From NCBI RefSeq assembly GCF_000019805.1, contig NC_010525.1:1600618-1664617 (forward strand): a stretch of DNA of 64,000 nt, given 5' to 3'. The translations under genes and the position numbers were made by a program. Below the pieces are notes generated by a model. That model saw only the letters and a program-made list of their open reading frames with translations, made no database searches and was not told where the DNA came from. Source of the stretch: Pyrobaculum neutrophilum V24Sta (lineage in GTDB: Archaea > Thermoproteota > Thermoprotei > Thermoproteales > Thermoproteaceae). Below are positions 1 to 64,000 of this stretch, in pieces (position 1 is the stretch's first letter; each line of letters starts with the position of its first letter).

Positions 1-1660
1 GTAGCTTAAGCCGCGAGGCGGCCATCATCACGCTGGGCGGCGGCGCCGCGTTGTATAACCTCCTCCAGTGTTGTACGACATCTGCCGTTTTGTCCCTCCT
101 CCAAGCGCTCGCCAGATCTATGTCGGCGCCGCCGTAGTCGAGCACCCTGTCGCGTACCTTCACCACCACGGGCAACTTCGCCAGAGGCCCCAGCACCACG
201 GCCTCCCCAACGTCTAGCCCCGGCAGGTTTTCGAGGAACTCCTGGGCTAGAAGCTCGCTGCTCTCACGGACAGCCTCCTGGTCCTTGGGGTTGACGATGC
301 GCATTATCACCTGGCTCTGGCACTGGCTGATGACGTCTGGGTCGACCTTGCTGGGCCTCTGGCTGACGATGACTAGGTAGACGCCGAACTTCCTGCCCTC
401 GGAGGCGACCCGGGAGAGCGCCTCGTAGGAGCGGGTCTTCCTAAGCGTTTTGGGGGGCGCGAACCGGTGGGCCTCCTCCACCAGAAGCACGACTGGCCAA
501 GGTATCTTCAGCCCCTTCAGCGACCTCACGTGCCTCACCCTTGCCTGAAATATCCTGTTGACTATGTGGGATACGACGTAGTCCTGAACCTCCTCGTTTA
601 CCCCCGCCAGGTTTATGATGGTGATGTCGGCGAGCATCTTCGACAGGGGGGTGGACCTGGAGGAGAACACCCCCAGCCTCTGTAGCTTCTTGAGGTACGT
701 CAAGGCGCTGAACACGGCGTGGCGATCCTTCTTCGCAATCTGCCGGAGGTCCTCCATGGGGAAATCGCCCTCTATCTTGTACTGCTGAAACAGCTTGTTG
801 AGGGCGTTTTCCCCCCTCAGCGCTGTGTGCAACACCATGCGTAGGAAGGAGAGGCCGACGGGCTTCCCCGTGGCCTTCCTCACCTTCCTGGCGTAGGACC
901 ACGCGAGGTATATCGCGTAGCGGATCTTCTTGGCTCCGGGGGGCACCCCCGCGGCGTTGGCCAAAGCCTCAGGTTCGCCGTCTAACACGCCGATCTTGTA
1001 CATAAGGTCGCCGGAGTGGTGCCTAGACACCTTCACGACGGTTGCGCTGTAGGGCCCCAGCTTGTATATCGAGTCCTTGATGGGCACGTACTCCCCGTGG
1101 GGGTCCACCACCACGATCTTGGCCCCCTTCTTCAGAAGCTCCTCGATTAAGACCACCGAGAACCACGTCTTCCCGCTGCCCGTGGCCGCGATGATGGCCA
1201 CGTGCCGCTTGACGCCGTTTAGGTCGAGGCAGACCTCCAGATCCCGGCTCGCCAGCCTCCCAACGCAGAGCCCGTTCTCCACCTTGAACAGCTCCTCTAT
1301 CTCGCCGTTTTCGGCCAGGTAGACCGGGGCGCCTATCCTCGGCGGGTGTTTAGGCTGCCTAAGCTCGCCCCCGTTGACGTAGCCCAGCACCTTCACCTTC
1401 GCGATCTGGACCTCCAGTATGTTGTCGGACACCTCCCTCATCACGCTGTAGAGGGGGAGGTCCCTCTTGGCGGAGTAGGGGTCTCTATACAGCTTCACGA
1501 TCTGGCCAAGCAACCTCACGTTTGCGTAGTCTCCGCCCGCCGCGTCGTACTCCACGTGGTCAACGGCGACGTAGTCGTAGAGGCTGACCGGCCTCTCCGG
1601 GTCGAGGGTCGCGACGAACTCGAAGGGCGTGGCCGCGGCGACGACGTAGCCAACCCTCAT
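1..1660 (-). CDS. herA: HerA DNA helicase/translocase (3' end outside window)
   Basis: Hexameric DNA translocase that works with NurA in archaeal DNA-end resection. The frame is open from ATG 1660 to the window edge (about 553 codons seen), so the C-terminus is missing. A HAS-barrel-type N-terminal region of about 140 residues precedes the ATPase core. Walker A is ATGSGKTW, followed by VVDPHGEY; Walker B is LLVEEAHRF, followed by IVSQRPSKVDP, all typical of HerA. The start overlaps the nurA stop as ATGA, so the two are translationally coupled and nurA is first in the operon. mre11 and rad50 are not between them; they could lie beyond the edge. Confidence 0.93.
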   Translation of the reverse strand, partial: MRVGYVVAAATPFEFVATLDPERPVSLYDYVAVDHVEYDAAGGDYANVRLLGQIVKLYRDPYSAKRDLPLYSVMREVSDNILEVQIAKVKVLGYVNGGELRQPKHPPRIGAPVYLAENGEIEELFKVENGLCVGRLASRDLEVCLDLNGVKRHVAIIAATGSGKTWFSVVLIEELLKKGAKIVVVDPHGEYVPIKDSIYKLGPYSATVVKVSRHHSGDLMYKIGVLDGEPEALANAAGVPPGAKKIRYAIYLAWSYARKVRKATGKPVGLSFLRMVLHTALRGENALNKLFQQYKIEGDFPMEDLRQIAKKDRHAVFSALTYLKKLQRLGVFSSRSTPLSKMLADITIINLAGVNEEVQDYVVSHIVNRIFQARVRHVRSLKGLKIPWPVVLLVEEAHRFAPPKTLRKTRSYEALSRVASEGRKFGVYLVIVSQRPSKVDPDVISQCQSQVIMRIVNPKDQEAVRESSELLAQEFLENLPGLDVGEAVVLGPLAKLPVVVKVRDRVLDYGGADIDLASAWRRDKTADVVQHWRRLYNAAPPPSVMMAASRLKL

Positions 1661-2946
1661 AGGCCCCACGCCAGCTTCACCCTCCTGGCCACCCCCACCT
1701 CCTCGGCCATCTTCTTAAGATACACCGCGTATTCCGAAAGCTGGCTGGACTTGAAGGACGCCACCGTGTGGGCGTACCAGAGCCAGGTGTTGTAGTGCGC
1801 CGGGTCCCTGTACTGGGCCGCCAGCGTGGACGCCACATCCTCCACCTTGGCCGCGGGGTAGAAGGCCTTGACCGGGGAGCCGTCAAACATCTTGGTCCCC
1901 TCCGCCGGGAGCTCCACCAGGAGGGGGGTGTCGTCGCTCCTCAGCCGGAGGTAGAAGAGGTATATCTTGGGGAGAGCCTCCAGAGACTCCCTGATGAGGC
2001 CGGGTATATCGCTGTTGAAGCCCTCCTTCAGCCTCAGAATCATGGAGTCCTCAAGCCTATCCTCCGCCGCCTTAACCAGCTTATCCACCGTGGCCAGCCC
2101 CTTGTAGTTAATATACGCGTCGCAACTCCCCACCAGCATCGGCACCGTGTAGTGGCCGGGGGGGAGGAGGCTTGACAGAAGCTCGCCGTCTGTTACAGAC
2201 TGGGCCACGAGGAGGGCCAACAGCCGCGCCCCCGCGTAGTCGTGCCCCCTAGCGGCTTTGTAGAGGTCGAGGAGCTCCCTGCGGAACCTCCTAATCCACA
2301 AGATGGAGTACCACTGCAACCCCCTCTGGAAGAGGTAGTCCCTGTAGCGCTCCCCCAGCTTCTCAAACACCACGTGCTCCTTGAGGATCTTGAAGCTGTG
2401 GTCCTTCGACACGAAGACCAGCCTTGTCCCCCGCTCCTCCGCCGTCTTTATAAGCCTAGACAGAGTGTAGAGGGCGGTCGCAAGCTCCGGCACGTAGTAG
2501 AGGTTCTGGAACTCCCTCGTCAAGATCAAGTTGTGGACTAGCCTAAGGGCTTTGGCGTATAGAGAGCCGTCCATCAGGAGGAGATCCACCCCGTGTTTCT
2601 CCACAGCCCTAATCCCCACCAGCGACTCGGCGATGACTAGGTAGGCCCACGGGAGACTTGCCGAGTCCACCGCCGCCACATCAGCTATGAACTCCCTCTC
2701 GAGGAAGTCCGGCCCCACCGCCGCCGCCCTCGCCAGCACCACCTGGTGGCCGTTGGCGAGCTTAACCACCCCGATGCCGCCGTCGACGCCGGCGGCCCTA
2801 AGCGCGGCCTCCTCCTGAGGAACCGGCCTCTTGAGTATGTAGCTGGAGAGCTCCTCCAGCGGGTAGTCCTGAAGAGATCTACTACCGAGGTACTCCCTCA
2901 GCTTCCGCCCCGCCGACGCCATAAACATGTCGAAAAAGTGGTCCAC
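1657..2946 (-). CDS. nurA: NurA 5'-3' nuclease
   Basis: NurA-domain nuclease (429 aa), partner of HerA in DNA-end processing. The family's first acidic motif is visible as AGVDGGIG near residue 69, and conserved RLVFVSKDHS lies mid-protein. I chose GTG 2946 because a TATA-like box (TATATAAG) sits about 24 nt upstream; a longer reading from TTG 3009 would place that promoter inside the gene. The gene is first in the operon and overlaps herA by four bases. It is divergent from moxR across a short promoter region. Family assignment rests on the motif, the length and the herA neighbour. Confidence 0.9.
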   Translation of the reverse strand: MDHFFDMFMASAGRKLREYLGSRSLQDYPLEELSSYILKRPVPQEEAALRAAGVDGGIGVVKLANGHQVVLARAAAVGPDFLEREFIADVAAVDSASLPWAYLVIAESLVGIRAVEKHGVDLLLMDGSLYAKALRLVHNLILTREFQNLYYVPELATALYTLSRLIKTAEERGTRLVFVSKDHSFKILKEHVVFEKLGERYRDYLFQRGLQWYSILWIRRFRRELLDLYKAARGHDYAGARLLALLVAQSVTDGELLSSLLPPGHYTVPMLVGSCDAYINYKGLATVDKLVKAAEDRLEDSMILRLKEGFNSDIPGLIRESLEALPKIYLFYLRLRSDDTPLLVELPAEGTKMFDGSPVKAFYPAAKVEDVASTLAAQYRDPAHYNTWLWYAHTVASFKSSQLSEYAVYLKKMAEEVGVARRVKLAWGL

Positions 2947-2965
2947 GCCTATTTTATCTACAGCA

Positions 2966-2975
2966 CTTATATAGC
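2966..2975 (-). promoter_or_regulatory. TATA-like box for nurA-herA
   Basis: GCTATATAAG on the minus strand, centred about 24 nt before GTG 2946. This is the leaderless spacing seen throughout the window and it decides the nurA start. Confidence 0.65.
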
Positions 2976-3037
2976 TACGGTGGAAGCATACGGGGGGTGG
3001 GTAGGCCAAAACTTTCAGATGCGCCGTGTTGAAAAGA

Positions 3038-3044
3038 TTTTAAG
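3038..3044 (+). promoter_or_regulatory. TATA-like box for moxR operon
   Basis: TTTTAAG about 23 nt before the GTG start of moxR at 3063. It is divergent from the nurA promoter. Confidence 0.55.
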
Positions 3045-3062
3045 GGATAAACAAGTTGAAGC

Positions 3063-4169
3063 GTGGAGGAGCTTGTGAACAAGGTGGCGCAGGTGAGGAA
3101 AACTCTTGACTCCCTCTTCTACAAGTTCACAGACGAGATCACGGCGAGTCTCACCGCCGTGTTAACCAGGGAGAACTTCATACTAATCGGGCCTCCTGGC
3201 ACCGCCAAGACGATGCTGGTTGCGTCTACCTCCAAGCTCCTCAAGGCCAGGTGGTTCTACCGCCTGTTGACCAAGTTCACGGAGGTGGAGGAGGTGATCG
3301 GCCCCATCGACGTGGTGGAGCTACTTAAGGGAAACGTCAAGAGGATATACACCAACTCGATAGTCGAGGCGGACTTCGCCCTCCTGGACGAGATCTTCAA
3401 CGCCTCAAGCGCTATACTCAACACCATGCTCACAATACTAAACGAGAGGGTCATATACGACGGGGGGAGCATCATACCCGTCAAGACCTGGACCGTGTTT
3501 GGCGCAACCAACCGGATCCCAGACGAGGAGGAGCTTCAGGCGCTGTACGACAGATTCCCGCTGAGGGTTTTCACGAAATACGCCGAGCCGGACGAGACCG
3601 AGAACTTGATAAAGGCGGGGCTGAGGCTGAGGAGAGACCTAGAGAGGCTCACCCCCCTAATGACCATGGAGGAGGTGAAGAAGCTCAACGAATACGTCCA
3701 GAGCTACGTGTATGAGAACATGGACGCCATCGTGAGACACATATCGCCCATAGTCGCCTCCTACCTAGACCACGTGGTTATATCCAACAGGACCAGGGTT
3801 AAGGTCCCCCTCTACGTGGTATCCTACCTCTCAGTGTTGGGGATAAGCCCGTCTGATATCGACTCGGCGACCTTGAGGGCGGCCACGCTGAAGGTCCTCA
3901 AGTACCTGGTGAAGGACAGGGAGGATCTGTCAGAGTACGAGACCTTCCTCACCACCCACATGCCGGGGAACCTCTCCGCGCTGTACGATATGGTCAACGA
4001 AATAAAGGCGTTGGTGGCCAACAACGCGCTGTCGATCGCTAGGGAGAAGATCAAGGAGGCCTACGAGATACTGGACAAGTCGATAGCGGATCCGGTGGTC
4101 TACCGCTTCTTCCAGGTTGAGATCGAGGAGATAAAGTCCACCCTCGACATGTTGAGAAGCCAGCTGTGA
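3063..4169 (+). CDS. MoxR-type AAA+ ATPase
   Basis: MoxR/RavA-type AAA+ chaperone ATPase (368 aa), which normally acts with a VWA-domain partner. Walker A is GPPGTAKTM near residue 41, Walker B is ALLDEIF, and the sensor region is FGATNRIPD, followed by a helical lid. The GTG start at 3063 has a TATA-like box about 23 nt upstream. Its stop overlaps the GTG start of the next gene (GTGA), which encodes the expected VWA partner. The client complex cannot be told from the sequence. Confidence 0.9.
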   Translation: MEELVNKVAQVRKTLDSLFYKFTDEITASLTAVLTRENFILIGPPGTAKTMLVASTSKLLKARWFYRLLTKFTEVEEVIGPIDVVELLKGNVKRIYTNSIVEADFALLDEIFNASSAILNTMLTILNERVIYDGGSIIPVKTWTVFGATNRIPDEEELQALYDRFPLRVFTKYAEPDETENLIKAGLRLRRDLERLTPLMTMEEVKKLNEYVQSYVYENMDAIVRHISPIVASYLDHVVISNRTRVKVPLYVVSYLSVLGISPSDIDSATLRAATLKVLKYLVKDREDLSEYETFLTTHMPGNLSALYDMVNEIKALVANNALSIAREKIKEAYEILDKSIADPVVYRFFQVEIEEIKSTLDMLRSQL

Positions 4170-5446
4170 CCGGCGCACTTCTAAACGTGGACTACAACGA
4201 CGAGCTCACCCGCCTGAGGGTACACGAGATAGTTAGATACCTCCAGCGTGTGGGTATCCCGATAAAGCTCGCCAAGATCCCCAACGAGGTAATCGCCGAC
4301 TCCTTCTACGTACACTACAGGAAGCCGATACTCAGGGAGTCGCCGGGCCCCGGCGAGGCTCTGTGGTACCAGTTCCTGAGGACGTACCTATCCTCGGAGA
4401 TATACCAGGAGGTCTTCCAGATCAGCCGATACAACTACCAAGTCTCAAGATCAGCCTCCGTGAAGCTACTCCGGGCCTACAACAGCTTGATGACGAGGAT
4501 AGAGCGGGGCGCCGTCGGAGGCGTAGATCAGCAGGACCCCTCGGCCCAACAGCAGCTACGTCAGGAGATACAGAGCCTCCTCAGGTTCTACATGGGCAAC
4601 ATCAAAAACCTGGAGAAGCTCAGGAGGTCTATAACCAAGACCCTGGGCAACGAGGTTGGGAAGGAGGCGGCGGAGCTCCTCTTCGACATAGACATAGACC
4701 CCTACAGAGCCCGCCTTGCTAAAATCTTGGAGACCTTCGTGGAGACCCTCTCCGCCATCCAGGAGGAGCTGGAGGAGGGGGCGCAGGAGGAGAGAAAAGG
4801 CGTGATCTCCGGCATAGCCCGGCTCAGGGCTTTCGAAGATCTTCAGAGGGCTACGCCCCTGAGCAAGGCGATATACCTCCACTCAAGAGCGCTGTTTGGC
4901 TACAAGATCGCCACCAAGTCGCTCTCTATCTACGACACGTCGTTGGACACCCGCGAGAAGATATACCTCCTCATAGACAAATCGGGCTCCATGTTCTACA
5001 CACTCTACGACGGCGTGGCGATGGACATGACCCAGAAGATCACCTGGGCAACGGCGCTGGCGGTAGCCCTCATGAAGAGGAGCAGGAGGACCGTGTTGAG
5101 GTTCTTCGACCAGATGGTCTACCCGCCCATATACAGCACCAAGGAGATAATAAAATCCCTCCTGCGGGTCCTCCCCCTGGGGGGAACCGACATAACGGCG
5201 GCGGTTCACACAGCCATAAGAGATGCAAAACAGCAGGGACTCCACAGCTACAAACTCGTCATAGTTACCGACGGCGAAGACGACATGGTACACCCGGAGG
5301 TGCTCAAGGCGGCGAAAGCCGCCTTTAGAGAGGTGAAGGCGGTGTTAATCGGCGGAAACAACGAGGTAATAGAGGAGAATCTGCCAACGATAAAGATAAG
5401 CACTATCAACATAGAATCTCTTAGGAAAACGCTAAAAAGTATTTAA
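4166..5446 (+). CDS. VWA-domain protein, MoxR partner
   Basis: A protein of 426 aa with a helical N-terminal half and a C-terminal von Willebrand factor A domain. The metal-site (MIDAS) motif DKSGSMF is near residue 271, with the Thr loop LGGTDIT and the Asp motif VTDGED further on. Translationally coupled to moxR by a four-base overlap (GTG start 4166). MoxR-VWA pairs usually help insert metals into, or mature, large complexes; no client is adjacent. The basic, acidic-patched N-terminal half has no motif I recognise. Confidence 0.87.
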   Translation: MTGALLNVDYNDELTRLRVHEIVRYLQRVGIPIKLAKIPNEVIADSFYVHYRKPILRESPGPGEALWYQFLRTYLSSEIYQEVFQISRYNYQVSRSASVKLLRAYNSLMTRIERGAVGGVDQQDPSAQQQLRQEIQSLLRFYMGNIKNLEKLRRSITKTLGNEVGKEAAELLFDIDIDPYRARLAKILETFVETLSAIQEELEEGAQEERKGVISGIARLRAFEDLQRATPLSKAIYLHSRALFGYKIATKSLSIYDTSLDTREKIYLLIDKSGSMFYTLYDGVAMDMTQKITWATALAVALMKRSRRTVLRFFDQMVYPPIYSTKEIIKSLLRVLPLGGTDITAAVHTAIRDAKQQGLHSYKLVIVTDGEDDMVHPEVLKAAKAAFREVKAVLIGGNNEVIEENLPTIKISTINIESLRKTLKSI

Positions 5447-5466
5447 GGACGCTCCCCGACATATAC

Positions 5467-5886
5467 ATGAACTGTGGAGACATCGCCGCAAAACCTCCTG
5501 TCGTCGTTACGCCAGACGCCACGGTGGAGGAGGCCGCGGAGAAGATGATCACGCACAGGGTGGGCCTCTTGGTGGTGGTAGACAAGGAAACCCGGAGGAA
5601 GCCCATCGGCGTAGTCTCCGAGAGGGATCTCCTAAAGGCCGTCGCGGGGAAGATGCCCCCCACCACAACGGTGGATAAGGTGGGCACCATGGGGAACTAC
5701 GTATACGTCTACGCCGACGACCCCATAACCGTAGCCGCGCGCAAGATGAAACAAAACAACGTGAGACACGTAGTCGTCCTGGACAGAGGCGGAGAGCTAT
5801 ACGGCGTAATCTCCATACGGGACCTCATAGGCGAGAGGAAGGTGCTCGAAATACTGGCCAAGGAGTGGGCTCCCTCAATGGAATAG
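5467..5886 (+). CDS. CBS-domain-pair protein
   Basis: Stand-alone protein of 139 aa made of two CBS motifs, residues about 8-70 (ending IGVVSERDLLKAV) and 75-135 (ending YGVISIRDLIGE). Such Bateman modules bind adenine nucleotides and usually regulate a partner. It starts 20 nt after the VWA gene with its own AT-rich box (AAAAAGTATTTAAGG) overlapping the end of that gene, so it may be transcribed both with and without the moxR operon. Partner unknown. Confidence 0.9.
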   Translation: MNCGDIAAKPPVVVTPDATVEEAAEKMITHRVGLLVVVDKETRRKPIGVVSERDLLKAVAGKMPPTTTVDKVGTMGNYVYVYADDPITVAARKMKQNNVRHVVVLDRGGELYGVISIRDLIGERKVLEILAKEWAPSME

Positions 5887-5914
5887 TTTTTAAACGCTTC
5901 CCCTCCGCGGCGCC

Positions 5915-6075
5915 TGCCCTCGCCCCGGGAGGGGGGCCTCTGGGACGTGCTCAACGGCTAGGGCTCTTTATGGAGCTGAGGAACGTACGCCTCAGCCGGC
6001 CGGCGAGCCCATGATCGAAGCGTCGAATCCGACGTGGACCGTCCGAAGAGTGCGAGGCGGTTGGGTGGCTTAGGG
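5915..6075 (+). ncRNA. possible structured RNA, weak
   Basis: Non-coding stretch between the CBS gene and the next promoter. A TATA-like TTTTTAAAC (5887-5895) would place a transcript start near 5917. A 7-bp hairpin (GCTGAGG 5975-5981 with CCTCAGC 5990-5996, 8-nt loop) is nested inside GGGCTC 5961-5966 with GAGCCC 6005-6010. I cannot match it to a known RNA family; RNase P and SRP signature sequences are absent. It may be only a GC-rich spacer. Confidence 0.3.
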
Positions 6076-6113
6076 GGTAGCAAATGTTTTTAAACATCCC
6101 GCAAGGCCCCGCC

Positions 6114-7355
6114 ATGAATAAAAACGTCATAGTTGGGATTGTGATAGCCGCGGTGGTTGTGGCCATAGCCGCCGTGGCTCTCTACAAGAATCCGCCTAAA
6201 TCCGCCCCGGCTCCCCCCGGCGGCACCCCCCCTGCGGGGACTCTATACATCTACCGCGTCAGGGTGGAGAGCGGCCACGCCATTGAGATGACGGCGTACT
6301 ACGCCCCCCTGGCGAACGGGCTGTTTTACGGCCAGGTGGCAAACCAGACACGTACCTACTTCCTGGTTAAAGACGGGATGATCAACGTCCTAGCCCAGTC
6401 GGGGGACAACAGCCAGAGGGCCACCTACTACAACAAGCTTCTAGAGATATGCGTCAACAGCACCACCGCCGCCACGGTGGCGGGCGAGAAGATAACTATA
6501 GGCAGTAGCAGATGCACGCCCTCTCCCAACCCCCTGCCCGCAGTGAAGACCTTCGACGACCTCCTCATGCTGATCCAGGGCTTGCCGGGCCCCGTCAACG
6601 GAACTGGCTGGGTTAAATCCGGCGTTGCCCAGACCCCCTTCGGCCAAGCGACTGTGTATACGAACAAGACCGAGGTGCCCATAGTGGTTGGCCTAACAGC
6701 GGTCTTGAGCTACGAGAAGCAGGTCCTGCCGGACGGCTCCCTATACTCCTTCAAGGTGCAACTCGCCTATGGGACACAGGTGGCCGCGACGCTGACGTAC
6801 ACCCTCGTCAACAAGAGCCAGATCACGCCGGAGGTGAGGACCATCATAGAAGATCTCTCGGTCCCAGTCGCCGCCGCTGGGGGAGGAGGCCTAGACATCT
6901 TGAAGGTAGCTGAGAAGATAGGCATGTCGTATAACGGGACGTGGCCCGCCGCCGTGGTCTTCTTCGACCTGGAGTGCCCCTACTGCGCCCGCCTCTTTGT
7001 ACACAACTACACCCTGTTCCAGGGCCACAAGCTGGTCCTCGTCGACCTCGTGGTCCACCCCGAGGCCCTCCCGGCGCATGAAAGGCTGAGGTGCCTATAC
7101 AAGAACTCGCCGGCGGAGGTTATCCCAACGCTGAGGCAGCTCTACGCCAGGTTCCTCGCAGGAGACAGCAACTACACCAGCGTTCTCCCACAGGATAGGT
7201 GCCCCATCGACGCAAACGCCGGCATGCAACTGGCGACACTCCTCGCTGGGCAAAACGTGGGGACCCCCATGGTCGTGGTGGTCTACCCAAACGGCACCTT
7301 CACAACAATTGTGGGCTACGACCCAAAGGCAATAGCGGCGGCGCTGAAGGGCTAA
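6114..7355 (+). CDS. exported thioredoxin-fold (DsbA/DsbG-like) protein
   Basis: Membrane-anchored protein (413 aa) with one N-terminal transmembrane segment (residues about 5-24), a Pro-rich linker, an extracytoplasmic domain with many N-glycosylation sequons, and a C-terminal thioredoxin fold. The active site is LECPYCARLF near residue 288 and the cis-Pro loop is GTPMVVV near residue 381. It is probably a disulfide oxidoreductase or isomerase outside the membrane. I chose ATG 6114 because GTTTTTAAAC lies about 24 nt upstream; the ten codons before it would overlap that box. Substrate unknown. Confidence 0.82.
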   Translation: MNKNVIVGIVIAAVVVAIAAVALYKNPPKSAPAPPGGTPPAGTLYIYRVRVESGHAIEMTAYYAPLANGLFYGQVANQTRTYFLVKDGMINVLAQSGDNSQRATYYNKLLEICVNSTTAATVAGEKITIGSSRCTPSPNPLPAVKTFDDLLMLIQGLPGPVNGTGWVKSGVAQTPFGQATVYTNKTEVPIVVGLTAVLSYEKQVLPDGSLYSFKVQLAYGTQVAATLTYTLVNKSQITPEVRTIIEDLSVPVAAAGGGGLDILKVAEKIGMSYNGTWPAAVVFFDLECPYCARLFVHNYTLFQGHKLVLVDLVVHPEALPAHERLRCLYKNSPAEVIPTLRQLYARFLAGDSNYTSVLPQDRCPIDANAGMQLATLLAGQNVGTPMVVVVYPNGTFTTIVGYDPKAIAAALKG

Positions 7356-7409
7356 ACCCCCAGGTGGGGCGGTTCACCTCTTTAAACGATGGAGAATCCA
7401 CGTTTTGAC

Positions 7410-7481
7410 GCAGGTGGGAGAATATACTGTCCGGCAGGTGGGAGAATATACTGTCCGGCAGGTGGGAGAATATACTGTCCG
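7410..7481. repeat. three perfect tandem copies of a 24-bp unit
   Basis: Units 7410-7433, 7434-7457 and 7458-7481 are identical with no spacers. Each begins GCAGGTGGGAG, carries an AT-rich core AATATACT and ends GTCCG. The array lies between two convergent genes in a 282-bp gene-free stretch. The unit length is a multiple of three, so a short frame through it spells an octapeptide repeat, but I see no support for coding. There are no spacers, so it is not CRISPR. Confidence 0.95.
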
Positions 7482-7637
7482 CAACGGTAGGGGGCGGCGT
7501 CTCAAGAGGTGCCCCGACCGCGCTTGGAGGAGGGCCGTCCGGCTCCATACATGGTGCGCCTGGGGCTGTTGGGCCGTCGAAGGCGCGGGCGAGGCGACTT
7601 GGTGAAAGAACGACGGGGCAAACGGACCGCCGGGTTT
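7482..7637. other. gene-free GC-rich spacer after the triple repeat
   Basis: No convincing gene. The stretch ends in CCGCCGGG followed by five T on the plus strand, just before the stop of the minus-strand permease. If the repeats are promoters, as their AATATACT cores allow, this would be the transcript. Confidence 0.3.
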
Positions 7638-8399
7638 TTAGCTATATCTCTTTATTGAGCGGAAGTATATAGTGGCGGCTACTATGGAGGGGATCAGCAT
7701 GAGGGTTGCCAGGGCGTACATCGTGGGGTCGCCTCTTCCTCGGGCGGCGTAGCTCCAGAGCAATATGGGGGCTGTCACAAATCCTGGGCTTGTGGTAAAG
7801 GCGGTTTTTATGTACGTATCGAAGGAGTTGGCGAAGACGATGAGGAAGGTGGCGACAAACGCCGGCATCATTATAGGCAACACCACGGCGGACACGGTTT
7901 TGGCCTCAGAGGCGCCGAGCACCCTCGCGGCCTCCACAACGTTCCTCCCCACGTATGACATGTAGGGCACCAGTAAGACGTGGGCCGTGGGGAGGGTGTA
8001 GGCCAGGTGGGCGAGGAATACCCCAATGGGGCCGAAGAGGTCGACGCCGGTGTAGCTTTTCGCCAGCGTGAGAGCGGCGGCGAAGGCGAGGGCTTCTGAG
8101 ACCTCGGGCATCACCACCGCACCCTGTGACAGAACCACGTATCTGTCGCCCCTAAGGCTGTAGGCCATGAATAGCCCTAGTAATGTGGAGGCCGCGGAGA
8201 CGGCGAGGGCGATCAGCAGGCTGTTCAGCAGCGCCTGCCACGCCTGCTCCCACTGGAGCAACGACAGGTACCACCGGACGGTGAAGCCGCCCCAGACGTA
8301 GGGGAGCTTGCTGTCGTTGAGCGACAGCGCCACTATTACCGCCACGGGCGTGTACAACGCGGCTATGAGTCCCCAGGTGTATAGCCTTAAAGCCCTCAT
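7638..8399 (-). CDS. ABC transporter permease (PotC type)
   Basis: Inner-membrane permease (253 aa) with about six hydrophobic segments and the ATPase-contact loop EAARVLGASEAKTV-x-VLPIMMP near residues 155-178. It is last in an ATPase-permease-permease operon and overlaps the previous gene by four bases. Size and arrangement fit the spermidine/putrescine-thiamine-iron importer group (PotC-like). No substrate-binding protein is encoded next to it, so the substrate cannot be assigned. Confidence 0.87.
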   Translation of the reverse strand: MRALRLYTWGLIAALYTPVAVIVALSLNDSKLPYVWGGFTVRWYLSLLQWEQAWQALLNSLLIALAVSAASTLLGLFMAYSLRGDRYVVLSQGAVVMPEVSEALAFAAALTLAKSYTGVDLFGPIGVFLAHLAYTLPTAHVLLVPYMSYVGRNVVEAARVLGASEAKTVSAVVLPIMMPAFVATFLIVFANSFDTYIKTAFTTSPGFVTAPILLWSYAARGRGDPTMYALATLMLIPSIVAATIYFRSIKRYS

Positions 8400-9127
8400 A
8401 TCGAGAGGGAACGTATCGTCCGCACCACTATGTAGGTCGCCAACAGCGACATGCCGGTCAACATAAGCGATAGCACGCTCCCGCTGAATATGTCCCTAGC
8501 CTTGAAGTAGAGGTCCCATATGTAGTTGCCGAATGTGTAGACCTTCCAAGCGCCGAGTACAGCCGGCATAATGACTTCCCCCGCGGCGAACAGGAAGACC
8601 AATATGAAGGCGGCCGCCACCCCCGGCAGAGTAAGCGGTAGCTCCACCCGGAGGAAGGCTTGGATCCTGGAGGCGCCCAGCGCCCTAGCTGCGTGGACGG
8701 GGGACTCGCTCAGCTTCTCCGCAGAGGCGTAGAGGGTAAGCAGGGAGTAGGGGAGGTACTCGTAGACCATACCCACCAAGACGCCTAGGGGTTGCCCCCA
8801 GAGGGCCACGCCAACCGTCTTCTCCAATACGGCGTATAAGACGAGGAGGGAGTACGCCTTGAGGAGCGTGCCCACCCAAAGCGGGGCCGTGAGAAGGGCA
8901 AACTCCAGCTCCGTCCCCCTCTTGGCTAGGTAGTAGGCGGCGGGGTAGGCGACGGCTATGGAGATCGCCGCGGCGGTTGCGGCTAGGAGGAGGGTGGACG
9001 CCACCATGGATAGGGAGGGTAGCCGTAGCTCTCCCCCCTCTGTGATGTAGTACCCCAGCGCGAGAAACGGAGCGTAGAAGAGCAACACCACAACGGCGAA
9101 GGAGACCGCCGCTATTTTCTTAATCAT
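8396..9127 (-). CDS. ABC transporter permease (PotB type)
   Basis: Permease (243 aa) with six predicted membrane segments and the coupling loop HAARALGASRIQAFLRVELP. It pairs with the permease that follows. The start overlaps the ATPase stop and its own stop overlaps the next start (ATGA both times), so all three are translated together. PotB/CysT-like by size and loop; substrate not determinable. Confidence 0.87.
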   Translation of the reverse strand: MIKKIAAVSFAVVVLLFYAPFLALGYYITEGGELRLPSLSMVASTLLLAATAAAISIAVAYPAAYYLAKRGTELEFALLTAPLWVGTLLKAYSLLVLYAVLEKTVGVALWGQPLGVLVGMVYEYLPYSLLTLYASAEKLSESPVHAARALGASRIQAFLRVELPLTLPGVAAAFILVFLFAAGEVIMPAVLGAWKVYTFGNYIWDLYFKARDIFSGSVLSLMLTGMSLLATYIVVRTIRSLSI

Positions 9128-10110
9128 TCCTCCACCACGTAGACATCCCTTGCGTCGAACCCGAATTCAACCTCGTCGTTGAGCGCGACTGGGGTGTCTA
9201 GATCCACGTAGGCCTTGATGACGTGGCCGTCGCTCTGTATCTCCACCTTGAGGTAGTGCCACATGAAGGTGACGTCAACCACCCTGCCGCGGAACCTGTA
9301 GGTCGTGTTGCCGCCCAACACGACGTCCTCTGGGCGCACCACAGCGTAGCCCCCGCTTGAAATCCCGAGCGCTGCGGCGGGCAGTATGTTGGCCTCTCCG
9401 AAGAACTCCGCGACGAATCTGTTCCTAGGTCTCCTATAGAGCTCGATGGGTTTCCCCACCTGCACCACCACCCCGTCTCTGACGAGAGCGATTCTATCCC
9501 CCACCTCCACGGCCTCGTGTCTGTCATGTGTGACGTAGATCAGGGTGAAGCCGAGCTTGTTATGGAGCACCTTCAGCTCCTCCAAAAGCCTGCTTTTGAT
9601 GTCTACATCGATGTGGCTGAAGGGCTCGTCGAGGAGGAGCACCTCCGGCTCCACCACCAACGCCCTCGCCAAGGCAACCCTCTGCTGTTGGCCCCCCGAC
9701 AGCTGATGTATCCTCCTCCTCCCGTGTTGCGAGGGGTCGAGGCGGACAAGCTCCAGCGCCCACCTCACCCTCTTCCTCACCTCCTCCTCGGGCACCCTCC
9801 TCACCCTAAGCCCGAATGCCACGTTTTCAAACACGTCTAGATGCGGGAAGAGGGCGAGGTCTTGAAACAGCATGGAGACCCCCCTCCTCTCTGGCGGGAG
9901 GTCTGTCACGTCTTTCCCCCCTATATAGACCCTCCCCGCAGACGGTTTGACGAAGCCGGCAATCGTCCTTAGGATTGTGGATTTGCCGGAGCCGGATGGC
10001 CCTAGAAGCACCATCCCCTCCCCCGCCTCCACGTTTAGATTAACGTTCTTAAGGGCTAGAAAATCGCCGTATCTAACGGAGACGTCTTGGAGCTCCACCG
10101 CAAGCCCCAC
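9124..10110 (-). CDS. ABC transporter ATPase (PotA/MalK type)
   Basis: Importer ATPase (328 aa). Walker A is GPSGSGKST near residue 39, the Q-loop is LFQDLALFPH, the signature is LSGGQQQR, Walker B is VLLLDEPFSH, and the H-loop is YVTHDRHEA. A C-terminal TOBE-like regulatory region of about 90 residues follows (from about 240). GTG 10110 is chosen because TGGTATATAA lies about 25 nt upstream. First gene of the operon; the binding protein must be encoded elsewhere. Confidence 0.9.
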   Translation of the reverse strand: MGLAVELQDVSVRYGDFLALKNVNLNVEAGEGMVLLGPSGSGKSTILRTIAGFVKPSAGRVYIGGKDVTDLPPERRGVSMLFQDLALFPHLDVFENVAFGLRVRRVPEEEVRKRVRWALELVRLDPSQHGRRRIHQLSGGQQQRVALARALVVEPEVLLLDEPFSHIDVDIKSRLLEELKVLHNKLGFTLIYVTHDRHEAVEVGDRIALVRDGVVVQVGKPIELYRRPRNRFVAEFFGEANILPAAALGISSGGYAVVRPEDVVLGGNTTYRFRGRVVDVTFMWHYLKVEIQSDGHVIKAYVDLDTPVALNDEVEFGFDARDVYVVEE

Positions 10111-10130
10111 GCGTCGATAAAAGGGGTTGT

Positions 10131-10140
10131 TTATATACCA
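10131..10140 (-). promoter_or_regulatory. TATA-like box for the ABC importer operon
   Basis: TGGTATATAA on the minus strand, about 25 nt before GTG 10110. Confidence 0.6.
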
Positions 10141-10179
10141 TAGCCGGTAATACTTTAAAAAATCTAGCCGGGAGAGCCC

Positions 10180-10722
10180 GTGAGGATATGTAGAGCCTTT
10201 CTCGCAGTAGGCGTGCTTCAGTTCATGTCGGCTGTCCTAGTAGCCGAGCGTTTGTATCCCGGCTACAGCCCCTCTACTCACTACATCAGCGACTTAGGCG
10301 CTGCGGCGGCCCCCACCGCCGCTCTTTTTAACATAAGCGCCGCGGCGCTGGGCATAGCAGGCGTTGCCGCCGCGTTTTGCCTAAGGAGGGCTCATCCAAG
10401 GGGGTGGCCTCTGCTGGCCTCAGCCTCGGTGGGGGTCGTGGGGGTGGCCCTCTTCCCAGAGGACGCCGGGCTCCCCCATTTCATATCTGCCTTCACGGCG
10501 TTTATCTGCGGCGCAGCCTCAACGGCTGTGATCGGCGCCGAGGCAGGAGGCGTCTACAGAACGCTCGGCGTTAGTCTCGCCGCTTTGTCCACAGCCGCCT
10601 TGTCGTTGATGGCGGCAGGCCTGGAGACCCCGCTCGGCGCCGGGTGTCTAGAGAGGCTGGTGGCCTACCCAATACTTATATTCTACATGGCTTACGGCTT
10701 CGGTGGTGAAGAAACTGGTTAG
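10180..10722 (+). CDS. DUF998-like membrane protein
   Basis: Hydrophobic protein of 180 aa with about six membrane segments. The family's early motif is seen as YSPSTHYISDLG (residues about 29-40), and FPEDAGLPHF sits in the middle, both typical of DUF998. Function unknown in the family. The GTG start at 10180 has ACTTTAAAAAAT about 24 nt upstream. Its last 20 bp overlap the next gene. Confidence 0.78.
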   Translation: MRICRAFLAVGVLQFMSAVLVAERLYPGYSPSTHYISDLGAAAAPTAALFNISAAALGIAGVAAAFCLRRAHPRGWPLLASASVGVVGVALFPEDAGLPHFISAFTAFICGAASTAVIGAEAGGVYRTLGVSLAALSTAALSLMAAGLETPLGAGCLERLVAYPILIFYMAYGFGGEETG

Positions 10723-11014
10723 AGTCGTGGCGGCGGTCCCAACGGGGCACCGCCACCTCAGGATGTTGCTCTACTTTGACGACGGAGATGTGGCACTCCT
10801 GACGGAGGCCCTCGCCGCCGGTTTAGCAAGGGCTTATCTAGACGTGGTGGGGCACCCCACCAGGCGCGGCGTTGTGATGTGCGTGAAAGATGTCGAGGGA
10901 AAGCCGGGATATGCGAAGACGCAACTGGTCGAGTGCGGCGGGGAGGAGGAGGCGGTGCAGGAGGTAGACGCCGCTCTAGAGAGGCTTCTCTCTGCAAAAG
11001 ACCAGCCGCGCTGA
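10703..11014 (+). CDS. uncharacterised small protein
   Basis: Predicted soluble alpha/beta protein of 103 aa with a GTG start inside the end of the preceding membrane-protein gene. Recognisable stretches are VPTGHRHLRM and GVVMCVKDVEGK. I do not recognise the family. Its 3' end overlaps the convergent argH end by 39 bp, which is unusual but possible. It is supported by the length of the frame, a protein-like composition and the coupled position. Confidence 0.6.
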   Translation: MVKKLVRVVAAVPTGHRHLRMLLYFDDGDVALLTEALAAGLARAYLDVVGHPTRRGVVMCVKDVEGKPGYAKTQLVECGGEEEAVQEVDAALERLLSAKDQPR

Positions 11015-12265
11015 TGCCGCCCTCTTCACCTCCTCGGGGTTCGCGGAGCCGCGGGTGGGTCTCCTCAGCGCCTCGTCCACGGGCAGAAGCCTGGCGGCCC
11101 CCTCCCTTATCTCCCTAGCCAACTGGAAGTAGGCGCGGCGGAACGGCACGCCGCGGAGGGCCGCCTCCTCGGCGGTGTCGGATGAGGTGGAGTAGTACCT
11201 CTCCGCGTCCCGTCTAGCCCTCCCGCAGTCGAAAGACATCTTCTCGAGGAAGTCGGTGAACACCTCTACGCCCTCGGAGGCTATGTTCAACACGGCCCAG
11301 AGGTGCCTCGTGGCCTCCTGGAGGTCTAGGCTGTAGCCCATCCCGATCTTCATAACTACTGCGTGTAAGGCGGCGAGGTGGCCGAGGGCCTCGGCGGCTC
11401 TAGCCCTAAACACCTCCAGCGTTACCAAGTTCCTCTTGTGCGGCATTATGCTACTGGTCGAGACGTGGCTGTCGGGCGCCGCGACGTAGCCGACAAGAGG
11501 GCTGTTCCACCTGATGAAGTCGTCCACGGCGCGGGACAGCTCAACCAAGAAGGAGACCACGGCGGAGGCCAGCGCCAGCGCGAAGAAGCGGCTCCCCGAG
11601 GCGTATAGGGCGTTCTCCACCACCCCCTCGAAGCCCGCGAGCTTAGCCACCCTCTCGCGGTCTATGGGCGCCCTGGCCCCGCCGGCGGGCCCCGCGCCGA
11701 GGGGCGACCTCTTGAGCAACTCCTCCACCGGCTTCAAGACGTGGAGAAACTCCCCCGCCAGCTCGTCCACCGCGAGGAGGTAGTGGCCGAAGGTGATGGC
11801 TTGGGCCGGCTGGAAGTGGGTGAAGCTGGGCATGGCGCAGTCTGCATACTCCAGCGCCCTCTTCGCCAAGACGCACCTCATCCTCTCTACCGCTTTCTTC
11901 AGCACGCCGGTTTTCCTAAGGGCGGCGAGCCTAATCGCAGCCGCTACGTGGTCGTTGCGGGAGCGGCCTAGGCCGATCCAACCCGCCACCTCCTCCCCGA
12001 GCCTGTCCACCAACCACTTCTCCAAGGCCTCATGCACATCCTCGAACTCGCTTGTTAGAAGCCGCTCCGGCTCCACCTCGCGCAGGGCCTTCGCCACGGC
12101 TTCGGCTGCCTCCTTAGGCGCCGCACCAACCTCCGCCAGATGTCTAACGTGTGCCTCCATGATCTTTACCACCTCCTCCACAATCTCGGCGTCGTCTCTA
12201 ATGCTTGATGTGTACCTCCTGACGAGTTCCCCCTCTCCTCCTATCCAGGAGCGGTAGAAGGACAT
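10976..12265 (-). CDS. argH: argininosuccinate lyase
   Basis: Last step of arginine synthesis: argininosuccinate to arginine and fumarate. The protein has 429 aa, a normal length. The N-terminus has WIGGEGELV; GLGRSRNDHVA and SFTHFQPAQ are present; the fumarase/lyase signature is SSIMPHKRN near residue 268. ATG 12265 begins one base after the stop of a small zinc-ribbon gene, within the lysW-argG operon. It is the distal gene of the cluster. Confidence 0.96.
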   Translation of the reverse strand: MSFYRSWIGGEGELVRRYTSSIRDDAEIVEEVVKIMEAHVRHLAEVGAAPKEAAEAVAKALREVEPERLLTSEFEDVHEALEKWLVDRLGEEVAGWIGLGRSRNDHVAAAIRLAALRKTGVLKKAVERMRCVLAKRALEYADCAMPSFTHFQPAQAITFGHYLLAVDELAGEFLHVLKPVEELLKRSPLGAGPAGGARAPIDRERVAKLAGFEGVVENALYASGSRFFALALASAVVSFLVELSRAVDDFIRWNSPLVGYVAAPDSHVSTSSIMPHKRNLVTLEVFRARAAEALGHLAALHAVVMKIGMGYSLDLQEATRHLWAVLNIASEGVEVFTDFLEKMSFDCGRARRDAERYYSTSSDTAEEAALRGVPFRRAYFQLAREIREGAARLLPVDEALRRPTRGSANPEEVKRAASARLVFCREKPL

Positions 12266-12266
12266 G

Positions 12267-12425
12267 CTACGTGGTCACCTCCAGCCTCTCGGTGAGTAAC
12301 TCGGTGCCGCACTTTGGGCAACAGTACGTCACAACGACGTATCTCTTCGTCTGGTTTCTACGTCCACATTCCACCGGCCTCACGGGTTTTTTGCAGTTTG
12401 GACACACCACGGTTCTTTGCCCCAT
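12267..12425 (-). CDS. 52-residue zinc-ribbon protein inside arg operon
   Basis: Short frame (52 aa) with two Cys pairs, VCPNCKK near residue 7 and CCPKCGTE near residue 35, a likely zinc ribbon with a basic middle. A TATA-like TTTATATT lies about 24 nt before ATG 12425, so it may have its own promoter. It sits between argG and argH with one base before argH. It resembles LysW in size and Cys spacing but lacks the C-terminal EDWGE-type tail, so it is not a carrier by that criterion. Role unknown. Confidence 0.72.
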   Translation of the reverse strand: MGQRTVVCPNCKKPVRPVECGRRNQTKRYVVVTYCCPKCGTELLTERLEVTT

Positions 12426-12474
12426 CGCCCCCTAGAAAAATATACAATATAAAACCTTATCCCAACTATATAGA

Positions 12475-13677
12475 CTATTTCTCCGGGCGTCTCCGCCTCA
12501 GCGCAGTAAGCGAGTGGAGACTCCACATCTCTATGAAGCCTCTTGCCTCCTCGTCGCTGGGGTACCACCCAGCGCTGTAGTCCGCCAGCTCCCTGCTGTA
12601 GCCGCCATACGGCGAATCGCGGCCCACAACCTGCACAGAGCCCTTGTAGAGCTTGACCCTCACCTCCCCGGTTACCCACCTCTCCATCTCCTCGGCGGCT
12701 TTCTCCAGCGCTGTGCGGAGCGGCTCCACCCAGAGCCCCTGGTATACCAAGTCGGCCCACTGGGGGTCGAGGACGTGGTGTTTAAACCTGAGCTCCCTCG
12801 GCGTTAAGACCAGCTTCTCGAGGTCTCTATGGGCGTGGAAGAGCACCACCGCGGCGGGCGCCTCGTACACCTCCCTGCTCTTGAAGCCCACGAGCCTGTT
12901 CTCCACGTGGTCTATGCGCCCAACGCCGTGGGAACCCGCGATTTGGTTAAGGGCGGCGACAAGCGAGACCATGTCCATCTTCTCCCCGTTTATCGAGGTG
13001 GGCACGCCGTCTTTGAAGCCGATCGTGATATAAGCCGGCTCGTGCGGCGCCTTCTCCGGCGAGACGGTCCACTTGAAGGCGTCTTCCCCCGGCTCGGCCA
13101 TGGGGTCGTCGAGAGGCCCCCCCTCTATGGACCGGGTCCAGAGGTTGTCGTCAATGCTGTACTTCTTGTGCTCCTCGCCTATCGGTAGCCCGTGTCTTCT
13201 GGCGTACTCGATCTCCTCAGCCCGCGTCATCCCCCAGATCCTCGCAGGCGCTATGATCTTCAAATCCGGGGCGAGGGCCTTCACCGTCACGTCGAACCTC
13301 ACCTGGTCGTTGCCCTTGCTGGTGGAGCCGTGCGCCACCGCGTCGGCGCCCACCCTCCTCGCCACCTCTATGGCCTTAGCCGCTATTAGGGGCCTCGCGA
13401 GGGCTGTGCCCAGGGGGTAGACCCCCTCGTACATGCCGTTCATTAACACGGCGCGGGCTATGTACTCATCGGCGAAGTCCCTCTTGGCGTCTATGTAGAA
13501 GTGCTGGACGGCGCCGGCCTTGTACGCCCTCTCCTCTATCTTAGAGAAGTCGTCCTCCTGCCCAACGTCTACCGTTACGGTGTAGACCTCCGCGTTGAAT
13601 TTCTCCCTCAGCCACCTGATAGCTACGGTGGTGTCCAGACCCCCCGAGTAGGCGAGAACTACCTTGCTCGCCCCGAC
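12475..13677 (-). CDS. argG: argininosuccinate synthase, start unresolved
   Basis: Citrulline plus aspartate to argininosuccinate. About 400 aa are readable. The PP-loop AYSGGLDTT is near residue 10 of the frame, followed by [22 protein letters not shown] and SPEKAPHEP are also present. The first in-frame ATG (13449) would delete the catalytic PP-loop, yet between lysW's stop and the PP-loop no ATG, GTG or TTG exists in frame. ATG 13688-13686, inside the lysW tail, is off by one base; one more G in the G4 run at 13671-13674 would join it to the body. See findings. Confidence 0.9.
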
Positions 13678-13863
13678 TTACTCGCCATAGTCCTCCACGT
13701 CGCCTTTGAACTCCTCCAACGTGACGGAGCCTCCCTTCACCCTCACGATGTATCTAGCGCCGCATGTGGGACAGCTGGCGATTTCGCCGTCCATCACGTC
13801 CTCCGGTAGCTCAAACTCCGTACCGCAGACCTTACATGTTACGACCAGTTTCTGCTTAGCCAT
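13678..13863 (-). CDS. lysW: LysW amino-group carrier protein
   Basis: Carrier (61 aa) that protects the amino group of glutamate or aminoadipate during ornithine or lysine synthesis. Zinc-ribbon Cys pairs are CKVCGTEFELP and CPTCGARY. The C-terminus is VEDYGE, the carrier tail (EDWGE in the best-studied members) whose last Glu is the attachment point; Tyr replaces Trp here. It lies between argB/lysZ and argG, pointing to an arginine role, though lysine too is possible. Confidence 0.94.
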   Translation of the reverse strand: MAKQKLVVTCKVCGTEFELPEDVMDGEIASCPTCGARYIVRVKGGSVTLEEFKGDVEDYGE

Positions 13864-13893
13864 GGTCAGCCAAACGGGACCCCTATATAAACC

Positions 13894-14676
13894 TTATCCC
13901 TTGACCACGTGGGTCCCGCGGCCGGAGAGGGCGGCGTCGATGGGCTTATCCACAAGGCCGTTTGAGATCACCACCTCAAGCCCCAGCTTAGCCGCCTCCG
14001 CCGCCATCAGCAACTTCCTCTTCATGCCGCCCCTCACCTCCTCGTTTTTGACCAACTCCTCCGCCTGAGCGGCCGTGAGCCGCGGCACCACGCTTCCGCC
14101 TATTATCAAGCCGTCTACGTCGCTGAGCAACACCAGCCGCTCTGCCCCAAGCCTCTTCGCCACGTCGAAGGCCAGCTGATCCCCGTCGATGTTGAGAAGC
14201 TCCCCTCTCTCCGACACCGCCACGGGCGATAGGACCTTGAGAGGCGGAGGCCTCAGCTTGTCCACGGCGATGTCGACCACGCGCCCCACGTATCCGCCGT
14301 CCACCACCCTCTGCCTACCTCGCTCGTCTACCACAAGAACCTTCTCCTTCCGCCTAGCTTTAACAACGCCGAGGTCGGCGCCTGTGAGGCCAAGCGCCTC
14401 CACCCCCAACGCGTGGAGAGACGCCACTATGGACTTGTTGATCCAGGACATAGCCATGACGAAGACCTTTAGAGTTTCCAGGTCAGTGTACCGGCTCACC
14501 AGGCCGCCCGGGTGGGTTAGGAACTTTGGCTCAACTCCCATCCTCTTCAGCAGGTCGTTGACGAGGCAACCCCCGCCGTGGACCACCACGGCCTTGTCTG
14601 CGTAGTTCGGCAGATTCTCCACCACCTTGGTGGGGTCCTTACACACCACAGACCCGCCTATCTTCACCACAATCAT
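13894..14676 (-). CDS. LysW-amino acid kinase (ArgB/LysZ)
   Basis: Phosphorylates the side-chain carboxylate of LysW-bound glutamate or aminoadipate (260 aa, amino-acid kinase family). N-terminal [19 protein letters not shown], and C-terminal LLSDVDGLI and RGGMKRK are visible. The start overlaps the reductase stop (ATGA). Whether it acts for arginine, lysine or both cannot be read from motifs alone; argG and argH downstream favour arginine. Confidence 0.91.
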
Positions 14677-15731
14677 ATGGGGGCCACCGGGATCTGCCGC
14701 AAGCCCTCGTCCTCGGGGAAGCCCATCGCGACGTTGAAGGCCTGCACCGCCTGGCCGGAGGCGCCCCGCACCAAGTTGTCTATCGCCGCGAAGGTCACCA
14801 CCCTGTTGAGCCTCGGGTCCAGCTCAAATCCCACGTCCACCACGTTGGAGCCGAGGACGTACTTCACGTTGGGGTAGCGGGAGATGCCCAACCTATCTTT
14901 CACTATTCTAATGAACTTGGAGTCGCCGTACATGGACCTGTAGTACTTCCACATGTCCGCCTCTGCCGGGAGCTTGTCTAGATAGACGTGGCCTGTTGTG
15001 AAGATGCCTCTTACTATGTCCACGGCGTGCGGCGTAAAGGCCACCCTCACCCGCCTGCCAGCCAGGCGGCTCAGCTCCTGCTCTATCTCCGCGATGTGGC
15101 GGTGGTGTACAGGCTCGTAGGGTCTAACCACGTACGTCCTATAGCTGTGGAGGTCGACGATGGACCCCTCCGCCCCCGCCCCGCTGGAGCCGATCTTGGC
15201 GTCGACCACGGGGGGCACCTCCCCCAGCTGGCCGTACTTCGCCAGAGGCGCCAACATAAGGATCGAGGCGGTCGCCATACATCCGGGCACAGCCACAAGC
15301 TTAGCCCCGACGAGCTCGTCGCGGTGTAGCTCCGGCTGGCCGTAGACGGCCTTCTGGAGGAGGTCGGGGTAGGGGTGGGGCTGCGGCCACTTGTACCACT
15401 CCACGTAGGCGTTGGGGTCCTTGAGCCGGAAGTCGGCGCTTAGGTCGAAGACCGCCACCCCGGACTCGTAGAGCTTGGGGACCCACTTCACAGACTCGCC
15501 GTGGGGGAGGGCGAGGAAGACCACGTCGGCTTTCAACGCTGCGTCTATGGTGGGCTCCACGAACTTCAGCTGGGTGAAGCCTCTGAGGTTTGGGTGGACC
15601 CTATAGACGAACTCCCCCTTGAACTTCCTAGAGGTGGCGCATACCACCTCAACCCCGCTGTGGCTCAGCAACAGCCTCAGCAACTCGCCTCCCGTGAAGC
15701 CCGAGGCCCCGATTATGCAGACCTTCTTCAT
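14673..15731 (-). CDS. LysW-acyl-phosphate reductase (ArgC/LysY)
   Basis: NADPH-dependent reductase of the LysW-linked acyl phosphate to the semialdehyde (352 aa). The nucleotide-binding motif is [13 protein letters not shown] at the N-terminus, the catalytic Cys is in [11 protein letters not shown] near residue 150, and [11 protein letters not shown] carries the family His. Overlaps the upstream and downstream genes by four bases each, giving one coupled operon. Confidence 0.93.
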
Positions 15732-16411
15732 AGCAGCTCCGCCACCTGCCTAGCCTCCTCCCTATTCTCCAGCTCGGGCACGGGGTCTACGTCGATGACG
15801 TATTTCCTACCGCCGTATTCGCCGAAGGTTATCCTGGCATACATCAGCCCTAGATACTTCAGCACCTCGGCCGCCTCCCCCGTGGCGTTTTTAACAGTGG
15901 CAAACACCGACTCGGACCTGGCGGGCTTGGGGACAACTATCGTCACCTTTGCCAGCGGGTTCCTCATGTATATCCTGTGCTCCACCACGCTCTTGCCCCC
16001 CTCCACGCTTGTGACACCGCCGTCTAGCCCAAGCCGCCAGGCCGTCAGCAGAAGCCAGGGCTTCTCGATCTCCACCTTCTCCACGGCCACGTCCGAGGAG
16101 ACCACAGCGTAGGGAGGGCCGAACTTGGGCATCCAGACGAGCCTGTTTAAGGCGGCGGAGATGGAGCCGACAGGGTTTACGCTACGGTCGGCCAGAGAGC
16201 CGTACACGACGGCGGCGTAGGGGTTTCTAATCCTCAGAAGAGCCAGGCCGGAGATCTTGTGGATAGGTACCTCGGACACGTTCACAACCACGGCTTTGGT
16301 GCCCCTTGCGGCCAGGGCGTCAGCTATAAGCTTTTCGGAGATTGTAGGGCTGTCTGTGAGGATGTATATCGCCCCATTTTCCCCTCTGGCCCCAGATCCA
16401 TGCCACCCCAC
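15728..16411 (-). CDS. divergent, short LysX/ArgX-like ATP-grasp protein
   Basis: Placed where the LysW-glutamate/aminoadipate ligase (LysX/ArgX) is expected, first in the operon and coupled to argC. At 227 aa it is shorter than the usual 270-290. The C-terminus YVIDVDPVPELEN resembles the ATP-grasp metal-binding end (EVNPxPEF), and AALNRLVWMPKFG resembles the early segment. The central Gly-rich and Lys-bearing ATP-binding segments are hard to see. GTG 16411 is the only in-frame start. It could be a diverged ligase or one that needs a partner; assignment leans on position. Confidence 0.65.
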   Translation of the reverse strand: MGWHGSGARGENGAIYILTDSPTISEKLIADALAARGTKAVVVNVSEVPIHKISGLALLRIRNPYAAVVYGSLADRSVNPVGSISAALNRLVWMPKFGPPYAVVSSDVAVEKVEIEKPWLLLTAWRLGLDGGVTSVEGGKSVVEHRIYMRNPLAKVTIVVPKPARSESVFATVKNATGEAAEVLKYLGLMYARITFGEYGGRKYVIDVDPVPELENREEARQVAELL

Positions 16412-16449
16412 ATAGGTCCTCTATTTAAATCTTTTCACATCCAAAAAGG

Positions 16450-16457
16450 TTATAAGG
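16450..16457 (+). promoter_or_regulatory. TATA-like box for thrC operon
   Basis: TTATAAGG centred about 23 nt before ATG 16476. It supports that ATG as the real thrC start although the ATG is out of frame with the body. Confidence 0.55.
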
Positions 16458-16475
16458 AGAGGTTTTTCTCCGGGC

Positions 16476-17620
16476 ATGGCCGTTTCGGGGACAATCCCTA
16501 CCTCAAGTGCATAAGTTGCGGGGCAACCTACGCCCAAGACTACCGGCTCTACCGGTGCCCAAAATGCGGCGGTCTCCTCGACGTGGTTGTGCCGGGGAAG
16601 TACTGGGCGCCAAAGGGCAGAGGCCTCTGGCGCTACGCCACCATGCTACCCCTTAGAGATGGGGTATCCCTCGGCGAGGGTCAGACCCCCCTCGTCAAAT
16701 CCAACCTAGACGGCCACCTATACGTCAAGTTCGAGGGGGCCAACCCCACCGGTAGCTTCAAGGACCGGGGCATGGCGCTGGGCGTCACGGTGGCTAAAGA
16801 AAGCGGCGCGTCGAAGGTCGTAGTGGCCTCCACCGGAAACACCGCCGCCTCAGCGGCCGCCTACGCCGCCAGAGCCGGGCTGAAGTGCTACGTGGTTCTG
16901 CCGAGGGGCAACGTGGCTAGAGGCAAGCTCATGCAGGCGGCGCTACACGGAGCCGAGTTGCTCATGGTGAGCGGCCTCTTCGACAAAGCCCTTGAATACG
17001 TGGTAACCCACGGCACCAGGTACGCGTATCCGCTGAACAGCTTCAACCCCTGGAGGCTCGAGGGGCAGAAGACCCTGGCTTTCGAGGTGTACGAGGAGCT
17101 CGGTTGCCCAGACTACGTGGTGGTGCCCGTCGGAAACGCCGGCAACATTGCCGCGATATGGAAGGGCTTCAAGGAGTTGGGCGAGCTGGGCCTATGCAAG
17201 AAGTTGCCCAAGATGGTGGGGGTACAGGCGGAGGGGGCCGCCCCCCTTGCCAACGCGTGGCAGAGGGGGCTCAAGGAGCCTCTCTTCATCGACGAGCCGG
17301 AGACCGTCGCCACCGCCATAAAGATCGGAAAACCTATAAACTGGCCTAAGGCCATGGCGGCCGTGCGGGAGTCAGGCGGCTTCTTCATAGCTGTTTCAGA
17401 CGGCGAGATACTCAAAGCGCAGAGGCTACTCGCGTCGAGAGACGGCATAGGGGCTGAGCCGGCCGGCGCCGCGTCGGTCGCGGCGGCGCTGAAGCTGAAG
17501 CTAAACGGCACCGTGGTGGCGGTTGTCACAGGACACGCCCTTAAGGACCCAGACGCCGTGGAGATAAACGCTCGGGAGGTGAGAAACGCCGAGGAGCTCG
17601 TCGAGCTGTTGGAGAAATGA
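16476..17620 (+). CDS. thrC: threonine synthase, with apparent one-base frame break near start
   Basis: PLP enzyme converting O-phosphohomoserine to threonine. The N-terminal zinc-ribbon-like CISCGATYAQDY-x-CPKCGG is followed by TPLVKSNL and the PLP-lysine motif TGSFKDRGM. The body frame (about 377 aa) is intact to 17620. The promoter-supported ATG 16476 is one base out of frame: a fifth G in the run at 16487-16490 (TCGGGG) would fuse it to the body. The only in-frame ATG lies far upstream inside the divergent gene's promoter. The stop overlaps the aspartokinase start (ATGA). Confidence 0.9.
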
Positions 17621-18609
17621 GGCAGGTGGTCAAGATAGGCGGATCCCTGCTTAGGTCAGCCGGAGACTTCGCCAGGGCGGCCGACTACATAGCCAAGTTC
17701 CCCGAACCCCCCGTCGTAGTGGTCTCAGCCATGAAGGGCATCACCGACATGTTGCTGGAGCTTGAGAAGACGAGGAGCTACCTCCTCTACGAGGAGGTGC
17801 TCCACAGACACATTGCGGTGGCTAGGAGCCTGGGGGTTGAAGACAGGGTGTCCCCGCTCCTCAAGGAGCTGGAGCACGCGCTCACTCTGCCCAAGGCGGA
17901 GTGGTCGACGGACCACTTCGCCTCATTCGGCGAAAGGCTATCCGCCACCATCCTACACGCGGTTTTAGAAAAGAGGGGCATCCCGGCGAGGCTCTACATA
18001 GCCCCCATCGAGACAGACAGCAGATTCGGCAACGCGGAGCCTCTGAGGCTCCACCACCGAGACGAGCTGTCTAGGGGAGACGCCGTTGCGGTGGTGACGG
18101 GCTTCATCGGGAGAGACGGGGAGGGGAGGTACACCACGGTGGGCAGAGGCGGCAGCGACTACACCGCTACGTACATAGGCAAGGAGATCGGGGCGAGGAA
18201 GGTCTCGCTGGTCACCGACGCCCCGGGGGTAATGACGGCGGACCCCAAGGAGGTGGAAGACGCCGAGGTGCTACCGCTGATGTCCATACAGGAGGCCATA
18301 GAGGCGGCGCGGGCGGGCGCCAAGAACTTCCACCCCAGGACCTTCATCCCAGTGGTCGAGGCGGGCAACATGGCCGTGGAGGTGAGGAGCTACAGCAACC
18401 CCGGGACCCTCATCACCAACCTCTACTCCCCACCCCCCTACAAGGTGGTGACCCGATGCGGACAAGGCAGTTGCGTGGTGGGGCTGGCGGCCCGCGAGCT
18501 CGTAAAGCTGGGCGGGGTGGCGCTGGGGGACTACACCGTGAAGCTGGAGATCCCGCCGCGGCAGGTACACGAGTTCCTAGTAAAGCCGTACATCAAATAT
18601 ATAAAGTAG
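17617..18609 (+). CDS. aspartate kinase, short form
   Basis: First step from aspartate to threonine, methionine and lysine precursors. It has 330 aa, with VVKIGGSLL at the N-terminus, FASFGERLSA, VGRGGSDYTA and VTDAPGVMTADPK as in aspartokinases. Usual enzymes are about 400-470 aa with two ACT domains; here only about 70 residues follow the kinase core, so the regulatory region is reduced to roughly one ACT-like unit. Feedback control may therefore be altered (inference). Confidence 0.92.
   Translation: MRQVVKIGGSLLRSAGDFARAADYIAKFPEPPVVVVSAMKGITDMLLELEKTRSYLLYEEVLHRHIAVARSLGVEDRVSPLLKELEHALTLPKAEWSTDHFASFGERLSATILHAVLEKRGIPARLYIAPIETDSRFGNAEPLRLHHRDELSRGDAVAVVTGFIGRDGEGRYTTVGRGGSDYTATYIGKEIGARKVSLVTDAPGVMTADPKEVEDAEVLPLMSIQEAIEAARAGAKNFHPRTFIPVVEAGNMAVEVRSYSNPGTLITNLYSPPPYKVVTRCGQGSCVVGLAARELVKLGGVALGDYTVKLEIPPRQVHEFLVKPYIKYIK
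18595..18606 (+). promoter_or_regulatory. internal TATA-like box for asd-hom
   Basis: AAATATATAAAG lies within the last codons of the aspartokinase gene, about 24 nt before ATG 18625, so asd and hom may also be transcribed on their own. Confidence 0.55.
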
Positions 18610-18624
18610 CAGGGACGCATATAT

Positions 18625-19641
18625 ATGGACCGCCTTAGGGTATATATCCTGGGCGCCACCGGCTTAGTGGGGCAGAGATACGTCCAGATGCTGGCTAAAC
18701 ACCCCTGGTTCGAAGTGGCGGGCCTGGCGGCCTCCGAGAAAAGCGCAGGCAAAACGCTACAGCAGGCGGGGTGGGTGCTGGACGAGCCGCCGCCTCCCCA
18801 GGTGGCCGAGATGAAGATAGAGAAGCTAGACGTGGAGAAGATCCCCCGGGTAGACTTCGTATTCTCGGCGCTACCCAGCGAGGTGGCCGCCAAGGTGGAG
18901 CCCCAGCTGGCCGCCAGGGGGCACGTGGTGCTGTCGAACTCCAGCAACATGCGCATGGACCCCGACATCCCCCTTGTGGTGCCCGAGATAAACCCCGACG
19001 ACCTCTCCCTGCTGGAGAGGCAGAAGGCCGAGAGGGGCTGGAGCGGCGGCGTGGTGAAAAAACCCAACTGCACAACCACCATACTCAACCTCCCCCTGAA
19101 GCCCGTCTTAGACGAGTGGGGCATAGAGAAATTACACGTAGTAACTATGCAGGCCCTCAGCGGCGCGGGATACAGCGGGGTGCCCAGCGTGGCTATCACG
19201 GACAACCTCATACCCTACATAAGAGGCGAGGAGGAGAAGGTGGTCTCCGAGACCAAGAAGATACTTAAGACAGACTTCGAGATCTACGCCACTACGACGC
19301 GCGTCCCCGTCCTAGACGGGCACACGGAAGTCGTGTACGTAGACACCAAGAGGGATTTCGACCCAGCCGCCGTGGCCGACGCCTTCGCCAAATTCAGAGG
19401 CCTACCCCAGGAGCTCAAGCTCCCCACAGCCCCCGAGAGGCCCATAGAGGTGAGGCCCCAGATAGACCGGCCGCAGCCGCGGCTGGACAGATGGGCCGGC
19501 AACGGCATGGCAGTTGTGGTGGGGAGAATCAGGAGGCTGGCGCCGCGGAAGCTCGCCTTCGTCGTACTAGGCCACAACACGGTGAGAGGCGCCGCCGGCA
19601 ACTCCATACTGACGGCTGAGCTCATGGTGAAGACCCGATAG
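18625..19641 (+). CDS. asd: aspartate-semialdehyde dehydrogenase
   Basis: Reduces aspartyl phosphate to the semialdehyde (338 aa). N-terminal ILGATGLVGQRY binds NADPH, the catalytic Cys is in KKPNCTTTI near residue 150, QALSGAGYSG follows, and LGHNTVRGAAGN is near the C-terminus. It lies 15 nt after the kinase gene, with a second promoter inside the kinase end. Confidence 0.96.
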   Translation: MDRLRVYILGATGLVGQRYVQMLAKHPWFEVAGLAASEKSAGKTLQQAGWVLDEPPPPQVAEMKIEKLDVEKIPRVDFVFSALPSEVAAKVEPQLAARGHVVLSNSSNMRMDPDIPLVVPEINPDDLSLLERQKAERGWSGGVVKKPNCTTTILNLPLKPVLDEWGIEKLHVVTMQALSGAGYSGVPSVAITDNLIPYIRGEEEKVVSETKKILKTDFEIYATTTRVPVLDGHTEVVYVDTKRDFDPAAVADAFAKFRGLPQELKLPTAPERPIEVRPQIDRPQPRLDRWAGNGMAVVVGRIRRLAPRKLAFVVLGHNTVRGAAGNSILTAELMVKTR

Positions 19642-19646
19642 AGGCC

Positions 19647-20558
19647 ATGATCCTCCTGTTTGGATTCGGCGGAGTGGGTAGGACATACGCCGAGCTCCTC
19701 TACGAGAGAACCAACGTAAAGATAGCGGCGGTCTTCGACAGCGGAGGAGGCGCCATGAAAAAAGGCGGCTTCACCCCCGCCGAACTGAAGAAGCTCCTGG
19801 AGGCCCCCAGGGGGAAGGTCTCCCAAGCCGCTGGGCGGCCCGCGTCCATAGAGGAGGCGCTGGAGGAGGCCGAGGTGGTGGTGGACGTCTCGCCGCCCAA
19901 CTACTCCGACGGGAGACCGGCCGTGGAAGTGTACCGGAGGGCCCTCGCGGCCGGCAGAGCCGTGGTGACGGCCAACAAGGCCCCTCTGGCGCTCTACTTC
20001 CAGGAGTTCAGAGGGAGGCCCATCTACTACAAGGCCACCGTCATGGCCGGCACGCCCCTCCTAGACCTAGCCAGAGGGCTACCGCCCCAGAGGGTGACCA
20101 AGATAAGGGCTATCCTAAACGGTAGCACCAACTACATACTCACCAGGGTGTACAAAGACGGGGTGCCAGAGGGGGACGCCGTCGAAGAGGCGAAGAGGCT
20201 CGGCATACTGGAGCCCGACCCCTCGCTGGACCTAGGCGGCGTAGACGCCGCGGCGAAGCTCACCATCCTCCTCAACACCCTGGGAGTCGCCATCCAGCTG
20301 AGCGCTGTGGAGAGGAAGCCCCTGGAGTTTCTAGGGCCAGTCACCAAGTACCTCGCCACGTGGGACGGGGCGAAGGCCGCCGTGCAGCCCGTCAGGCTAC
20401 CCCCAGAGGACCCCCTGGCGAAGATAGACTACACCCTCAACGCCGCGGAGGTTGTGACAGAGGTAAACACCATATTTGTCTCAGGCAAGGGCGCAGGTAG
20501 AAAAGAGACAGCTCTCGTATTGATAAACGATACCTTGAAGGCGTTGAAAGTTCTGTAA
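19647..20558 (+). CDS. hom: homoserine dehydrogenase
   Basis: NAD(P)-dependent reduction of aspartate semialdehyde to homoserine (303 aa; compact, no ACT domain). N-terminal FGFGGVGRTYAELL is the Rossmann motif; VTANKAPLAL, KATVMAGTPLLD and LNGSTNYIL are family motifs. It starts 5 nt after asd. Together with thrC it gives threonine synthesis apart from homoserine kinase, which is not in the window. Confidence 0.94.
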   Translation: MILLFGFGGVGRTYAELLYERTNVKIAAVFDSGGGAMKKGGFTPAELKKLLEAPRGKVSQAAGRPASIEEALEEAEVVVDVSPPNYSDGRPAVEVYRRALAAGRAVVTANKAPLALYFQEFRGRPIYYKATVMAGTPLLDLARGLPPQRVTKIRAILNGSTNYILTRVYKDGVPEGDAVEEAKRLGILEPDPSLDLGGVDAAAKLTILLNTLGVAIQLSAVERKPLEFLGPVTKYLATWDGAKAAVQPVRLPPEDPLAKIDYTLNAAEVVTEVNTIFVSGKGAGRKETALVLINDTLKALKVL

Positions 20559-20623
20559 TTATAATTTTCGATTGGAATATATAATGTTCAGTTATATTTA
20601 AAAAGAGTGAACAAGCTGGCCAC

Positions 20624-22624
20624 ATGGCCCAGGATACACAGGAGCTACCATTTAACGAATATATAATGAACGAGAGGTGGAAAAGCAGACAGATCGACAT
20701 AAACGCCTACAAGGCCTTCCACGCCAAATCCCTAGAGCAGCTTGAGGAGTTCTGGGCACACGTGGCCAAGGAGCTCGAGTGGTTTAGGCCCTGGGACAAG
20801 GTGCTGGACGCCTCCAACCCCCCCTTCTACAGATGGTTCGTAGGAGGTAGGCTAAACCTGTCCTACCTCGCGGTAGATAGGCACGTCAAGACGTGGCGTA
20901 AGAACAAGCTCGCCATAGAGTGGGAGGGCGAGCCGGTGGACGGCAACGGGGAGCCCACGGAGAGGCGCAAGCTGACCTACTTCGACCTATACAGGGAGGT
21001 AAACAGGGTGGCCTACATGCTGAAGCACAACTTCGGCATTAAGAAGGGCGACCGCATCACCCTCTACATGCCCATGATACCCGAGCTCCCCATCACGATG
21101 CTCGCCGCTTGGAGAATCGGCGCGATAACGAGCGTCGTGTTCTCCGGCTTCTCCGCCGAGGCCCTCGCCGAGAGGATCAACGATTCCCAGTCTAGGCTAG
21201 TGGTGACAACCGACGGCTTCTGGAGACGGGGCAAGGTGGTTAGGCTGAAGGACGTGGTAGACCAAGCCCTTGAGAAAACCAGGACGGTGGAAAACGTCAT
21301 CGTATACAGCAGACTCGGGCTGAAGGACGTCCCCATGACGGAGGGCAGAGACTACTGGTGGCACAGGGTGATGGAGGGCATAAAGGTTAACGCCTACGTC
21401 GAGCCGGAGCCTCTGGAGAGCGAGCACCCCTCCTTCATCCTATACACCTCCGGCACAACCGGCAAGCCAAAGGGCATTGTCCACGACACCGGCGGCTGGG
21501 CCGTCCATGTGTACGCGACGATGAAGTGGGTGTTCGACCTCAGGGAGGAGGACGTCTACTGGTGTACAGCGGACGTGGGCTGGATCACTGGCCATTCCTA
21601 CGTTGTGCTCGGCCCTCTACTGATGGGAGCCACGCAGATAATCTACGAGGGGGCCCCCGACTACCCCCAGCCGGACCGCTGGTGGGCCGTAGTGGAGAGA
21701 TACGGCGTGACGATACTCTACACGTCGCCAACCGCCATACGTATGTTCATGCGCTACGGCGAGGAGTGGCCCAGGCGCCACGACCTATCGACCCTGAGGA
21801 TCATAAACTCGGTGGGCGAGCCCATAAACCCCGAGGCCTGGCGGTGGGCCTACAAGGTGCTCGGCAACGAAAACGTGGCCATCGCCTCCACGTGGTGGAT
21901 GACGGAGACAGGCGGCATCGTCGTGTCCCACGCCCCCGGCCTCTACCTAATACCCATGAAGCCCGGCACCAACGGCCTGCCGCTCCCCGGCTTCGACGTA
22001 GATGTGTTAGACGACAACGGCAAGCCGGCGCCCCCCGGCGTTAGGGGGTACCTCGTCATAAGGAGGCCGTGGCCCGGCATGCTCCACGGCATATGGGGCG
22101 ACCCCGACCGCTACATAAAGACCTACTGGTCTAGGTTCCCCGGCGTCTTCTACGTAGGCGACTACGCCATAAAAGACCAAGACGGCTACATCTGGGTTCT
22201 CGGCAGAGCAGACGAGGTGATAAAAGTCGCCGGCCACCGCCTCGGCACATACGAGCTCGAGTCCGCCCTGGTGTCGCACCCCACAGTGGCTGAGGCGGCT
22301 GTGGTGGGCGTGCCCGACCCCATCAAGGGCGAGGTGCCCATAGCCTACGTGGTGCTGAAGCAGGGGGTGGTAGCCAGCGACGAGCTGAGGAAAGAGCTAA
22401 GAGACCACGTGAGGAAGACCATAGGCCCTGTGGCGGAGCCCGCCCACATATTCTTCGTGACGAAGCTCCCCAAGACGCGCTCGGGCAAGATAATGCGCCG
22501 CCTCCTAAAGGCCGTCGCCACGGGAGCGCCGCTGGGAGACACCACCACCTTGGAGGACGAGACATCTGTCGAGGAGGCGAAGAAGGCCTACGAAGAGCTG
22601 AGGAGGGAGATCGCTAGGGTATGA
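20624..22624 (+). CDS. acs: acetyl-CoA synthetase, AMP-forming
   Basis: Activates acetate (or a short fatty acid) to the CoA thioester via acyl-AMP (666 aa, normal length). AMP-binding P-loop YTSGTTGKPKG, GWITGHSY, STWWMTETGG and the C-terminal catalytic-lysine motif KTRSGKIMRR are present. The Trp in WWMTE fits a small acyl pocket. A TATATTTAAAAA box sits about 24 nt upstream of ATG 20624. The stop overlaps the start of the MFS-CBS gene, linking it to uptake of its substrate. Confidence 0.95.
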   Translation: MAQDTQELPFNEYIMNERWKSRQIDINAYKAFHAKSLEQLEEFWAHVAKELEWFRPWDKVLDASNPPFYRWFVGGRLNLSYLAVDRHVKTWRKNKLAIEWEGEPVDGNGEPTERRKLTYFDLYREVNRVAYMLKHNFGIKKGDRITLYMPMIPELPITMLAAWRIGAITSVVFSGFSAEALAERINDSQSRLVVTTDGFWRRGKVVRLKDVVDQALEKTRTVENVIVYSRLGLKDVPMTEGRDYWWHRVMEGIKVNAYVEPEPLESEHPSFILYTSGTTGKPKGIVHDTGGWAVHVYATMKWVFDLREEDVYWCTADVGWITGHSYVVLGPLLMGATQIIYEGAPDYPQPDRWWAVVERYGVTILYTSPTAIRMFMRYGEEWPRRHDLSTLRIINSVGEPINPEAWRWAYKVLGNENVAIASTWWMTETGGIVVSHAPGLYLIPMKPGTNGLPLPGFDVDVLDDNGKPAPPGVRGYLVIRRPWPGMLHGIWGDPDRYIKTYWSRFPGVFYVGDYAIKDQDGYIWVLGRADEVIKVAGHRLGTYELESALVSHPTVAEAAVVGVPDPIKGEVPIAYVVLKQGVVASDELRKELRDHVRKTIGPVAEPAHIFFVTKLPKTRSGKIMRRLLKAVATGAPLGDTTTLEDETSVEEAKKAYEELRREIARV

Positions 22625-24687
22625 CCACGGTATATACCTTCCGCCAACTGGTATCAGTCGCCGGCATATCGTGGCTCGGGGCCTTTTTGGAGTGGCTAGA
22701 CTTCTACACCTTTGCAACACTGGCGCCTCTCATATCCGGAAAGTTTTTCCCATCTAAGGACCCAATTGCCGCTTTGCTCTCTACATTTGCAGCGCTCGCC
22801 ATAGGCTTTCTGTTTAGGCCGCTGGGCGCCATCTTGTTTGGCAAAATAGGCGACCAATACGGCCGTAAAATAGCATTTACTCTAGCTATGACTCTGATGT
22901 TGGCGGGAACGCTGGGCATAGGCCTACTGCCCACCTACGACCAGATCGGTATACTGGCATCAATCGGCGTCTTCGTTCTTAGAATAATCCAGGGTCTTGC
23001 GTTGGGCGGAGGCTTCGGCGCTGCCCTGGTCTATCTAGGCGAGTTTGCCCCTGAGCACAGGAGGGGCTTCATAACAGGTTTCCTCTTCACAACAGCGCCG
23101 GCTGGCATGGGCACAGCTGCGTTGCTTCAAGTCATCATAGCCTCTATGGTGGGCAAAGAGACCTTTGGCCAGTGGGGCTGGCGTATAAACTTCATCGTGG
23201 CAGGCGTGATAGTGTTTGTGGTTGCCCTCGTGATTCACTTCTTCTACAAGGAAACCCCCATCTTCTCTATGCTCAAGGCTGTGAGAAGGGTGACTTCGGC
23301 GCCTGTGAGAGAGGTGTTCTCCGGTAAATACTTGCCGCTTGTGTTGCTCGCATGGATAGGCGTGGTAGGGGCACATGGCCCAGTTTGGTATACAAATCAG
23401 CTGTTCAATAGCTACTACGTATCGACCTTCCAAAAATACGTCGATGGCTCAACCGCGAACGCGTTACTATCGACAGCTACATACGCCGCCTTGTGGATGT
23501 ACCCGCTCTTTGGCTACCTATCTGACAAGATTGGGAGAAAGCCCATACTGTTGCTAGGCATCTTCGGCAACGCCCTGTGGTTCCCCATCGCGTTTTGGCT
23601 AATAGACAAGGTGGGGCCGCAGAAGGATCTAACCGCAATGTGGCTCCTCTTCTGGAGCATGACCCTCTTCAACGGCATTGGATACAGCGGCGCCATGTCA
23701 GCATACCTCCTCGAGCTATTCCCCGCCAGAATTAGGCTCTCCGCTGTCTCGCTGTCCTATAACCTGGGCTACGGCGTAACCGGCGGGCTGACCCCAACGA
23801 TAATAACCGCCCTATATCAAGCTACACACAACATATACCTGTCCACAATACTCTGGTCTACCTTGGTCCCCGTGCTCATGGGCCTTGTGTTTCTGTTCAA
23901 GGGCTGGGAGACATTAGGCACGCGCATTTGGGCTGAGCTTGCCGCTGGCAAATTCGCCAAGAAGGCCGTGGTGCTTCCGCCCACCGCGCCGATTAGAGCG
24001 GCTGCACAGAAGATGGCCGAAGGCGTGAGAGCCGTAGTAATAGCCGCCTCAAAGCCTGTGGGGGTCTTCGGCAGGAGACAGCTAATAAGAGCTCTGGCGT
24101 CTGGCGCAACGCCGGAGGCCGAAGTAGGCAGATTCGCAACCCGCGTAGACTGCGTCGGCGAGGACGCCCCGCTGACTGAGGTATTCGCCGCAATGGAGAA
24201 ATACGGCGTTAGAGACGTCCCCATATGTAAAGGAGACGAGGTGGTGGGCATAATAGAGGCCCGCGAGCTACTCAACGAGGCTCTAGCCCTCAGGGGTATA
24301 GTCAACAAGAAGAAGGCCTTGAGCGTAAGCGCAGGCGATGCCGTGGCTAGAGACCCCATCACCGTCCCGCCGAGCGCGACGCTACGCGACGTATTGAAAA
24401 TCATGGCCGAGAAAAACATTGGCTTCGTCCCCGTGGTTGAAGACGGGAGACTCGTAGGCGGTATCTCAGAGAGCGACTTTGTACAAATACTGCTGAACAA
24501 CACCCCGCTGGACACGCCGGTGGAGAAGGTAATGAGGTGCCAGCTTATCACAATTGAAAGGACAAGGCCGGTGAAAGAGGCCGCGGAGCTCATGGTGAAA
24601 CACAACATTAGACATCTGCCGGTGGTAGAAGACGGCAAAGTCGTCGGAGTCCTCTCGGTGCGCGACCTCCTAAAGGCGGTCGCCTAA
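22621..24687 (+). CDS. MFS carrier fused to four CBS motifs
   Basis: Fusion of 688 aa. Residues about 1-440 form a 12-segment MFS carrier of the metabolite:H+ symporter type (EWLDFYTFATLAP; GDQYGRKIAF; QGLALGGGFG; LSDKIGRKPI). Residues about 445-688 carry four CBS motifs, the last ones ending VGGISESDFV and VGVLSVRDLLKAV. Translationally coupled to acetyl-CoA synthetase (ATGA overlap), so it probably imports acetate or a similar acid under adenine-nucleotide control (inference). Its base composition is more AT-rich than that of acs. Confidence 0.9.
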   Translation: MTTVYTFRQLVSVAGISWLGAFLEWLDFYTFATLAPLISGKFFPSKDPIAALLSTFAALAIGFLFRPLGAILFGKIGDQYGRKIAFTLAMTLMLAGTLGIGLLPTYDQIGILASIGVFVLRIIQGLALGGGFGAALVYLGEFAPEHRRGFITGFLFTTAPAGMGTAALLQVIIASMVGKETFGQWGWRINFIVAGVIVFVVALVIHFFYKETPIFSMLKAVRRVTSAPVREVFSGKYLPLVLLAWIGVVGAHGPVWYTNQLFNSYYVSTFQKYVDGSTANALLSTATYAALWMYPLFGYLSDKIGRKPILLLGIFGNALWFPIAFWLIDKVGPQKDLTAMWLLFWSMTLFNGIGYSGAMSAYLLELFPARIRLSAVSLSYNLGYGVTGGLTPTIITALYQATHNIYLSTILWSTLVPVLMGLVFLFKGWETLGTRIWAELAAGKFAKKAVVLPPTAPIRAAAQKMAEGVRAVVIAASKPVGVFGRRQLIRALASGATPEAEVGRFATRVDCVGEDAPLTEVFAAMEKYGVRDVPICKGDEVVGIIEARELLNEALALRGIVNKKKALSVSAGDAVARDPITVPPSATLRDVLKIMAEKNIGFVPVVEDGRLVGGISESDFVQILLNNTPLDTPVEKVMRCQLITIERTRPVKEAAELMVKHNIRHLPVVEDGKVVGVLSVRDLLKAVA

Positions 24688-24694
24688 CCCCCAA

Positions 24695-24701
24695 TTTTTT
24701 T
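24695..24701 (+). terminator. oligo-T tract after acs-MFS operon
   Basis: Seven T beginning 8 nt after the MFS-CBS stop codon. Archaeal termination commonly occurs at such tracts. Confidence 0.5.
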
Positions 24702-24726
24702 GTAAAAGGCCCAGTCTTTATCGTTT

Positions 24727-24900
24727 GTCCGTCTGTCCCTAGGCGCCTTCTCCTCGCCCACGCCAACACGGGCATCCGTGGTACCTCGGAGCGCAGGGGT
24801 CACCGGGCATGGGGGACAACGGCGCAGCCCCCTCCCAGCGTAGGGCTTTGGGCAGAACTCCCCACGGCCGCCCTCTGGGCGGAGGCTTGTACAGACAGCT
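24727..24900 (+). ncRNA. candidate structured RNA between convergent genes
   Basis: Gene-free stretch that folds on paper into a closed unit: GTCTGT 24731-24736 pairs with ACAGAC 24891-24896 and encloses three perfect hairpins, CACGG/CCGTG (24767-24780, 4-nt loop), GGGGG/CCCCC (24811-24832) and CCGCCC/GGGCGG (24868-24882, 3-nt loop). A TGTAAAAGG element at 24701-24709 could be its promoter. I cannot match it to RNase P, SRP or a snoRNA. The strand is inferred from that element only. Confidence 0.45.
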
Positions 24901-25956
24901 TCAGGTTAACAGTTTTGCGAGAGGCGCCATTTTTACCTCGGTCTCCTCCCACTCGGCGTGGGGCTTGGAGTCTGTTACAATGCCGGCCCCAGCCCAGAGG
25001 TAGAGGTCGCCGTCTATCCCGTATACGCTCCTAATAACCACGGCGAACTCCACCCCATCTCTGGCGATGACGCCTACGCTTCCGGCGAAGGGTCCCCGGG
25101 GCTCCTCCAGCTGGGAGAGCAACTCCAGCGCTCTTGGCTTTGGCACGCCTGATACTGTGGTGGTGGGGTTGAGGGCGCGTACCGCGTCTACCGGCCGGTA
25201 GAACTTGTCCAGCTGGCACTCGACGTAGGAGACGAGGTGTTGGTAGTGGCTGTACTTCTCCACCGCGAGCATGGACGAGACGGACACCGTCCCCCATCTG
25301 CAGACTCTGCCTAGGTCGTTTCTCACCGAGTCCACCAGCATTATGTGCTCCGCCTTGTCTTTCACGCTCTCCCGCAACTCCGCCTCCAGCGCCGCGTCCT
25401 CCTCCGGGGTCCTCCCCCGCGGCCTCGTGCCGCCTATCGGCCCAGACACAGCCCTCCCGCCCCAGCAGGAGACAAGAGTCTCGGGGGAGGCCCCCACGAG
25501 GAAGAGGCCGTCCACCTCGACGAAGTAGTAGTACTTGCCGCCGACTGTCTTCCTCACGGCGTTAAACAACGCCTCGGGGGAGCCGGCGAATCTGTACCGC
25601 CTAAACCTCGCCACGACTAGCTGGAAGACCTCCCCCGCCTCCAGCGCCCTCTTGGCCTCCGCGACCCTCCGCTCGAAGAGGTCCCTCGGCTCCTCGTAGA
25701 CAAGCCTCGCGCCGTAGTCTCCGCCCCAAGCGGGCGGCTCCCCCTCCTCCCCAACCACGAATAGGTACGTCGGCCAGCCCGGCCTGGGGGGAGGCCTAAA
25801 CCCGTCGTCCCAGGGGGAGACGGCGTCGAAGGCGAAGACCCCCACCACCGCCCTGCCGCGCCGGGCCTCCGCGGCGGCCTCCTCTAGGCTGTAGACGGCC
25901 CGCCCCTCCACGTATACGCGTCTGCCCCCGTATTCGAAGTAGGCCCGGGCACCCAC
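24901..25956 (-). CDS. chorismate-binding enzyme, anthranilate synthase component I-like
   Basis: Chorismate-using enzyme (351 aa). Conserved motifs are SPETLVS, SGPIGGTRPRG, LVDSVRNDLG, HLVSYVECQL, PKPRALELL and AGAGIVTDSKP. The PI-G-GTRPRG form is closest to TrpE (PIAGT) rather than PabB, but it is a short version lacking much of the N-terminal domain. No glutamine amidotransferase or other trp gene is adjacent, so an aminodeoxychorismate or isochorismate role is not excluded. GTG start at 25956. Confidence 0.82.
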   Translation of the reverse strand: MGARAYFEYGGRRVYVEGRAVYSLEEAAAEARRGRAVVGVFAFDAVSPWDDGFRPPPRPGWPTYLFVVGEEGEPPAWGGDYGARLVYEEPRDLFERRVAEAKRALEAGEVFQLVVARFRRYRFAGSPEALFNAVRKTVGGKYYYFVEVDGLFLVGASPETLVSCWGGRAVSGPIGGTRPRGRTPEEDAALEAELRESVKDKAEHIMLVDSVRNDLGRVCRWGTVSVSSMLAVEKYSHYQHLVSYVECQLDKFYRPVDAVRALNPTTTVSGVPKPRALELLSQLEEPRGPFAGSVGVIARDGVEFAVVIRSVYGIDGDLYLWAGAGIVTDSKPHAEWEETEVKMAPLAKLLT

Positions 25957-25982
25957 ACTAAATTATACCCCCTATAAGTGCT

Positions 25983-26795
25983 GTGTGTACTCTCTACGGG
26001 AGAGAGGGGTACCACGCCCTCTTCCTCAAGCCGATAGCCGCCGCCCTCGGCTGTAGATACGTCGCGTTGGACTACCTCACGCTATATAGGAGGTTCAAAG
26101 GCAGGGCTGAGGGCATATACTACATAGAGGAGCCGTGGGTCTACGCCAGGGATACATACGCCCCGGAGCCCGCCGGCCAGCTACCGCCACAGCTCGGCTA
26201 CCTCCGCCGCCGTATGTACCCTCTGTTGGGGAACGTGCACGTGTTTTTCACAGACGGCATATACGGCTACGCCACCGAGGCGCCCTGCGGCAGAGTGGGG
26301 CTCCTGGCCAAGGAGGGGGAGCCAATGGTGACAGACCTACTCCTCCCCCTCTACCTCGAGACGGGAAGCGTCGAGAAGGCCCTCGCCGCGGCGAAGCGGC
26401 TCTACAGATGCGGCCTCCCCGGAAGCCGCGAGGAGCTTGTAGAAGGCGTGAAAGCCGGCAGATACGCCGCCGGCTACATCTGGCTCGCGTGGGCCGCCGG
26501 GTTGGACGTAGAGCTCAGGCCCTACCCCACGGCGGGGTGGACCCTCTCCGGCTTCTGGGGCTTGGCTTTCCTCGAAGCGCCGCTCTACGTCCACGGGCAC
26601 CCCCCGCCCTACCTAGAACGCCTAAAGGGGAGGGCCAGGAGGCTGGTGGAGGCGGCTAAGCCGGCGAGGGGAAGAGGCTGGATGGAGTTTGTAGAAGCGG
26701 CGCACGTCGCCGTGGCTCAATACCTAAGGGGGGCACTCCCACTCGACGCAGCGGTAAAAGTGCTAAGGGAGATAGAGAACCGCCTCGAAACCTAG
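25983..26795 (+). CDS. uncharacterised protein, 270 aa
   Basis: Not recognised. A mixed alpha/beta soluble protein with many Tyr and Leu and no signal peptide; visible stretches are YIEEPWVYARD, FFTDGIYGYATEAP, TAGWTLSGFWGL and YVHGHPPPYLERL. GTG start with AAATTATACC about 20 nt upstream. It is divergent from the chorismate enzyme and upstream of the molybdoenzyme operon, whose operator region begins at its stop codon. The alternating Tyr/Gly pattern faintly recalls periplasmic-binding folds, but I assign no function. Confidence 0.7.
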   Translation: MCTLYGREGYHALFLKPIAAALGCRYVALDYLTLYRRFKGRAEGIYYIEEPWVYARDTYAPEPAGQLPPQLGYLRRRMYPLLGNVHVFFTDGIYGYATEAPCGRVGLLAKEGEPMVTDLLLPLYLETGSVEKALAAAKRLYRCGLPGSREELVEGVKAGRYAAGYIWLAWAAGLDVELRPYPTAGWTLSGFWGLAFLEAPLYVHGHPPPYLERLKGRARRLVEAAKPARGRGWMEFVEAAHVAVAQYLRGALPLDAAVKVLREIENRLET

Positions 26796-26852
26796 TGTAT
26801 ACAACTTGTACACCTCTGTACACAGTGTATTTATCTTGAACATCCTTGTACA
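26796..26852 (+). promoter_or_regulatory. paired operator-like palindromes before molybdoenzyme
   Basis: Two 16-bp palindromes: TGTACA-CCTC-TGTACA at 26807-26822 and TGAACA-TCCT-TGTACA at 26837-26852, with centres 30 bp apart (about three helical turns). A further half-site TGTATA begins at 26796. The proximal site ends 14 bp before the TATA-like box. The same palindrome precedes the decayed flavoprotein gene at 33036. It is a likely site for a dimeric transcription factor of unknown identity. Confidence 0.7.
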
Positions 26853-26865
26853 AGATGTATAGCAT

Positions 26866-26874
26866 AATTTATAG
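26866..26874 (+). promoter_or_regulatory. TATA-like box for molybdoenzyme operon
   Basis: AATTTATAG about 26 nt before ATG 26896. It rules against the in-frame ATG at 26875, which would abut the box. Confidence 0.6.
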
Positions 26875-26895
26875 ATGTCGAGCTTTCTTTTTTCC

Positions 26896-29800
26896 ATGGA
26901 AGTCTCTAGAAGAGATGTTTTGAAAGCGGGAGCCACCATTGGCTTGATCGGCGGCGTATCCGGCGTTCTGCTGAAGGCTGTGGCTGAACAGACTAAGGCC
27001 GAGGCGGCCTCTGCGGTAACGTCGGTGCCCTCCATCTGCGGGATGTGTATGGCCCAGTGCGCGATCTATATCGACGTCGTAGACGGCAAGCCGGTGCGGA
27101 TTAGGCCAAATACAAACGCGCCGACGAGCGCCAAGGGCATATGCGCCCGCGGCGTCTCCGGCACCTTCAACGCCTGGCTTAACCCAGACGCGGTGAAGAA
27201 GCCCATGGCCAGGAAGGCCCTCGTGGACTGGGCCCAGGGGAAGATAAGCTGGGAGGAGGCCAAGAGACAGCTTGTAACAAACCGCGGCAGATACGACGAC
27301 ATGGTCGAGGTGGATTGGAAAACCGCCATAGACATAATCGCCAAGAAGCTCAAGGAGCTGGCCGACAACAACGAGCGCCACGCCTTCACGTTCCTCTTCG
27401 GCGCCTGGGGGCCCGTCGCCAGCATGAGGGCGGGCGTGCCGCTCATGAGGTTCGCAGATACATACGGCGGGGGCATGATAACCTTCGACAACCCCTACTG
27501 CACCTACCCGAGATACCTAGGCCACTGGCTCACCTGGGGCCACGGGCACCAAGCCCACGTCGCTTGTATAGACTACGGCGAGGCCGAGGCTGTGCTTGTG
27601 GTGAGGAGAAACGTCATCGGCGCTGGGGTTGTCACTGAGACGTGGCGCTTTATGGAGGCCGTGAAACGCGGGGCGAGGCTGGTGGTCCTAAGCCCGGTGT
27701 TTGACGAAACCGCCTCCTACGCCGACGTGTGGCTCCCGGTGAAGCCGGGGACAGACCTCGCGGTGCTTCTGGCCTTCATAAAGTACGTGCTTGACAACGG
27801 CTACTACATGGCCGAGTATCTGAGGCGGTTTACCAACGCCCCCTTCCTCATAAAGCCGGACGGCCTCCCCCTGCTGGCCTCTGAGGTAGACTGGGGTAAA
27901 TACGGCGTGAAAGAGCCGGCTTTCGCCTACGTCGTGTGGGACGAAGCCGCCGGCGGGCCGGCCCCCGACAACGCGGCGCAGAGGGCGGCTCTCTTCGGCG
28001 AGTACGAGGTGGCGCTTAAAGACGGGAGCCCGGTCAGGGCGAAGACCGCGTTGCAGATACTCAGGGAGTGGGTAAAGGCGAACCTCTCGGCGCTGGCGGA
28101 GAAACACGGCGTGAAGGACTACATGGAGGCCGCCGCCAGAGAGGCCGACGTCGACGTAAACGACCTCAGAAGGGCGGCGGAGATCGTGGCTAAATACAGG
28201 GCTGTGTCTCCCATCGGCTGGCACGACCCAAGATACAGCAATACTCCACAGACGTGGAGAGCAGTCGGAGTGTTGATGGCACTCCTCGGGAGAATACAGC
28301 AGCCGGGCGGCCTCTTCCTACTCACACACCTCATAATGCCCTACGCAGACGTGTATACGAAAGTAATGAAATATACAAAGAAGGACATCCCCTACAAGAC
28401 CATCCGCGGCTTGACCTTCGGCGAGTACGTCCCCGCGAACCTCCGCGGCATATATGTCATCCCCATAGCGCCCCCCCTCCCCGGCCCCAGCGATAGAGGC
28501 GCGCCGCCGGTCAAGTCGTTAACTGAGGTCTGGGGCGAGGAGGCGGAGAAGAAGGGCTACCTCTACCCCTACGACACAGTGCAGGCGCTTTACGAGAGCG
28601 TGGTTCACGGCAAGCCGTTTAAGATCAAGGTGGTGTTCATCACCGGCTCCAACCCCATTCCGCGGATTGGAAACAGCAGACTTGTGGAGGAGATCTTTAG
28701 AAACTTGGAGCTCGTAATCGTCCACGACATCCAGTTCAACGACACAACGGCCTTCGCCGACGTAATACTGCCGGATCTGCCCTATCTCGAGCGGCTTGAT
28801 CTGGCGCTTCCCGGGCCCTTCTCGCCGTTTCCAGCCATATCTGTCAGATTCCCCTGGTACTACGAGGAGTACAAGAAGAAGCTGGCGGCCGGCGGGAAGC
28901 CGGGCGAGTTAGACAAGGCGTTTAGGTCTAGAAATGGGCGGACGGCCTTAGAGGTGTTGGTCATGATCGCCCGGAGACTTTCGGAGCTGGGCATCAAACC
29001 CCGCGACAGAACTGAGTGGTCTCAGAACATGCCCGTGGGGATGATCACCGAAGAGGGCATACTCCCCATACCCAACCTGGAGAGGTTCATCAACGCGCAA
29101 CTCCGTAGAGTTCGTATCGTGGACGAGGCGGGGAACGTGAGGGCGCCCACGGTGGAGGACATCTACAAGATGGGTGGCTACATGGTGTTGGTGCCCACGG
29201 GCCGCGTTGAAGCTGTGAAAGACGAGCTCTGGAGCAATGCGCTGGGGAGAGACGTGGTGGTGAGGGTACACGTCTACAGGCCTGTGAAATACAGCGTTGA
29301 CCTCGAGGAGTGGCTCTGGAGGACTATCTACTACAACTCGCCGATGGCGAGGGGGGAGGTGCCGTTGCCGACGCCCAGCGGCAGGGTGGAGATATACAGC
29401 ATAAACCTGGCCTACGACGTGAGGAGGGTCTTCGGCAAGCCCGCCACTTCGATCGACCCCTCCGACCTAGAGGGTAAGAAGAGCGGCGTGGATCCGCTGT
29501 TTTCGCCAGTGCCGCTCTACGCGGGTATGGCTAGGCCGGACTACATGTGGGCAACCGGCCCGGCGACGGAGGACGTGGAGATAAACGGGCTGGTCCCGCC
29601 GGAGCCGCCCAAGAGACTGCTGCTCGTATACCGCCACGGGCCCTACACCCACACCCACAGCAATACTCAGAACAACCTCCTGCTTGACACACTAACCTCC
29701 AGTGAGCTGTTGTCCGCCTGGATACATCCAGACACCGCGGCGGCCCTCGGCGTAAAAGACGGCGATTGGATAGAGGTGAAGCCCGCGGCGCCCAAAGTGG

Positions 29801-30072
29801 CAAAACAGCTGGAGTCGGTAGGCGTAAAGGAGGCGCCCACGGCCCGGTTTAGGGTGAGAGTTACGCCTATGGTGAGGCGGGACATCATCGCCATCTACCA
29901 CTACTGGCTTGTGCCAAGGGGTAGGCTAAGGGTCAAGGCATGGAAGCTGGCCGACGTTAGGGCTGGCTACAGCGACGACAACTACCTAGGCCCGATGTTG
30001 GCCGGGAAGCTCGGCACGCCTGGCGCCATGGGTAACACCGTTGTGGAAGTGAGCAAGGTGGGCGGGCTATGA
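26896..30072 (+). CDS. Tat-exported molybdopterin oxidoreductase (PsrA/TtrA/ArrA group)
   Basis: Large catalytic subunit (1058 aa) of the DMSO-reductase family. A twin-arginine signal MEVSRRDVLKAG opens the protein, so it acts outside the membrane. The [4Fe-4S] site is ICGMCMAQC with the fourth Cys in GICARG. NPYCTYPRYLGH near residue 200 likely supplies a Cys ligand to molybdenum, as in polysulfide, thiosulfate, tetrathionate and arsenate reductases. The C-terminal molybdopterin-binding domain is clear (YRHGPYTHTHSN). Acceptor not determinable; its length fits TtrA/SreA-like enzymes. The stop overlaps the ferredoxin start. Confidence 0.9.
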   Translation: MEVSRRDVLKAGATIGLIGGVSGVLLKAVAEQTKAEAASAVTSVPSICGMCMAQCAIYIDVVDGKPVRIRPNTNAPTSAKGICARGVSGTFNAWLNPDAVKKPMARKALVDWAQGKISWEEAKRQLVTNRGRYDDMVEVDWKTAIDIIAKKLKELADNNERHAFTFLFGAWGPVASMRAGVPLMRFADTYGGGMITFDNPYCTYPRYLGHWLTWGHGHQAHVACIDYGEAEAVLVVRRNVIGAGVVTETWRFMEAVKRGARLVVLSPVFDETASYADVWLPVKPGTDLAVLLAFIKYVLDNGYYMAEYLRRFTNAPFLIKPDGLPLLASEVDWGKYGVKEPAFAYVVWDEAAGGPAPDNAAQRAALFGEYEVALKDGSPVRAKTALQILREWVKANLSALAEKHGVKDYMEAAAREADVDVNDLRRAAEIVAKYRAVSPIGWHDPRYSNTPQTWRAVGVLMALLGRIQQPGGLFLLTHLIMPYADVYTKVMKYTKKDIPYKTIRGLTFGEYVPANLRGIYVIPIAPPLPGPSDRGAPPVKSLTEVWGEEAEKKGYLYPYDTVQALYESVVHGKPFKIKVVFITGSNPIPRIGNSRLVEEIFRNLELVIVHDIQFNDTTAFADVILPDLPYLERLDLALPGPFSPFPAISVRFPWYYEEYKKKLAAGGKPGELDKAFRSRNGRTALEVLVMIARRLSELGIKPRDRTEWSQNMPVGMITEEGILPIPNLERFINAQLRRVRIVDEAGNVRAPTVEDIYKMGGYMVLVPTGRVEAVKDELWSNALGRDVVVRVHVYRPVKYSVDLEEWLWRTIYYNSPMARGEVPLPTPSGRVEIYSINLAYDVRRVFGKPATSIDPSDLEGKKSGVDPLFSPVPLYAGMARPDYMWATGPATEDVEINGLVPPEPPKRLLLVYRHGPYTHTHSNTQNNLLLDTLTSSELLSAWIHPDTAAALGVKDGDWIEVKPAAPKVAKQLESVGVKEAPTARFRVRVTPMVRRDIIAIYHYWLVPRGRLRVKAWKLADVRAGYSDDNYLGPMLAGKLGTPGAMGNTVVEVSKVGGL

Positions 30073-30767
30073 GGCCGGTATTTGTTATAGACATAAATAA
30101 ATGCGTCGGCTGTATGGCATGTGTTGCCGCGTGTAGCGTTGAAAATGGTGTATTGTTTATAGCAGCTAAGGATCCGTCAAAATATCTGCCAATACACTCA
30201 AAGACTAGAACCGTGGTGGTTTGGAAAGAAGAGGAGAAGGAAAAACCGGCACGGCGGTTTGTGCCATATCTCTGTAATCACTGTGAAAAGACGCCATGTT
30301 TAGAGGTGTGCCCCACTCAAGCTACCTATAAGACTAAAGAGGGGATAGTGTTAATAGATAAAGATAAATGTATTGGATGTAGGTATTGTATAATGGCGTG
30401 TCCCTATGGCATGAGGTATACCCCACCTGCAATGGAGACTGAGGAGCTTATGCATCTAGACTTTATGAAAGATGCAGAAGCTGGAGTGAATTACGGCGGA
30501 GTTATGTTCCAACCACCTGTCTCTAACAAGTGGGCTGTAAAAATCCGCACTGTAGACAAATGTACTTTCTGTTACCACCGTAAGACATCTGACGACAAAT
30601 TATGGACGCCTGCTTGTGTAGAAGTATGTCCCACCAAGGCTAGATCCTTTGGCGATTTAGACAACCCCAACGATCCAGTTGCAGATTTAGTTAGAAGAGG
30701 TATTGCAAAACCAATAGCGCCGAGCAAAGGTACAGGAGGACTAGTCTACTACGTGGGAGAGGTATGA
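30069..30767 (+). CDS. NrfC/PsrB-like four-cluster ferredoxin subunit
   Basis: Electron-transfer subunit (232 aa) with four Cys groups for [4Fe-4S] clusters: CVGCMACVAAC, CNHCEKTPCLEVC, CIGCRYCIMAC, and CTFCYH with a later CVEVC. It has no signal peptide and is presumably exported with the catalytic subunit. Coupled at both ends by four-base overlaps. Base composition changes abruptly at its start: codons such as ATA, TTA, AAA and TGT dominate, unlike the GC-rich catalytic gene just before it. Confidence 0.93.
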   Translation: MRPVFVIDINKCVGCMACVAACSVENGVLFIAAKDPSKYLPIHSKTRTVVVWKEEEKEKPARRFVPYLCNHCEKTPCLEVCPTQATYKTKEGIVLIDKDKCIGCRYCIMACPYGMRYTPPAMETEELMHLDFMKDAEAGVNYGGVMFQPPVSNKWAVKIRTVDKCTFCYHRKTSDDKLWTPACVEVCPTKARSFGDLDNPNDPVADLVRRGIAKPIAPSKGTGGLVYYVGEV

Positions 30768-31897
30768 AGCCGTCGGCACTTCTACTTGGGATGTTAGTTA
30801 TTGGCGTTATTCTTACCGCCATTGGGATATGGGGGTGGTTCATGAGGTACAATAACATGTACGCTGGATATCTATGGTCATTTATGGTTATTACATACGC
30901 CTTTTTCGCAGCCTCTGCCACAGGCAGTAGCTTAGTAACCGCCATGCATACGGTGTTTGGCTACAATGGCGGATTTAAGAAAGTAGCGAGGTATCTCATA
31001 GCTATATCTCTTATCACAGCGTTACCCGCGTTCCCCACTATCATAGGCGATTTGTTAAATCCAAGCGCATTTATGTATATGTTCACCAGCGTCAACCCCG
31101 AGTCGCGTATGGCTTGGATGGGTATACTGTACGTAATCTACTCCCTAATTCTGCTTATCGAGTTGATACTTGAGATGAGACATAAAATGGGCGTTGGAAT
31201 AGGCATATTTGCTCTGGCAGTGCAACTTCTCACGCTTATGAACCTAGGCGCTATATTTGGCTCGTCATATGGCGTCCCGGCGTGGTATGGCGTCTTTTCG
31301 CCTGTCTTATTTGTAGCGGCGGCGTTTTTGTTAGGGTTTGCATTTCAGATAGTCGGCGTGTCTATTGCCGAAAAGGTGTATTACGGAAACGTACGGGCTG
31401 ATGTCAAAGACTTGCTATTTAGAGTGCATGCAAAGGGCATAGTCACCGTGTTGTTAGTATTTCTATTCCTGCTGTTTTGGTATTTTGCAGTAGGTTGGTT
31501 CTCACCGCCTGTATATGTAGCACAACAAGAGATGTTTAACTATTCTTTGTGGACGATCGTCTTGGGAGGTCTCGTCTCGCTGGCGTTAGCATCTGCGGCA
31601 TTGGCCAAGAGAAGCTTAGGCACGTTAGTATTTACATCGTTAGTTCTTATAGTCGTGGTATTTACAAGCCTTATTTACTACGTGCTCTATGGCCAAATAG
31701 GCCAGGCCATATGGCTTTACGACTTTAAAGCACCTCCAGACGTTTTAAAAATGACTGTAGAGGAGTTCTTTAGTCAATATGACTGGATGCCTGCGTTAAT
31801 GTCGCCTGGACTTTGGCTTCTGCTGTACCCACTTGCCGTAAAGCTTCTAGCATTAAAAGAAGACGAGAGACCCCGTCGGCTTTTCATACTTAGGTAA
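30764..31897 (+). CDS. NrfD/PsrC-like quinol-oxidising membrane subunit
   Basis: Membrane subunit (377 aa) with about nine to ten hydrophobic segments, expected to take electrons from quinol and pass them to the ferredoxin subunit. NrfD-type by position and topology; no haem-binding pattern is evident. It starts in a four-base overlap with the ferredoxin gene and shares its AT-rich codon use. A T-rich stretch follows the stop. Confidence 0.85.
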   Translation: MKPSALLLGMLVIGVILTAIGIWGWFMRYNNMYAGYLWSFMVITYAFFAASATGSSLVTAMHTVFGYNGGFKKVARYLIAISLITALPAFPTIIGDLLNPSAFMYMFTSVNPESRMAWMGILYVIYSLILLIELILEMRHKMGVGIGIFALAVQLLTLMNLGAIFGSSYGVPAWYGVFSPVLFVAAAFLLGFAFQIVGVSIAEKVYYGNVRADVKDLLFRVHAKGIVTVLLVFLFLLFWYFAVGWFSPPVYVAQQEMFNYSLWTIVLGGLVSLALASAALAKRSLGTLVFTSLVLIVVVFTSLIYYVLYGQIGQAIWLYDFKAPPDVLKMTVEEFFSQYDWMPALMSPGLWLLLYPLAVKLLALKEDERPRRLFILR

Positions 31898-32013
31898 CAC
31901 CCGATTTTTCCCTAGTGTAAAATCTATCCAATATTTTCCTGAAAGCTTTTAGTTCTACAACCGACTTCATGTCGCTGTAGGTATCTCAACCGCTGTACCT
32001 CATTGAAGCAGAC

Positions 32014-32042
32014 GTCGCAGTCCTAATTAGAAGAGGTATTGC
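32014..32042 (+). pseudogene. fragment of a second nrfC-like 3' end
   Basis: Twenty-four of 29 bases match 30678-30706 in the intact ferredoxin gene, and the last 16 (TTAGAAGAGGTATTGC) are identical. Read in the same frame it gives LIRRGIA where the intact gene has LVRRGIA. No longer frame survives around it. It suggests a former duplicate of the electron-transfer genes. Confidence 0.5.
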
Positions 32043-32071
32043 TTTTATTTATGGAAACGAATCCCGGCCTG

Positions 32072-32202
32072 GGGCCCGGCGTAAAAGCGGGGGCGCCGCC
32101 AGCCCCCAATGACCCGGGCCCTCTTGCCTGTGGTCGCCGAAAGGCGGCTCTGGGCAGGCCCCGGACCCTCCCGGGGAGGCCGGGAGCCGCAAAGGGGGCT
32201 CC
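32072..32202 (+). ncRNA. candidate structured RNA, GC-rich island
   Basis: A GC-rich island inside AT-rich sequence with four stacked stem-loops: GGGCCCGG 32072-32079 with CCGGGCCC 32114-32121 enclosing GGGGGC/GCCCCC; GCCTG 32126-32130 with CAGGC 32155-32159 enclosing CGCC-GAAA-GGCG; CCTCC/GGAGG (32167-32179); GGAGCC/GGCTCC (32183-32202). CTTTTATTTA at 32042-32051 could be its promoter. GC-rich islands in an AT-rich background are typical of structured RNAs in hyperthermophiles. No family recognised; RNase P and SRP signatures are absent. Confidence 0.5.
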
Positions 32203-32329
32203 TTAAGTGACTCGCCCAACTTAAGTATGAAGCAGGAGGGCATCTACGGCTCTGTGCTTGCCATAGCACAAGCAACTAAGGCATATCCCGGGGGTCTTGT
32301 AATAGCCCAAGTGTTGAGAGTTGTAACTC

Positions 32330-32976
32330 TTGGCGCTGTTGAAGCCTCCCACGGCCGGCATGTTGGTGTTGCCGTTGCTGAACCCGCACGCCAACTTGTC
32401 CAGCTGGATGGCGTGGGGAGCCACCGGCATATCTATGCTACTGTTGCTCTCGCTGCTGTTCACGCTCCCGCTGATAAAGCCGCCGGATAGAATCGCCGTG
32501 TGGGGGAGGAGCCGCGTCGTCATGAACCTACTGGGGCTGTCGATGTCGCTGGCGGGGGCCTTCGTCGCCATATACACGGGGCTGGCGGTGGCATACGAGA
32601 GAGGCATACCGTTTTGGCACAGCGCCGCGGTGCCGTTGCTGGCGCTGTTCCTCGGGGTCGCCGCGGGAAGCGGAGTCTACGGGCTACTAGGCAAGAGGGA
32701 GGCCGCCCCGTGGATAGCCGCTGGGAGCGGGCTGGCGGCGTTGACGTATCTAGCGCACCTACACCTCTCATCCATAGGCCCCGAGGCCGCGGCATACAGC
32801 GCCCAGGGCGCCATGTCCGACCCCGCGGCGTTGGGTGGAATCGCGCTCGCTCTAGCGGCGGCGTTGGCGCTCGGCGGGAGAAAGCCGGGCGTGGTTGCGC
32901 CGGCGTGTTGGCGGTGGTTGCGGCCTTCCTCATCAGGGCGTCTCTACTGCTCTGGGGAGCTTGGGACTTCCCTTAA
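32330..32976 (+). pseudogene. decayed NrfD-like membrane subunit
   Basis: About 215 residues of a GC-rich NrfD-type membrane protein remain. The frame is stopped by TAA just upstream of 32330 and lacks the expected first hundred or so residues. Near 32898 the hydrophobic C-terminal segment (VLAVVAAFLIRA, ending WGAWDFP) continues one frame over, to a stop at 32974-32976. It follows the nrfC-like fragment and precedes a gutted flavoprotein gene. A sequencing slip could explain the 3' shift but not the missing N-terminus. Confidence 0.7.
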
Positions 32977-32977
32977 G

Positions 32978-32993
32978 TGTACAAGAATGTACA
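32978..32993 (+). promoter_or_regulatory. operator-like palindrome TGTACA-AGAA-TGTACA
   Basis: Perfect 16-bp palindrome ending 14 bp before the TATA-like box and 43 nt before ATG 33036. The sequence, half-site spacing and distance match the proximal site of the molybdoenzyme operon (44 nt before its ATG). Confidence 0.7.
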
Positions 32994-33006
32994 TTTTTCA
33001 TAGAGA

Positions 33007-33017
33007 TATTTATAAAG
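33007..33017 (+). promoter_or_regulatory. TATA-like box of the flavoprotein remnant
   Basis: TATTTATAAAG about 24 nt before ATG 33036. It is intact although the gene is not, so it probably now drives the polyferredoxin gene at 33181. Confidence 0.6.
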
Positions 33018-33035
33018 AACAGTTATTTACCGAAC

Positions 33036-33184
33036 ATGCCAAAAAAGCTGTTGGTGTTGGGAGGAGGTAGCGCCGGTTTAATTATTGCGAGAGAAGTTAG
33101 AGAGCAACTGAGTCCCGAGGAGACCGGTTTGTGTCTATGACTGTGTTGAGCGAGCTTAGGCTACGCAGGGTGGTGGGGGCATGA
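33036..33184 (+). pseudogene. gutted sulfide:quinone reductase-like flavoprotein
   Basis: ATG 33036 opens a typical FAD-binding N-terminus (KKLLVLGGGSAGLII) but the frame stops after 34 residues. The following 40 bp read as a plausible C-terminal tail (ELRLRRVVGA) whose TGA overlaps the next gene's ATG. This looks like an internal deletion that left the first 34 and last dozen codons of a gene of about 350-400 codons. Assignment to NADH/sulfide:quinone-type disulfide reductases rests on the Gly motif and the setting. Confidence 0.65.
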
Positions 33185-34287
33185 GCGATAAGCCCTCTAT
33201 CGTCATTGTCGAGGGGAGAGAGGATCTCTCTAGGCGTCTCTCCCGGGCGCCGCTGTATTTTGCGTACCGCGGGCCCCATGGGGAGTGGTTTAGAACCGTA
33301 GCCGAGAAACACCTAGACACAGACTGGTCCTCTCTACCGCCGGCCGAAGTTAAGGCGGCGGCCAGGAGGGAGTTGATCACGGGGGGCTTCATAAGGCTGA
33401 GGGACACGGTGGTGGTAGACCAAGCCAAGTGTATCTGGTGCGGCATGTGTGCCAAATCTTGCCCAGCTACTGCTTTTGAATATGTTGAGAGGAGATCTAT
33501 TAGGGTGATGTACGACCGGTGTGTAGACTGCGGCCTATGCAACGCCCTGTGCCCAGTGGAGGCTGTGAAGATGCCGTCTCTACCTGACGGCTTTCTCGCC
33601 GAGCTTATAAAGACGGCTCCAGGGCCGTTGAAATTTATCTGTGACTATGCCTTCCAAGATGGCGACGAAGAGGGGGTGAGGGTCAAGTGTATCGCAGCCA
33701 TACCTAAGCAATATCTCTATATTGCGGCGGCGAAATATGGCGAAGCCAGAGCCCACTGCTCCCGCGGCGAGAGGTGCCCCCTGTGGCCGGCCGTGGAGAG
33801 GTGGGGCGCGGGGCTCGCCCGCGAGGGCAGAGACTTCGTGGTAAGGGCCGAGAAGGCTCCTCTACAGCCCGGAGATAGGTGGCAGACGAGGATGCTCGCC
33901 GCGGCTCTGGGGATGCCCGTCGGCAGGGTGGAGGTGGCGGAGGGGTGCACCCTCTGCGGGGCCTGCGTCAACGTCTGTCCCACAGACGCCCTCTCCATAA
34001 AGGGCTTCGAGCTCCGCCTCACGCCGGCGTTGTGCATTGCATGCGGGGTTTGCGCAGAGAAGTGCCCAGAGAGGGTTGTGAGGGTGGCGGAGGCCCGGGA
34101 GGACAAGCCCTACGAGTCTAGGGCCATCTTCCGCGACAGCCCCGCTAAGTGCTCCTCATGTGGGAAACCTCTGCCGTACACGGAGACTATGGCGCGGAAG
34201 TTGGCCGAGAGGCTAAAAGAGAGGGGGCTCCCCCACGAGCATATATACCTCTGCGAGGAGTGCCGCCTCAGCTCTTCGCCCGTTTAG
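33181..34287 (+). CDS. polyferredoxin with C-terminal zinc/iron knuckle
   Basis: Cytoplasmic iron-sulfur protein (368 aa). Two ferredoxin modules carry four [4Fe-4S] motifs: CIWCGMCAKSC and CVDCGLCNALC (residues about 83-125), then CTLCGACVNVC and CIACGVCAEKC (about 258-300). A C-terminal pair CSSCGK and CEECRL may bind zinc or iron. The middle 110 residues contain further Cys (CDYAF, CSRGERC). ATG 33181 overlaps the tail of the gutted flavoprotein gene, so the two were once an operon. Probably electron transfer in sulfur or anaerobic respiration; partner unknown. Confidence 0.88.
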   Translation: MSDKPSIVIVEGREDLSRRLSRAPLYFAYRGPHGEWFRTVAEKHLDTDWSSLPPAEVKAAARRELITGGFIRLRDTVVVDQAKCIWCGMCAKSCPATAFEYVERRSIRVMYDRCVDCGLCNALCPVEAVKMPSLPDGFLAELIKTAPGPLKFICDYAFQDGDEEGVRVKCIAAIPKQYLYIAAAKYGEARAHCSRGERCPLWPAVERWGAGLAREGRDFVVRAEKAPLQPGDRWQTRMLAAALGMPVGRVEVAEGCTLCGACVNVCPTDALSIKGFELRLTPALCIACGVCAEKCPERVVRVAEAREDKPYESRAIFRDSPAKCSSCGKPLPYTETMARKLAERLKERGLPHEHIYLCEECRLSSSPV

Positions 34288-34483
34288 CCTTAACCACATG
34301 CAAGTCGCCCTCCCTGTATACATCTACGACTATGTAGCCGAAAAGGGGGAGGATCAGCCTTAGCACGTTTACGCAACCTTCGTCAGGCGTCTTTATCGCC
34401 ACCTCGGCGGGTTGTTTTTCCTTTATGTAAGCCACGGCCTTGAGAGAGCCCTCTGGGCAACCGGGCACCTCCACGGTGTCCAT
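34268..34483 (-). CDS. TusA/SirA-like small protein
   Basis: Protein of 71 aa with the beta-alpha-beta pattern of TusA and the N-terminal Cys in VPGCPEGSLKA, where typical members have CPxP. TusA-like proteins carry sulfur as a persulfide in sulfur relay or oxidation. It is convergent with the polyferredoxin gene (20-bp overlap) and has an AT-rich TATTTTTAACT-like box before ATG 34483. The neighbouring respiratory locus fits a sulfur role; the CPEG variant leaves some doubt. Confidence 0.7.
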   Translation of the reverse strand: MDTVEVPGCPEGSLKAVAYIKEKQPAEVAIKTPDEGCVNVLRLILPLFGYIVVDVYREGDLHVVKAKRAKS

Positions 34484-34533
34484 GATTTGAAGAACATAGT
34501 TAAAAATTTAAATGTAATTTATAGCGTCTCTTT

Positions 34534-34866
34534 ATGTCGCTCGCGAAAGAGGTGCTTGGGCTCGTGGTTGGGTGGCTGGTCTCCACCATCGCGGTGTGGC
34601 TTGCGCTTAAGGTTTTCCCCGGCAGGCAGAAGAGGGAGGATCTAGCTGGGGCCGCGCTTACCGCCCTAGTGGGCGCGGTGATCTACTGGGTTATTCACGC
34701 CGTGGTTAAAATACCCTTCGTAGGCGGCGTAGTGGCCTTCTTCGTGTGGCTATATGCCCTGCGGAAGCTACAGGGGGTTGGGTGGCTCGGCGCCCTCGGC
34801 CTAGCCATTTTGATATGGATCTTCAACGGGCTGTTCAGCCTGCTTCTCCCCACGCTTAAGCTTTGA
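34534..34866 (+). CDS. small multi-pass membrane protein
   Basis: Protein of 110 aa with three to four hydrophobic segments and a basic loop (PGRQKRED). Family not recognised; short proteins of this kind are common in Thermoproteales. AATTTAAATG lies 23 nt upstream of ATG 34534. The stop overlaps the next gene's ATG by one base (TGATG), so the two are co-translated. Confidence 0.7.
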   Translation: MSLAKEVLGLVVGWLVSTIAVWLALKVFPGRQKREDLAGAALTALVGAVIYWVIHAVVKIPFVGGVVAFFVWLYALRKLQGVGWLGALGLAILIWIFNGLFSLLLPTLKL

Positions 34867-35162
34867 TGGAGGGCGGCGCCTGCGGCGTCTTGTGCAAAAT
34901 CGCAAAGGCCCTCGCCGAGTTTTTCGTAAACGCCCAGGGAAGCGCCATAAGCCTCTACCCCAGCGAGGTCGCCGCCAAATCGGGCGTGCCGCAACAGATA
35001 GTTGGCGAGGTCTTTAGAGCTCTGGCGTCGCGGGGCTACATGGAGTGCGTGAGGTATTCATACAGGAAGGTGAGGTGCACCGTCTCCAGAAACTCCCCCC
35101 TCTGGACCGCCGACCCCCGCTCCATATACCAAATCCTGGAGGATCTGAAGCAAAATTTATAA
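34866..35162 (+). CDS. winged-helix protein
   Basis: Small predicted DNA-binding protein (98 aa). Residues about 25-65 have a helix-turn-helix pattern (YPSEVAAKSGVPQQIVGEV followed by FRALASRGYMEC). It is coupled to the preceding membrane protein by a TGATG overlap, which suggests it regulates or senses with that protein (inference). Confidence 0.72.
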   Translation: MEGGACGVLCKIAKALAEFFVNAQGSAISLYPSEVAAKSGVPQQIVGEVFRALASRGYMECVRYSYRKVRCTVSRNSPLWTADPRSIYQILEDLKQNL

Positions 35163-35182
35163 AACGCCGAATATCTCTTTTT

Positions 35183-35866
35183 ATGGACCCGAGAATTTTG
35201 GAGATAGACGGCGTAAGCCAGCTGAAGACGGGCTTTCTGTACCTCCTGATATCGGTCGTCGTGGCGCTGGTCGGCGTGGCGGCCGGCTTGCTGTCGTTTT
35301 TTGCCTCCCTGAGCTTTTACCCGGCGGCCGGCTTAGGCTCTCTTGTAGGCGCCGTCGCCGTTTTCGTAGCCGCGCTTGTGGCCGCGGTGGCTATCTCACT
35401 ATATGCGCTGTTTTCGAAAATAAGGGGTGGGATGCGGATTCTCTCGCAGGTAGACGGCGGATTTAAGATCTGCTACACCGGCACCACCCTCATGATCGTC
35501 GGCCTTCTCGTCGTTGTGTTGGGCTTGGTCGTTGGACTGGCGGCGATAGCGGCTGGTTGGGCGTCGCTTCATATGGCGGGGCCGCCGTTTGGGATGCTCT
35601 CCGGCTTAATAACCATCTTCATAGTTGCCCTCATAGGCGGGGTGATATACTTCGTAGGCGAGATACTGACCTTCATAATAGGCGCCTTCAAGTTAAACGG
35701 CCGCTACAACAACTCGCTCTACATGGTCGCAGGTATCCTCTACATCATCGACATAGCGCTGATAATAGCCGGCATATCCGGCATACTTACGCTGGTGGGC
35801 CACATACTGATGTATATAGCCCTCAGAGACACCCTAGACAAGCTCAGGTCGCCGACCCCCAGCTAA
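35183..35866 (+). CDS. DUF996-like membrane protein
   Basis: Hydrophobic protein of 227 aa with four to five membrane segments and a repeated Gly-Val-rich pattern; IDGVSQLKTGFLY at the N-terminus and GRYNNSLYMVAGILYI near the C-terminus are typical of archaeal DUF996 proteins. Function unknown. ATG 35183 is chosen because ATTTATAAAA lies about 24 nt upstream. A second, shorter protein of the same type is at 54526. Confidence 0.75.
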   Translation: MDPRILEIDGVSQLKTGFLYLLISVVVALVGVAAGLLSFFASLSFYPAAGLGSLVGAVAVFVAALVAAVAISLYALFSKIRGGMRILSQVDGGFKICYTGTTLMIVGLLVVVLGLVVGLAAIAAGWASLHMAGPPFGMLSGLITIFIVALIGGVIYFVGEILTFIIGAFKLNGRYNNSLYMVAGILYIIDIALIIAGISGILTLVGHILMYIALRDTLDKLRSPTPS

Positions 35867-35915
35867 CCCCCTTTCTTGAGAAAAGCTTATAAAGCGGTGG
35901 TATTTTTAGTACCGG

Positions 35916-35989
35916 AGCGGGGTAGGCCAGCCTGGTAGGCCGCGGGGCTCATAACCCCGAGGTCCCCGGTTCAAATCCGGGCCCCGCTA
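35916..35989 (+). tRNA. initiator tRNA-Met (CAT), no intron
   Basis: Full cloverleaf: acceptor AGCGGGG/CCCCGCT, D stem GGCC/GGCC, anticodon stem CGGGG/CCCCG with loop CTCATAA, T arm CCCGG-TTCAAAT-CCGGG, discriminator A, and CCA encoded at 35990-35992. The A1-U72 pair and three consecutive G-C pairs next to the anticodon loop mark it as the initiator rather than the elongator. Confidence 0.96.
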
Positions 35990-36057
35990 CCACGCCGGTT
36001 TCATTATACACAGGAGGTGCCTCCGGAATCCTAAAATACCTGCAAGTTAGTAGGTAT

Positions 36058-36363
36058 GTGGAGCTCGCCACACTCCTGCGTGGCGTTTGTTCGCGTTGTG
36101 GAAGGCCTTTCCTCCTGGAGGCGTCGCCTGGCCTTTCGGTTTTCTGCCCCAGCTGTGGACACCCCATAGACGAGGCTAGATGCGAAAGGACGAGCGTTGT
36201 TAAGCTCGGCGACTGCGAGGTGCGGGATTGGGATAGGCTGGCGGCGCTGAGCCCAACCACCCAGCAGATGGTTCTCCAGGCGTTGGAGTCCGGGAGAGCT
36301 CCGAGGGAGCTCTACCCAGTCCTCCTGAAGCTTAGGGAGGTGGGCGCCTTGATATGTACGTAG
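36058..36363 (+). CDS. zinc-ribbon protein
   Basis: Protein of 101 aa with an N-terminal Cys4 zinc ribbon (CSRCGRPF and CPSCGHPI) and a helical C-terminal half. GTG 36058 has CTAAAATACC about 24 nt upstream. The last ten bases overlap the next gene, so both are probably made together. Function unknown; it could be a nucleic-acid or protein adaptor. Confidence 0.75.
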   Translation: MELATLLRGVCSRCGRPFLLEASPGLSVFCPSCGHPIDEARCERTSVVKLGDCEVRDWDRLAALSPTTQQMVLQALESGRAPRELYPVLLKLREVGALICT

Positions 36364-37247
36364 ACTTCTCCTCGGTCTGGAGACACTTTAAGGAGTACAT
36401 ACACGCGTCTGGCGGCATCTTTGAGCTCAAGAAAGCTCTTGACTGGAGCGTCTGGTATGCGGCTAAGTGGTGGCGGGAGGTGAAGGAGGGCGCAGATCTA
36501 AAAAAGCCCTTTGCCAAAGCCCTCTACATATCGCTTCTCAGGAGGGGGATAATAGACGAGAGAGGCGAATTCAGGAAGGAGGTTGGGGAGCCCGAGATGC
36601 CGAGGGGACTATACGCGAGGGAGTGGGTGGAGATGCACATGAGGTTCGACGAGCTGGGCGCCGCCAGGGTGGCGCGGGACGAGGTGGATAGAAACGCGCT
36701 GGAGCTCCTCTACAGCGATATACAAGTACAGGGCTGGCACAGGATAATGGTGAAGGCCTTCCTAAAGGCGGTGGGTGTCACCGACGGGCAAGCCGTGCTT
36801 GAGCCCTACTCTAGGGAGGGCCACCTCGCCGCCTTCTACCACGAGGACTACAGGCCCGCCTCCTACCTCGGCTACGACCCCAGCGCCGCCCTTCTCGAGA
36901 TGGCCAAGGCGGTGGCCCCCTCCGCCGCCTTCGCCGCGGCGTCTAGCGCCTGCGAGCTCTCAGGCCGCTACAACGCCGTGTTGCTCATAGAGAAGCTCCA
37001 GTGGATGCCGGACCCACTCCGCGAGCTCGACTGCATCTCGCGGCTTCTGGAGCCGGGGGGTAGGCTCTACGTCGCCCAGCCTGTGGCCGAGTCTATGCCG
37101 GGCTACCTCGCCATCCTCACGGCGGTGGGAGCACACCACGTCTTCACGTGGAGGGAGACGGAGGCCATGCTGGCGTCTAGGTTCAAGCTGGAGAGGCGCC
37201 TCATCAGAGCTATGCCCTTCTACGGCGCCGTTTTCCAAAAGCGGTAG
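36354..37247 (+). CDS. predicted SAM-dependent methyltransferase
   Basis: Protein of 297 aa with a helical N-terminal region of about 120 residues and a class I methyltransferase core: AVLEPYSREGHLAA is the SAM motif I region, YLGYDPSAA supplies the acidic motif II, and GGRLYVAQPV follows. Substrate unknown. It overlaps the zinc-ribbon gene upstream and ends 28 bp inside a convergent gene. Confidence 0.75.
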   Translation: MYVDFSSVWRHFKEYIHASGGIFELKKALDWSVWYAAKWWREVKEGADLKKPFAKALYISLLRRGIIDERGEFRKEVGEPEMPRGLYAREWVEMHMRFDELGAARVARDEVDRNALELLYSDIQVQGWHRIMVKAFLKAVGVTDGQAVLEPYSREGHLAAFYHEDYRPASYLGYDPSAALLEMAKAVAPSAAFAAASSACELSGRYNAVLLIEKLQWMPDPLRELDCISRLLEPGGRLYVAQPVAESMPGYLAILTAVGAHHVFTWRETEAMLASRFKLERRLIRAMPFYGAVFQKR

Positions 37248-37768
37248 AGCTGGGCGTTGGCCGGCAGCCTGGGCACCAGCGCCATAGCCACAGCCACCAC
37301 GTTGAGGTCGAGGCGGGTCACCCTCCCCCTGGTGAGCAAGCCTATTATCCCCTCCCTGTATCCGACGGCCGCCTTCCCGAAGTGCCTCTCCGCCAGAACC
37401 CCCAGCTCCACCCCCCTCAACACGTCGCCCAGAAAGACGTCCGGGATCTGGAAGGCCGGGCCGAAGCCCAACGTCACCAAGCCGCCTCTGTCCGCCACCG
37501 CCGCCACCGTCACGTCGAGGTGGCGCCCTCCGGCCTCCAACGCCCCCGCCTCTATCCCAACGCCGTGTTCCGCCTCCCCCGCCGCGGCGAGCGCCGCCTT
37601 AGCCCTCTCCACGGCCCCCGCCACCACAGCCTCAAGGCCGACCGGCTGCGGGGGGAGAGAGGGCGGCTTATCCACCGAGGAGACGCGCGCCGGGATGCCG
37701 AAGAGCCTATACGCCTCTTCCACGGCCCTCACCTTGTTGGGGTTCCTAGAGGCGACGGCCACCTTCAC
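37220..37768 (-). CDS. inosine/xanthosine triphosphatase (YjjX/DUF84 type)
   Basis: House-cleaning phosphatase that removes non-canonical purine nucleoside triphosphates (182 aa). N-terminal VAVASRNPNKVRAV, HGVGIEAGAL, and GFGPAFQIPD are the family motifs. The start overlaps the upstream methyltransferase stop (four bases). The 3' end overlaps the convergent gene by 28 bp. Confidence 0.85.
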   Translation of the reverse strand: MKVAVASRNPNKVRAVEEAYRLFGIPARVSSVDKPPSLPPQPVGLEAVVAGAVERAKAALAAAGEAEHGVGIEAGALEAGGRHLDVTVAAVADRGGLVTLGFGPAFQIPDVFLGDVLRGVELGVLAERHFGKAAVGYREGIIGLLTRGRVTRLDLNVVAVAMALVPRLPANAQLYRFWKTAP

Positions 37769-38376
37769 GGCCTAAACTCCACACAGGCGAACCCCGCCCG
37801 CTCCGCCTCCGCCAGGGAGACCTCCCGCGCCTCCTCCTCCGTCTCGGGCCCACCCGGGGGTCTCAGCAACGTGGCCACCACGCGCGCCGGCCTCAGCCCC
37901 CCGGCCATCTCCACCACCTCCCCAAGGGTGTAGAACCTCGCCCTGGAGTAGAAGGGGTGGCCCGCCGCGCCCATCTCCACATACAGCCTGCCCCAGGGCG
38001 ACTCCCTCGGCACTATACACGCCACCACCCTCTCGGCCACCCTCGCGGCCTCGCGCAAAACCGCCCTCGGGTTGTCCACAAAACAGAGGGTAACCACCAG
38101 GAGGGCGCATGGGAGGGATTTATCCCTCAGCGGGAGGGCCTCCCCCACCGCCTCCACCAGCTCCAGCGCCCCGGGCGCCAGCTTGAGCATCTCCCTCACG
38201 GGGTCCACGCCCACTCTCACCCCAAGCGGCGCGGCGAACCTCCCCGTCCCGACGCCCACCTCCACGCCCCCGCGGCAGTCGAACCTAGACACGGCGTCTA
38301 GCTCCGACCTATACAGCGCAGGATGCGCCGCGTACCACCTATCGTAGTCCACCGCCCTAGACCTAAAAACCTCCAC
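37765..38376 (-). CDS. class I SAM methyltransferase
   Basis: Protein of 203 aa of the UbiE/type 11 group: YDRWYAAHPALY at the N-terminus, GVEVGVGTGRFAAPLG as motif I, GVDPVREML as motif II and EALPLRDKS as post-motif. GTG 38376 with TAAATATATC about 23 nt upstream. Substrate not determinable; it may act on quinones or small molecules. Confidence 0.8.
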   Translation of the reverse strand: MEVFRSRAVDYDRWYAAHPALYRSELDAVSRFDCRGGVEVGVGTGRFAAPLGVRVGVDPVREMLKLAPGALELVEAVGEALPLRDKSLPCALLVVTLCFVDNPRAVLREAARVAERVVACIVPRESPWGRLYVEMGAAGHPFYSRARFYTLGEVVEMAGGLRPARVVATLLRPPGGPETEEEAREVSLAEAERAGFACVEFRP

Positions 38377-38542
38377 AGAGGGAAAAACACGGGATATATT
38401 TACCGTTTCGCCTATCCCAGACGTGGCGACCCCTCACCCAATTGTCAACTACAACGCCAGTTGGGGAGTTTGCTGTTGTTCAGCCGGCTGTGGAGGTCTG
38501 CTAGACGTCGGAGCTCGTCTCGAACTTGATAGATGGAGGGCC

Positions 38543-39550
38543 CTATTTTAGCTCGGCTATGGCGTTTTTCAGAACCACCGCCGCTAGCTCTACCTCTTTG
38601 ATGTCTATGTGTTCGTCCTCCGTGTGGGCTAGCCGCGGGTCGCCGGGGCCGAAGGCGGCAATGTCTCTGGTGAGGTCGACGAGGAGGTTGAAGTCCGCCG
38701 TGCCCCACTTCCTGCTGAGCTTGGGCTCTAGGCCGAGTTTCAGCAGCCCTCTGACGAGCGCCCTGGCGGCTTGGTTTGTGGGCGAGACCTCTGCCGGCTC
38801 TACGCAGCTCTTCGCCCTCGCCTGCGGGGGGAGGGCCGCGAGGAGGTCGCGGCATGTCCTACCGGGGGGTATCCTCACGTCTAGGACCATGGTGCACCTC
38901 GTCGGTATCTTGTTGGGGGCGTCGCCGCAGTTGACCAGGGTGGGCGTGACGGTGAAGGCGTCGTACCTCTCGGCGTGTCCAAGAGCCCTCTTGACCTCTT
39001 GGTATACGGCGTAGAGCTCCTCCACGATGTTGCCGTATATGGGGGAGCTGGCGTGGCCTCCCCTAGACTCAAGCTCAATGTAGACCTTGGCGCCGCCTCT
39101 GTAGGCGTACGCCACGTGGAGGGAGGTGGGCTCCCCCACGTAGATGTAGCGGGGCCTGGGGGGACCTCCCCTCAGGAGGGCCTCCGTACCGGCGCTGTCG
39201 TCCTCCTCCGCCGTGACGAGGGCCAGCACCACCGTCCCCCGGGGCTCCGCCTCCAGGAAGGCCTTCGTGTAAGCCGCCAGGGGGCCCTTGTCGTCCACCG
39301 CCCCGCGGCCCCACAACACGTCTCCCTCCCTTCTCACGGGGAGGGGGCCAGGCACCGTGTCCATGTGGGCGTGTAGCCAGACGACGGGCTCGCCGCGGCC
39401 TCTAACCGCCACCACGTTGCCGGCTTCGTCTATCCACACGTCTGAGACGTGGTCTCTGAGGTACCGCAGTAGCCACTTGGCCAGCTCCCCCTCGCCGTGG
39501 GGAGGGCTGTATATCTTGAGAACCTCCTCTAGAAACGCGGCGGCGTCCAT
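38543..39550 (-). CDS. lysK: LysW-lysine/ornithine hydrolase (LysK-type M20 peptidase)
   Basis: M20 metallopeptidase (335 aa) that releases lysine or ornithine from LysW. Metal-binding motifs WLHAHMDTVPG, GRGAVDDKGPLAA and VTAEEDDSAGTEAL are present, and SRGGHASSP supplies the dimer-domain His. The start at ATG 39550 is set by ATTTATATAC about 25 nt upstream. It lies 23 kb from the lysW operon. ArgE/DapE-like activity is possible, but the short LysK-type length and the LysW genes favour this call. Confidence 0.82.
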   Translation of the reverse strand: MDAAAFLEEVLKIYSPPHGEGELAKWLLRYLRDHVSDVWIDEAGNVVAVRGRGEPVVWLHAHMDTVPGPLPVRREGDVLWGRGAVDDKGPLAAYTKAFLEAEPRGTVVLALVTAEEDDSAGTEALLRGGPPRPRYIYVGEPTSLHVAYAYRGGAKVYIELESRGGHASSPIYGNIVEELYAVYQEVKRALGHAERYDAFTVTPTLVNCGDAPNKIPTRCTMVLDVRIPPGRTCRDLLAALPPQARAKSCVEPAEVSPTNQAARALVRGLLKLGLEPKLSRKWGTADFNLLVDLTRDIAAFGPGDPRLAHTEDEHIDIKEVELAAVVLKNAIAELK

Positions 39551-39619
39551 GGGCCCACCTCGGGTGGTATATAAATCATATAAACCACAAAATATATAAC
39601 CGCGGCGGCACATAGATGT

Positions 39620-39883
39620 GTGTTCCTCCGCTCGGCTCTGAGGCTGGCTAGGTGGCTGGGGGCTTTCACGGCGTCTCAAGCCGCCGCGTACCTGGGCATG
39701 CCGCAGGAGGAGGCCGAAAGGCGGCTGGATAAGCTGGTGGAGGGCGGCGCGCTCCGGGCGGTGGTGATAGGCGGCGTCAAGTTCTACTACAGAGATCCCC
39801 AGGAGGCCGCCGAGGTGATACTAGAGTCGGTGGACATCTCCGCGCTCCCCCGGGAGGAGAGGGAGAAGCTGATGAGGCTATGA
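39620..39883 (+). CDS. winged-helix DNA-binding protein
   Basis: Small protein (87 aa) with a helix-turn-helix in residues about 14-45 (FTASQAAAYLGMPQEEAERR) and a wing-like VVIGGVKFYYRD. GTG 39620 is chosen for the AAATATATAAC box 24 nt upstream. It is divergent from lysK with promoters back to back, and coupled by ATGA to the cupin gene, so it may regulate either. Confidence 0.76.
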   Translation: MFLRSALRLARWLGAFTASQAAAYLGMPQEEAERRLDKLVEGGALRAVVIGGVKFYYRDPQEAAEVILESVDISALPREEREKLMRL

Positions 39884-40182
39884 CCTGGCGCTGGGAGAGG
39901 CTAAGCGACTGCGTGGAGAGGCGGTACATATCCGGCGAGGGGGCCACAGTGGCGCAGTTTAAGCTCAAGGCCGGCTGCGTGGTGCAGAGGCACAGCCACC
40001 CCAACGAGCAGATCACGGTGGTGCTGGAGGGGCTACTGGAGTTCGAGGTGGGCGGGCGTAGGTTCACGGCATCGCAGGGCGACGTCGTCCACATACCGCC
40101 TGGGGTTGAACACGAGGCTGTGGCCTTAACAGACGCTGTGGTTGTCGACGTCTTCGCTCCGCCCAGGAGGGACTGGCGGTAG
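39880..40182 (+). CDS. cupin-domain protein
   Basis: Single-domain cupin (100 aa). Metal-binding motif 1 is HSHPNEQITVVLEG and motif 2 is GDVVHIPPGVEHEA, giving the usual His/Glu set. It is coupled to the winged-helix gene, so it may sense a small ligand or be an isomerase. Substrate unknown. Confidence 0.85.
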   Translation: MTWRWERLSDCVERRYISGEGATVAQFKLKAGCVVQRHSHPNEQITVVLEGLLEFEVGGRRFTASQGDVVHIPPGVEHEAVALTDAVVVDVFAPPRRDWR

Positions 40183-40396
40183 GGCACCCGGCCAAGGGCA
40201 TATACCCCCCTCCCGCCCCCGATACGTCCCTCCACGGCAGAAGCTCCGAACCCCCTCAGCGACCTCAAGATAGGCCCAGTATCCCGGCTGGCGTTGTCTC
40301 TGTCTCCACGCGGTGGGCGTCCCGGCGTAGGGCGAGGCGGGGGGCTGTGCGGCGGCCGCGCGCAGAAAGGTTATATATTCGCTCCACGGGGCCCCT
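40183..40396. other. gene-free stretch with back-to-back TATA element
   Basis: No gene seen. The AT-rich GGTTATATATTC at about 40368-40379 serves the plus-strand protease gene and is nearly symmetric. Read on the minus strand it could start a transcript near 40350, where CCCGCC pairs with GGCGGG about 130 nt later. This is weak evidence for a small RNA. Confidence 0.2.
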
Positions 40397-42049
40397 ATGG
40401 CGGAGCGGGCTCTGGCGGTGGGGATAGCGCTGGCCTTGGCGCTCGGCGTTGTGGCTCTGTTGGCCGTGTTTACGATATGTCAGCCTAAGGCGCCGGGGGA
40501 GGCTCCTCAGCCAACTAAGCCGAAGATCGTGCTTGTGCCTGTGGATTTCGTCATCGGCGGCCCCGAGACGGATAGGGTTGTGAAGGCCCTCGTGGAGCTC
40601 TCCCAGAGGAGAGACGTGGCGGGGGTCATCCTGATCATCAACTCGCCGGGGGGGACCGTCTCCGGGACCGAGGCCCTCTACACAGCCCTCAGGGGGTTGA
40701 ACAAGACCAAATACGCCGTGGTTGTCGGCCTCGGAGCCTCCGGCGCCTACTACACGGCCGTGGCGGCGGAGAGGATCTACGCGGCGCCCTCCAGCTGGGT
40801 GGGCAGCATCGGCGTTGTGGCCGTCATCTGGCCCGACCTGTACCTCTACGACGCGGGCGATTACGTGTACACCACGGGGCCGCTGAAGTACTACGGCGAG
40901 GATCTCCTCAGCTACTACGACGACGTTGAGAAGATCAGGCAGAACTTCGTGAAGGCGGTGCTGGAGGGGAGGAGGGGGAGGATCAAGGCGAACCCGGCTG
41001 TTTTCGAAACCGCGGGTCTCTTCACGGCGGAGGAGGCGCTGAGGCTAGGCCTCGTGGACAAGGTAGGGGGGGTCCTCGACGCCGCGAGAGATATGGCGGA
41101 GGAGCTGGGCCTCAGGAACTACTCCCTGGTCTACCTAGGCGGTATCGCCAACACGACGGGGGCGGCCGCCTGGAGGGTGCCTCTGTCCCAGCTCCTCAAC
41201 GCCTCTCCCGTCCCCGTGTTCTACATCTATCCGGGGGTGCTCCAGATCGACGTAAGACCCGGCGTCCCCAGGAACGCGACGCTCCCCACGTCTCCGCTGG
41301 GGAAGCCCTACGTGGTGTTGGACATGTCCCACGGCAACATGGTGCCGAGGGGATTCATCGAGGTGCTTAGGGCCGAGCTGGCCGTCCGGGGCTTCGCGCT
41401 GGTGGCGGCGGCGAGCGAGTACCAGCTGACCTCTCTCCTGGCCAACGCCACGGGGCTGGTCGTGGTTAACCCAACTGCGCCGTTTTCAAAGGACGCCCTG
41501 GCGGCTGTGTTAAACGCAACGGCCAGGGGGGTGAGGGCGGCCTACTTCTACGACATGAGGGCAAGCGCCGTCGTTGTTTCAGGCGGGGCGGCCTACGTGG
41601 CGCCCTACTCCGCCTACGCCGTCTTCGACCCCCTGCCCATGCACTTCAACATGTCCGGCCTAAGGGCTGTCTACAACTTCACCGCCGGGGGCGGGACCTA
41701 CCTCCAGAACTGGCAGTTCGTCTACGCGGAGCCCAGCGGAAACTGGAGCCTTTTGAGCGGCGTGAGGAGGCTGGCCCTCTTCAGCCCCTCGGCGGTGGCC
41801 ACCAACGCCCCCCATAGGCTGACGGTGAGGGGCTACGTCTTCGGCTACGGAGAGGGGAACTACACCGTGGCTGCGCAGGCCGGCAACTTCCTCTTCGTGG
41901 GGTCGGTCAGATCCTTCACGCCCTACTTCATAACCCTGGGCGACAACCGCAGGTTCTTCAGCAACGTGGTGGCGTGGCTGACGGAGCCCAGGCAGATAAA
42001 GGCCGCCAAGGCGCCCCACGCCTCCGGCGTCATCTACGTAGGCGGCTGA
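40397..42049 (+). CDS. S49 (SppA-type) membrane protease with extra C-terminal domain
   Basis: Protein of 550 aa: an N-terminal membrane anchor (residues about 5-27), an SppA/ClpP-like protease fold at about 45-260 (INSPGGTVSG; nucleophile Ser in LGASGAYY; possible catalytic Lys in GPLKYYGED), and about 270 further residues with VLDMSHGNM, resembling a glutamine-amidotransferase-like DUF4350 fold. Glycosylation sequons suggest the outside of the cell. A TTATATATTC box precedes ATG 40397. It probably degrades signal peptides or membrane proteins; the role of the C-terminal domain is unknown. Confidence 0.83.
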   Translation: MAERALAVGIALALALGVVALLAVFTICQPKAPGEAPQPTKPKIVLVPVDFVIGGPETDRVVKALVELSQRRDVAGVILIINSPGGTVSGTEALYTALRGLNKTKYAVVVGLGASGAYYTAVAAERIYAAPSSWVGSIGVVAVIWPDLYLYDAGDYVYTTGPLKYYGEDLLSYYDDVEKIRQNFVKAVLEGRRGRIKANPAVFETAGLFTAEEALRLGLVDKVGGVLDAARDMAEELGLRNYSLVYLGGIANTTGAAAWRVPLSQLLNASPVPVFYIYPGVLQIDVRPGVPRNATLPTSPLGKPYVVLDMSHGNMVPRGFIEVLRAELAVRGFALVAAASEYQLTSLLANATGLVVVNPTAPFSKDALAAVLNATARGVRAAYFYDMRASAVVVSGGAAYVAPYSAYAVFDPLPMHFNMSGLRAVYNFTAGGGTYLQNWQFVYAEPSGNWSLLSGVRRLALFSPSAVATNAPHRLTVRGYVFGYGEGNYTVAAQAGNFLFVGSVRSFTPYFITLGDNRRFFSNVVAWLTEPRQIKAAKAPHASGVIYVGG

Positions 42050-42965
42050 GCTCCTCCACGAGGACGGGGAGGAGGTCTCTTGGGATCCTCGCCCCGGCCG
42101 CGTTTGGATGGCCCCCGCCCGAAACGCCGTATCTCCTGGCGAAATCCCTCAGAAAGGCGTTTAGGTCAAGCCCCCTGGAACGGAGGCTCACTACGTACAT
42201 GTCGCCTCTAGCCTCAGCCGCCACCCCCACCTCAGCCCCCGCCAGCCCCCTGGCCAAGTTGGCGGCTAAGCCGAGCGGCCCCGGCGGGTTGACCACCAAC
42301 GCGACTGAGCCGCGGAGCGAGACGTTCCTCTCCACCCACCAGACGAGCTCCTCGTTGACCCTCGCCTGCTCCTCAGCCATCTTCATAAGCCTAGCCATCG
42401 CAGAGGGCGGGAGGTTCTTCGCCAGATGCCTAACCACCTCCCTCTTGAAGTCGTGGTCCTTCCTAGCCCTCTCCAAGCCCTGCATCAGGACCCCCGCCTC
42501 GAAGTATATAATCCGGCGGTCCCAAGCCTCCAACGCCTCCCTCACCCACGGCGTGTGGTCCATATAGTCGCTGATGGCGCCGTAGAGGGCAACCCTGCTG
42601 TAGGACTTGGGGAGCCTCCCGCCGAGGAGCCTATACGCCAGCTCGGAGGCCGAGGAGCCCACCTCGTGCACCACCTCCACACGGGGCAAATCGGCGGAGA
42701 GGGGGTGGTGGTCGACGTAGACCACCCTCCCCCCGTACCCGGCGAAAACCCGCCCAGCCTCCTCCGCCGCCTTCTCGTCTATCGCCACGTCCACTATGTA
42801 GACGTCGCCCCGGGCGAACTCCCTAAAGTCCTTCAGCAGGTCCACCGGATGCGTGAAATAGACCTCAACCTCCTCGTACTCCCCCGCCAGCGCCGCCACT
42901 ACGACAGCAGCCGAACAAACGCCGTCTGCGTCGCCATGCGCAAAAACCGTTAAGACACGGCCCAT
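42030..42965 (-). CDS. DHH-family phosphoesterase with DHHA1 domain
   Basis: RecJ/NrnA/GAN-related phosphoesterase (311 aa). Motif I is FAHGDADGVCSA, motif III is VYVDHHPL, and the C-terminal DHHA1 motif is SGGGHPNAAGAR. It likely cleaves short oligonucleotides, cyclic dinucleotides or 3'-5' DNA. The start at ATG 42965 is set by GTTATAAACT about 24 nt upstream; longer readings cross this promoter. It ends inside the convergent protease gene end. Confidence 0.87.
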   Translation of the reverse strand: MGRVLTVFAHGDADGVCSAAVVVAALAGEYEEVEVYFTHPVDLLKDFREFARGDVYIVDVAIDEKAAEEAGRVFAGYGGRVVYVDHHPLSADLPRVEVVHEVGSSASELAYRLLGGRLPKSYSRVALYGAISDYMDHTPWVREALEAWDRRIIYFEAGVLMQGLERARKDHDFKREVVRHLAKNLPPSAMARLMKMAEEQARVNEELVWWVERNVSLRGSVALVVNPPGPLGLAANLARGLAGAEVGVAAEARGDMYVVSLRSRGLDLNAFLRDFARRYGVSGGGHPNAAGARIPRDLLPVLVEELSRLRR

Positions 42966-43117
42966 AGAGTTATAAACAGCCCAGTTTATAACGCCGGCGG
43001 CGGAGAGCCCCGCGCGGGGCGCCGTGAAGCTACCGCAGTCGGTCCCCCTTGTACACACAAGCCGCATCTCCTCGCCGCGCGTGAGCAACCTATATATAGC
43101 GCAGCCCCGGCCGTGCC

Positions 43118-43798
43118 ATGGAGATCGTTGTAAAAGATGTCGTTAAGTACTACGGCGACTACCCGGCGCTCAGAGGCGTCAGCCTGGAGGTGCCGAGGGG
43201 CGCCTTCCAGTGCATAATCGGCCCCTCGGGCTCTGGCAAGTCTACGCTTCTCCACATCATAGGGGGCGTGGACAAGCCCACAAGCGGCGAGGTGACGGTG
43301 GCCGGGGTGAGGCTAAACGACCTAGGCGACGACGAGCTGGCCGAGTTCAGGAACAGAAACGTCGGCTTCGTCTTCCAGATGTTCTACCTCATCCCCCGCA
43401 TGTCTATCCTAGAAAACGTGGAGCTACCGCTGATCCTCAGGAGGGTGCCGAGGGAGGAGAGGAGGAGAGCCGCCCTAGAGGCGTTGAGGCTGGCGGGGCT
43501 CGGCCACATAGACCCCAGGAAGAGGCCCACCCAGCTATCCGGCGGAGAACAGCAACGGGTAGCCATCGCGAGGGCAATAGTGGCGAGGCCGAGGATACTC
43601 CTGGCAGACGAGCCCACCGGCAACCTAGACAGCGCCACAGCCAAGGTTGTGATGGACACCTTCCTAGAGCTGAAGAAAACCCTCGGCATAACGATAGTGA
43701 TGGTCACCCACAACCTAGAGCTACTGCCCTACTGCGACGCCTACGCCAAAATGAGAGACGGAAAGATAGCAGAAATAAGCGGCAAGCAACCTACCTAG
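43118..43798 (+). CDS. ABC ATPase, LolD/MacB type, without partner
   Basis: ATPase (226 aa). Walker A is GPSGSGKST, the Q-loop is FVFQMFYLIPRM, the signature is LSGGEQQRV, Walker B is LLADEPTGNLDS and the H-loop is MVTHNLE. The type fits MacB/LolCDE/FtsE exporters, but no permease gene is adjacent. CTATATATAG precedes ATG 43118 by about 25 nt. Its 3' end overlaps the convergent gene by 8 bp. Confidence 0.88.
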   Translation: MEIVVKDVVKYYGDYPALRGVSLEVPRGAFQCIIGPSGSGKSTLLHIIGGVDKPTSGEVTVAGVRLNDLGDDELAEFRNRNVGFVFQMFYLIPRMSILENVELPLILRRVPREERRRAALEALRLAGLGHIDPRKRPTQLSGGEQQRVAIARAIVARPRILLADEPTGNLDSATAKVVMDTFLELKKTLGITIVMVTHNLELLPYCDAYAKMRDGKIAEISGKQPT

Positions 43799-44081
43799 CG
43801 CTCCCCCACATCTCTCTCGTAGTTAGATATTTCACCAGCTGTTCGTGGGTGAGCCTGCATCCATTTCTCTCGAGCCAGCTCCTCAAGATGTTGATTATCA
43901 GCTCGGCGTTGTGTTTGCCGAGTGCCTTTTCCAGCACTTCGTAGACACGCCAGGGCTCCTCCAGGAGGAAGTAGTCCAGAGGTTTGCCAAACGCCGCCAA
44001 GACGCGGTAGTGCGTCAAAGTACGAAGCGACACGTCAAGAGAGCCGTAGAAGCGGGCCAGGAGATCCCTCGTCAGACACAT
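43791..44081 (-). CDS. uncharacterised small protein at end of pilus operon
   Basis: Helical protein of 96 aa with no Cys pairs or signal; stretches such as LTHYRVLAAFGKPLDYFLL and ELIINILRSWLERNGC are visible. ATG 44081 starts one base after the dual P-loop ATPase stop, so it is the last gene of the pilus operon. Family not recognised; it may be a partner or regulator of that ATPase. Confidence 0.68.
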   Translation of the reverse strand: MCLTRDLLARFYGSLDVSLRTLTHYRVLAAFGKPLDYFLLEEPWRVYEVLEKALGKHNAELIINILRSWLERNGCRLTHEQLVKYLTTREMWGSAR

Positions 44082-44082
44082 A

Positions 44083-45219
44083 TCAGCACCTCACCCTCTC
44101 CCCTATCTTCCCGCCCGGCGCCCTCACGCCTGTGACCGCCCTATCCTCAATCTTCACAATCACGTCGAAAAGCACGTCGAGGTCGTATAGGTCTCTAAGT
44201 GACACAACTACGGCGCGTCCCGTCCTAGCTAGCTTTAGGAGAGTGCGCACCGCCGTGTAGAGCAACTGGATGCCATATAGCTTTGAGAACGTCTCAAGCC
44301 CTCTGATGAAGATCACAGGCGCTTTGGAGGTGGCCAACGCGGCGTAGAACTCGCCTAGGTCTAGACCTACGTCGATGGTTTCTACGCCGAATTTTTCAGC
44401 GTATATAGACCCGGCTCCTGAGATCGATATGAGGAGGGGTTCCACTCCGCGGTCGCGCAACGACCTAGCCACATTCAACATATGCCAAGTCTTCCCCGCC
44501 CCAGGCGGCCCCACGAAGGCGTGTAGAAGCCCTTTGTAAATCCCACCGACCACCTCGTCGATACACGTCAGCGTCTCTAGCCTCTCCACTTGCCTACTTA
44601 CAGAGCTTGGCGCTATAAACAGCAGGCCGGCCCCCTCCAGTATGACATACGGCATGGTGTAGCCCGCCCTCCCCCCGCGTATCTTCCTCACGACGGCCTC
44701 TCTCACGGCGCCGTAGGGGTAGACCTCGTAGAACAGCTCAATGACGTTGTCCGCCACATAAGCCACCCTCTGGGCCACTTCCCTCTCCGCCGTTAGAAAG
44801 ACGTCAACCCCGCTCTGTTTTACAGCTCTATAGATAATGTTGTGGAGGATGTCCAGCCCCCCGCCCGCGGCGAGGAACTCCGTCACGGAGTCTATCACCA
44901 GGGCCTGCGGCTTTTCGCGAGCCACAGCGTCCAGCAGGGTGTTGAAAAACGCCTCCGCGCCGGCCAACACCGCCTCCCAGTAGACCAGCTTCCCGCCGAA
45001 GTTGTAGCCCAAAGCCGCCATATTCCTCCTAAAAGTCTCCTCATCCTCAAAAGCCGACACCCAAAACACCCTATCGTAGCTGTTGTACGTGTACCACGCC
45101 GCAAAGGTGGTCTTCCCAGCGCCAGGCGGCCCGTAGACAAGGGTGACCCCCCTAAGCATCATAGAGCCGATTGCGGCGCGTTCTCTAAAATATTTTTTGG
45201 TGTAGCCTCCTATCCGCAC
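44083..45219 (-). CDS. dual P-loop RecA/KaiC-type ATPase in pilus operon
   Basis: Protein of 378 aa with two RecA-like halves: Walker A GPPGAGKTTF near residue 31, with ALVIDSVTEFLA as Walker B, and a second Walker A GPPGAGKTWH near residue 235, with FIRGLETFS. It resembles a tandem FlaH/KaiC protein. FlaH in archaella is a single-domain KaiC homologue that acts with the motor ATPase, so this may regulate the pilus motor (inference). It overlaps the upstream GspF-like gene by one base. Confidence 0.8.
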   Translation of the reverse strand: MRIGGYTKKYFRERAAIGSMMLRGVTLVYGPPGAGKTTFAAWYTYNSYDRVFWVSAFEDEETFRRNMAALGYNFGGKLVYWEAVLAGAEAFFNTLLDAVAREKPQALVIDSVTEFLAAGGGLDILHNIIYRAVKQSGVDVFLTAEREVAQRVAYVADNVIELFYEVYPYGAVREAVVRKIRGGRAGYTMPYVILEGAGLLFIAPSSVSRQVERLETLTCIDEVVGGIYKGLLHAFVGPPGAGKTWHMLNVARSLRDRGVEPLLISISGAGSIYAEKFGVETIDVGLDLGEFYAALATSKAPVIFIRGLETFSKLYGIQLLYTAVRTLLKLARTGRAVVVSLRDLYDLDVLFDVIVKIEDRAVTGVRAPGGKIGERVRC

Positions 45220-46007
45220 TATATCTTGGTTATGGAATCGAATACTAGGTAGAAGACCACGCCCACTACGGGCGTGTACACCAGCCCTATGAGCGCCATG
45301 AGGGTTAGGGGGTCCAGGGCGAGGCCGCCTATCTGCAGTGCGCCGAGTGGGCTGAAGGAAAGCGCCACTATGTAGACCATTATGGGGAGGAGCATGACGG
45401 CTACGACGAAGACTTCGAACATTAGGGAGAGTGACCTAACCAGCGACTGGGCTCTGACTTGTTTGGCCCTCAGCATCCAGTCCAGCCTAGCTAGGAGCAC
45501 CAGGTCGACTCTCTGGGTTATCCTGGCAGCCTTGGTCAACACCTCCACGGTTTCTCTATAGGTGGGGCTTGGGACCCTCGCCGCGCTGTTTCTCAGGGCC
45601 TCCTCGGGGCTTGACCCCATGACGACCATCTCCCTCGCCGCCAGGGCGAGCTCTCTAGCTATGTATCTATCGTCCTCCACCTCGGCCAGCCTCGTCACCG
45701 CCCTCCCCAGGGGCACCCCCGCCGCGAGAAGCGGGAGGAGGACCGAGAGGGTGTATACGAAGTTGTTCTCGAAGTGGCTACGTCTTGCGGACACTAGGTG
45801 TACCGGGTATAGGAGGAGGCCGGCGAAGGCGAGGAGGCCGGCTATCGCCGCGAAGGCGGCCCCCGCGGCTGGCCCCAGGAGGAGCAGGCCGGCGGCCCCG
45901 GCCGCGGCTGCGGCGCCGGCGGGGGCGGCCGTCAGCGCGGCTAGGTAGCGGCGGTAGGAGAAGGCGAGGCCGCTCTGTCTATAGAGCTCGTAGAGGAGGC
46001 CCCTCAT
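45219..46007 (-). CDS. GspF/TadC-like pilus membrane protein (second copy)
   Basis: Platform protein (262 aa) with two N-terminal and two C-terminal hydrophobic segments around a cytoplasmic domain containing AGVPLGRAVTRLAEVEDD and MGSSPEEALRNSAARVPSPTY, the T2SF pattern. It overlaps the secretion ATPase by four bases. It pairs with the 47455-48201 protein, as in TadB/TadC. Confidence 0.84.
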   Translation of the reverse strand: MRGLLYELYRQSGLAFSYRRYLAALTAAPAGAAAAAGAAGLLLLGPAAGAAFAAIAGLLAFAGLLLYPVHLVSARRSHFENNFVYTLSVLLPLLAAGVPLGRAVTRLAEVEDDRYIARELALAAREMVVMGSSPEEALRNSAARVPSPTYRETVEVLTKAARITQRVDLVLLARLDWMLRAKQVRAQSLVRSLSLMFEVFVVAVMLLPIMVYIVALSFSPLGALQIGGLALDPLTLMALIGLVYTPVVGVVFYLVFDSITKI

Positions 46008-47482
46008 ACCGAGCCGGCTCTCACCGCCTCTAGCGCCTTCTGGGGGTTTAGGTGGTACTGGGTGAAGATCTTCGCCACGACGTAGGGCGTCGAGTAGCCC
46101 TTCTCCACCATGAGGGCGATGAGCTCCCTCCTCCTGCTGTATTCCTCCCTCAGCTTCTCCAGGGGGACGAAGCGCGTCCTCGATATAGACTCCAGGTGTC
46201 TACTCTCCTCCACCTGCTCCAGGAGGTCTCTTTCCGGGTTCCACCGGAAGACGTAGTGTAGCCGGGGCCTCCCGCCCCTCGCCACGCCCATGTTTTCGGC
46301 GATCTCCACAGCTCTTCTGACGATCTGGCCGCCCACCTTAACCCTCATGATGCGGACAAACACGTGGGCGAGGCCTATCAACATGGGGGGGACGTGCATC
46401 GGCCTGGTGAGGAGGCGCCGCACTGCGTCTTCGATAGTCTCGGCGTGCATAGTGGTGGCCCCCGCGTGGCCTGAGCCGAAGGCTTGGAAGAGGACGTAGG
46501 CCTCCTCGCCGCGGATCTCGCCGACTACCACGTAGTCCGGCCGCGACCTCATGGCAACCGCTAGTAGGTCGAAGGCCGAGACGTCTCTCACGCCCTCCCC
46601 CCTGGAGGGCCTCGTGAGGAGGGCTTGCCAATGTTCGTGGACTATGTTTATCTCCCTGGTGTCTTCGATGGTGAGGATCTTGGCGTCGGGCCTAATGAGG
46701 TATAGGAGGGCGTTCAACAGCGTCGTCTTCCCGGCGCCGGTGGGCCCCACGATCACTATGTTCCTCCCGTAGTCGAGCATAAGCCATAGGTAGGCCACGG
46801 CGTCGGCGGAGATGGTGCCCGTCTTCACCATGTCCACCAGAGTTATCGGCGAGACGAAGTACTTCCTTATGACGAAGGAGGGGCCCCTCGGCGATACAGG
46901 CGGCGTCGCCAGCTCAAGTCTGTAGCCCTCGGGGAGCATCCCCTCAAGTATGGGGTCGGCGTAGGAGACCGACTTGCCCACCAGGGCGGAGAACTTCTGC
47001 ACATAGCTGTCCAGCTCCTCCGCCGTGAGGACTATGTCTGTCTTCAGAGACTCCCACCTGCTGTGCCAGATGTACACAGCGCCGGGTCCGTCGACGTGGA
47101 CATCCTCGATGTAGGGGTCCCTCACGAGGGGGTCCAACACCCCGTAGCCCAGGAGATCCCGCCGCAGGTAGTACAAGAGCTTGCCCCAAGCCCTCTCGTC
47201 GACCTTTATCTTAAACTCGGCGGCCGCCCGCCTAGCCAACTCCTCTAGATACTCCACCCGCCTCTCCCGCGCCAGCTTCAACACGCCGTCTCTAACCTCG
47301 CCCACGTTTTGCACAGCCCGCTTCAGCCTCTGAAGCGTCTCGGCCTCCTCCTTAGACAACGGCGGCTCCACAGCCCTATACCGCCTAAAGCCGTCTCGAT
47401 CCACGTACACAATGGCGTGGACCAGCTCGGAGATCTCGTACTCGTCCAAGATCTCTAGTAGCCCATCCACGCCGGCGCCCAT
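46004..47482 (-). CDS. type II/IV secretion (pilus assembly) ATPase
   Basis: GspE/TadA-family motor ATPase (492 aa). Walker A is VGPTGAGKTTLL near residue 247, the Asp box is TIEDTREINI, Walker B is VVVGEIRGEEA and the His box is GHAGATTMHAETI. It powers pilin insertion with the two platform proteins beside it. The start overlaps the preceding platform gene by 28 bp; a GTG 12 nt downstream is possible. Confidence 0.92.
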   Translation of the reverse strand: MGAGVDGLLEILDEYEISELVHAIVYVDRDGFRRYRAVEPPLSKEEAETLQRLKRAVQNVGEVRDGVLKLARERRVEYLEELARRAAAEFKIKVDERAWGKLLYYLRRDLLGYGVLDPLVRDPYIEDVHVDGPGAVYIWHSRWESLKTDIVLTAEELDSYVQKFSALVGKSVSYADPILEGMLPEGYRLELATPPVSPRGPSFVIRKYFVSPITLVDMVKTGTISADAVAYLWLMLDYGRNIVIVGPTGAGKTTLLNALLYLIRPDAKILTIEDTREINIVHEHWQALLTRPSRGEGVRDVSAFDLLAVAMRSRPDYVVVGEIRGEEAYVLFQAFGSGHAGATTMHAETIEDAVRRLLTRPMHVPPMLIGLAHVFVRIMRVKVGGQIVRRAVEIAENMGVARGGRPRLHYVFRWNPERDLLEQVEESRHLESISRTRFVPLEKLREEYSRRRELIALMVEKGYSTPYVVAKIFTQYHLNPQKALEAVRAGSV

Positions 47483-48201
47483 AGCCCCACCGCCAGAACC
47501 ACAGCCCCAACCCCCGCGTGGAGGAGGCCAGCCCTCGCGCTGTTGTAGACAACCCTCCCCACCACCAGCCCACCCACGAGGACTCCCGCAAACCCAGATA
47601 AATACAACGCCCGGAGGACCGCAGACCTGTCTAAGACAACCGCCTTGATTCCGCCCTGGGCCGGGGCCGCCGCCGTCAGCTGGGCCAGCTGAGGCAGAAG
47701 CATGTAGATCAACACGTCTGTCAACACGGCCAACACGACGACTATTGCGTAATACAGCGCCACGTACGGCCTGAGCTGCGAGGCGACGCTCTGGCGGAAC
47801 TCCACCACCGTGGCGAAGCTCCTAGCGGACACGTCTAACACCTCGGGAAGCTTGGCGCCGCTACGCGTAGCCTCGGTCACAATAAGGGCAAACCTCCTAA
47901 AGTTGGGGGACGGGATCTCCCCCGCCACCCGCCACAGAGCCTCCTCCACCGTAAGCCCCCCCATTTCAGACAGAGTTAGGACGTGCCTGAGCACGTCGGC
48001 CATAGGCCTAAGCGCCAGAGCCGCCGCAGACTCCACTGCCCCCCTCAGGCTCAGCCCCGCCGACACGGCGTCAGAAAGCACGCGCAGGACCTGGGGGATC
48101 TGCCCCTCCAGCCTGTAGACGTACACAGCCCTGCGCCACCCGCCAAACCCAACCCCCGCCAGAACCAACCCAACCAAGACAAAAACTAGAAAGTCGGACA
48201 T
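47455..48201 (-). CDS. GspF/TadB-like pilus membrane protein (first copy)
   Basis: Platform protein (248 aa) with an N-terminal membrane segment, a cytoplasmic T2SF-like domain (VSAGLSLRGAVES, SEMGGLTVEEALWRVA, SGAKLPEVLDVSA) and C-terminal hydrophobic segments. ATG 48201 is chosen because CTTATATAAAGG lies about 23 nt upstream; the longer frame from 48315 would run through the pilin's 3' end. Confidence 0.84.
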   Translation of the reverse strand: MSDFLVFVLVGLVLAGVGFGGWRRAVYVYRLEGQIPQVLRVLSDAVSAGLSLRGAVESAAALALRPMADVLRHVLTLSEMGGLTVEEALWRVAGEIPSPNFRRFALIVTEATRSGAKLPEVLDVSARSFATVVEFRQSVASQLRPYVALYYAIVVVLAVLTDVLIYMLLPQLAQLTAAAPAQGGIKAVVLDRSAVLRALYLSGFAGVLVGGLVVGRVVYNSARAGLLHAGVGAVVLAVGLWAPAWMGY

Positions 48202-48230
48202 GTAAAAAAGAAGGCGGCCTTTATATAAGC

Positions 48231-48701
48231 CTAACTCGCGGTAACCGTAACCGCGAACTCGGTGCCCTTCAACGTCACTATCTTGATGACGTAGTCGTAT
48301 CCGGCGGTTACGCAACCCGTGGGAATTGAGAACTGCACCTGCTGTAGCTGGCCGGGGTACAACGTAGTTGCGGTGGCCGTTGTAGAGCCCGGCTTGTATA
48401 CGGTTATACCGCTAGCCAGACACAGCGGGCTTAGGGTGCCTGGCTTTAGCACATATATCGTTGATAGGGTGACGTTGTCTCCGCCGAGGTTGCGTATGTA
48501 GAGGACGCCTGAGGCCGCGGATGAGGATAGAGACGCCGCCTCTACCTTCAGCTTTTCTGAGGCGGCCATCTGCTCGGCTTGGCTTGTGGCTTTTGTGACG
48601 TAGCCGGCGAACCAGAGGTATACCAACACGGCGCCTATCACCGCCACCACTATCAACAACACGGCGGCGACAATCGGCTCCAAACCTTTCACCTTGTTCA
48701 T
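48231..48701 (-). CDS. archaeal type IV pilin
   Basis: Protein of 156 aa with a class III signal: MNKVKG then LEPIVAAVLLIVVAVIGAV, cleaved after Gly by a PibD-type peptidase. The rest is a small Ser/Thr/Ala-rich beta domain with two Cys, typical of DUF1628-type pilins in Thermoproteales. ATATAAATGG lies about 26 nt upstream of ATG 48701, so it has its own promoter. Probably the main filament subunit (inference from size and promoter). Confidence 0.87.
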   Translation of the reverse strand: MNKVKGLEPIVAAVLLIVVAVIGAVLVYLWFAGYVTKATSQAEQMAASEKLKVEAASLSSSAASGVLYIRNLGGDNVTLSTIYVLKPGTLSPLCLASGITVYKPGSTTATATTLYPGQLQQVQFSIPTGCVTAGYDYVIKIVTLKGTEFAVTVTAS

Positions 48702-48767
48702 GGGCACAAGAAACGTGCAACCATTTATATTCTGTGGTGGGGGTTCCGTACTACACAGTGAGGCGCG

Positions 48768-50585
48768 TTAACGCGTTCTTTTCGCCCGGCGTATTGTATA
48801 CGCCACGGCGACGCCGGCAACCACAGCTCCGACGGCAAGCGCCACCGCAGGCGTCGGATCTAGCGTCCAAACCGCCTCGGCCTCTACCGGCCCCGCCACA
48901 GCTATGCTCTTGGTCACAACGCCGTTGATTGCCCACCCGGCGAATGTGTACCTGATGGGGAAGGGGTCCCACACAGCCGTCGGCGCCACCTCCGGCGTTA
49001 TTGTCGTCCCCACGGGGACCCACTGGGGGGCCGGCGCTGTGCCGTATTTCGTACGTAGCCTTACTAGACACTCCATCGTGTAGCGGGGCGTAGCCGATAT
49101 GGGCTTTGTAACTAAAACTGTGGCGTTGGGGGACGTGGCGTTTATGCCTACCCAGCCCGCGAAGACGTATCTACAGCCCGGCGGGGCTTGTGGAGCGCCG
49201 GCCGATACCGCCACGTGGGATCCGGCTGGGTAGTAGCCGGAGCCTCCCGACACGGAGCCCGGCGGAGCGACGTAGACGTAGTACAGCTTTTTCACGGCGT
49301 AGACCGGCTGTTGCGGCCAAACCACCTGGGGGGTATCAACCGAGACCACCACCGCGGTCCCGTTGCCAAGAGTCCCGTTTACAGCCGGCACCGCCCTGTA
49401 TACTGCGGAGGCATAGAGGGGGCCCGCCACCGTGATCTCCTTCACGACTCTGCCGCCCACGGCCCAGCCCTCGGGCATCAGCCGTATATAGCCGAGGGAG
49501 ACCTCCGGCGGCGGGGGGACGCGCGTCCCCGCGGGGAGCCACCCGGCGTACGGCTGCGGAGAAGAGAGCTGGACGTAGTACTCCCTCGTGTATACTGCGT
49601 AGACGGCGCCCGGCGCGGCTGAACTGCTGTTTAAGACGCAACGGGTCCCGTTTCCAAAGTCCAGAATATGCGGCGGCGAGTAGGGCTCCGACGCCTCCTT
49701 GAGCATGCTCCAGACGCCGCAGTTGGTATAAACCGTTAGGTTGACGAGGATGAGGGGTCGGACGCCGGCTGGGGTCTCGTAGGCGATGTTGAGGCTTGTG
49801 GACGAAAGCGCCAGGACGGGCCCCCCCACGTGTTTAGAATAGAGGAGCTTATCCCCTCTATACACCTCTATGTAGCCCGTCGATGTTCCATATATGGTGT
49901 AGGGGCCGTCTAGGGCGACGGCGGTCTCCTTATCCCCGTCTACGTAGGCGAACCTACAGCCGGGACCCACCGCGAAGGTGTAGGCAAGCCCCACCTTGGC
50001 TCTCCTCTGCGCTATCAGCTGAGGCGTGCCCGCGTCTACCCTGTAGAAATACTGCACATCTCCACGTACGACGGAGGCGACGACGCAGTGGGGGCCTGCC
50101 GCGGCGCCCGCCGGATCTCCGCCGATTTTTAACACAGAGACGCCGTTAGGCCCGGCGGTAACTACGTCGCCGCTCATATCAAGGACGTAGGCCACGCCGT
50201 TTAACATAGACATGGCGTAGGGCGGCGCCTTCAGCTGAAATACATATCTCACGCCCTGTGATATGTAAACTCCAGCGGTCTGGTTAACAGCCGCCACGGT
50301 CTGGCAGTCGGTGGCCAAGAGAATAGGCGTAAAATTAAGCGGGTAGAAGGCTCGGAGAGCCCCCCGCGGCGTCACCACAGACACGCCTGCTCCCGTGTAA
50401 AACGCAATACATGTGGGCCCGGGGTAGGCCGGCGCGCCCCCCACATACTGAAGCCGCCCATCCATAGAATACACAGAGAAGCCCATATGCGAAAAAACCG
50501 CATAGCCAGAGCCGTCGCTGAAGACGTAAACCTGTGCAAAAACCAGGGCAACCCCAGCCAGAACTAAAAGAAGCCTCATACCCAT
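48768..50585 (-). CDS. large surface protein with propeller-like and FAGW-repeat regions
   Basis: Exported protein of about 605 aa with an N-terminal signal peptide (MRLLLVLAGVALVFAQ). The first 300 or so residues have short beta repeats suggesting a propeller; then come three units of about 75-80 residues built around a YxGW/FAGW core (PEGWAVGG, FAGWVGINAT, FAGWAINGV), like bacterial surface repeats. A C-terminal membrane segment with basic tail RRAKRTR follows. A TATTTAAGG box precedes the start; ATG 50585 or 50579 is likely. It lies within the pilus cluster. Confidence 0.78.
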   Translation of the reverse strand: MGMRLLLVLAGVALVFAQVYVFSDGSGYAVFSHMGFSVYSMDGRLQYVGGAPAYPGPTCIAFYTGAGVSVVTPRGALRAFYPLNFTPILLATDCQTVAAVNQTAGVYISQGVRYVFQLKAPPYAMSMLNGVAYVLDMSGDVVTAGPNGVSVLKIGGDPAGAAAGPHCVVASVVRGDVQYFYRVDAGTPQLIAQRRAKVGLAYTFAVGPGCRFAYVDGDKETAVALDGPYTIYGTSTGYIEVYRGDKLLYSKHVGGPVLALSSTSLNIAYETPAGVRPLILVNLTVYTNCGVWSMLKEASEPYSPPHILDFGNGTRCVLNSSSAAPGAVYAVYTREYYVQLSSPQPYAGWLPAGTRVPPPPEVSLGYIRLMPEGWAVGGRVVKEITVAGPLYASAVYRAVPAVNGTLGNGTAVVVSVDTPQVVWPQQPVYAVKKLYYVYVAPPGSVSGGSGYYPAGSHVAVSAGAPQAPPGCRYVFAGWVGINATSPNATVLVTKPISATPRYTMECLVRLRTKYGTAPAPQWVPVGTTITPEVAPTAVWDPFPIRYTFAGWAINGVVTKSIAVAGPVEAEAVWTLDPTPAVALAVGAVVAGVAVAYTIRRAKRTR

Positions 50586-50606
50586 CCCAATGGCCACCCT
50601 TAAATA

Positions 50607-52529
50607 CTATGGCACAGGCGCGCCACCGCCGTCGGAGGCGCCCGGCGTGTACCTGCCCACCACGAAATACGGCACACCGCCGCCGGAAGCGGCGCTGAAT
50701 CTCCAACCGCTCTTGCAACTCCCCGTCTTCCAGTCAAATTTGGAGCAGTAGTAGGCGCCGTCTATAGTCGGTATATATGCATCATTGCCTTTCCCGACGA
50801 CGAAGATCAACACAGAATCTACATACCCTTCGAAATAGTCGATCTCTATAGAGACGTTACCGCTACCGCAGTTGGCCGAGGTGCTGTCAAAACGAGGCGC
50901 CGTCGGATACCACGCGTTTAGGGTCTTTCCGCACATGGATATGTAGACCCCGTCGTCGTGCCAAGCGCCGAAGTTAACATCCCCATCCCAGGGGATGTAG
51001 AGTACACCTCTGTATCTAAGGGCGTAGTTAACCCAACCGGAGGAGGTCTGCGGAAGCCACGCCGCGGCCCACTTGGGCGCGGTGTTAACTAAACTCTTAA
51101 TGGAGAAATACGGCGGTTGTGTGGCGCCAAAGCCGTAGGGGTCTGACTGTGTAGACAGCCAGAAGTACGCCGAGCCCACCGACCAGGTGCCTACGTATTG
51201 GTAGCTCTGCCAATTGGGCTGAGTTCCCCACTGGCCTGAGGGGTTGTAGTATATGTCGACTTGTACTCCCCAGTCGCCCCACTGTGGGATCTCGAAGAGG
51301 AGGGGGATCTGCGTCGATCCGCACGTAATGTAGAGCGTCGCGGTGGAGCCGGCGATGGAGGCGCTGGGCTTGGCTCTGACTGACGCGTAGACGGGGTATA
51401 CGCCGGGCTGGAGGGTCGCCGCGGCCGACGAGCCGTTTGAATAGACGGTATAGCTGCCGATGGTTATTTCTAGAGACGAGAGGAAGTTGGGCATGGCTCC
51501 AGAGACCGTCACGGTTGCAGGCGCGCCGCTCACAGAGAGCGTTGCGATCTTTTGATTTCTTAGCTCGACGTAGTAGGGCCCCGTGCCGGTGCTCAAAGAG
51601 TCTGGGACAAGCACTCCAGGTCTCACAGCTACGGCGGCTCCGCCTTGGTAGGGCCCCCACGCCGCGATCCAGCCGTTGAGCTCGTTGTAGCCGCTTAAGA
51701 CGCTACCTTGTTCTGCGGTCAGGGTGATGGTGGCTGGACAGCCGCCGGAGGGCGGCGCTGGGGCTGTCTGCGTGGCCGAGGCGTTTATCAGCTGCACCAC
51801 TATTGGTATTTCCGTTGTCCAGCTGTAGCTGCCGTAGGTCTGCGTAACCACTGCGCCTATTGTGGTAGAGACGAAGGTCGATTTTGCTCTGCACTGAACC
51901 GTCCCCAGGCTGTAGACCCCCGCTTGTCCAGGTCCGAGCGAGGTGGGACCGGCGGAGAAGGCGGAGGGGTAGCAGTCGAGTAGGTTGTTGTCGTAGGTCA
52001 GCGATATGCTGTATTGGAGGGGCGCCCAGCCTGTTGAGTTGTTGTACGCGTTTAGGTACAGCGCTATGTTGACGACGTCGCCGACTTTTTTCACGAAATA
52101 TACAGTTCCGTTTGCCTGTAGCCACGTCGCCGTTGGACCAATGTATACATATAGGTAGGCCAGTTGGGCGTTCTGTCTAACGCCTATGTATTTGTATATG
52201 CCGGGCTTGTCGGGGCAAAGTATCTGGAACTGATACGGCGAGGGGGGGATCCTCTCGTCTATGTAGACCCCCCCTGTTTTGTTAATCGATATGTAGTAGA
52301 GGAAGGGGTAGTTGGGGCCCGCTGCCTGGAGGCGGCATGATTGGCCGTTGTATATCAAGGCCGCCTCTTGGTCTGGCGGAAGTGCGGATTCTCTCACGTA
52401 CTGCACCCCCTGGAGCGTTGCTTGACGTATTGTCTGGTAGTAGTACAAGACAGCTAGCATAAAGACGGCCATCACTACTACGAATATGGCGAAGGCTGCT
52501 ACCGTTGATATGCCGCGTGGCGCCGTCAT
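50607..52529 (-). CDS. giant pilin-like protein with C-terminal PA14-like domain
   Basis: Protein of 640 aa. The N-terminus MTAPRG then ISTVAAFAIFVVVMAV is a class III pilin signal plus membrane helix. About 380 residues of beta-rich, Ser/Thr/Tyr-rich sequence follow. Residues about 417-590 look like a PA14 domain: RYRGVLYIPWDGDVNFG then AWHDDGVYISM, the family's DDG motif. PA14 domains bind sugars. ATG 52529 is fixed by its ATGA overlap with the preceding pilin. A tip adhesin is the best guess. Confidence 0.82.
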   Translation of the reverse strand: MTAPRGISTVAAFAIFVVVMAVFMLAVLYYYQTIRQATLQGVQYVRESALPPDQEAALIYNGQSCRLQAAGPNYPFLYYISINKTGGVYIDERIPPSPYQFQILCPDKPGIYKYIGVRQNAQLAYLYVYIGPTATWLQANGTVYFVKKVGDVVNIALYLNAYNNSTGWAPLQYSISLTYDNNLLDCYPSAFSAGPTSLGPGQAGVYSLGTVQCRAKSTFVSTTIGAVVTQTYGSYSWTTEIPIVVQLINASATQTAPAPPSGGCPATITLTAEQGSVLSGYNELNGWIAAWGPYQGGAAVAVRPGVLVPDSLSTGTGPYYVELRNQKIATLSVSGAPATVTVSGAMPNFLSSLEITIGSYTVYSNGSSAAATLQPGVYPVYASVRAKPSASIAGSTATLYITCGSTQIPLLFEIPQWGDWGVQVDIYYNPSGQWGTQPNWQSYQYVGTWSVGSAYFWLSTQSDPYGFGATQPPYFSIKSLVNTAPKWAAAWLPQTSSGWVNYALRYRGVLYIPWDGDVNFGAWHDDGVYISMCGKTLNAWYPTAPRFDSTSANCGSGNVSIEIDYFEGYVDSVLIFVVGKGNDAYIPTIDGAYYCSKFDWKTGSCKSGWRFSAASGGGVPYFVVGRYTPGASDGGGAPVP

Positions 52530-52924
52530 CTCCCCCAGTAGTCGAAGGTCTGGCCTTGTGCTGTAGAGATCCTGTAGCCGGGGTAGCCATATGGCAGAGC
52601 GGTGTTTATAGCCGCCAATGTGCCCGGCTCCAGAGATGTAGATGTCGAAGCCGCGGCGGCCACGTTCCCCAGCGCGTCTAGGGCGTAGGCTCCGGCGAAG
52701 ACGCACCTAACCTTGCCCATGTTGTAGACCCATATGGTGGCCCGGCCGCTGGCGTTGGTAACCGCCACCACTCTCGCCTCGCAGTACTCCCTCGCCTGCT
52801 CGGCGACCAGAGAGCTCTGAGTCTGGAAGTACATGTTGTAGAAAACCGAGGCGATAAGCACGGCGAAGGTCACGCTTATCACCAACAGCAGAACTGACGC
52901 GATAACTTCCGAAAGTCCATACAT
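52526..52924 (-). CDS. minor pilin-like protein
   Basis: Protein of 132 aa with a very short class III signal: MYG then LSEVIASVLLLVISVTFAV, and a small beta domain with three Cys. It is translationally coupled to the giant PA14 pilin, which suggests the two join in one tip complex. ACTTTATTT lies about 26 nt upstream of ATG 52924. First gene of the pilus cluster. Confidence 0.85.
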   Translation of the reverse strand: MYGLSEVIASVLLLVISVTFAVLIASVFYNMYFQTQSSLVAEQAREYCEARVVAVTNASGRATIWVYNMGKVRCVFAGAYALDALGNVAAAASTSTSLEPGTLAAINTALPYGYPGYRISTAQGQTFDYWGR

Positions 52925-53020
52925 AAGTTATATCAACTCTTCAACAAATAAAGTTTTGTGGTGTACCCCGCTGTCTATAGTGAAATGTAACGCTTAAAAA
53001 TCGATTTTTTACGCCGGGGA

Positions 53021-54076
53021 ATGGAGCTGGTTTTACAGGTGGTGTTTCTCGTCTTGCTTGTGGCTCTTCCCCTGGCCTCTAGGCGGGTGGAGCACAACCT
53101 CGAGCTGTTTTTCCTGGGGGTCGGCGTCGTGGCGGCGTCTGTTGGGGGGATCTGGAGCCTGCACCTTCTTGAGGAGGCTCTTCTCCACCCCGTGGCTGTC
53201 TACCAGCCGGGGGTCGGCTACGTGCCGGTGGGCATCACGCAGGTTGTTCTTCTGGCCGGGCTGGCCTTCTACCTCTTGAGGCGGAGGCTGGCGGCTTGGG
53301 CCGGCGCTCTGGCTAGGCCTGGGGTGCTGGCTGCTTTGGTCCTGGCGCTGGGGCTCTCCAGTAGCGTGGTGTCTGCGGTTGTGGCGGCGGCGGTGCTGGC
53401 GGAGCTTCTGGCGTTTGCAAGGGCGCCGCATGGCTACAAGGCGGTTGCGGCTGTGTCCGGCGCATACGCCATTGGCGCCGGCGCGGCTCTACTGCCGCTG
53501 GGCGAGCCGCTGTCGGCCATTGCAGTGGCTAAGCTGAGGCAGGGCTTTTTCTACCTCGTGGATGTCCTCCTCGACGTGGTCCTCATCTTGGTGGTCTTCT
53601 TCGCCCTGTACACCTACTTCGCGCTGGCGAGGCGGAGGGGCGCCGGGGCGGAGGTGGAGCCGTATGAGCCGGAGCTTAGGGAGGTCTTCGCCAGGGCGGC
53701 TAGGGTGTACGTCTTCATCTTCGCCCTGACCATACTGGGCGAGTTTTTCAAGCCGCTCGCCGCCGCCGTCTCCGGACTCGGCAGAGAGGCCCTCTACCTC
53801 TTCGGCGCGGTCTCCGCCGTGGCGGACAACGCCACCCTCGTCGCAACTCTGGTGGGCCCCGAGATGGCCCCGGAGGCGCTCCGGAGCTTCCTAACGTCGC
53901 TCCTCATCGCAGGCGGCTTCACGGTGCCCGGCAACGTGCCCAACATCGTGCTGGCGGGCGCCCTAAAGATCGGCTTTAGGGAGTGGCTGAGGCTGGCCCT
54001 CCCCGTCGGCATCCCCGTGTTTACAGCCGCAGGGCTCTACACCCTGGCCCTCCTCCCACGCCCGCCGCTGTTGTAG
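53021..54076 (+). CDS. DUF1646-like ion transporter
   Basis: Membrane protein (351 aa) with nine to eleven hydrophobic segments. Family-like motifs are ALGLSSSVVSAVVAA, SAVADNATLVATLVGPE and GGFTVPGNVPNIV, similar to ion-transporter (NhaD/ArsB-like) folds and to archaeal DUF1646 putative cation transporters. CTTAAAAATCG precedes ATG 53021 by about 25 nt. It is divergent from the pilus cluster. Ion unknown. Confidence 0.75.
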   Translation: MELVLQVVFLVLLVALPLASRRVEHNLELFFLGVGVVAASVGGIWSLHLLEEALLHPVAVYQPGVGYVPVGITQVVLLAGLAFYLLRRRLAAWAGALARPGVLAALVLALGLSSSVVSAVVAAAVLAELLAFARAPHGYKAVAAVSGAYAIGAGAALLPLGEPLSAIAVAKLRQGFFYLVDVLLDVVLILVVFFALYTYFALARRRGAGAEVEPYEPELREVFARAARVYVFIFALTILGEFFKPLAAAVSGLGREALYLFGAVSAVADNATLVATLVGPEMAPEALRSFLTSLLIAGGFTVPGNVPNIVLAGALKIGFREWLRLALPVGIPVFTAAGLYTLALLPRPPLL

Positions 54077-54152
54077 GCCCACCGGCGCGCGGTTACATAT
54101 ATATCTCCGTCCGCCACAGGCCTTATGGACGAGTTGAGAAAAGTCAGCTGTT

Positions 54153-54374
54153 GTGGCGGCTTTTGCCTCTGAGGCTTTGGGGAAGTTGGAAAAGGGGAAG
54201 GCGGTAGGCGAAAGAGAGCTTATCTTCCTAGCCCTCTACCTCATCTTGAGGCGGCTGGAGGAGCTGGAGGAAGAGCAGCGGAATACGCTAAACGCCTTCC
54301 ACCGCCTCGACGAGCTTGTAGACGTAGTGAAGGAGCTGAAGGCGGCGGTGAAAAAGCTCGCGGGCGAGGGTTAG
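54153..54374 (+). CDS. small coiled-coil protein, start uncertain
   Basis: About 73 residues, Glu/Lys/Leu-rich, with a heptad pattern from RRLEELEEEQRN to VKELKAAVKKLAG. GTG 54153 is a possible start, but the promoter (ACATATATATC near 54094-54104) points to ATG 54125, which is out of frame; one A fewer in the A4 run at 54139-54142 would join them. Family unknown. Confidence 0.6.
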   Translation: MAAFASEALGKLEKGKAVGERELIFLALYLILRRLEELEEEQRNTLNAFHRLDELVDVVKELKAAVKKLAGEG

Positions 54375-54525
54375 ATGACGTAGCGAGGAAGGTCGTCTGT
54401 TGTAGCCTTTTGTTGGCGAGACTCGGTGGTTTGCGTCTCTGCTGGACCACAGGCGCCTCGAGGCGCAAGGAGGGGTTCGGCCTTGAAGGGCGGATTACTA
54501 TATTAACTTACAGTTTTGTGGCCTT

Positions 54526-55038
54526 ATGGATTTGGATCTCGCTAGGGTGTTTGCGGCTGTGGGGGCCTTCTTGGCTGGGGCGGGGGTTGTGTCGAGCTGG
54601 GTTGCCACATTGGTGGGTGCGGTTTTGATGTATGTGGGGGTTTTGGAGTTTCTGGGGAGGCTGGGGGACGCCAGGGGGGATGCGTTGAGTTGGCTGGTAT
54701 ACGTAATCGTGGCGTCTCTGGCGTATACTATCGCCTACAGCGTTGCCGGCTTCTCCATCTCGCACCTGCTCTGGGGCACTGGCCTCCACGGCGTTGCGCT
54801 TGCCGTGGCCGCCGCCGCTTGGGTGGTGGGTTGGGTTTTCCAGTTGGCTTCTGCATATAGATTTAGGCGTGTCTTAGATACGCTGGCTAGGGGGACCGGG
54901 GAGGAGGTTTTTAAAACCGCAGACAAGCTCTACTGGTGGGGGTCCGCGTCTGCGGTGGTAGTCGTGGGGATCGTTCTGCTTTTTGTCGCATATATACTGC
55001 TGGGTGTCGGCTTCCTAACCGCGAAAATACGCGGCTGA
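54526..55038 (+). CDS. DUF996-like membrane protein
   Basis: Protein of 170 aa with five hydrophobic segments, Gly/Ala/Val-rich; similar in layout to the 35183-35866 protein but shorter. CTATATTAAC lies about 24 nt upstream of ATG 54526. Function unknown. Confidence 0.72.
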   Translation: MDLDLARVFAAVGAFLAGAGVVSSWVATLVGAVLMYVGVLEFLGRLGDARGDALSWLVYVIVASLAYTIAYSVAGFSISHLLWGTGLHGVALAVAAAAWVVGWVFQLASAYRFRRVLDTLARGTGEEVFKTADKLYWWGSASAVVVVGIVLLFVAYILLGVGFLTAKIRG

Positions 55039-55084
55039 TTAATAGCCTAGAAGCTAAAGGCGCCGCCCCCCAGCCTCAGACCCC

Positions 55085-55293
55085 GCCGCCTCGGCCCCCA
55101 TCCTACATGAACCGGGCGTTTGCCGCAGAGTAGTCGATCCCGGGGCGCCGCCCGAAAGGGCATGCCCGACGGCGGGGGCCATCGTTCGACCTGCGCGGGG
55201 GTGGGGACCTGGGCGCGCGCCGCCGACTGCTGTCGGCGGTGCTTCGGACAGCTCTGGCGTGGAGCCCGCCGGGAACGTAGGCGGATAGGCGGC
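55085..55293 (+). ncRNA. candidate structured RNA with long closing stem
   Basis: Part of a 322-bp gene-free stretch. GCCGCCT 55085-55091 pairs with AGGCGGC 55287-55293, and just inside CCTAC 55102-55106 pairs with GTAGG 55277-55281, enclosing about 170 nt. Inside are GCCC-GAAA-GGGC (55150-55161) and a 9-bp hairpin GCCGCCGAC/GTCGGCGGT (55219-55240) with a 4-nt loop. No SRP or RNase P signature found. Strand unknown: plus is a guess from ATTAATAG at 55037-55044. Confidence 0.5.
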
Positions 55294-55360
55294 TTTTCTG
55301 CCGCGGAGGCGGGGGCTGGGTAGGCCCGGGGGTGTTAAATATAAAGGCTCATCTTTGCAT

Positions 55361-56230
55361 ATGGATTTGAGCGGCTTAGTGGAAAAGGTTGCCCGCTCTG
55401 TCGTGGGCGTTGCGGCGAGGGGGGTTGGGGCTGTCGGCGAGGGCTTCGGCTCCGCCTTTGCCATAGACCGGGGGGTCTACGCCACTGCATACCACGTCGT
55501 GGCGCAGGCGGGTGAGGTGGCGTTGATCACCCCCGAGGGGGAGGTGGCTGACGCCGTGGTGGCGGCGGCGGACCCCGCCGAGGATCTGGCCATACTCTAC
55601 TCCGACCTCTACGCCGTTCCGCTGTCACTAGGGAGCGCGCTGAGGCTGAGGGTCGGGCAGGGGGTAGTCGCCGTGGGCTTCCCCCTAGCCCTCCTTGACA
55701 AGCCCACTGCGACCTTCGGCATCGTAAGCGCTGTGGGGAGGAGCTTGAGGGCTGGCGATAGGTTTTTCGAATACCTCGTCCAGACAGACGCGGCGATCAA
55801 CCCCGGCAACTCGGGCGGCCCGCTCGTGAACCTCTCCGGGGAGGCGGTGGGGGTCTGCTCGGCCGTAATCGCCGGGGCCCAGGGCCTGGGCTTCGCGGTG
55901 CCTATAGACCTAGTCAGAATCATGTACCAGATGGTGAAGAGATACGGGAGATACGTAAGGCCGGCGCTCGGGGTATACGTCGTTGCGTTGAACAAAGCTC
56001 TGAAGGCCCTATACGGCCTCCCCACAGACAGAGGGCTTCTCGTCGTTGACGTCGTGCCAAGCTCGCCGGCCGAAGAGATGGGCATCGCCCGAGGCGACAT
56101 CTTAACCAAGGTCGACGGCCGCGAGGTGGCCAACGTCTTCGAACTCCGCCTGTTGATAGGCGAAGCGCTGATCCAGGGCAGAACCCCCAGGATAGAGGTC
56201 ATCAGAGGCGGAAGGAGGATAGAGCTCTAA
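55361..56230 (+). CDS. HtrA/DegP-like serine protease with PDZ domain
   Basis: Protein of 289 aa: a trypsin-like domain with His in TAYHVVAQ, Asp in DPAEDLAIL and Ser in NPGNSGGPLV, then one PDZ domain (LLVVDVVPSSPAEEMGI). No signal peptide is seen, so it may be cytoplasmic, unlike bacterial HtrA. GTTAAATATAAAGG lies about 21 nt before ATG 55361. Protein quality control is the likely role. Confidence 0.9.
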   Translation: MDLSGLVEKVARSVVGVAARGVGAVGEGFGSAFAIDRGVYATAYHVVAQAGEVALITPEGEVADAVVAAADPAEDLAILYSDLYAVPLSLGSALRLRVGQGVVAVGFPLALLDKPTATFGIVSAVGRSLRAGDRFFEYLVQTDAAINPGNSGGPLVNLSGEAVGVCSAVIAGAQGLGFAVPIDLVRIMYQMVKRYGRYVRPALGVYVVALNKALKALYGLPTDRGLLVVDVVPSSPAEEMGIARGDILTKVDGREVANVFELRLLIGEALIQGRTPRIEVIRGGRRIEL

Positions 56231-56650
56231 CCGCAGACGCCGACGGCGCGGGGAACACCGGCGTGCAGCACCACGCCGCTCTCACACAGGCGTGAGCAGA
56301 GCCGTGGCTCACCGGCGTAGCGGCTCCTGCCGCTGGAGACAGAGGCCGGCATTGGATACGCCGAAAACGGGCAGACGCCCCCGAAGGGCCAATGAAGGGC
56401 ATCCGAAGCCCCCAGCCTGCCGCTCAGGCGGCGTCCGCATCGACTTGAAAAAGGTTTCAGCAAAAGAAGGAGTAAAAACACACTTGTTGTCCCACTGCTC
56501 AGCTTTTGTGTATTGGTGTAGGCGCTTGTCGTAGTTGACGTGAATCGTCTCGATCCAGGCGTCTACGGCCCACCGTAGCGGCATGATCGTTAAGCGGGTG
56601 GGTTCCGACAGTGGCGCGAAATATCGTGAGTCTGCGCCACTTCGCTGTGT
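56231..56650 (-). pseudogene. probable IS605-type tnpB relic
   Basis: A 629-bp gene-free region (56231-56859) holds a broken minus-strand frame. The stretch reading MPLRWAVDAWIETIHVNYDKR, then a Glu/Gln-rich segment and FAETFFKSM, resembles the N-terminal part of archaeal TnpB-like transposases. Beyond 56440 the frame turns to Gly/Pro/Arg-rich noise like the GC-rich 3' end of such elements. No catalytic RuvC motif or zinc finger survives. The family call is tentative. Confidence 0.4.
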
Positions 56651-56829
56651 GGCGGAGCCCGCGCGGCGGCCGACGTAGCCATGTCGGGACTTGTGCTGTA
56701 ACGAACCGCCGTGCTCCTCCCTTCTTCCTCGGTGGGATACCTCCTTTTCCATTATTTGGCGCCGCCCTCTGGCGCTTTAGACGGGGGTTGTTGTAGAATT
56801 AGAATCTAGGTTTTTGATGTGTTTCTGTT
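56651..56829. other. gene-free remainder before encapsulin promoter
   Basis: I see no gene or clear repeat here; it is probably the flank of the insertion-sequence relic. Confidence 0.4.
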
Positions 56830-56832
56830 GTG

Positions 56833-56842
56833 TATTTATATA
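56833..56842 (+). promoter_or_regulatory. TATA-like box for ferritin-encapsulin
   Basis: TATTTATATA about 23 nt before ATG 56860. It excludes the longer in-frame readings that start at or just after the box. Confidence 0.65.
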
Positions 56843-56859
56843 TGAGACCTAACACTGTC

Positions 56860-57918
56860 ATGGTGTTTTCGAAAAACCCTGTTGACGTCGTTAGAGAGAA
56901 GAAGTTCGACTCTCTGGAGGTTGCTGATGCCCTGCGTCTGGCCATAATCGCGGAGCTCGACGCCATCAGCCTATATCTACAGCTGGCTAAATACGTAGAG
57001 GACGAGAGGGTGAGGAGGGTTTTTGAAGATGTTGCTAACGAGGAGAAGACGCACTTCGGCGAGTTTCTCGCCTTGCTGAAGGCCTACGACCCCGCGCTGG
57101 CTGGCGAGCTAAAGGCCGGCGCTGGGGAGGTGGAGAAGCTCACCGGTATAAAAAGCGGCGACCCCCCGGGGGACGGGGGGAATAGAGCGGGTGAGGCCGG
57201 CGGGGGCGGTTGGGTTGTGAAATTCGTGGAGGGGGTGAGGGGGGCCGCGGCGTCGTCTAGGAGGTTTAGGAGGTACCTCCAGACTATCTACGTGGGGAGG
57301 GACGCGGATGCCGTCGGCGTCGAGGCGGCGGGGGCGCAGGGGTCGTTGGAGAGGGCTGTCATACCGCTGAGGGAGGTCAGGCTTAGGTTTACTATCTCCT
57401 ACCGGGGGCTTGAGGAGTGGCTTTCGAGAGGCGGCGCGTTTCCCGGAGAGGAGGCCGCGGCTAGGTTCGCCTACATGGAAGACGCGGCTGTGGCTGAGGC
57501 GTTGCTCAGGGGCGCCGGCAGAACTCTCGAAGCGTCTAGCTGGGAGAGGCCGGGGTCCGCCACCGCGGAGGTGGCTAGGGCTGTGGCTGAGCTGTACCGG
57601 GCCTACGTCCCAGAGCCCTACGTCCTCTTCGTGAGCCCGGGGAGATACGCCAGACTTGTGGTGGTGGAGGAGAGGACAGGCGTCATGGAGCTCACCAGGG
57701 TGAAGTCCCTGGTGAGGGAGGTGGCGGTGATCCCGCAGCTGGAAGACGGCGTTGCCCTCCTGCTCTCCGCAAGCCCCGCCGTGGTAGACATCGCAGTGGG
57801 CGTAGACACAGAGGTTGTCCATCTGGGCCCCGACGAGGCGGGCCACAGCTTCCTCCTGAGGGAGACTCTTGCTGTTAGGATTAAAAAACCTGAGGGTGTT
57901 GTTGTGCTTAGGGGATAG
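56860..57918 (+). CDS. ferritin-like/encapsulin fusion (iron-storage nanocompartment)
   Basis: Protein of 352 aa. Residues about 1-100 are a ferritin-like (EncFtn) two-helix domain: AIIAELDAISLYL carries the first Glu and NEEKTHFGEF the Glu and His of the di-iron site. A Gly-rich linker (about 112-132) joins a HK97-fold encapsulin shell protein; its end (VVDIAVGVDTEVVHLG, LLRETLAVRI) is typical of family 1 shells. The cargo would sit inside the shell and store iron or resist oxidants. Similar fusions are known in Pyrococcus. ATG 56860 is set by the promoter. Confidence 0.9.
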   Translation: MVFSKNPVDVVREKKFDSLEVADALRLAIIAELDAISLYLQLAKYVEDERVRRVFEDVANEEKTHFGEFLALLKAYDPALAGELKAGAGEVEKLTGIKSGDPPGDGGNRAGEAGGGGWVVKFVEGVRGAAASSRRFRRYLQTIYVGRDADAVGVEAAGAQGSLERAVIPLREVRLRFTISYRGLEEWLSRGGAFPGEEAAARFAYMEDAAVAEALLRGAGRTLEASSWERPGSATAEVARAVAELYRAYVPEPYVLFVSPGRYARLVVVEERTGVMELTRVKSLVREVAVIPQLEDGVALLLSASPAVVDIAVGVDTEVVHLGPDEAGHSFLLRETLAVRIKKPEGVVVLRG

Positions 57919-57920
57919 GG

Positions 57921-57974
57921 CTATTTCTCAGGTTGCTTCTTTTTCTCCTCTGTCTTCTTTGGGGGCGTGCACAT
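57921..57974 (-). CDS. possible 17-residue lysine-rich peptide
   Basis: ATG 57974 to TAG 57921 reads MCTPPKKTEEKKKQPEK. A TATA-like TATTTAAAG (57995-58003 plus-strand coordinates) lies about 24 nt upstream, the same leaderless spacing as annotated genes. It fills the 87 bp between the convergent encapsulin and thiDN genes almost to the base. Rich in Lys/Glu/Pro, like the tails of nucleic-acid-binding proteins. It could be chance: the stretch is short. Confidence 0.45.
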   Translation of the reverse strand: MCTPPKKTEEKKKQPEK

Positions 57975-58005
57975 GCCCGTGACCCCCATCTGTGTATTTA
58001 AAGAT

Positions 58006-59358
58006 TTAGCGTATGAGTCGAAGGACCTTCTCTACCACCTCCCTTGGGGTTTTCCCCAGTACGGTTATGATGGGCTCCTTGCCCCAGTCTCCCCAGTCCA
58101 CTATTAGGTCTGGCGTTTTTCCCCCTGTCTGTCTATAGGCCTCTTCGATGATCCACTGCATGGTGGCTCCCTCTCTCTTCTTGACGTCCTCCGGCTCCCT
58201 CCTCCTGTCTACGTAGGCTATTGTCATGCCTAGGCTCTTCGCCTTCTCTATGTACGCCGCGTCTAGCCTTATGTTCATGGCCGACCTGGCCTGGGGGTCT
58301 TTCGCCAGCGCCGCCAGTATCTTCCTGGCTATGTGGTCGCTTGCGCCGAAGGCGGGCGGGCCGGAGGGCTTGGCGCGGCCCATGTAGTTCACTATCCTCC
58401 CGGGCACCGCGGCGACGTCTTCTCTCGTCGTGGCGTAGCGGGGGTCTATGGCGTATCCTATGTTCGTCTGCACCTCGGGTATGGCCTTTGCAAAGACCTC
58501 GGCTTGCCTCTCCACGGCCTCTAGGGCCTCCCTCAGCTCCTCCAACGTCCTCCACCTCTCCGCCGGCATCTCTAGCCAGGCCATGGGGTTGACGGGCCAG
58601 TGGCCCTTTCCCCTGGCCACCCCGTATCTGATGGCCATGTAGATGAAGCGCTTTGCGGTCTTTATGGCCTCCAGGGGGGGTAGGCCCTTGGCGAGCCCCG
58701 CGGCTATGGCGGCGGAGTAGGAGCAACCGGTTCCGTGGGTCGCCCGCGAGTCTAGGCGGGGGGTCGCCAGCTCGTGGAAGGTGCCGCCTATGTACACCAC
58801 GTCGACGGCCTCCGGGGCGTCTAGGTGGCCTCCCTTGACCACCACCACCTCTGTGCCGAACTCCCTGTGTATGACCTCCGCGGCTCTCCTCGCCTCCGCG
58901 ACGCTGGTTATCTTTATGCCGGTCAGCTTCTCCGCCTCGTGTCTATTGGGCGTGACTACCTTCGCCACTGGGAGCAACCTCCTCTTGAGGGTGTCTACGG
59001 CGTCTTCAGATATCAGCGGAGCGCCCGACTTCGCGATCATTACGGGGTCCACCACCAGGGGGAAGCCCAGCTTGGAGACCGTGGCGGCCACCTCCTCGAT
59101 TATTTCTCTTGTCCCCAGCATTCCGGTCTTGCCCGCGTCTATGCCCATGTCGTCCCAAACCGCCAGTATCTGCGCCTTCACGAGCGGCGGCTGGAGGCAC
59201 TGGGCCTCCCTGACCTCGTATGTGTTTTGTGCGGTTACGCAGGTCAGCGCCGTGGTGCCGTGGACCCCCATCGCCGCGAAGGTCTTCACGTCTGCGTGTA
59301 TCCCCGCGCCGCCGCCTGAGTCTAAACCGGCTATGGTCATCGCCACCCTCCAAGACAT
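58006..59358 (-). CDS. thiDN: ThiD-ThiN fusion: HMP(-P) kinase and thiamine-phosphate synthase
   Basis: Thiamine synthesis enzyme (450 aa). Residues about 1-260 are ThiD (TIAGLDSGGGAGIHADVK, GKTGMLG, VVDPVMIAKSG, ATHGTGCSYSAAIA), phosphorylating hydroxymethylpyrimidine. Residues about 275-450 are ThiN (NIGYAIDPRYATT, PGRIVNYMGRAKP, AFGASDHIARKIL), which joins the pyrimidine to thiazole phosphate in archaea lacking ThiE. CGTTTTTATCTAG lies about 25 nt before ATG 59358. Confidence 0.93.
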   Translation of the reverse strand: MSWRVAMTIAGLDSGGGAGIHADVKTFAAMGVHGTTALTCVTAQNTYEVREAQCLQPPLVKAQILAVWDDMGIDAGKTGMLGTREIIEEVAATVSKLGFPLVVDPVMIAKSGAPLISEDAVDTLKRRLLPVAKVVTPNRHEAEKLTGIKITSVAEARRAAEVIHREFGTEVVVVKGGHLDAPEAVDVVYIGGTFHELATPRLDSRATHGTGCSYSAAIAAGLAKGLPPLEAIKTAKRFIYMAIRYGVARGKGHWPVNPMAWLEMPAERWRTLEELREALEAVERQAEVFAKAIPEVQTNIGYAIDPRYATTREDVAAVPGRIVNYMGRAKPSGPPAFGASDHIARKILAALAKDPQARSAMNIRLDAAYIEKAKSLGMTIAYVDRRREPEDVKKREGATMQWIIEEAYRQTGGKTPDLIVDWGDWGKEPIITVLGKTPREVVEKVLRLIR

Positions 59359-59374
59359 AACGACTTTTTCGAGT

Positions 59375-60106
59375 CTAGATAAAAACGTTTTTTCTGCGTA
59401 TTTCGGAGAGGAGCGGGATTTCTCTCAGCATATCCTCCGTGACGTACTCCCAGTAGATGCCGCTGGGCTTCGGGTCCGCCCTTCTGACGAAGATCGTTTT
59501 CGTAGGGGTGGCTACGACGTCCACGGGCAGGTCGAAGGGCTCCCTGGGTATGTCGTCTTCCACCAGCTGCACGTCGTGGACGGTGGTGGCAACTGGGGTG
59601 CCCTCGCCCGCCTTGCCGAAGGCCGTCAAGATCCCCCACTCGATTTCGGCGTAGCCGTGGGACTTGCCGACCCTTCTGCCGGTCCTCGGGTTCACCGCCA
59701 CCGACCCCACAACGACGAGGTCTACCCCCGGCAGATGCCAGGGCTTCACGGGCCTCCCCCACTTGAAGGCGCCCGCGATCGTCGACGCCTCTCTATACGC
59801 TTCCCTCGGTATAGAGCGTGGGTCGAGGAGGAGGAAGCCCTCTCTTATCCTAGGCGTAGGCATCACCACTGTTTTGCCGGCGGCTAGGGCCGCCTCGCGG
59901 CAGGGCCTCTGCGGCGCGTCGGGGTTTATCTTCACGACGGCTGCGTCGGCGAATTGGCCTAGTCGTGTCAGGTTCTGGCAAGCCCTCTCAGCCCCCTTGA
60001 AGTTGGGGATCCTCCCGTAGACGGGGCGGGGGAAGGAGGCTATGTCCCTCTCCTCCATGAGGCGCCATATCCGCTCTCTGATGCTCCTCTTCACCTCCTT
60101 AGCCAT
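59375..60106 (-). CDS. 5-formyltetrahydrofolate cyclo-ligase-like protein
   Basis: Protein of 243 aa of the MTHFS family: RIWRLMEERDIASFP, VKINPDAPQRP, VGSVAVNPRTGRRVGKSHGYAEIE and TTVHDVQLVEDDIP are typical. It would convert 5-formyl- to 5,10-methenyl-pterin, or an archaeal counterpart. The start overlaps the upstream gene by 8 bp, and it ends 17 bp before thiDN, so a thiamine link (as seen for some MTHFS paralogues) is possible. Confidence 0.85.
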   Translation of the reverse strand: MAKEVKRSIRERIWRLMEERDIASFPRPVYGRIPNFKGAERACQNLTRLGQFADAAVVKINPDAPQRPCREAALAAGKTVVMPTPRIREGFLLLDPRSIPREAYREASTIAGAFKWGRPVKPWHLPGVDLVVVGSVAVNPRTGRRVGKSHGYAEIEWGILTAFGKAGEGTPVATTVHDVQLVEDDIPREPFDLPVDVVATPTKTIFVRRADPKPSGIYWEYVTEDMLREIPLLSEIRRKNVFI

Positions 60107-60743
60107 TGCCTCTGGCTACGGCGGCGATGGCCGGGGCGGGGGCAAGCCTATAGAGGGGGACGGGCGGTTGCAGGTAGAGGTCTAGCGGGGTATCGACGGC
60201 GGCCCCCAGCCTTATGGAGTATATGGCCTCCGCCTCGTCTAGAAGCTTGGCCACGGCCTCTCTAAAGGCGTTGGAGCGGCCCGGCAGAGAGACCGCCACC
60301 GCCCTATACCTCCCGGCGCGGCCCTCCACCTCTATATACACCCCCGGGGCTCTGGAGGAGGCCGGCCTTCTGCTGTACGCCGCCTCTATGTGTGCCGTGC
60401 AGTAGGCGCATCTCGCGGCGTATGTGGATACGGCGGCGTGGAGAGACGGCGTCAGCTCCCTCCAGAGCCCCCTTTTGGCGAAGCCGTGGAAGAGGTCTAG
60501 GCCGTCCCCAAATCTGAAGCCCCCTCCGGCGTATTCCACGCGGCGTGGGGGGCCGACGGCGATGTAGAAGGCCAAGCCCTCGGGCTTGACGGGGCGCCTC
60601 TCTAGGTACACCCCGGCCCCCCTCTTCACCAGGAGGTAGCGGCCGGCGCAGCTATCACGCGTAAACGCCGGCGCGGCCCCAACGAGCTTTATACATCCCT
60701 CCTCCAGCGGCAGAGCCCCGTATCGTTGTGTAAGAACTATCAC
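60099..60743 (-). CDS. uncharacterised protein, 214 aa
   Basis: Not recognised. Visible are VYLERRPVKPEGLAFYI, FHGFAKRGLWRELTPSL, and one CAYC pair followed by HIEAAY, which could bind a metal. GTG 60743 is chosen because TATATATCTC lies about 24 nt upstream; the longer frame from 61028 would cross the neighbouring divergent gene. It overlaps the MTHFS-like gene by 8 bp, so the two are probably co-expressed. Confidence 0.68.
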   Translation of the reverse strand: MIVLTQRYGALPLEEGCIKLVGAAPAFTRDSCAGRYLLVKRGAGVYLERRPVKPEGLAFYIAVGPPRRVEYAGGGFRFGDGLDLFHGFAKRGLWRELTPSLHAAVSTYAARCAYCTAHIEAAYSRRPASSRAPGVYIEVEGRAGRYRAVAVSLPGRSNAFREAVAKLLDEAEAIYSIRLGAAVDTPLDLYLQPPVPLYRLAPAPAIAAVARGNG

Positions 60744-60856
60744 GTCTTCTGCCGGATGTGGAGATATATAGGCTGTGGATATTTGCTCGGGCGGCTCTGT
60801 TTCGTATTTTCTTAAAATAGCCGACGTCTTTTTAAAGAGGTGGCGGGGGTGTGGGC

Positions 60857-61024
60857 ATGAAACACAAGCTGAAGTTCTACGATATAAAAGCCAAGAAGGC
60901 GTTTGAGACTGACCAGTACGAGACTGTGGAGAAGCAGACCGCCAGAGGGCCGATGATATTCGCCGTAGCGAAATCCCCCTACACAGGCATAAAAGTATAC
61001 AGACTAATCGGCAAGAAGAAATAA
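60857..61024 (+). CDS. small conserved-looking basic protein, 55 aa
   Basis: ATG 60857 to TAA 61024 gives a lysine-rich 55-residue protein (KHKLKFYDIKAKKAF at the start, KSPYTGIKVYRLIGKKK at the end). GTCTTTTTAAAGAG lies about 24 nt upstream, a strong leaderless promoter. The alternating beta pattern resembles small archaeal domains of the DUF5622 kind, but I am not certain. It could bind nucleic acid or the ribosome. Confidence 0.78.
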   Translation: MKHKLKFYDIKAKKAFETDQYETVEKQTARGPMIFAVAKSPYTGIKVYRLIGKKK

Positions 61025-61045
61025 ACAACCCCCCTTTTTCCCCCC

Positions 61046-61324
61046 GTGATCGACCTAGTTTTGGGGTCCCCCACCAGGATCAAGATCGTGATGGCGCTGT
61101 GGCTCTTCGGCGAGATGAACATGTCCGAGCTGGCGAGGAGGGTGGGCGCAACTCAGGAGGCTGTGTCGGAGCAACTGGAGCAGCTGGTGAAGTACGGGGT
61201 GGTGGAGGTGAAATATGTGGGCCGCGTGAGGCTGTATAAGCTGTCTAGCGACCCGGCTATACGGCGCCTAGCCGAGGCGTTTGTGGAGGCTGAGGGGGCG
61301 CTCGCCGCCTCAGGCCCTCAGTAG
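61046..61324 (+). CDS. ArsR-type winged-helix regulator
   Basis: Protein of 92 aa with a clear winged helix: LGSPTRIKIVMALWLFGEM, the recognition helix in SELARRVGATQEAVSEQLEQL, and the wing VVEVKYVGRVRLYKL. No Cys metal-binding site is present. GTG 61046, with AAATAAAC about 23 nt upstream overlapping the previous stop. The 3' end overlaps the convergent Nudix gene by 15 bp. Confidence 0.84.
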   Translation: MIDLVLGSPTRIKIVMALWLFGEMNMSELARRVGATQEAVSEQLEQLVKYGVVEVKYVGRVRLYKLSSDPAIRRLAEAFVEAEGALAASGPQ

Positions 61325-61828
61325 ACCCCTCTTCCAGGCGACGAGGGCCGCCACGATGGTCTTGCCGTCTTTTATCTCGCCTCTGTCGACCATCCCGAGG
61401 AGCTCCGCCGGCTTCACCTCCACCACCTCCATGTCCACCTCCCCGGGGTCCCGCCCCCCAACGCCGACGTGCTCCAGGGCGTCGGTGTAATATATCCTGA
61501 TAAGCTCGTTGGAGACGCCGGGGGTTGGGTGGAAGTCGAGGAGGTGCTCCAGCCTAAGCGGTCTGTAGCCGGTCTCCTCCACCATCTCCCTCACGGCGGC
61601 CTCGCCGGGGTCCTCCCCGGGCTCCAGCGTCCCCGCGGGCACCTCCAGCGTCCACTGGCCCAGCGCCCCCCGGAACTGCTTAACCAACAGCACCTTGCCG
61701 CCGTTGAGGGCCAACACCGCCACCGCCCCCGGGTGGACGAGGTACTCGCCCCACACAACGCCGCCGCCGACCTGCCTCGCCCTTCTCACGAGCGTGAACT
61801 TCCTCCCCCTGTAGATCACCTCCTCCAT
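61310..61828 (-). CDS. Nudix hydrolase, ADP-ribose pyrophosphatase type
   Basis: Protein of 172 aa. The Nudix box is GEDPGEAAVREMVEETGY; VPAGTLEPGE before it and the Pro-Gly (HPTPGVSNE) after it fit ADP-ribose pyrophosphatases. GTTTTTATGG lies about 24 nt before ATG 61828. Likely clears ADP-ribose or related dinucleotides. Confidence 0.9.
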   Translation of the reverse strand: MEEVIYRGRKFTLVRRARQVGGGVVWGEYLVHPGAVAVLALNGGKVLLVKQFRGALGQWTLEVPAGTLEPGEDPGEAAVREMVEETGYRPLRLEHLLDFHPTPGVSNELIRIYYTDALEHVGVGGRDPGEVDMEVVEVKPAELLGMVDRGEIKDGKTIVAALVAWKRGLLRA

Positions 61829-61997
61829 GCGCCACAGCTAGAAACGCCATAAAAACTTTGATAGGCCACGGGGGAGCTGTACGGAAGTCCAAACTGCGGA
61901 GGGCCACGCAGACCGCCTAGAACTTATCGAAATGCCCGGGAACCGGCCGCAGTCACAAGACGGCGGGGGCGGGTCCGCGGAGAAAAACGGCAGTCGG
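61829..61997. other. gene-free stretch between Nudix and coiled-coil genes
   Basis: Nothing supportable beyond the Nudix promoter at its left end. Confidence 0.4.
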
Positions 61998-62516
61998 CTA
62001 GGTCTGCATAGTCTTCAGCAGCTCCATTAAGAGGCGCTGGATCTCCAGAAGGGTCTTCTGCACGTCGTCTATACGGGCGCTTAGGGCGTCAATCCGCCTG
62101 TTTGTCTCATCAATTCTCCTGCTTAGGCTCTCCGCCACCGTGTCTATCCGCTTGTTTAGGCTGTCTGCCAGCGCGTCAATCCGCTTGTTGGTGTCCTCGA
62201 TCCGCTGGCTTAGGGCATCAATCCGCATACTAAAGATCTCCGCCACCGCGTCAATTCTCTGGTTTGTGGTGTCGATTCTCTTGTTTGTCTCGTCTATTCT
62301 CTTGTTCATTTCCTCCATCCTCTGCTCCAACCGCGCTATTTCTCCTCTTATCCCTCCCAGCTCGTTTACGATGGTGCCGAGGTATAGGAGGGAGATGTCC
62401 TTCGTGGTGAGCTTTTTGCCCTCTCTTAGCTTCTCCACTACCTTGTCCACGGCTGTTCTGAGATCCTCCTGCGCAACGGCGCCATGGAGTCCATAGCACA
62501 CCCCCCACGGCCACAT
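61998..62516 (-). CDS. long coiled-coil protein with heptad and hendecad repeats
   Basis: Protein of about 172 aa. After a 45-residue head (LREGKKLTTKDISLLYLG), the rest is a continuous coiled coil with RID recurring at intervals of 7, 7, 11, 7, 7, 11, 11, 7 and 7 residues. No signal or membrane segment. ATG 62516 is the best in-frame start; a CATATAAAGG box lies about 38 nt upstream, further than usual. Function unknown; similar proteins are common in Thermoproteales. Confidence 0.72.
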   Translation of the reverse strand: MWPWGVCYGLHGAVAQEDLRTAVDKVVEKLREGKKLTTKDISLLYLGTIVNELGGIRGEIARLEQRMEEMNKRIDETNKRIDTTNQRIDAVAEIFSMRIDALSQRIEDTNKRIDALADSLNKRIDTVAESLSRRIDETNRRIDALSARIDDVQKTLLEIQRLLMELLKTMQT

Positions 62517-62532
62517 ATAGACATAACGCCAA

Positions 62533-62716
62533 TGAGGAGGCGGGAGGCCGCCTTTATATGCCGCTGTATGAGGCTGAGGGTTGGTAGCGTAAGTAGATGG
62601 CTCTGGAGTGGGGCTGGTCTCTGGTGGGGCTTGAGGGTGTTGCCCGGGCTGTATTATCTGCAGTAGCTTCACGCACGTGGGCGAGGAGAACCTGTGCCGG
62701 GTACGGAGGAAAAAGC
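62533..62716. other. gene-free stretch upstream of coiled-coil gene
   Basis: An upstream extension of the coiled-coil frame runs through it, but it has Pro-rich, unlike composition and would contain the CATATAAAGG box at 62549-62558. I treat it as promoter plus spacer. Confidence 0.4.
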
Positions 62717-63697
62717 CTATTGTTTTTTCCACCTGAGGAGGAGTAGAACTGCGAGTAGCACGATGGCTGTGGCGGCTACTGCGATTGGGATAGTCGGCTC
62801 TGGGCCGGCGGCTGTGTGCGCCGTCTGGGTAGCCTCTGTGTTCTGTTGCGTTGTTTGTTTGGCTGTGGTTTCGGTGGCCGTGGGCGTTTGGGCGGCCGCT
62901 ATTTGTCTGACCGCGGCTTCTAGGGTCTGGATGTAGTTTTTGGAGAAGTCTGCCGTGATTATGTTTGGGTTTATTCCGGCTTCCTGGGCCTTCTGTCTAA
63001 ACTGGTCTACTATGCGTAGAGCTTCTCCGCGCACTACGGCGGCTAGGACTGGGGCGCCCTCTTTTGCGTATTGGAGGGCCTTCTGGAGGTCTTGCGGGGT
63101 GGGTGGCACGCCTGGCTCTTTGATGAGGACGGCTATGTCTCTGTATCCAAGCCAGTAGAGTATATACTGCGCGGTTGGCGTCAGGGCCACGGCTTTTCCA
63201 CTGAATCTACAGCAGTATGTCGAGTTGAGCTCCCGTAGCTTCTGTAGGAAGGCCAGGTCCGGCCTTAGCCCGGTGGCGTTTGCCACGGCGGCTACCAGCC
63301 TGAGGACGTTGGGCGGGTATATGCCGTGGTCGTGGGGGTTCACCGCTCCGTTGTCGTATGTTAGATACTGCTGGATTTTTGTGAGGTCTATGACCTTGGC
63401 CTTTATCTGGCCGTCTCTAGCCATCTCGGCTATCTTCTGCTCAAAGGGGGCGTGCATGGAGAGGACGACGACGTCGCGTGGGGTGAGGCTACTGAGCATC
63501 TGCAGATCTTCAGCCGTCAGCTGGTACTCATGTGGGTCCGATGCTCCCTTTGTGATGAGGACGACGTCTGCGTTTGGAAAAGCCTCGCTGAGCACGACGT
63601 TGTATGCGGGAAACGATACCACTATCTTGGTCGTCGTCTGGGCAACCGCCGCGATGGCCAGCAGGGCGGCCGCCAGGTAGAGAGTTTTCGCCGCCAT
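62717..63697 (-). CDS. metal-binding ABC substrate-binding protein (ZnuA/TroA type)
   Basis: Exported protein of 326 aa: signal peptide (LYLAAALLAIAAVAQ), TroA-fold metal-binding protein with candidate metal ligands His in SDPHEYQLTAEDL, MHAPFEQ and PHDHGIYPPN, a Thr/Gln-rich linker and a C-terminal membrane anchor (IAVAATAIVLLAVLLLLRW). Probably zinc or manganese uptake. No ATPase or permease is adjacent within the window. ATG 63697 is chosen for GCTTAAATATCC about 25 nt upstream. Confidence 0.87.
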   Translation of the reverse strand: MAAKTLYLAAALLAIAAVAQTTTKIVVSFPAYNVVLSEAFPNADVVLITKGASDPHEYQLTAEDLQMLSSLTPRDVVVLSMHAPFEQKIAEMARDGQIKAKVIDLTKIQQYLTYDNGAVNPHDHGIYPPNVLRLVAAVANATGLRPDLAFLQKLRELNSTYCCRFSGKAVALTPTAQYILYWLGYRDIAVLIKEPGVPPTPQDLQKALQYAKEGAPVLAAVVRGEALRIVDQFRQKAQEAGINPNIITADFSKNYIQTLEAAVRQIAAAQTPTATETTAKQTTQQNTEATQTAHTAAGPEPTIPIAVAATAIVLLAVLLLLRWKKQ

Positions 63698-63728
63698 GGC
63701 GGTAGGATCGTGTGGGATATTTAAGCCT

Positions 63729-63780
63729 TGTGCACGGCACTGGTGTAAATCCTCTGTTATTTCAACAGCGCTGTGCACAG
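63729..63780 (-). promoter_or_regulatory. two GTGCAC palindromes upstream of metal-binding protein
   Basis: TGTGCAC at 63729-63735 and the 10-bp palindrome CTGTGCACAG at 63771-63780, with GTGCAC centres 44 bp apart. The nearer one abuts the GCTTAAATATCC promoter element. They are candidate operator sites for a metal-sensing regulator; no such regulator is adjacent. Confidence 0.35.
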
Positions 63781-63826
63781 CATGTGAAGCACGAAAAAGT
63801 TATTAACCTCTGCATGTTGGTGGCAA

Positions 63827-63919
63827 GGGCCGGTAGTCTAGCGGAAGGATGCCCAGGGGGTCTGCCCCCGCGTAGGCCTCGCGCGCGGGAGATCCCGGGT
63901 TCGAATCCCGGCCGGTCCA
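63827..63919 (+). tRNA. tRNA-Ala (CGC) with 21-nt intron at 29/30
   Basis: Exon 1 is 63827-63854, the intron is 63855-63875, and exon 2 is 63876-63919; CCA is encoded at 63920-63922. The spliced form (72 nt) has acceptor GGGCCGG/CCGGTCC with the alanine identity pair G3-U70, anticodon stem CCCGC/GCGGG, loop CTCGCGC (anticodon CGC), and T arm CCGGG-TTCGAAT-CCCGG. Without splicing the anticodon stem cannot form. The intron lies inside the stem, not at the canonical 37/38 site. Confidence 0.93.
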
Positions 63920-63952
63920 CCAACCTTTTAAACCGCCTCTTTGCGCGGCTCT

Positions 63953-64000
63953 ATGGCAGAGGTCGGAGGATCCGGACCTGGTCACGCCGCCGAGGTGTCT
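63953..64000 (+). CDS. start of a gene cut by the window end
   Basis: ATG 63953 opens 16 codons (MAEVGGSGPGHAAEVS) to the edge. CCTTTTAAACCG about 24 nt upstream gives the usual leaderless promoter. Too short to name. Confidence 0.55.
   Translation, partial: MAEVGGSGPGHAAEVS

Follow-up and report, generated by a model that had tools for sequence, protein, structure and literature searches.

A probable PA14-bearing modular type IV pilin and its exchangeable gene module in Pyrobaculum neutrophilum

The window, that is the whole stretch of 64,000 nucleotides analysed here, contains a type IV pilus locus of Pyrobaculum neutrophilum, whose genome is a single contig of 1.77 Mb. All genes listed for the locus are on the minus strand, as are the features within them given below. 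In minus-strand order, the locus begins with a 132-aa minor pilin (52526..52924), followed by a giant pilin of 640 aa (50607..52529), an open reading frame with three full-length orthologs. The next gene encodes a 609-aa membrane-anchored surface protein with an N-terminal signal and a C-terminal TM helix (48768..50597). The fourth gene encodes an UpsA-like pilin of 158 aa and is probably the major pilin (MNKVKG/LEPIVAAV, the slash here and below marking the predicted cut; 48231..48707). It matches the UpsA profile with E 1.1e-7, under the curated cut-off, and arch_flag_Nterm with E 2.6e-4, just above the cut-off of that profile. The machinery consists of a TadC/T2SSF-like membrane protein (47455..48315; Pfam T2SSF, E 1.6e-12), whose real start is probably downstream of the listed TTG, a secretion/pilus assembly ATPase (46004..47482; Pfam T2SSE, E 6.7e-32) and a second TadC/T2SSF-like membrane protein (45219..46007; Pfam T2SSF, E 1.5e-13).

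The giant pilin was compared with its counterparts in a number of relatives. Thermoproteus sp. UBA157 (G039) is the only one named by a database match; G041 and G042 we take to be Thermoproteus tenax and T. uzoniensis, and G030 is presumably P. islandicum. The gene order in G041 is identical to that in P. neutrophilum, and in G042 the first three genes are oriented opposite to the machinery genes. The original prediction had placed the giant pilin ahead of the pilus machinery, and the ATPase and both TadC-like proteins indeed lie downstream of it on the same strand. A retractable pilus, which it had also considered, has no genetic support; no PilT family was reported in archaea in a published census (PMC4858521).

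In the sequence ATGA, the minor pilin's stop codon overlaps the start codon of the giant pilin, as expected from the proposed translational coupling of the two genes. The minor pilin has a short leader (MYG/LSEV) followed by a hydrophobic helix, and its matches to Pilin_N and UpsB are weak and under cut-off. Since Lys or Arg is missing at position -2, the P. neutrophilum copy falls outside the strict FlaFind rule. Its ortholog in G041 is 73% identical and coupled likewise, and coupling of giant pilins to small pilins was found at the loci read, across two genera.

The giant pilin starts with MTAPRG/ISTVAAFAIFVVVMAVFMLAV (MTAPRG/ISTVAAF). By the sequence rule, residues 1-6 form a class III leader, MTAPRG, with a predicted cut after G6 (52512..52529); R5-G6-I7-S8 agrees with a FlaFind-type rule, a short leader ending in [KR][GA]. 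The leader is followed by the pilin helix at residues 7-48 (52386..52511; residues 9-48 in the AF2 model), with a mean hydropathy of 2.67 over the 20 residues after the leader. This is the sole hydrophobic or TM stretch of the protein. The giant pilins of the relatives fall into a PA14 type and another type, and 9/9 proteins compared from both types have the motif RG[IL]S[ST]VA. The class III pilin signal predicted earlier is thus present and conserved. Cleavage of the PibD type, on which that prediction depended, has a candidate enzyme in the genome, a divergent prepilin peptidase with a weak A24 match (G000:C1:601154-601423(-), E 0.0019). Its ORF contains LQDVKTREID and GSGYADS; in other members of the genus the A24 matches are better, mostly about 1e-5 to 1e-3.

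Between the two types, identity is 27-35% and confined to the first ~240 residues. These include the stalk beta domains, residues 57-250 (51780..52361), which are the sole extracellular part shared with the giant pilins of other Pyrobaculum; the stalk unit is doubled in the other-type proteins. A third beta domain at residues 265-414 (51288..51737; AF2 strands 267-413) has no family match in a Pfam scan. It is followed by the predicted PA14 domain at residues about 418-600 (50730..51278) and by a tail at residues 601-640 with low model confidence (50610..50729). The tail ends in the conserved motif SDGxGxPxP, which is retained in 4/4 orthologs although disorder is predicted there.

Searches of Pfam, NCBIfam and PDB with the single sequence of the giant pilin did not return PA14; in the Pfam scan of the 640-aa sequence there was no PF07691 match above the curated cut-off. 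Orthologs were therefore gathered, and three full-length ones were obtained (74, 53 and 54% identity). A pattern scan of genome contigs gave no match with the single sequence and one record, Thermoproteus sp. UBA157, with the ortholog alignment. When the C-terminal alignment of the four orthologs was compared by hhalign with an alignment of 15 archaeal PA14 domains, the match had a probability of 95.6% and E 1.3e-8; another region of the same proteins, used as a negative control, gave 0.4%. In an hmmsearch of PDB sequences with the C-terminal profile, the sole match was the PA14 protein 6QDI (E 1.9e-4), and the best non-family matches of the full-length profile coincide with PF07691 stretches in three other genomes (G079, G093 and G271). 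PF07691 itself scores 19.6 bits against a 24-bit cut-off in the G042 ortholog (E 8.3e-4) and has no match in the other two.

The AF2 model of the C-terminus, built from the four-sequence alignment, has a pTM of 0.72 and a pLDDT of mostly 73-93 in the core blocks, and predicts a PA14 beta-sandwich. In a Foldseek search with this model, almost all of the 50 PDB matches listed are PA14 proteins, including Epa1A (2.3e-6), Epa6A, Cea1, MpPA14, Flo1, an anti-sigma factor PA14 protein, GH3 and GH31; the top of the list from viral proteins likewise consists mostly of proteins named PA14. The best TM-scores are about 0.5, in part because the tail and the loop 456-497, which lies on the putative binding face, are not confidently modelled. 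The full-length model is poor (pLDDT 60.6), and the corresponding fold search, dominated by tandem Ig-like proteins with poor TM-scores, was not taken as main evidence. Based on the profile-profile, PDB sequence, fold and sub-threshold Pfam matches, the predicted PA14 fold of the C-terminus is well supported. The PA14-like domain of the original prediction was therefore recovered by sensitive searches based on orthologs and by structure prediction, although Pfam fails on the single sequence.

Residues H524-D525-D526-G527 (50949..50960) contain the DDG motif noted earlier and correspond in the alignment to the DcisD motif, with which PA14 lectins bind Ca2+ and sugar through two Asp residues (PMC8092209). 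The pair D525-D526 is invariant in 4/4 orthologs and aligns in the hmmsearch to the DDG of 6QDI. Ca2+-dependent sugar binding via Asp525-Asp526 is plausible from this alignment. Many PA14 domains keep DDG without demonstrated lectin activity.

The gene of the 609-aa surface protein starts 9 bases after the stop codon of the giant pilin. Orthologs with 59-69% identity come immediately after the PA14 pilin in G039, G041 and G042, and close full-length orthologs were found only beside PA14 pilins. Distant full-length homologs (34-35%) are present in G043 and G044; in the latter, a DUF2341 protein (L123 8828-10435 (-), E 6.1e-9) lies directly before the homolog, its start being cut by the contig end. 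Two genomes have remnants of the gene: its 3' end persists as a scar in G030, and in G032 the remnant has a broken reading frame. The protein has a weak match to List_Bact_rpt and, compared by description, fits arCOG05471 as given in PMC4858521.

G030 is a near relative of P. neutrophilum, with 485/492 identical residues in the ATPase and 345/351 in a transporter on the other side of the locus; the flanks of the divergent segment are 98-99% identical at the protein level. DNA homology, followed by blastn and DNA alignments, ends at 49017 and restarts at 53006, so that a segment of 4.0 kb (49018..53005) is replaced in G030 by another pilin module. The G030 insert is in the opposite orientation; its minor pilin differs (40%), and its giant pilin, of 1167 aa, lacks PA14. 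In this module (L021 6456-10880), the giant pilin has a doubled stalk unit and repeated beta domains, for which no Pfam match was found. At the left edge, G030 still has the 3'-terminal 82 codons of the 609-aa gene, with 96% identity. This scar is best read as evidence that a module like that in the window was replaced in the G030 lineage. Other-type modules occupy the corresponding place in three more Pyrobaculum genomes (G028, G029 and G032) and in G040. In the ATPase tree of eight genomes, the PA14 type does not form one clade, and well-supported branches force two changes. In sequence, one machine thus carries alternative heads, and these heads presumably have binding functions. A recent transfer of the module from a Thermoproteus was considered and rejected: its identity to the G041 module, 69-74%, is close to the 79% of the ATPase, and inheritance from a common ancestor with subsequent replacement in G030 fits better.

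A survey for the same architecture elsewhere found PF07691 matches in 48/300 Thermoproteota genomes. Three pilin-like proteins have PA14 above the Pfam cut-off; the count is a minimum, as only part of the matches was opened. In the distant Thermoproteota genome G271 (L079 4143-6221 (-)), a 692-aa pilin-like protein contains PA14 repeats, three by eye (Pfam 1.4e-13), and has no Lys or Arg at -2. The other two are proteins of 483 aa in G123 (L081 4030-5481 (+); PA14 1.2e-8) and 517 aa in G070 (L090 1964-3517 (-); PA14 1.8e-6); after each of them comes another pilin-like gene, encoding about 400 aa. Both also have a prealbumin-like SpaA_4 domain and come from genomes of one family (f16), possibly ammonia-oxidising archaea. 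The N-termini of all three proteins are unlike that of the P. neutrophilum pilin, which suggests that the fusion probably arose more than once. Apart from these, most PA14 proteins encountered are not pilins: they are GH3 glucosidases (or have the 970-aa length of these), small and soluble, or large and secreted. PF07691 matches in Vulcanisaeta-like genomes cover the profile start only, with no DDG seen, and were not counted. Large secreted beta proteins at L070, L071, L072, L073 and L084 cluster with small membrane proteins in conserved clusters; their C-termini have partial PF07691-like matches without DDG, and L070 is near a TadC-like gene.

The giant pilin combines a pilin N-terminus with a domain that is not pilus-specific, the combination that marks a modular pilin. 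We interpret it as a modular type IV minor pilin that presents a PA14 head and belongs to an exchangeable module, and assign this reading a probability of about 0.72. The leader would be removed after Gly6 by the prepilin peptidase, and the N-terminal helix would pack into a pilus that the neighbouring ATPase and the two TadC-like proteins assemble. As synteny suggests, the 158-aa UpsA-like pilin may be the main filament subunit. By analogy with PilA/PilC, the giant pilin most likely has the co-translated 132-aa minor pilin as its partner in starting or capping the filament, and bacterial modular pilins suggest that the PA14 head is probably located at the tip of the pilus. The PA14 domain would be held out by the stalk beta domains, about 200 residues long, and the third domain; it probably binds a glycan of a neighbouring cell, the S-layer or a biofilm via Ca2+ at Asp525-Asp526. 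The whole module would be exchangeable: relatives combine a homologous stalk with another head at this locus, and in one sister species the module appears to have been swapped recently.

The PA14 domain could instead be a structural spacer or a binder of protein, such as the 609-aa protein or the S-layer, the pilin then anchoring or decorating the pilus. The 609-aa gene only 9 bases downstream, and its orthologs directly after the PA14 pilin in three genomes, agree with such a role, and PA14 also occurs in enzymes and other non-lectin proteins, DDG being common to enzymes such as GH3 glucosidases. However, sugar-binding adhesins give the nearest fold matches, the Asp pair does not vary, and the partner gene switches along with the head, so that both could be adhesive; we consider this role rather unlikely. 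It is improbable that the N-terminal helix is an uncleaved signal anchor, which would make the protein a membrane-bound surface lectin outside the pilus. Cleavage is a prediction and the peptidase match is weak (E 0.002), but the nine giant pilins compared all retain RG/[IL]S[ST]VA across types with 27-35% identity, two genera show coupling to a small pilin, and some 40 residues make a long helix for a simple anchor. Least probable is another beta sandwich that resembles PA14 by chance, which the missing Pfam matches in the giant pilin and two orthologs and the Ig-like tandem proteins in the full-length fold search might suggest, as the sequence-profile, profile-profile and fold tests are independent yet agree and the negative control is clean.

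Modular type IV pilins occur widely in bacteria, and the carbohydrate-binding modules listed for them include PA14 (IPR011658) (PMC8179133, Raynaud et al. 2021); the InterPro search in that study was based on the IPR012902 motif, and archaea are not mentioned in its text. The P. neutrophilum protein resembles bacterial modular pilins such as PilB/PilC of Streptococcus sanguinis in having a ligand-binding domain grafted onto a pilin N-terminus. PilC is a lectin pilin stabilised by its small partner pilin PilA (PMC9934059), and this couple is the best model for the coupled minor and giant pilins. In contrast to the bacterial proteins, the pilin is of the archaeal class III and is served by an archaeal ATPase/TadC machinery, several beta domains separate the pilin helix from the head, and the head is a predicted one. 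The PA14 lectins of yeast (Epa/Flo) and MpPA14 of Marinomonas primoryensis (PMC8092209) share the fold and the Asp-Asp motif, whereas their heads are on GPI-anchored or RTX proteins and identity is about 11-18%. The tip adhesins PilY1/PilC are likewise large pilus-associated proteins with variable binding modules, which are N-terminal and exchangeable in PilY1/PilC. Unlike them, the giant pilin is itself a pilin and has no DUF2341, the PilY-adhesin domain noted by Makarova et al. that adjoins the 609-aa homolog in G044.

The locus also resembles the clade 4B-like type IV pilus loci of Thermoproteales (PMC4858521), by comparison of its gene content with the text of that paper. Shared with these loci are a single ATPase with a pair of TadC-like proteins, two small pilins, a large protein with a signal peptide, and an S-layer-like protein that has a TM helix at its C-terminus. 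Makarova et al. (2016) called the large protein of Thermoproteales loci a "minor pilin or adhesin"; their text contains neither "PA14" nor a lectin assignment nor module exchange (PMC4858521). Among the papers searched, none combines PA14 domain, pilin and archaea or describes PA14 on an archaeal pilin, and a lectin-like tip adhesin was not found reported for pili of crenarchaea. This agrees with the original prediction, which knew of no such description for crenarchaeal pili. In bacteria, PA14 modular pilins are known (PMC8179133), and an adhesin role had been proposed in 2016 for the large protein of these archaeal loci (PMC4858521). What is new is that PA14 has been assigned in the pilus system of a crenarchaeon, that it recurs independently, and that a whole head module has been swapped in place between close relatives. 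The original prediction contained neither the exchange in the sister species nor the recurrence of the architecture.

We tentatively suggest, with considerable doubt, that the pilus end is an exchangeable slot. The head module, comprising a small pilin, a giant pilin and an anchored partner, would be swapped in situ by recombination between close relatives. This would give alternative ligand specificities (PA14, another beta-sandwich and perhaps DUF2341) on one conserved machine, possibly driven by pilus-attaching viruses or by self/non-self recognition. The PA14 head with its conserved Asp pair is a concrete candidate adhesin with a predicted metal site and ligand class, and the cassette swap in a near-identical relative is a natural experiment in which the same machinery carries a different head. 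Together with the unrelated pilin-like proteins that carry PA14 in two or more further lineages, the P. neutrophilum pilin would extend the bacterial strategy of grafted modules to archaea.
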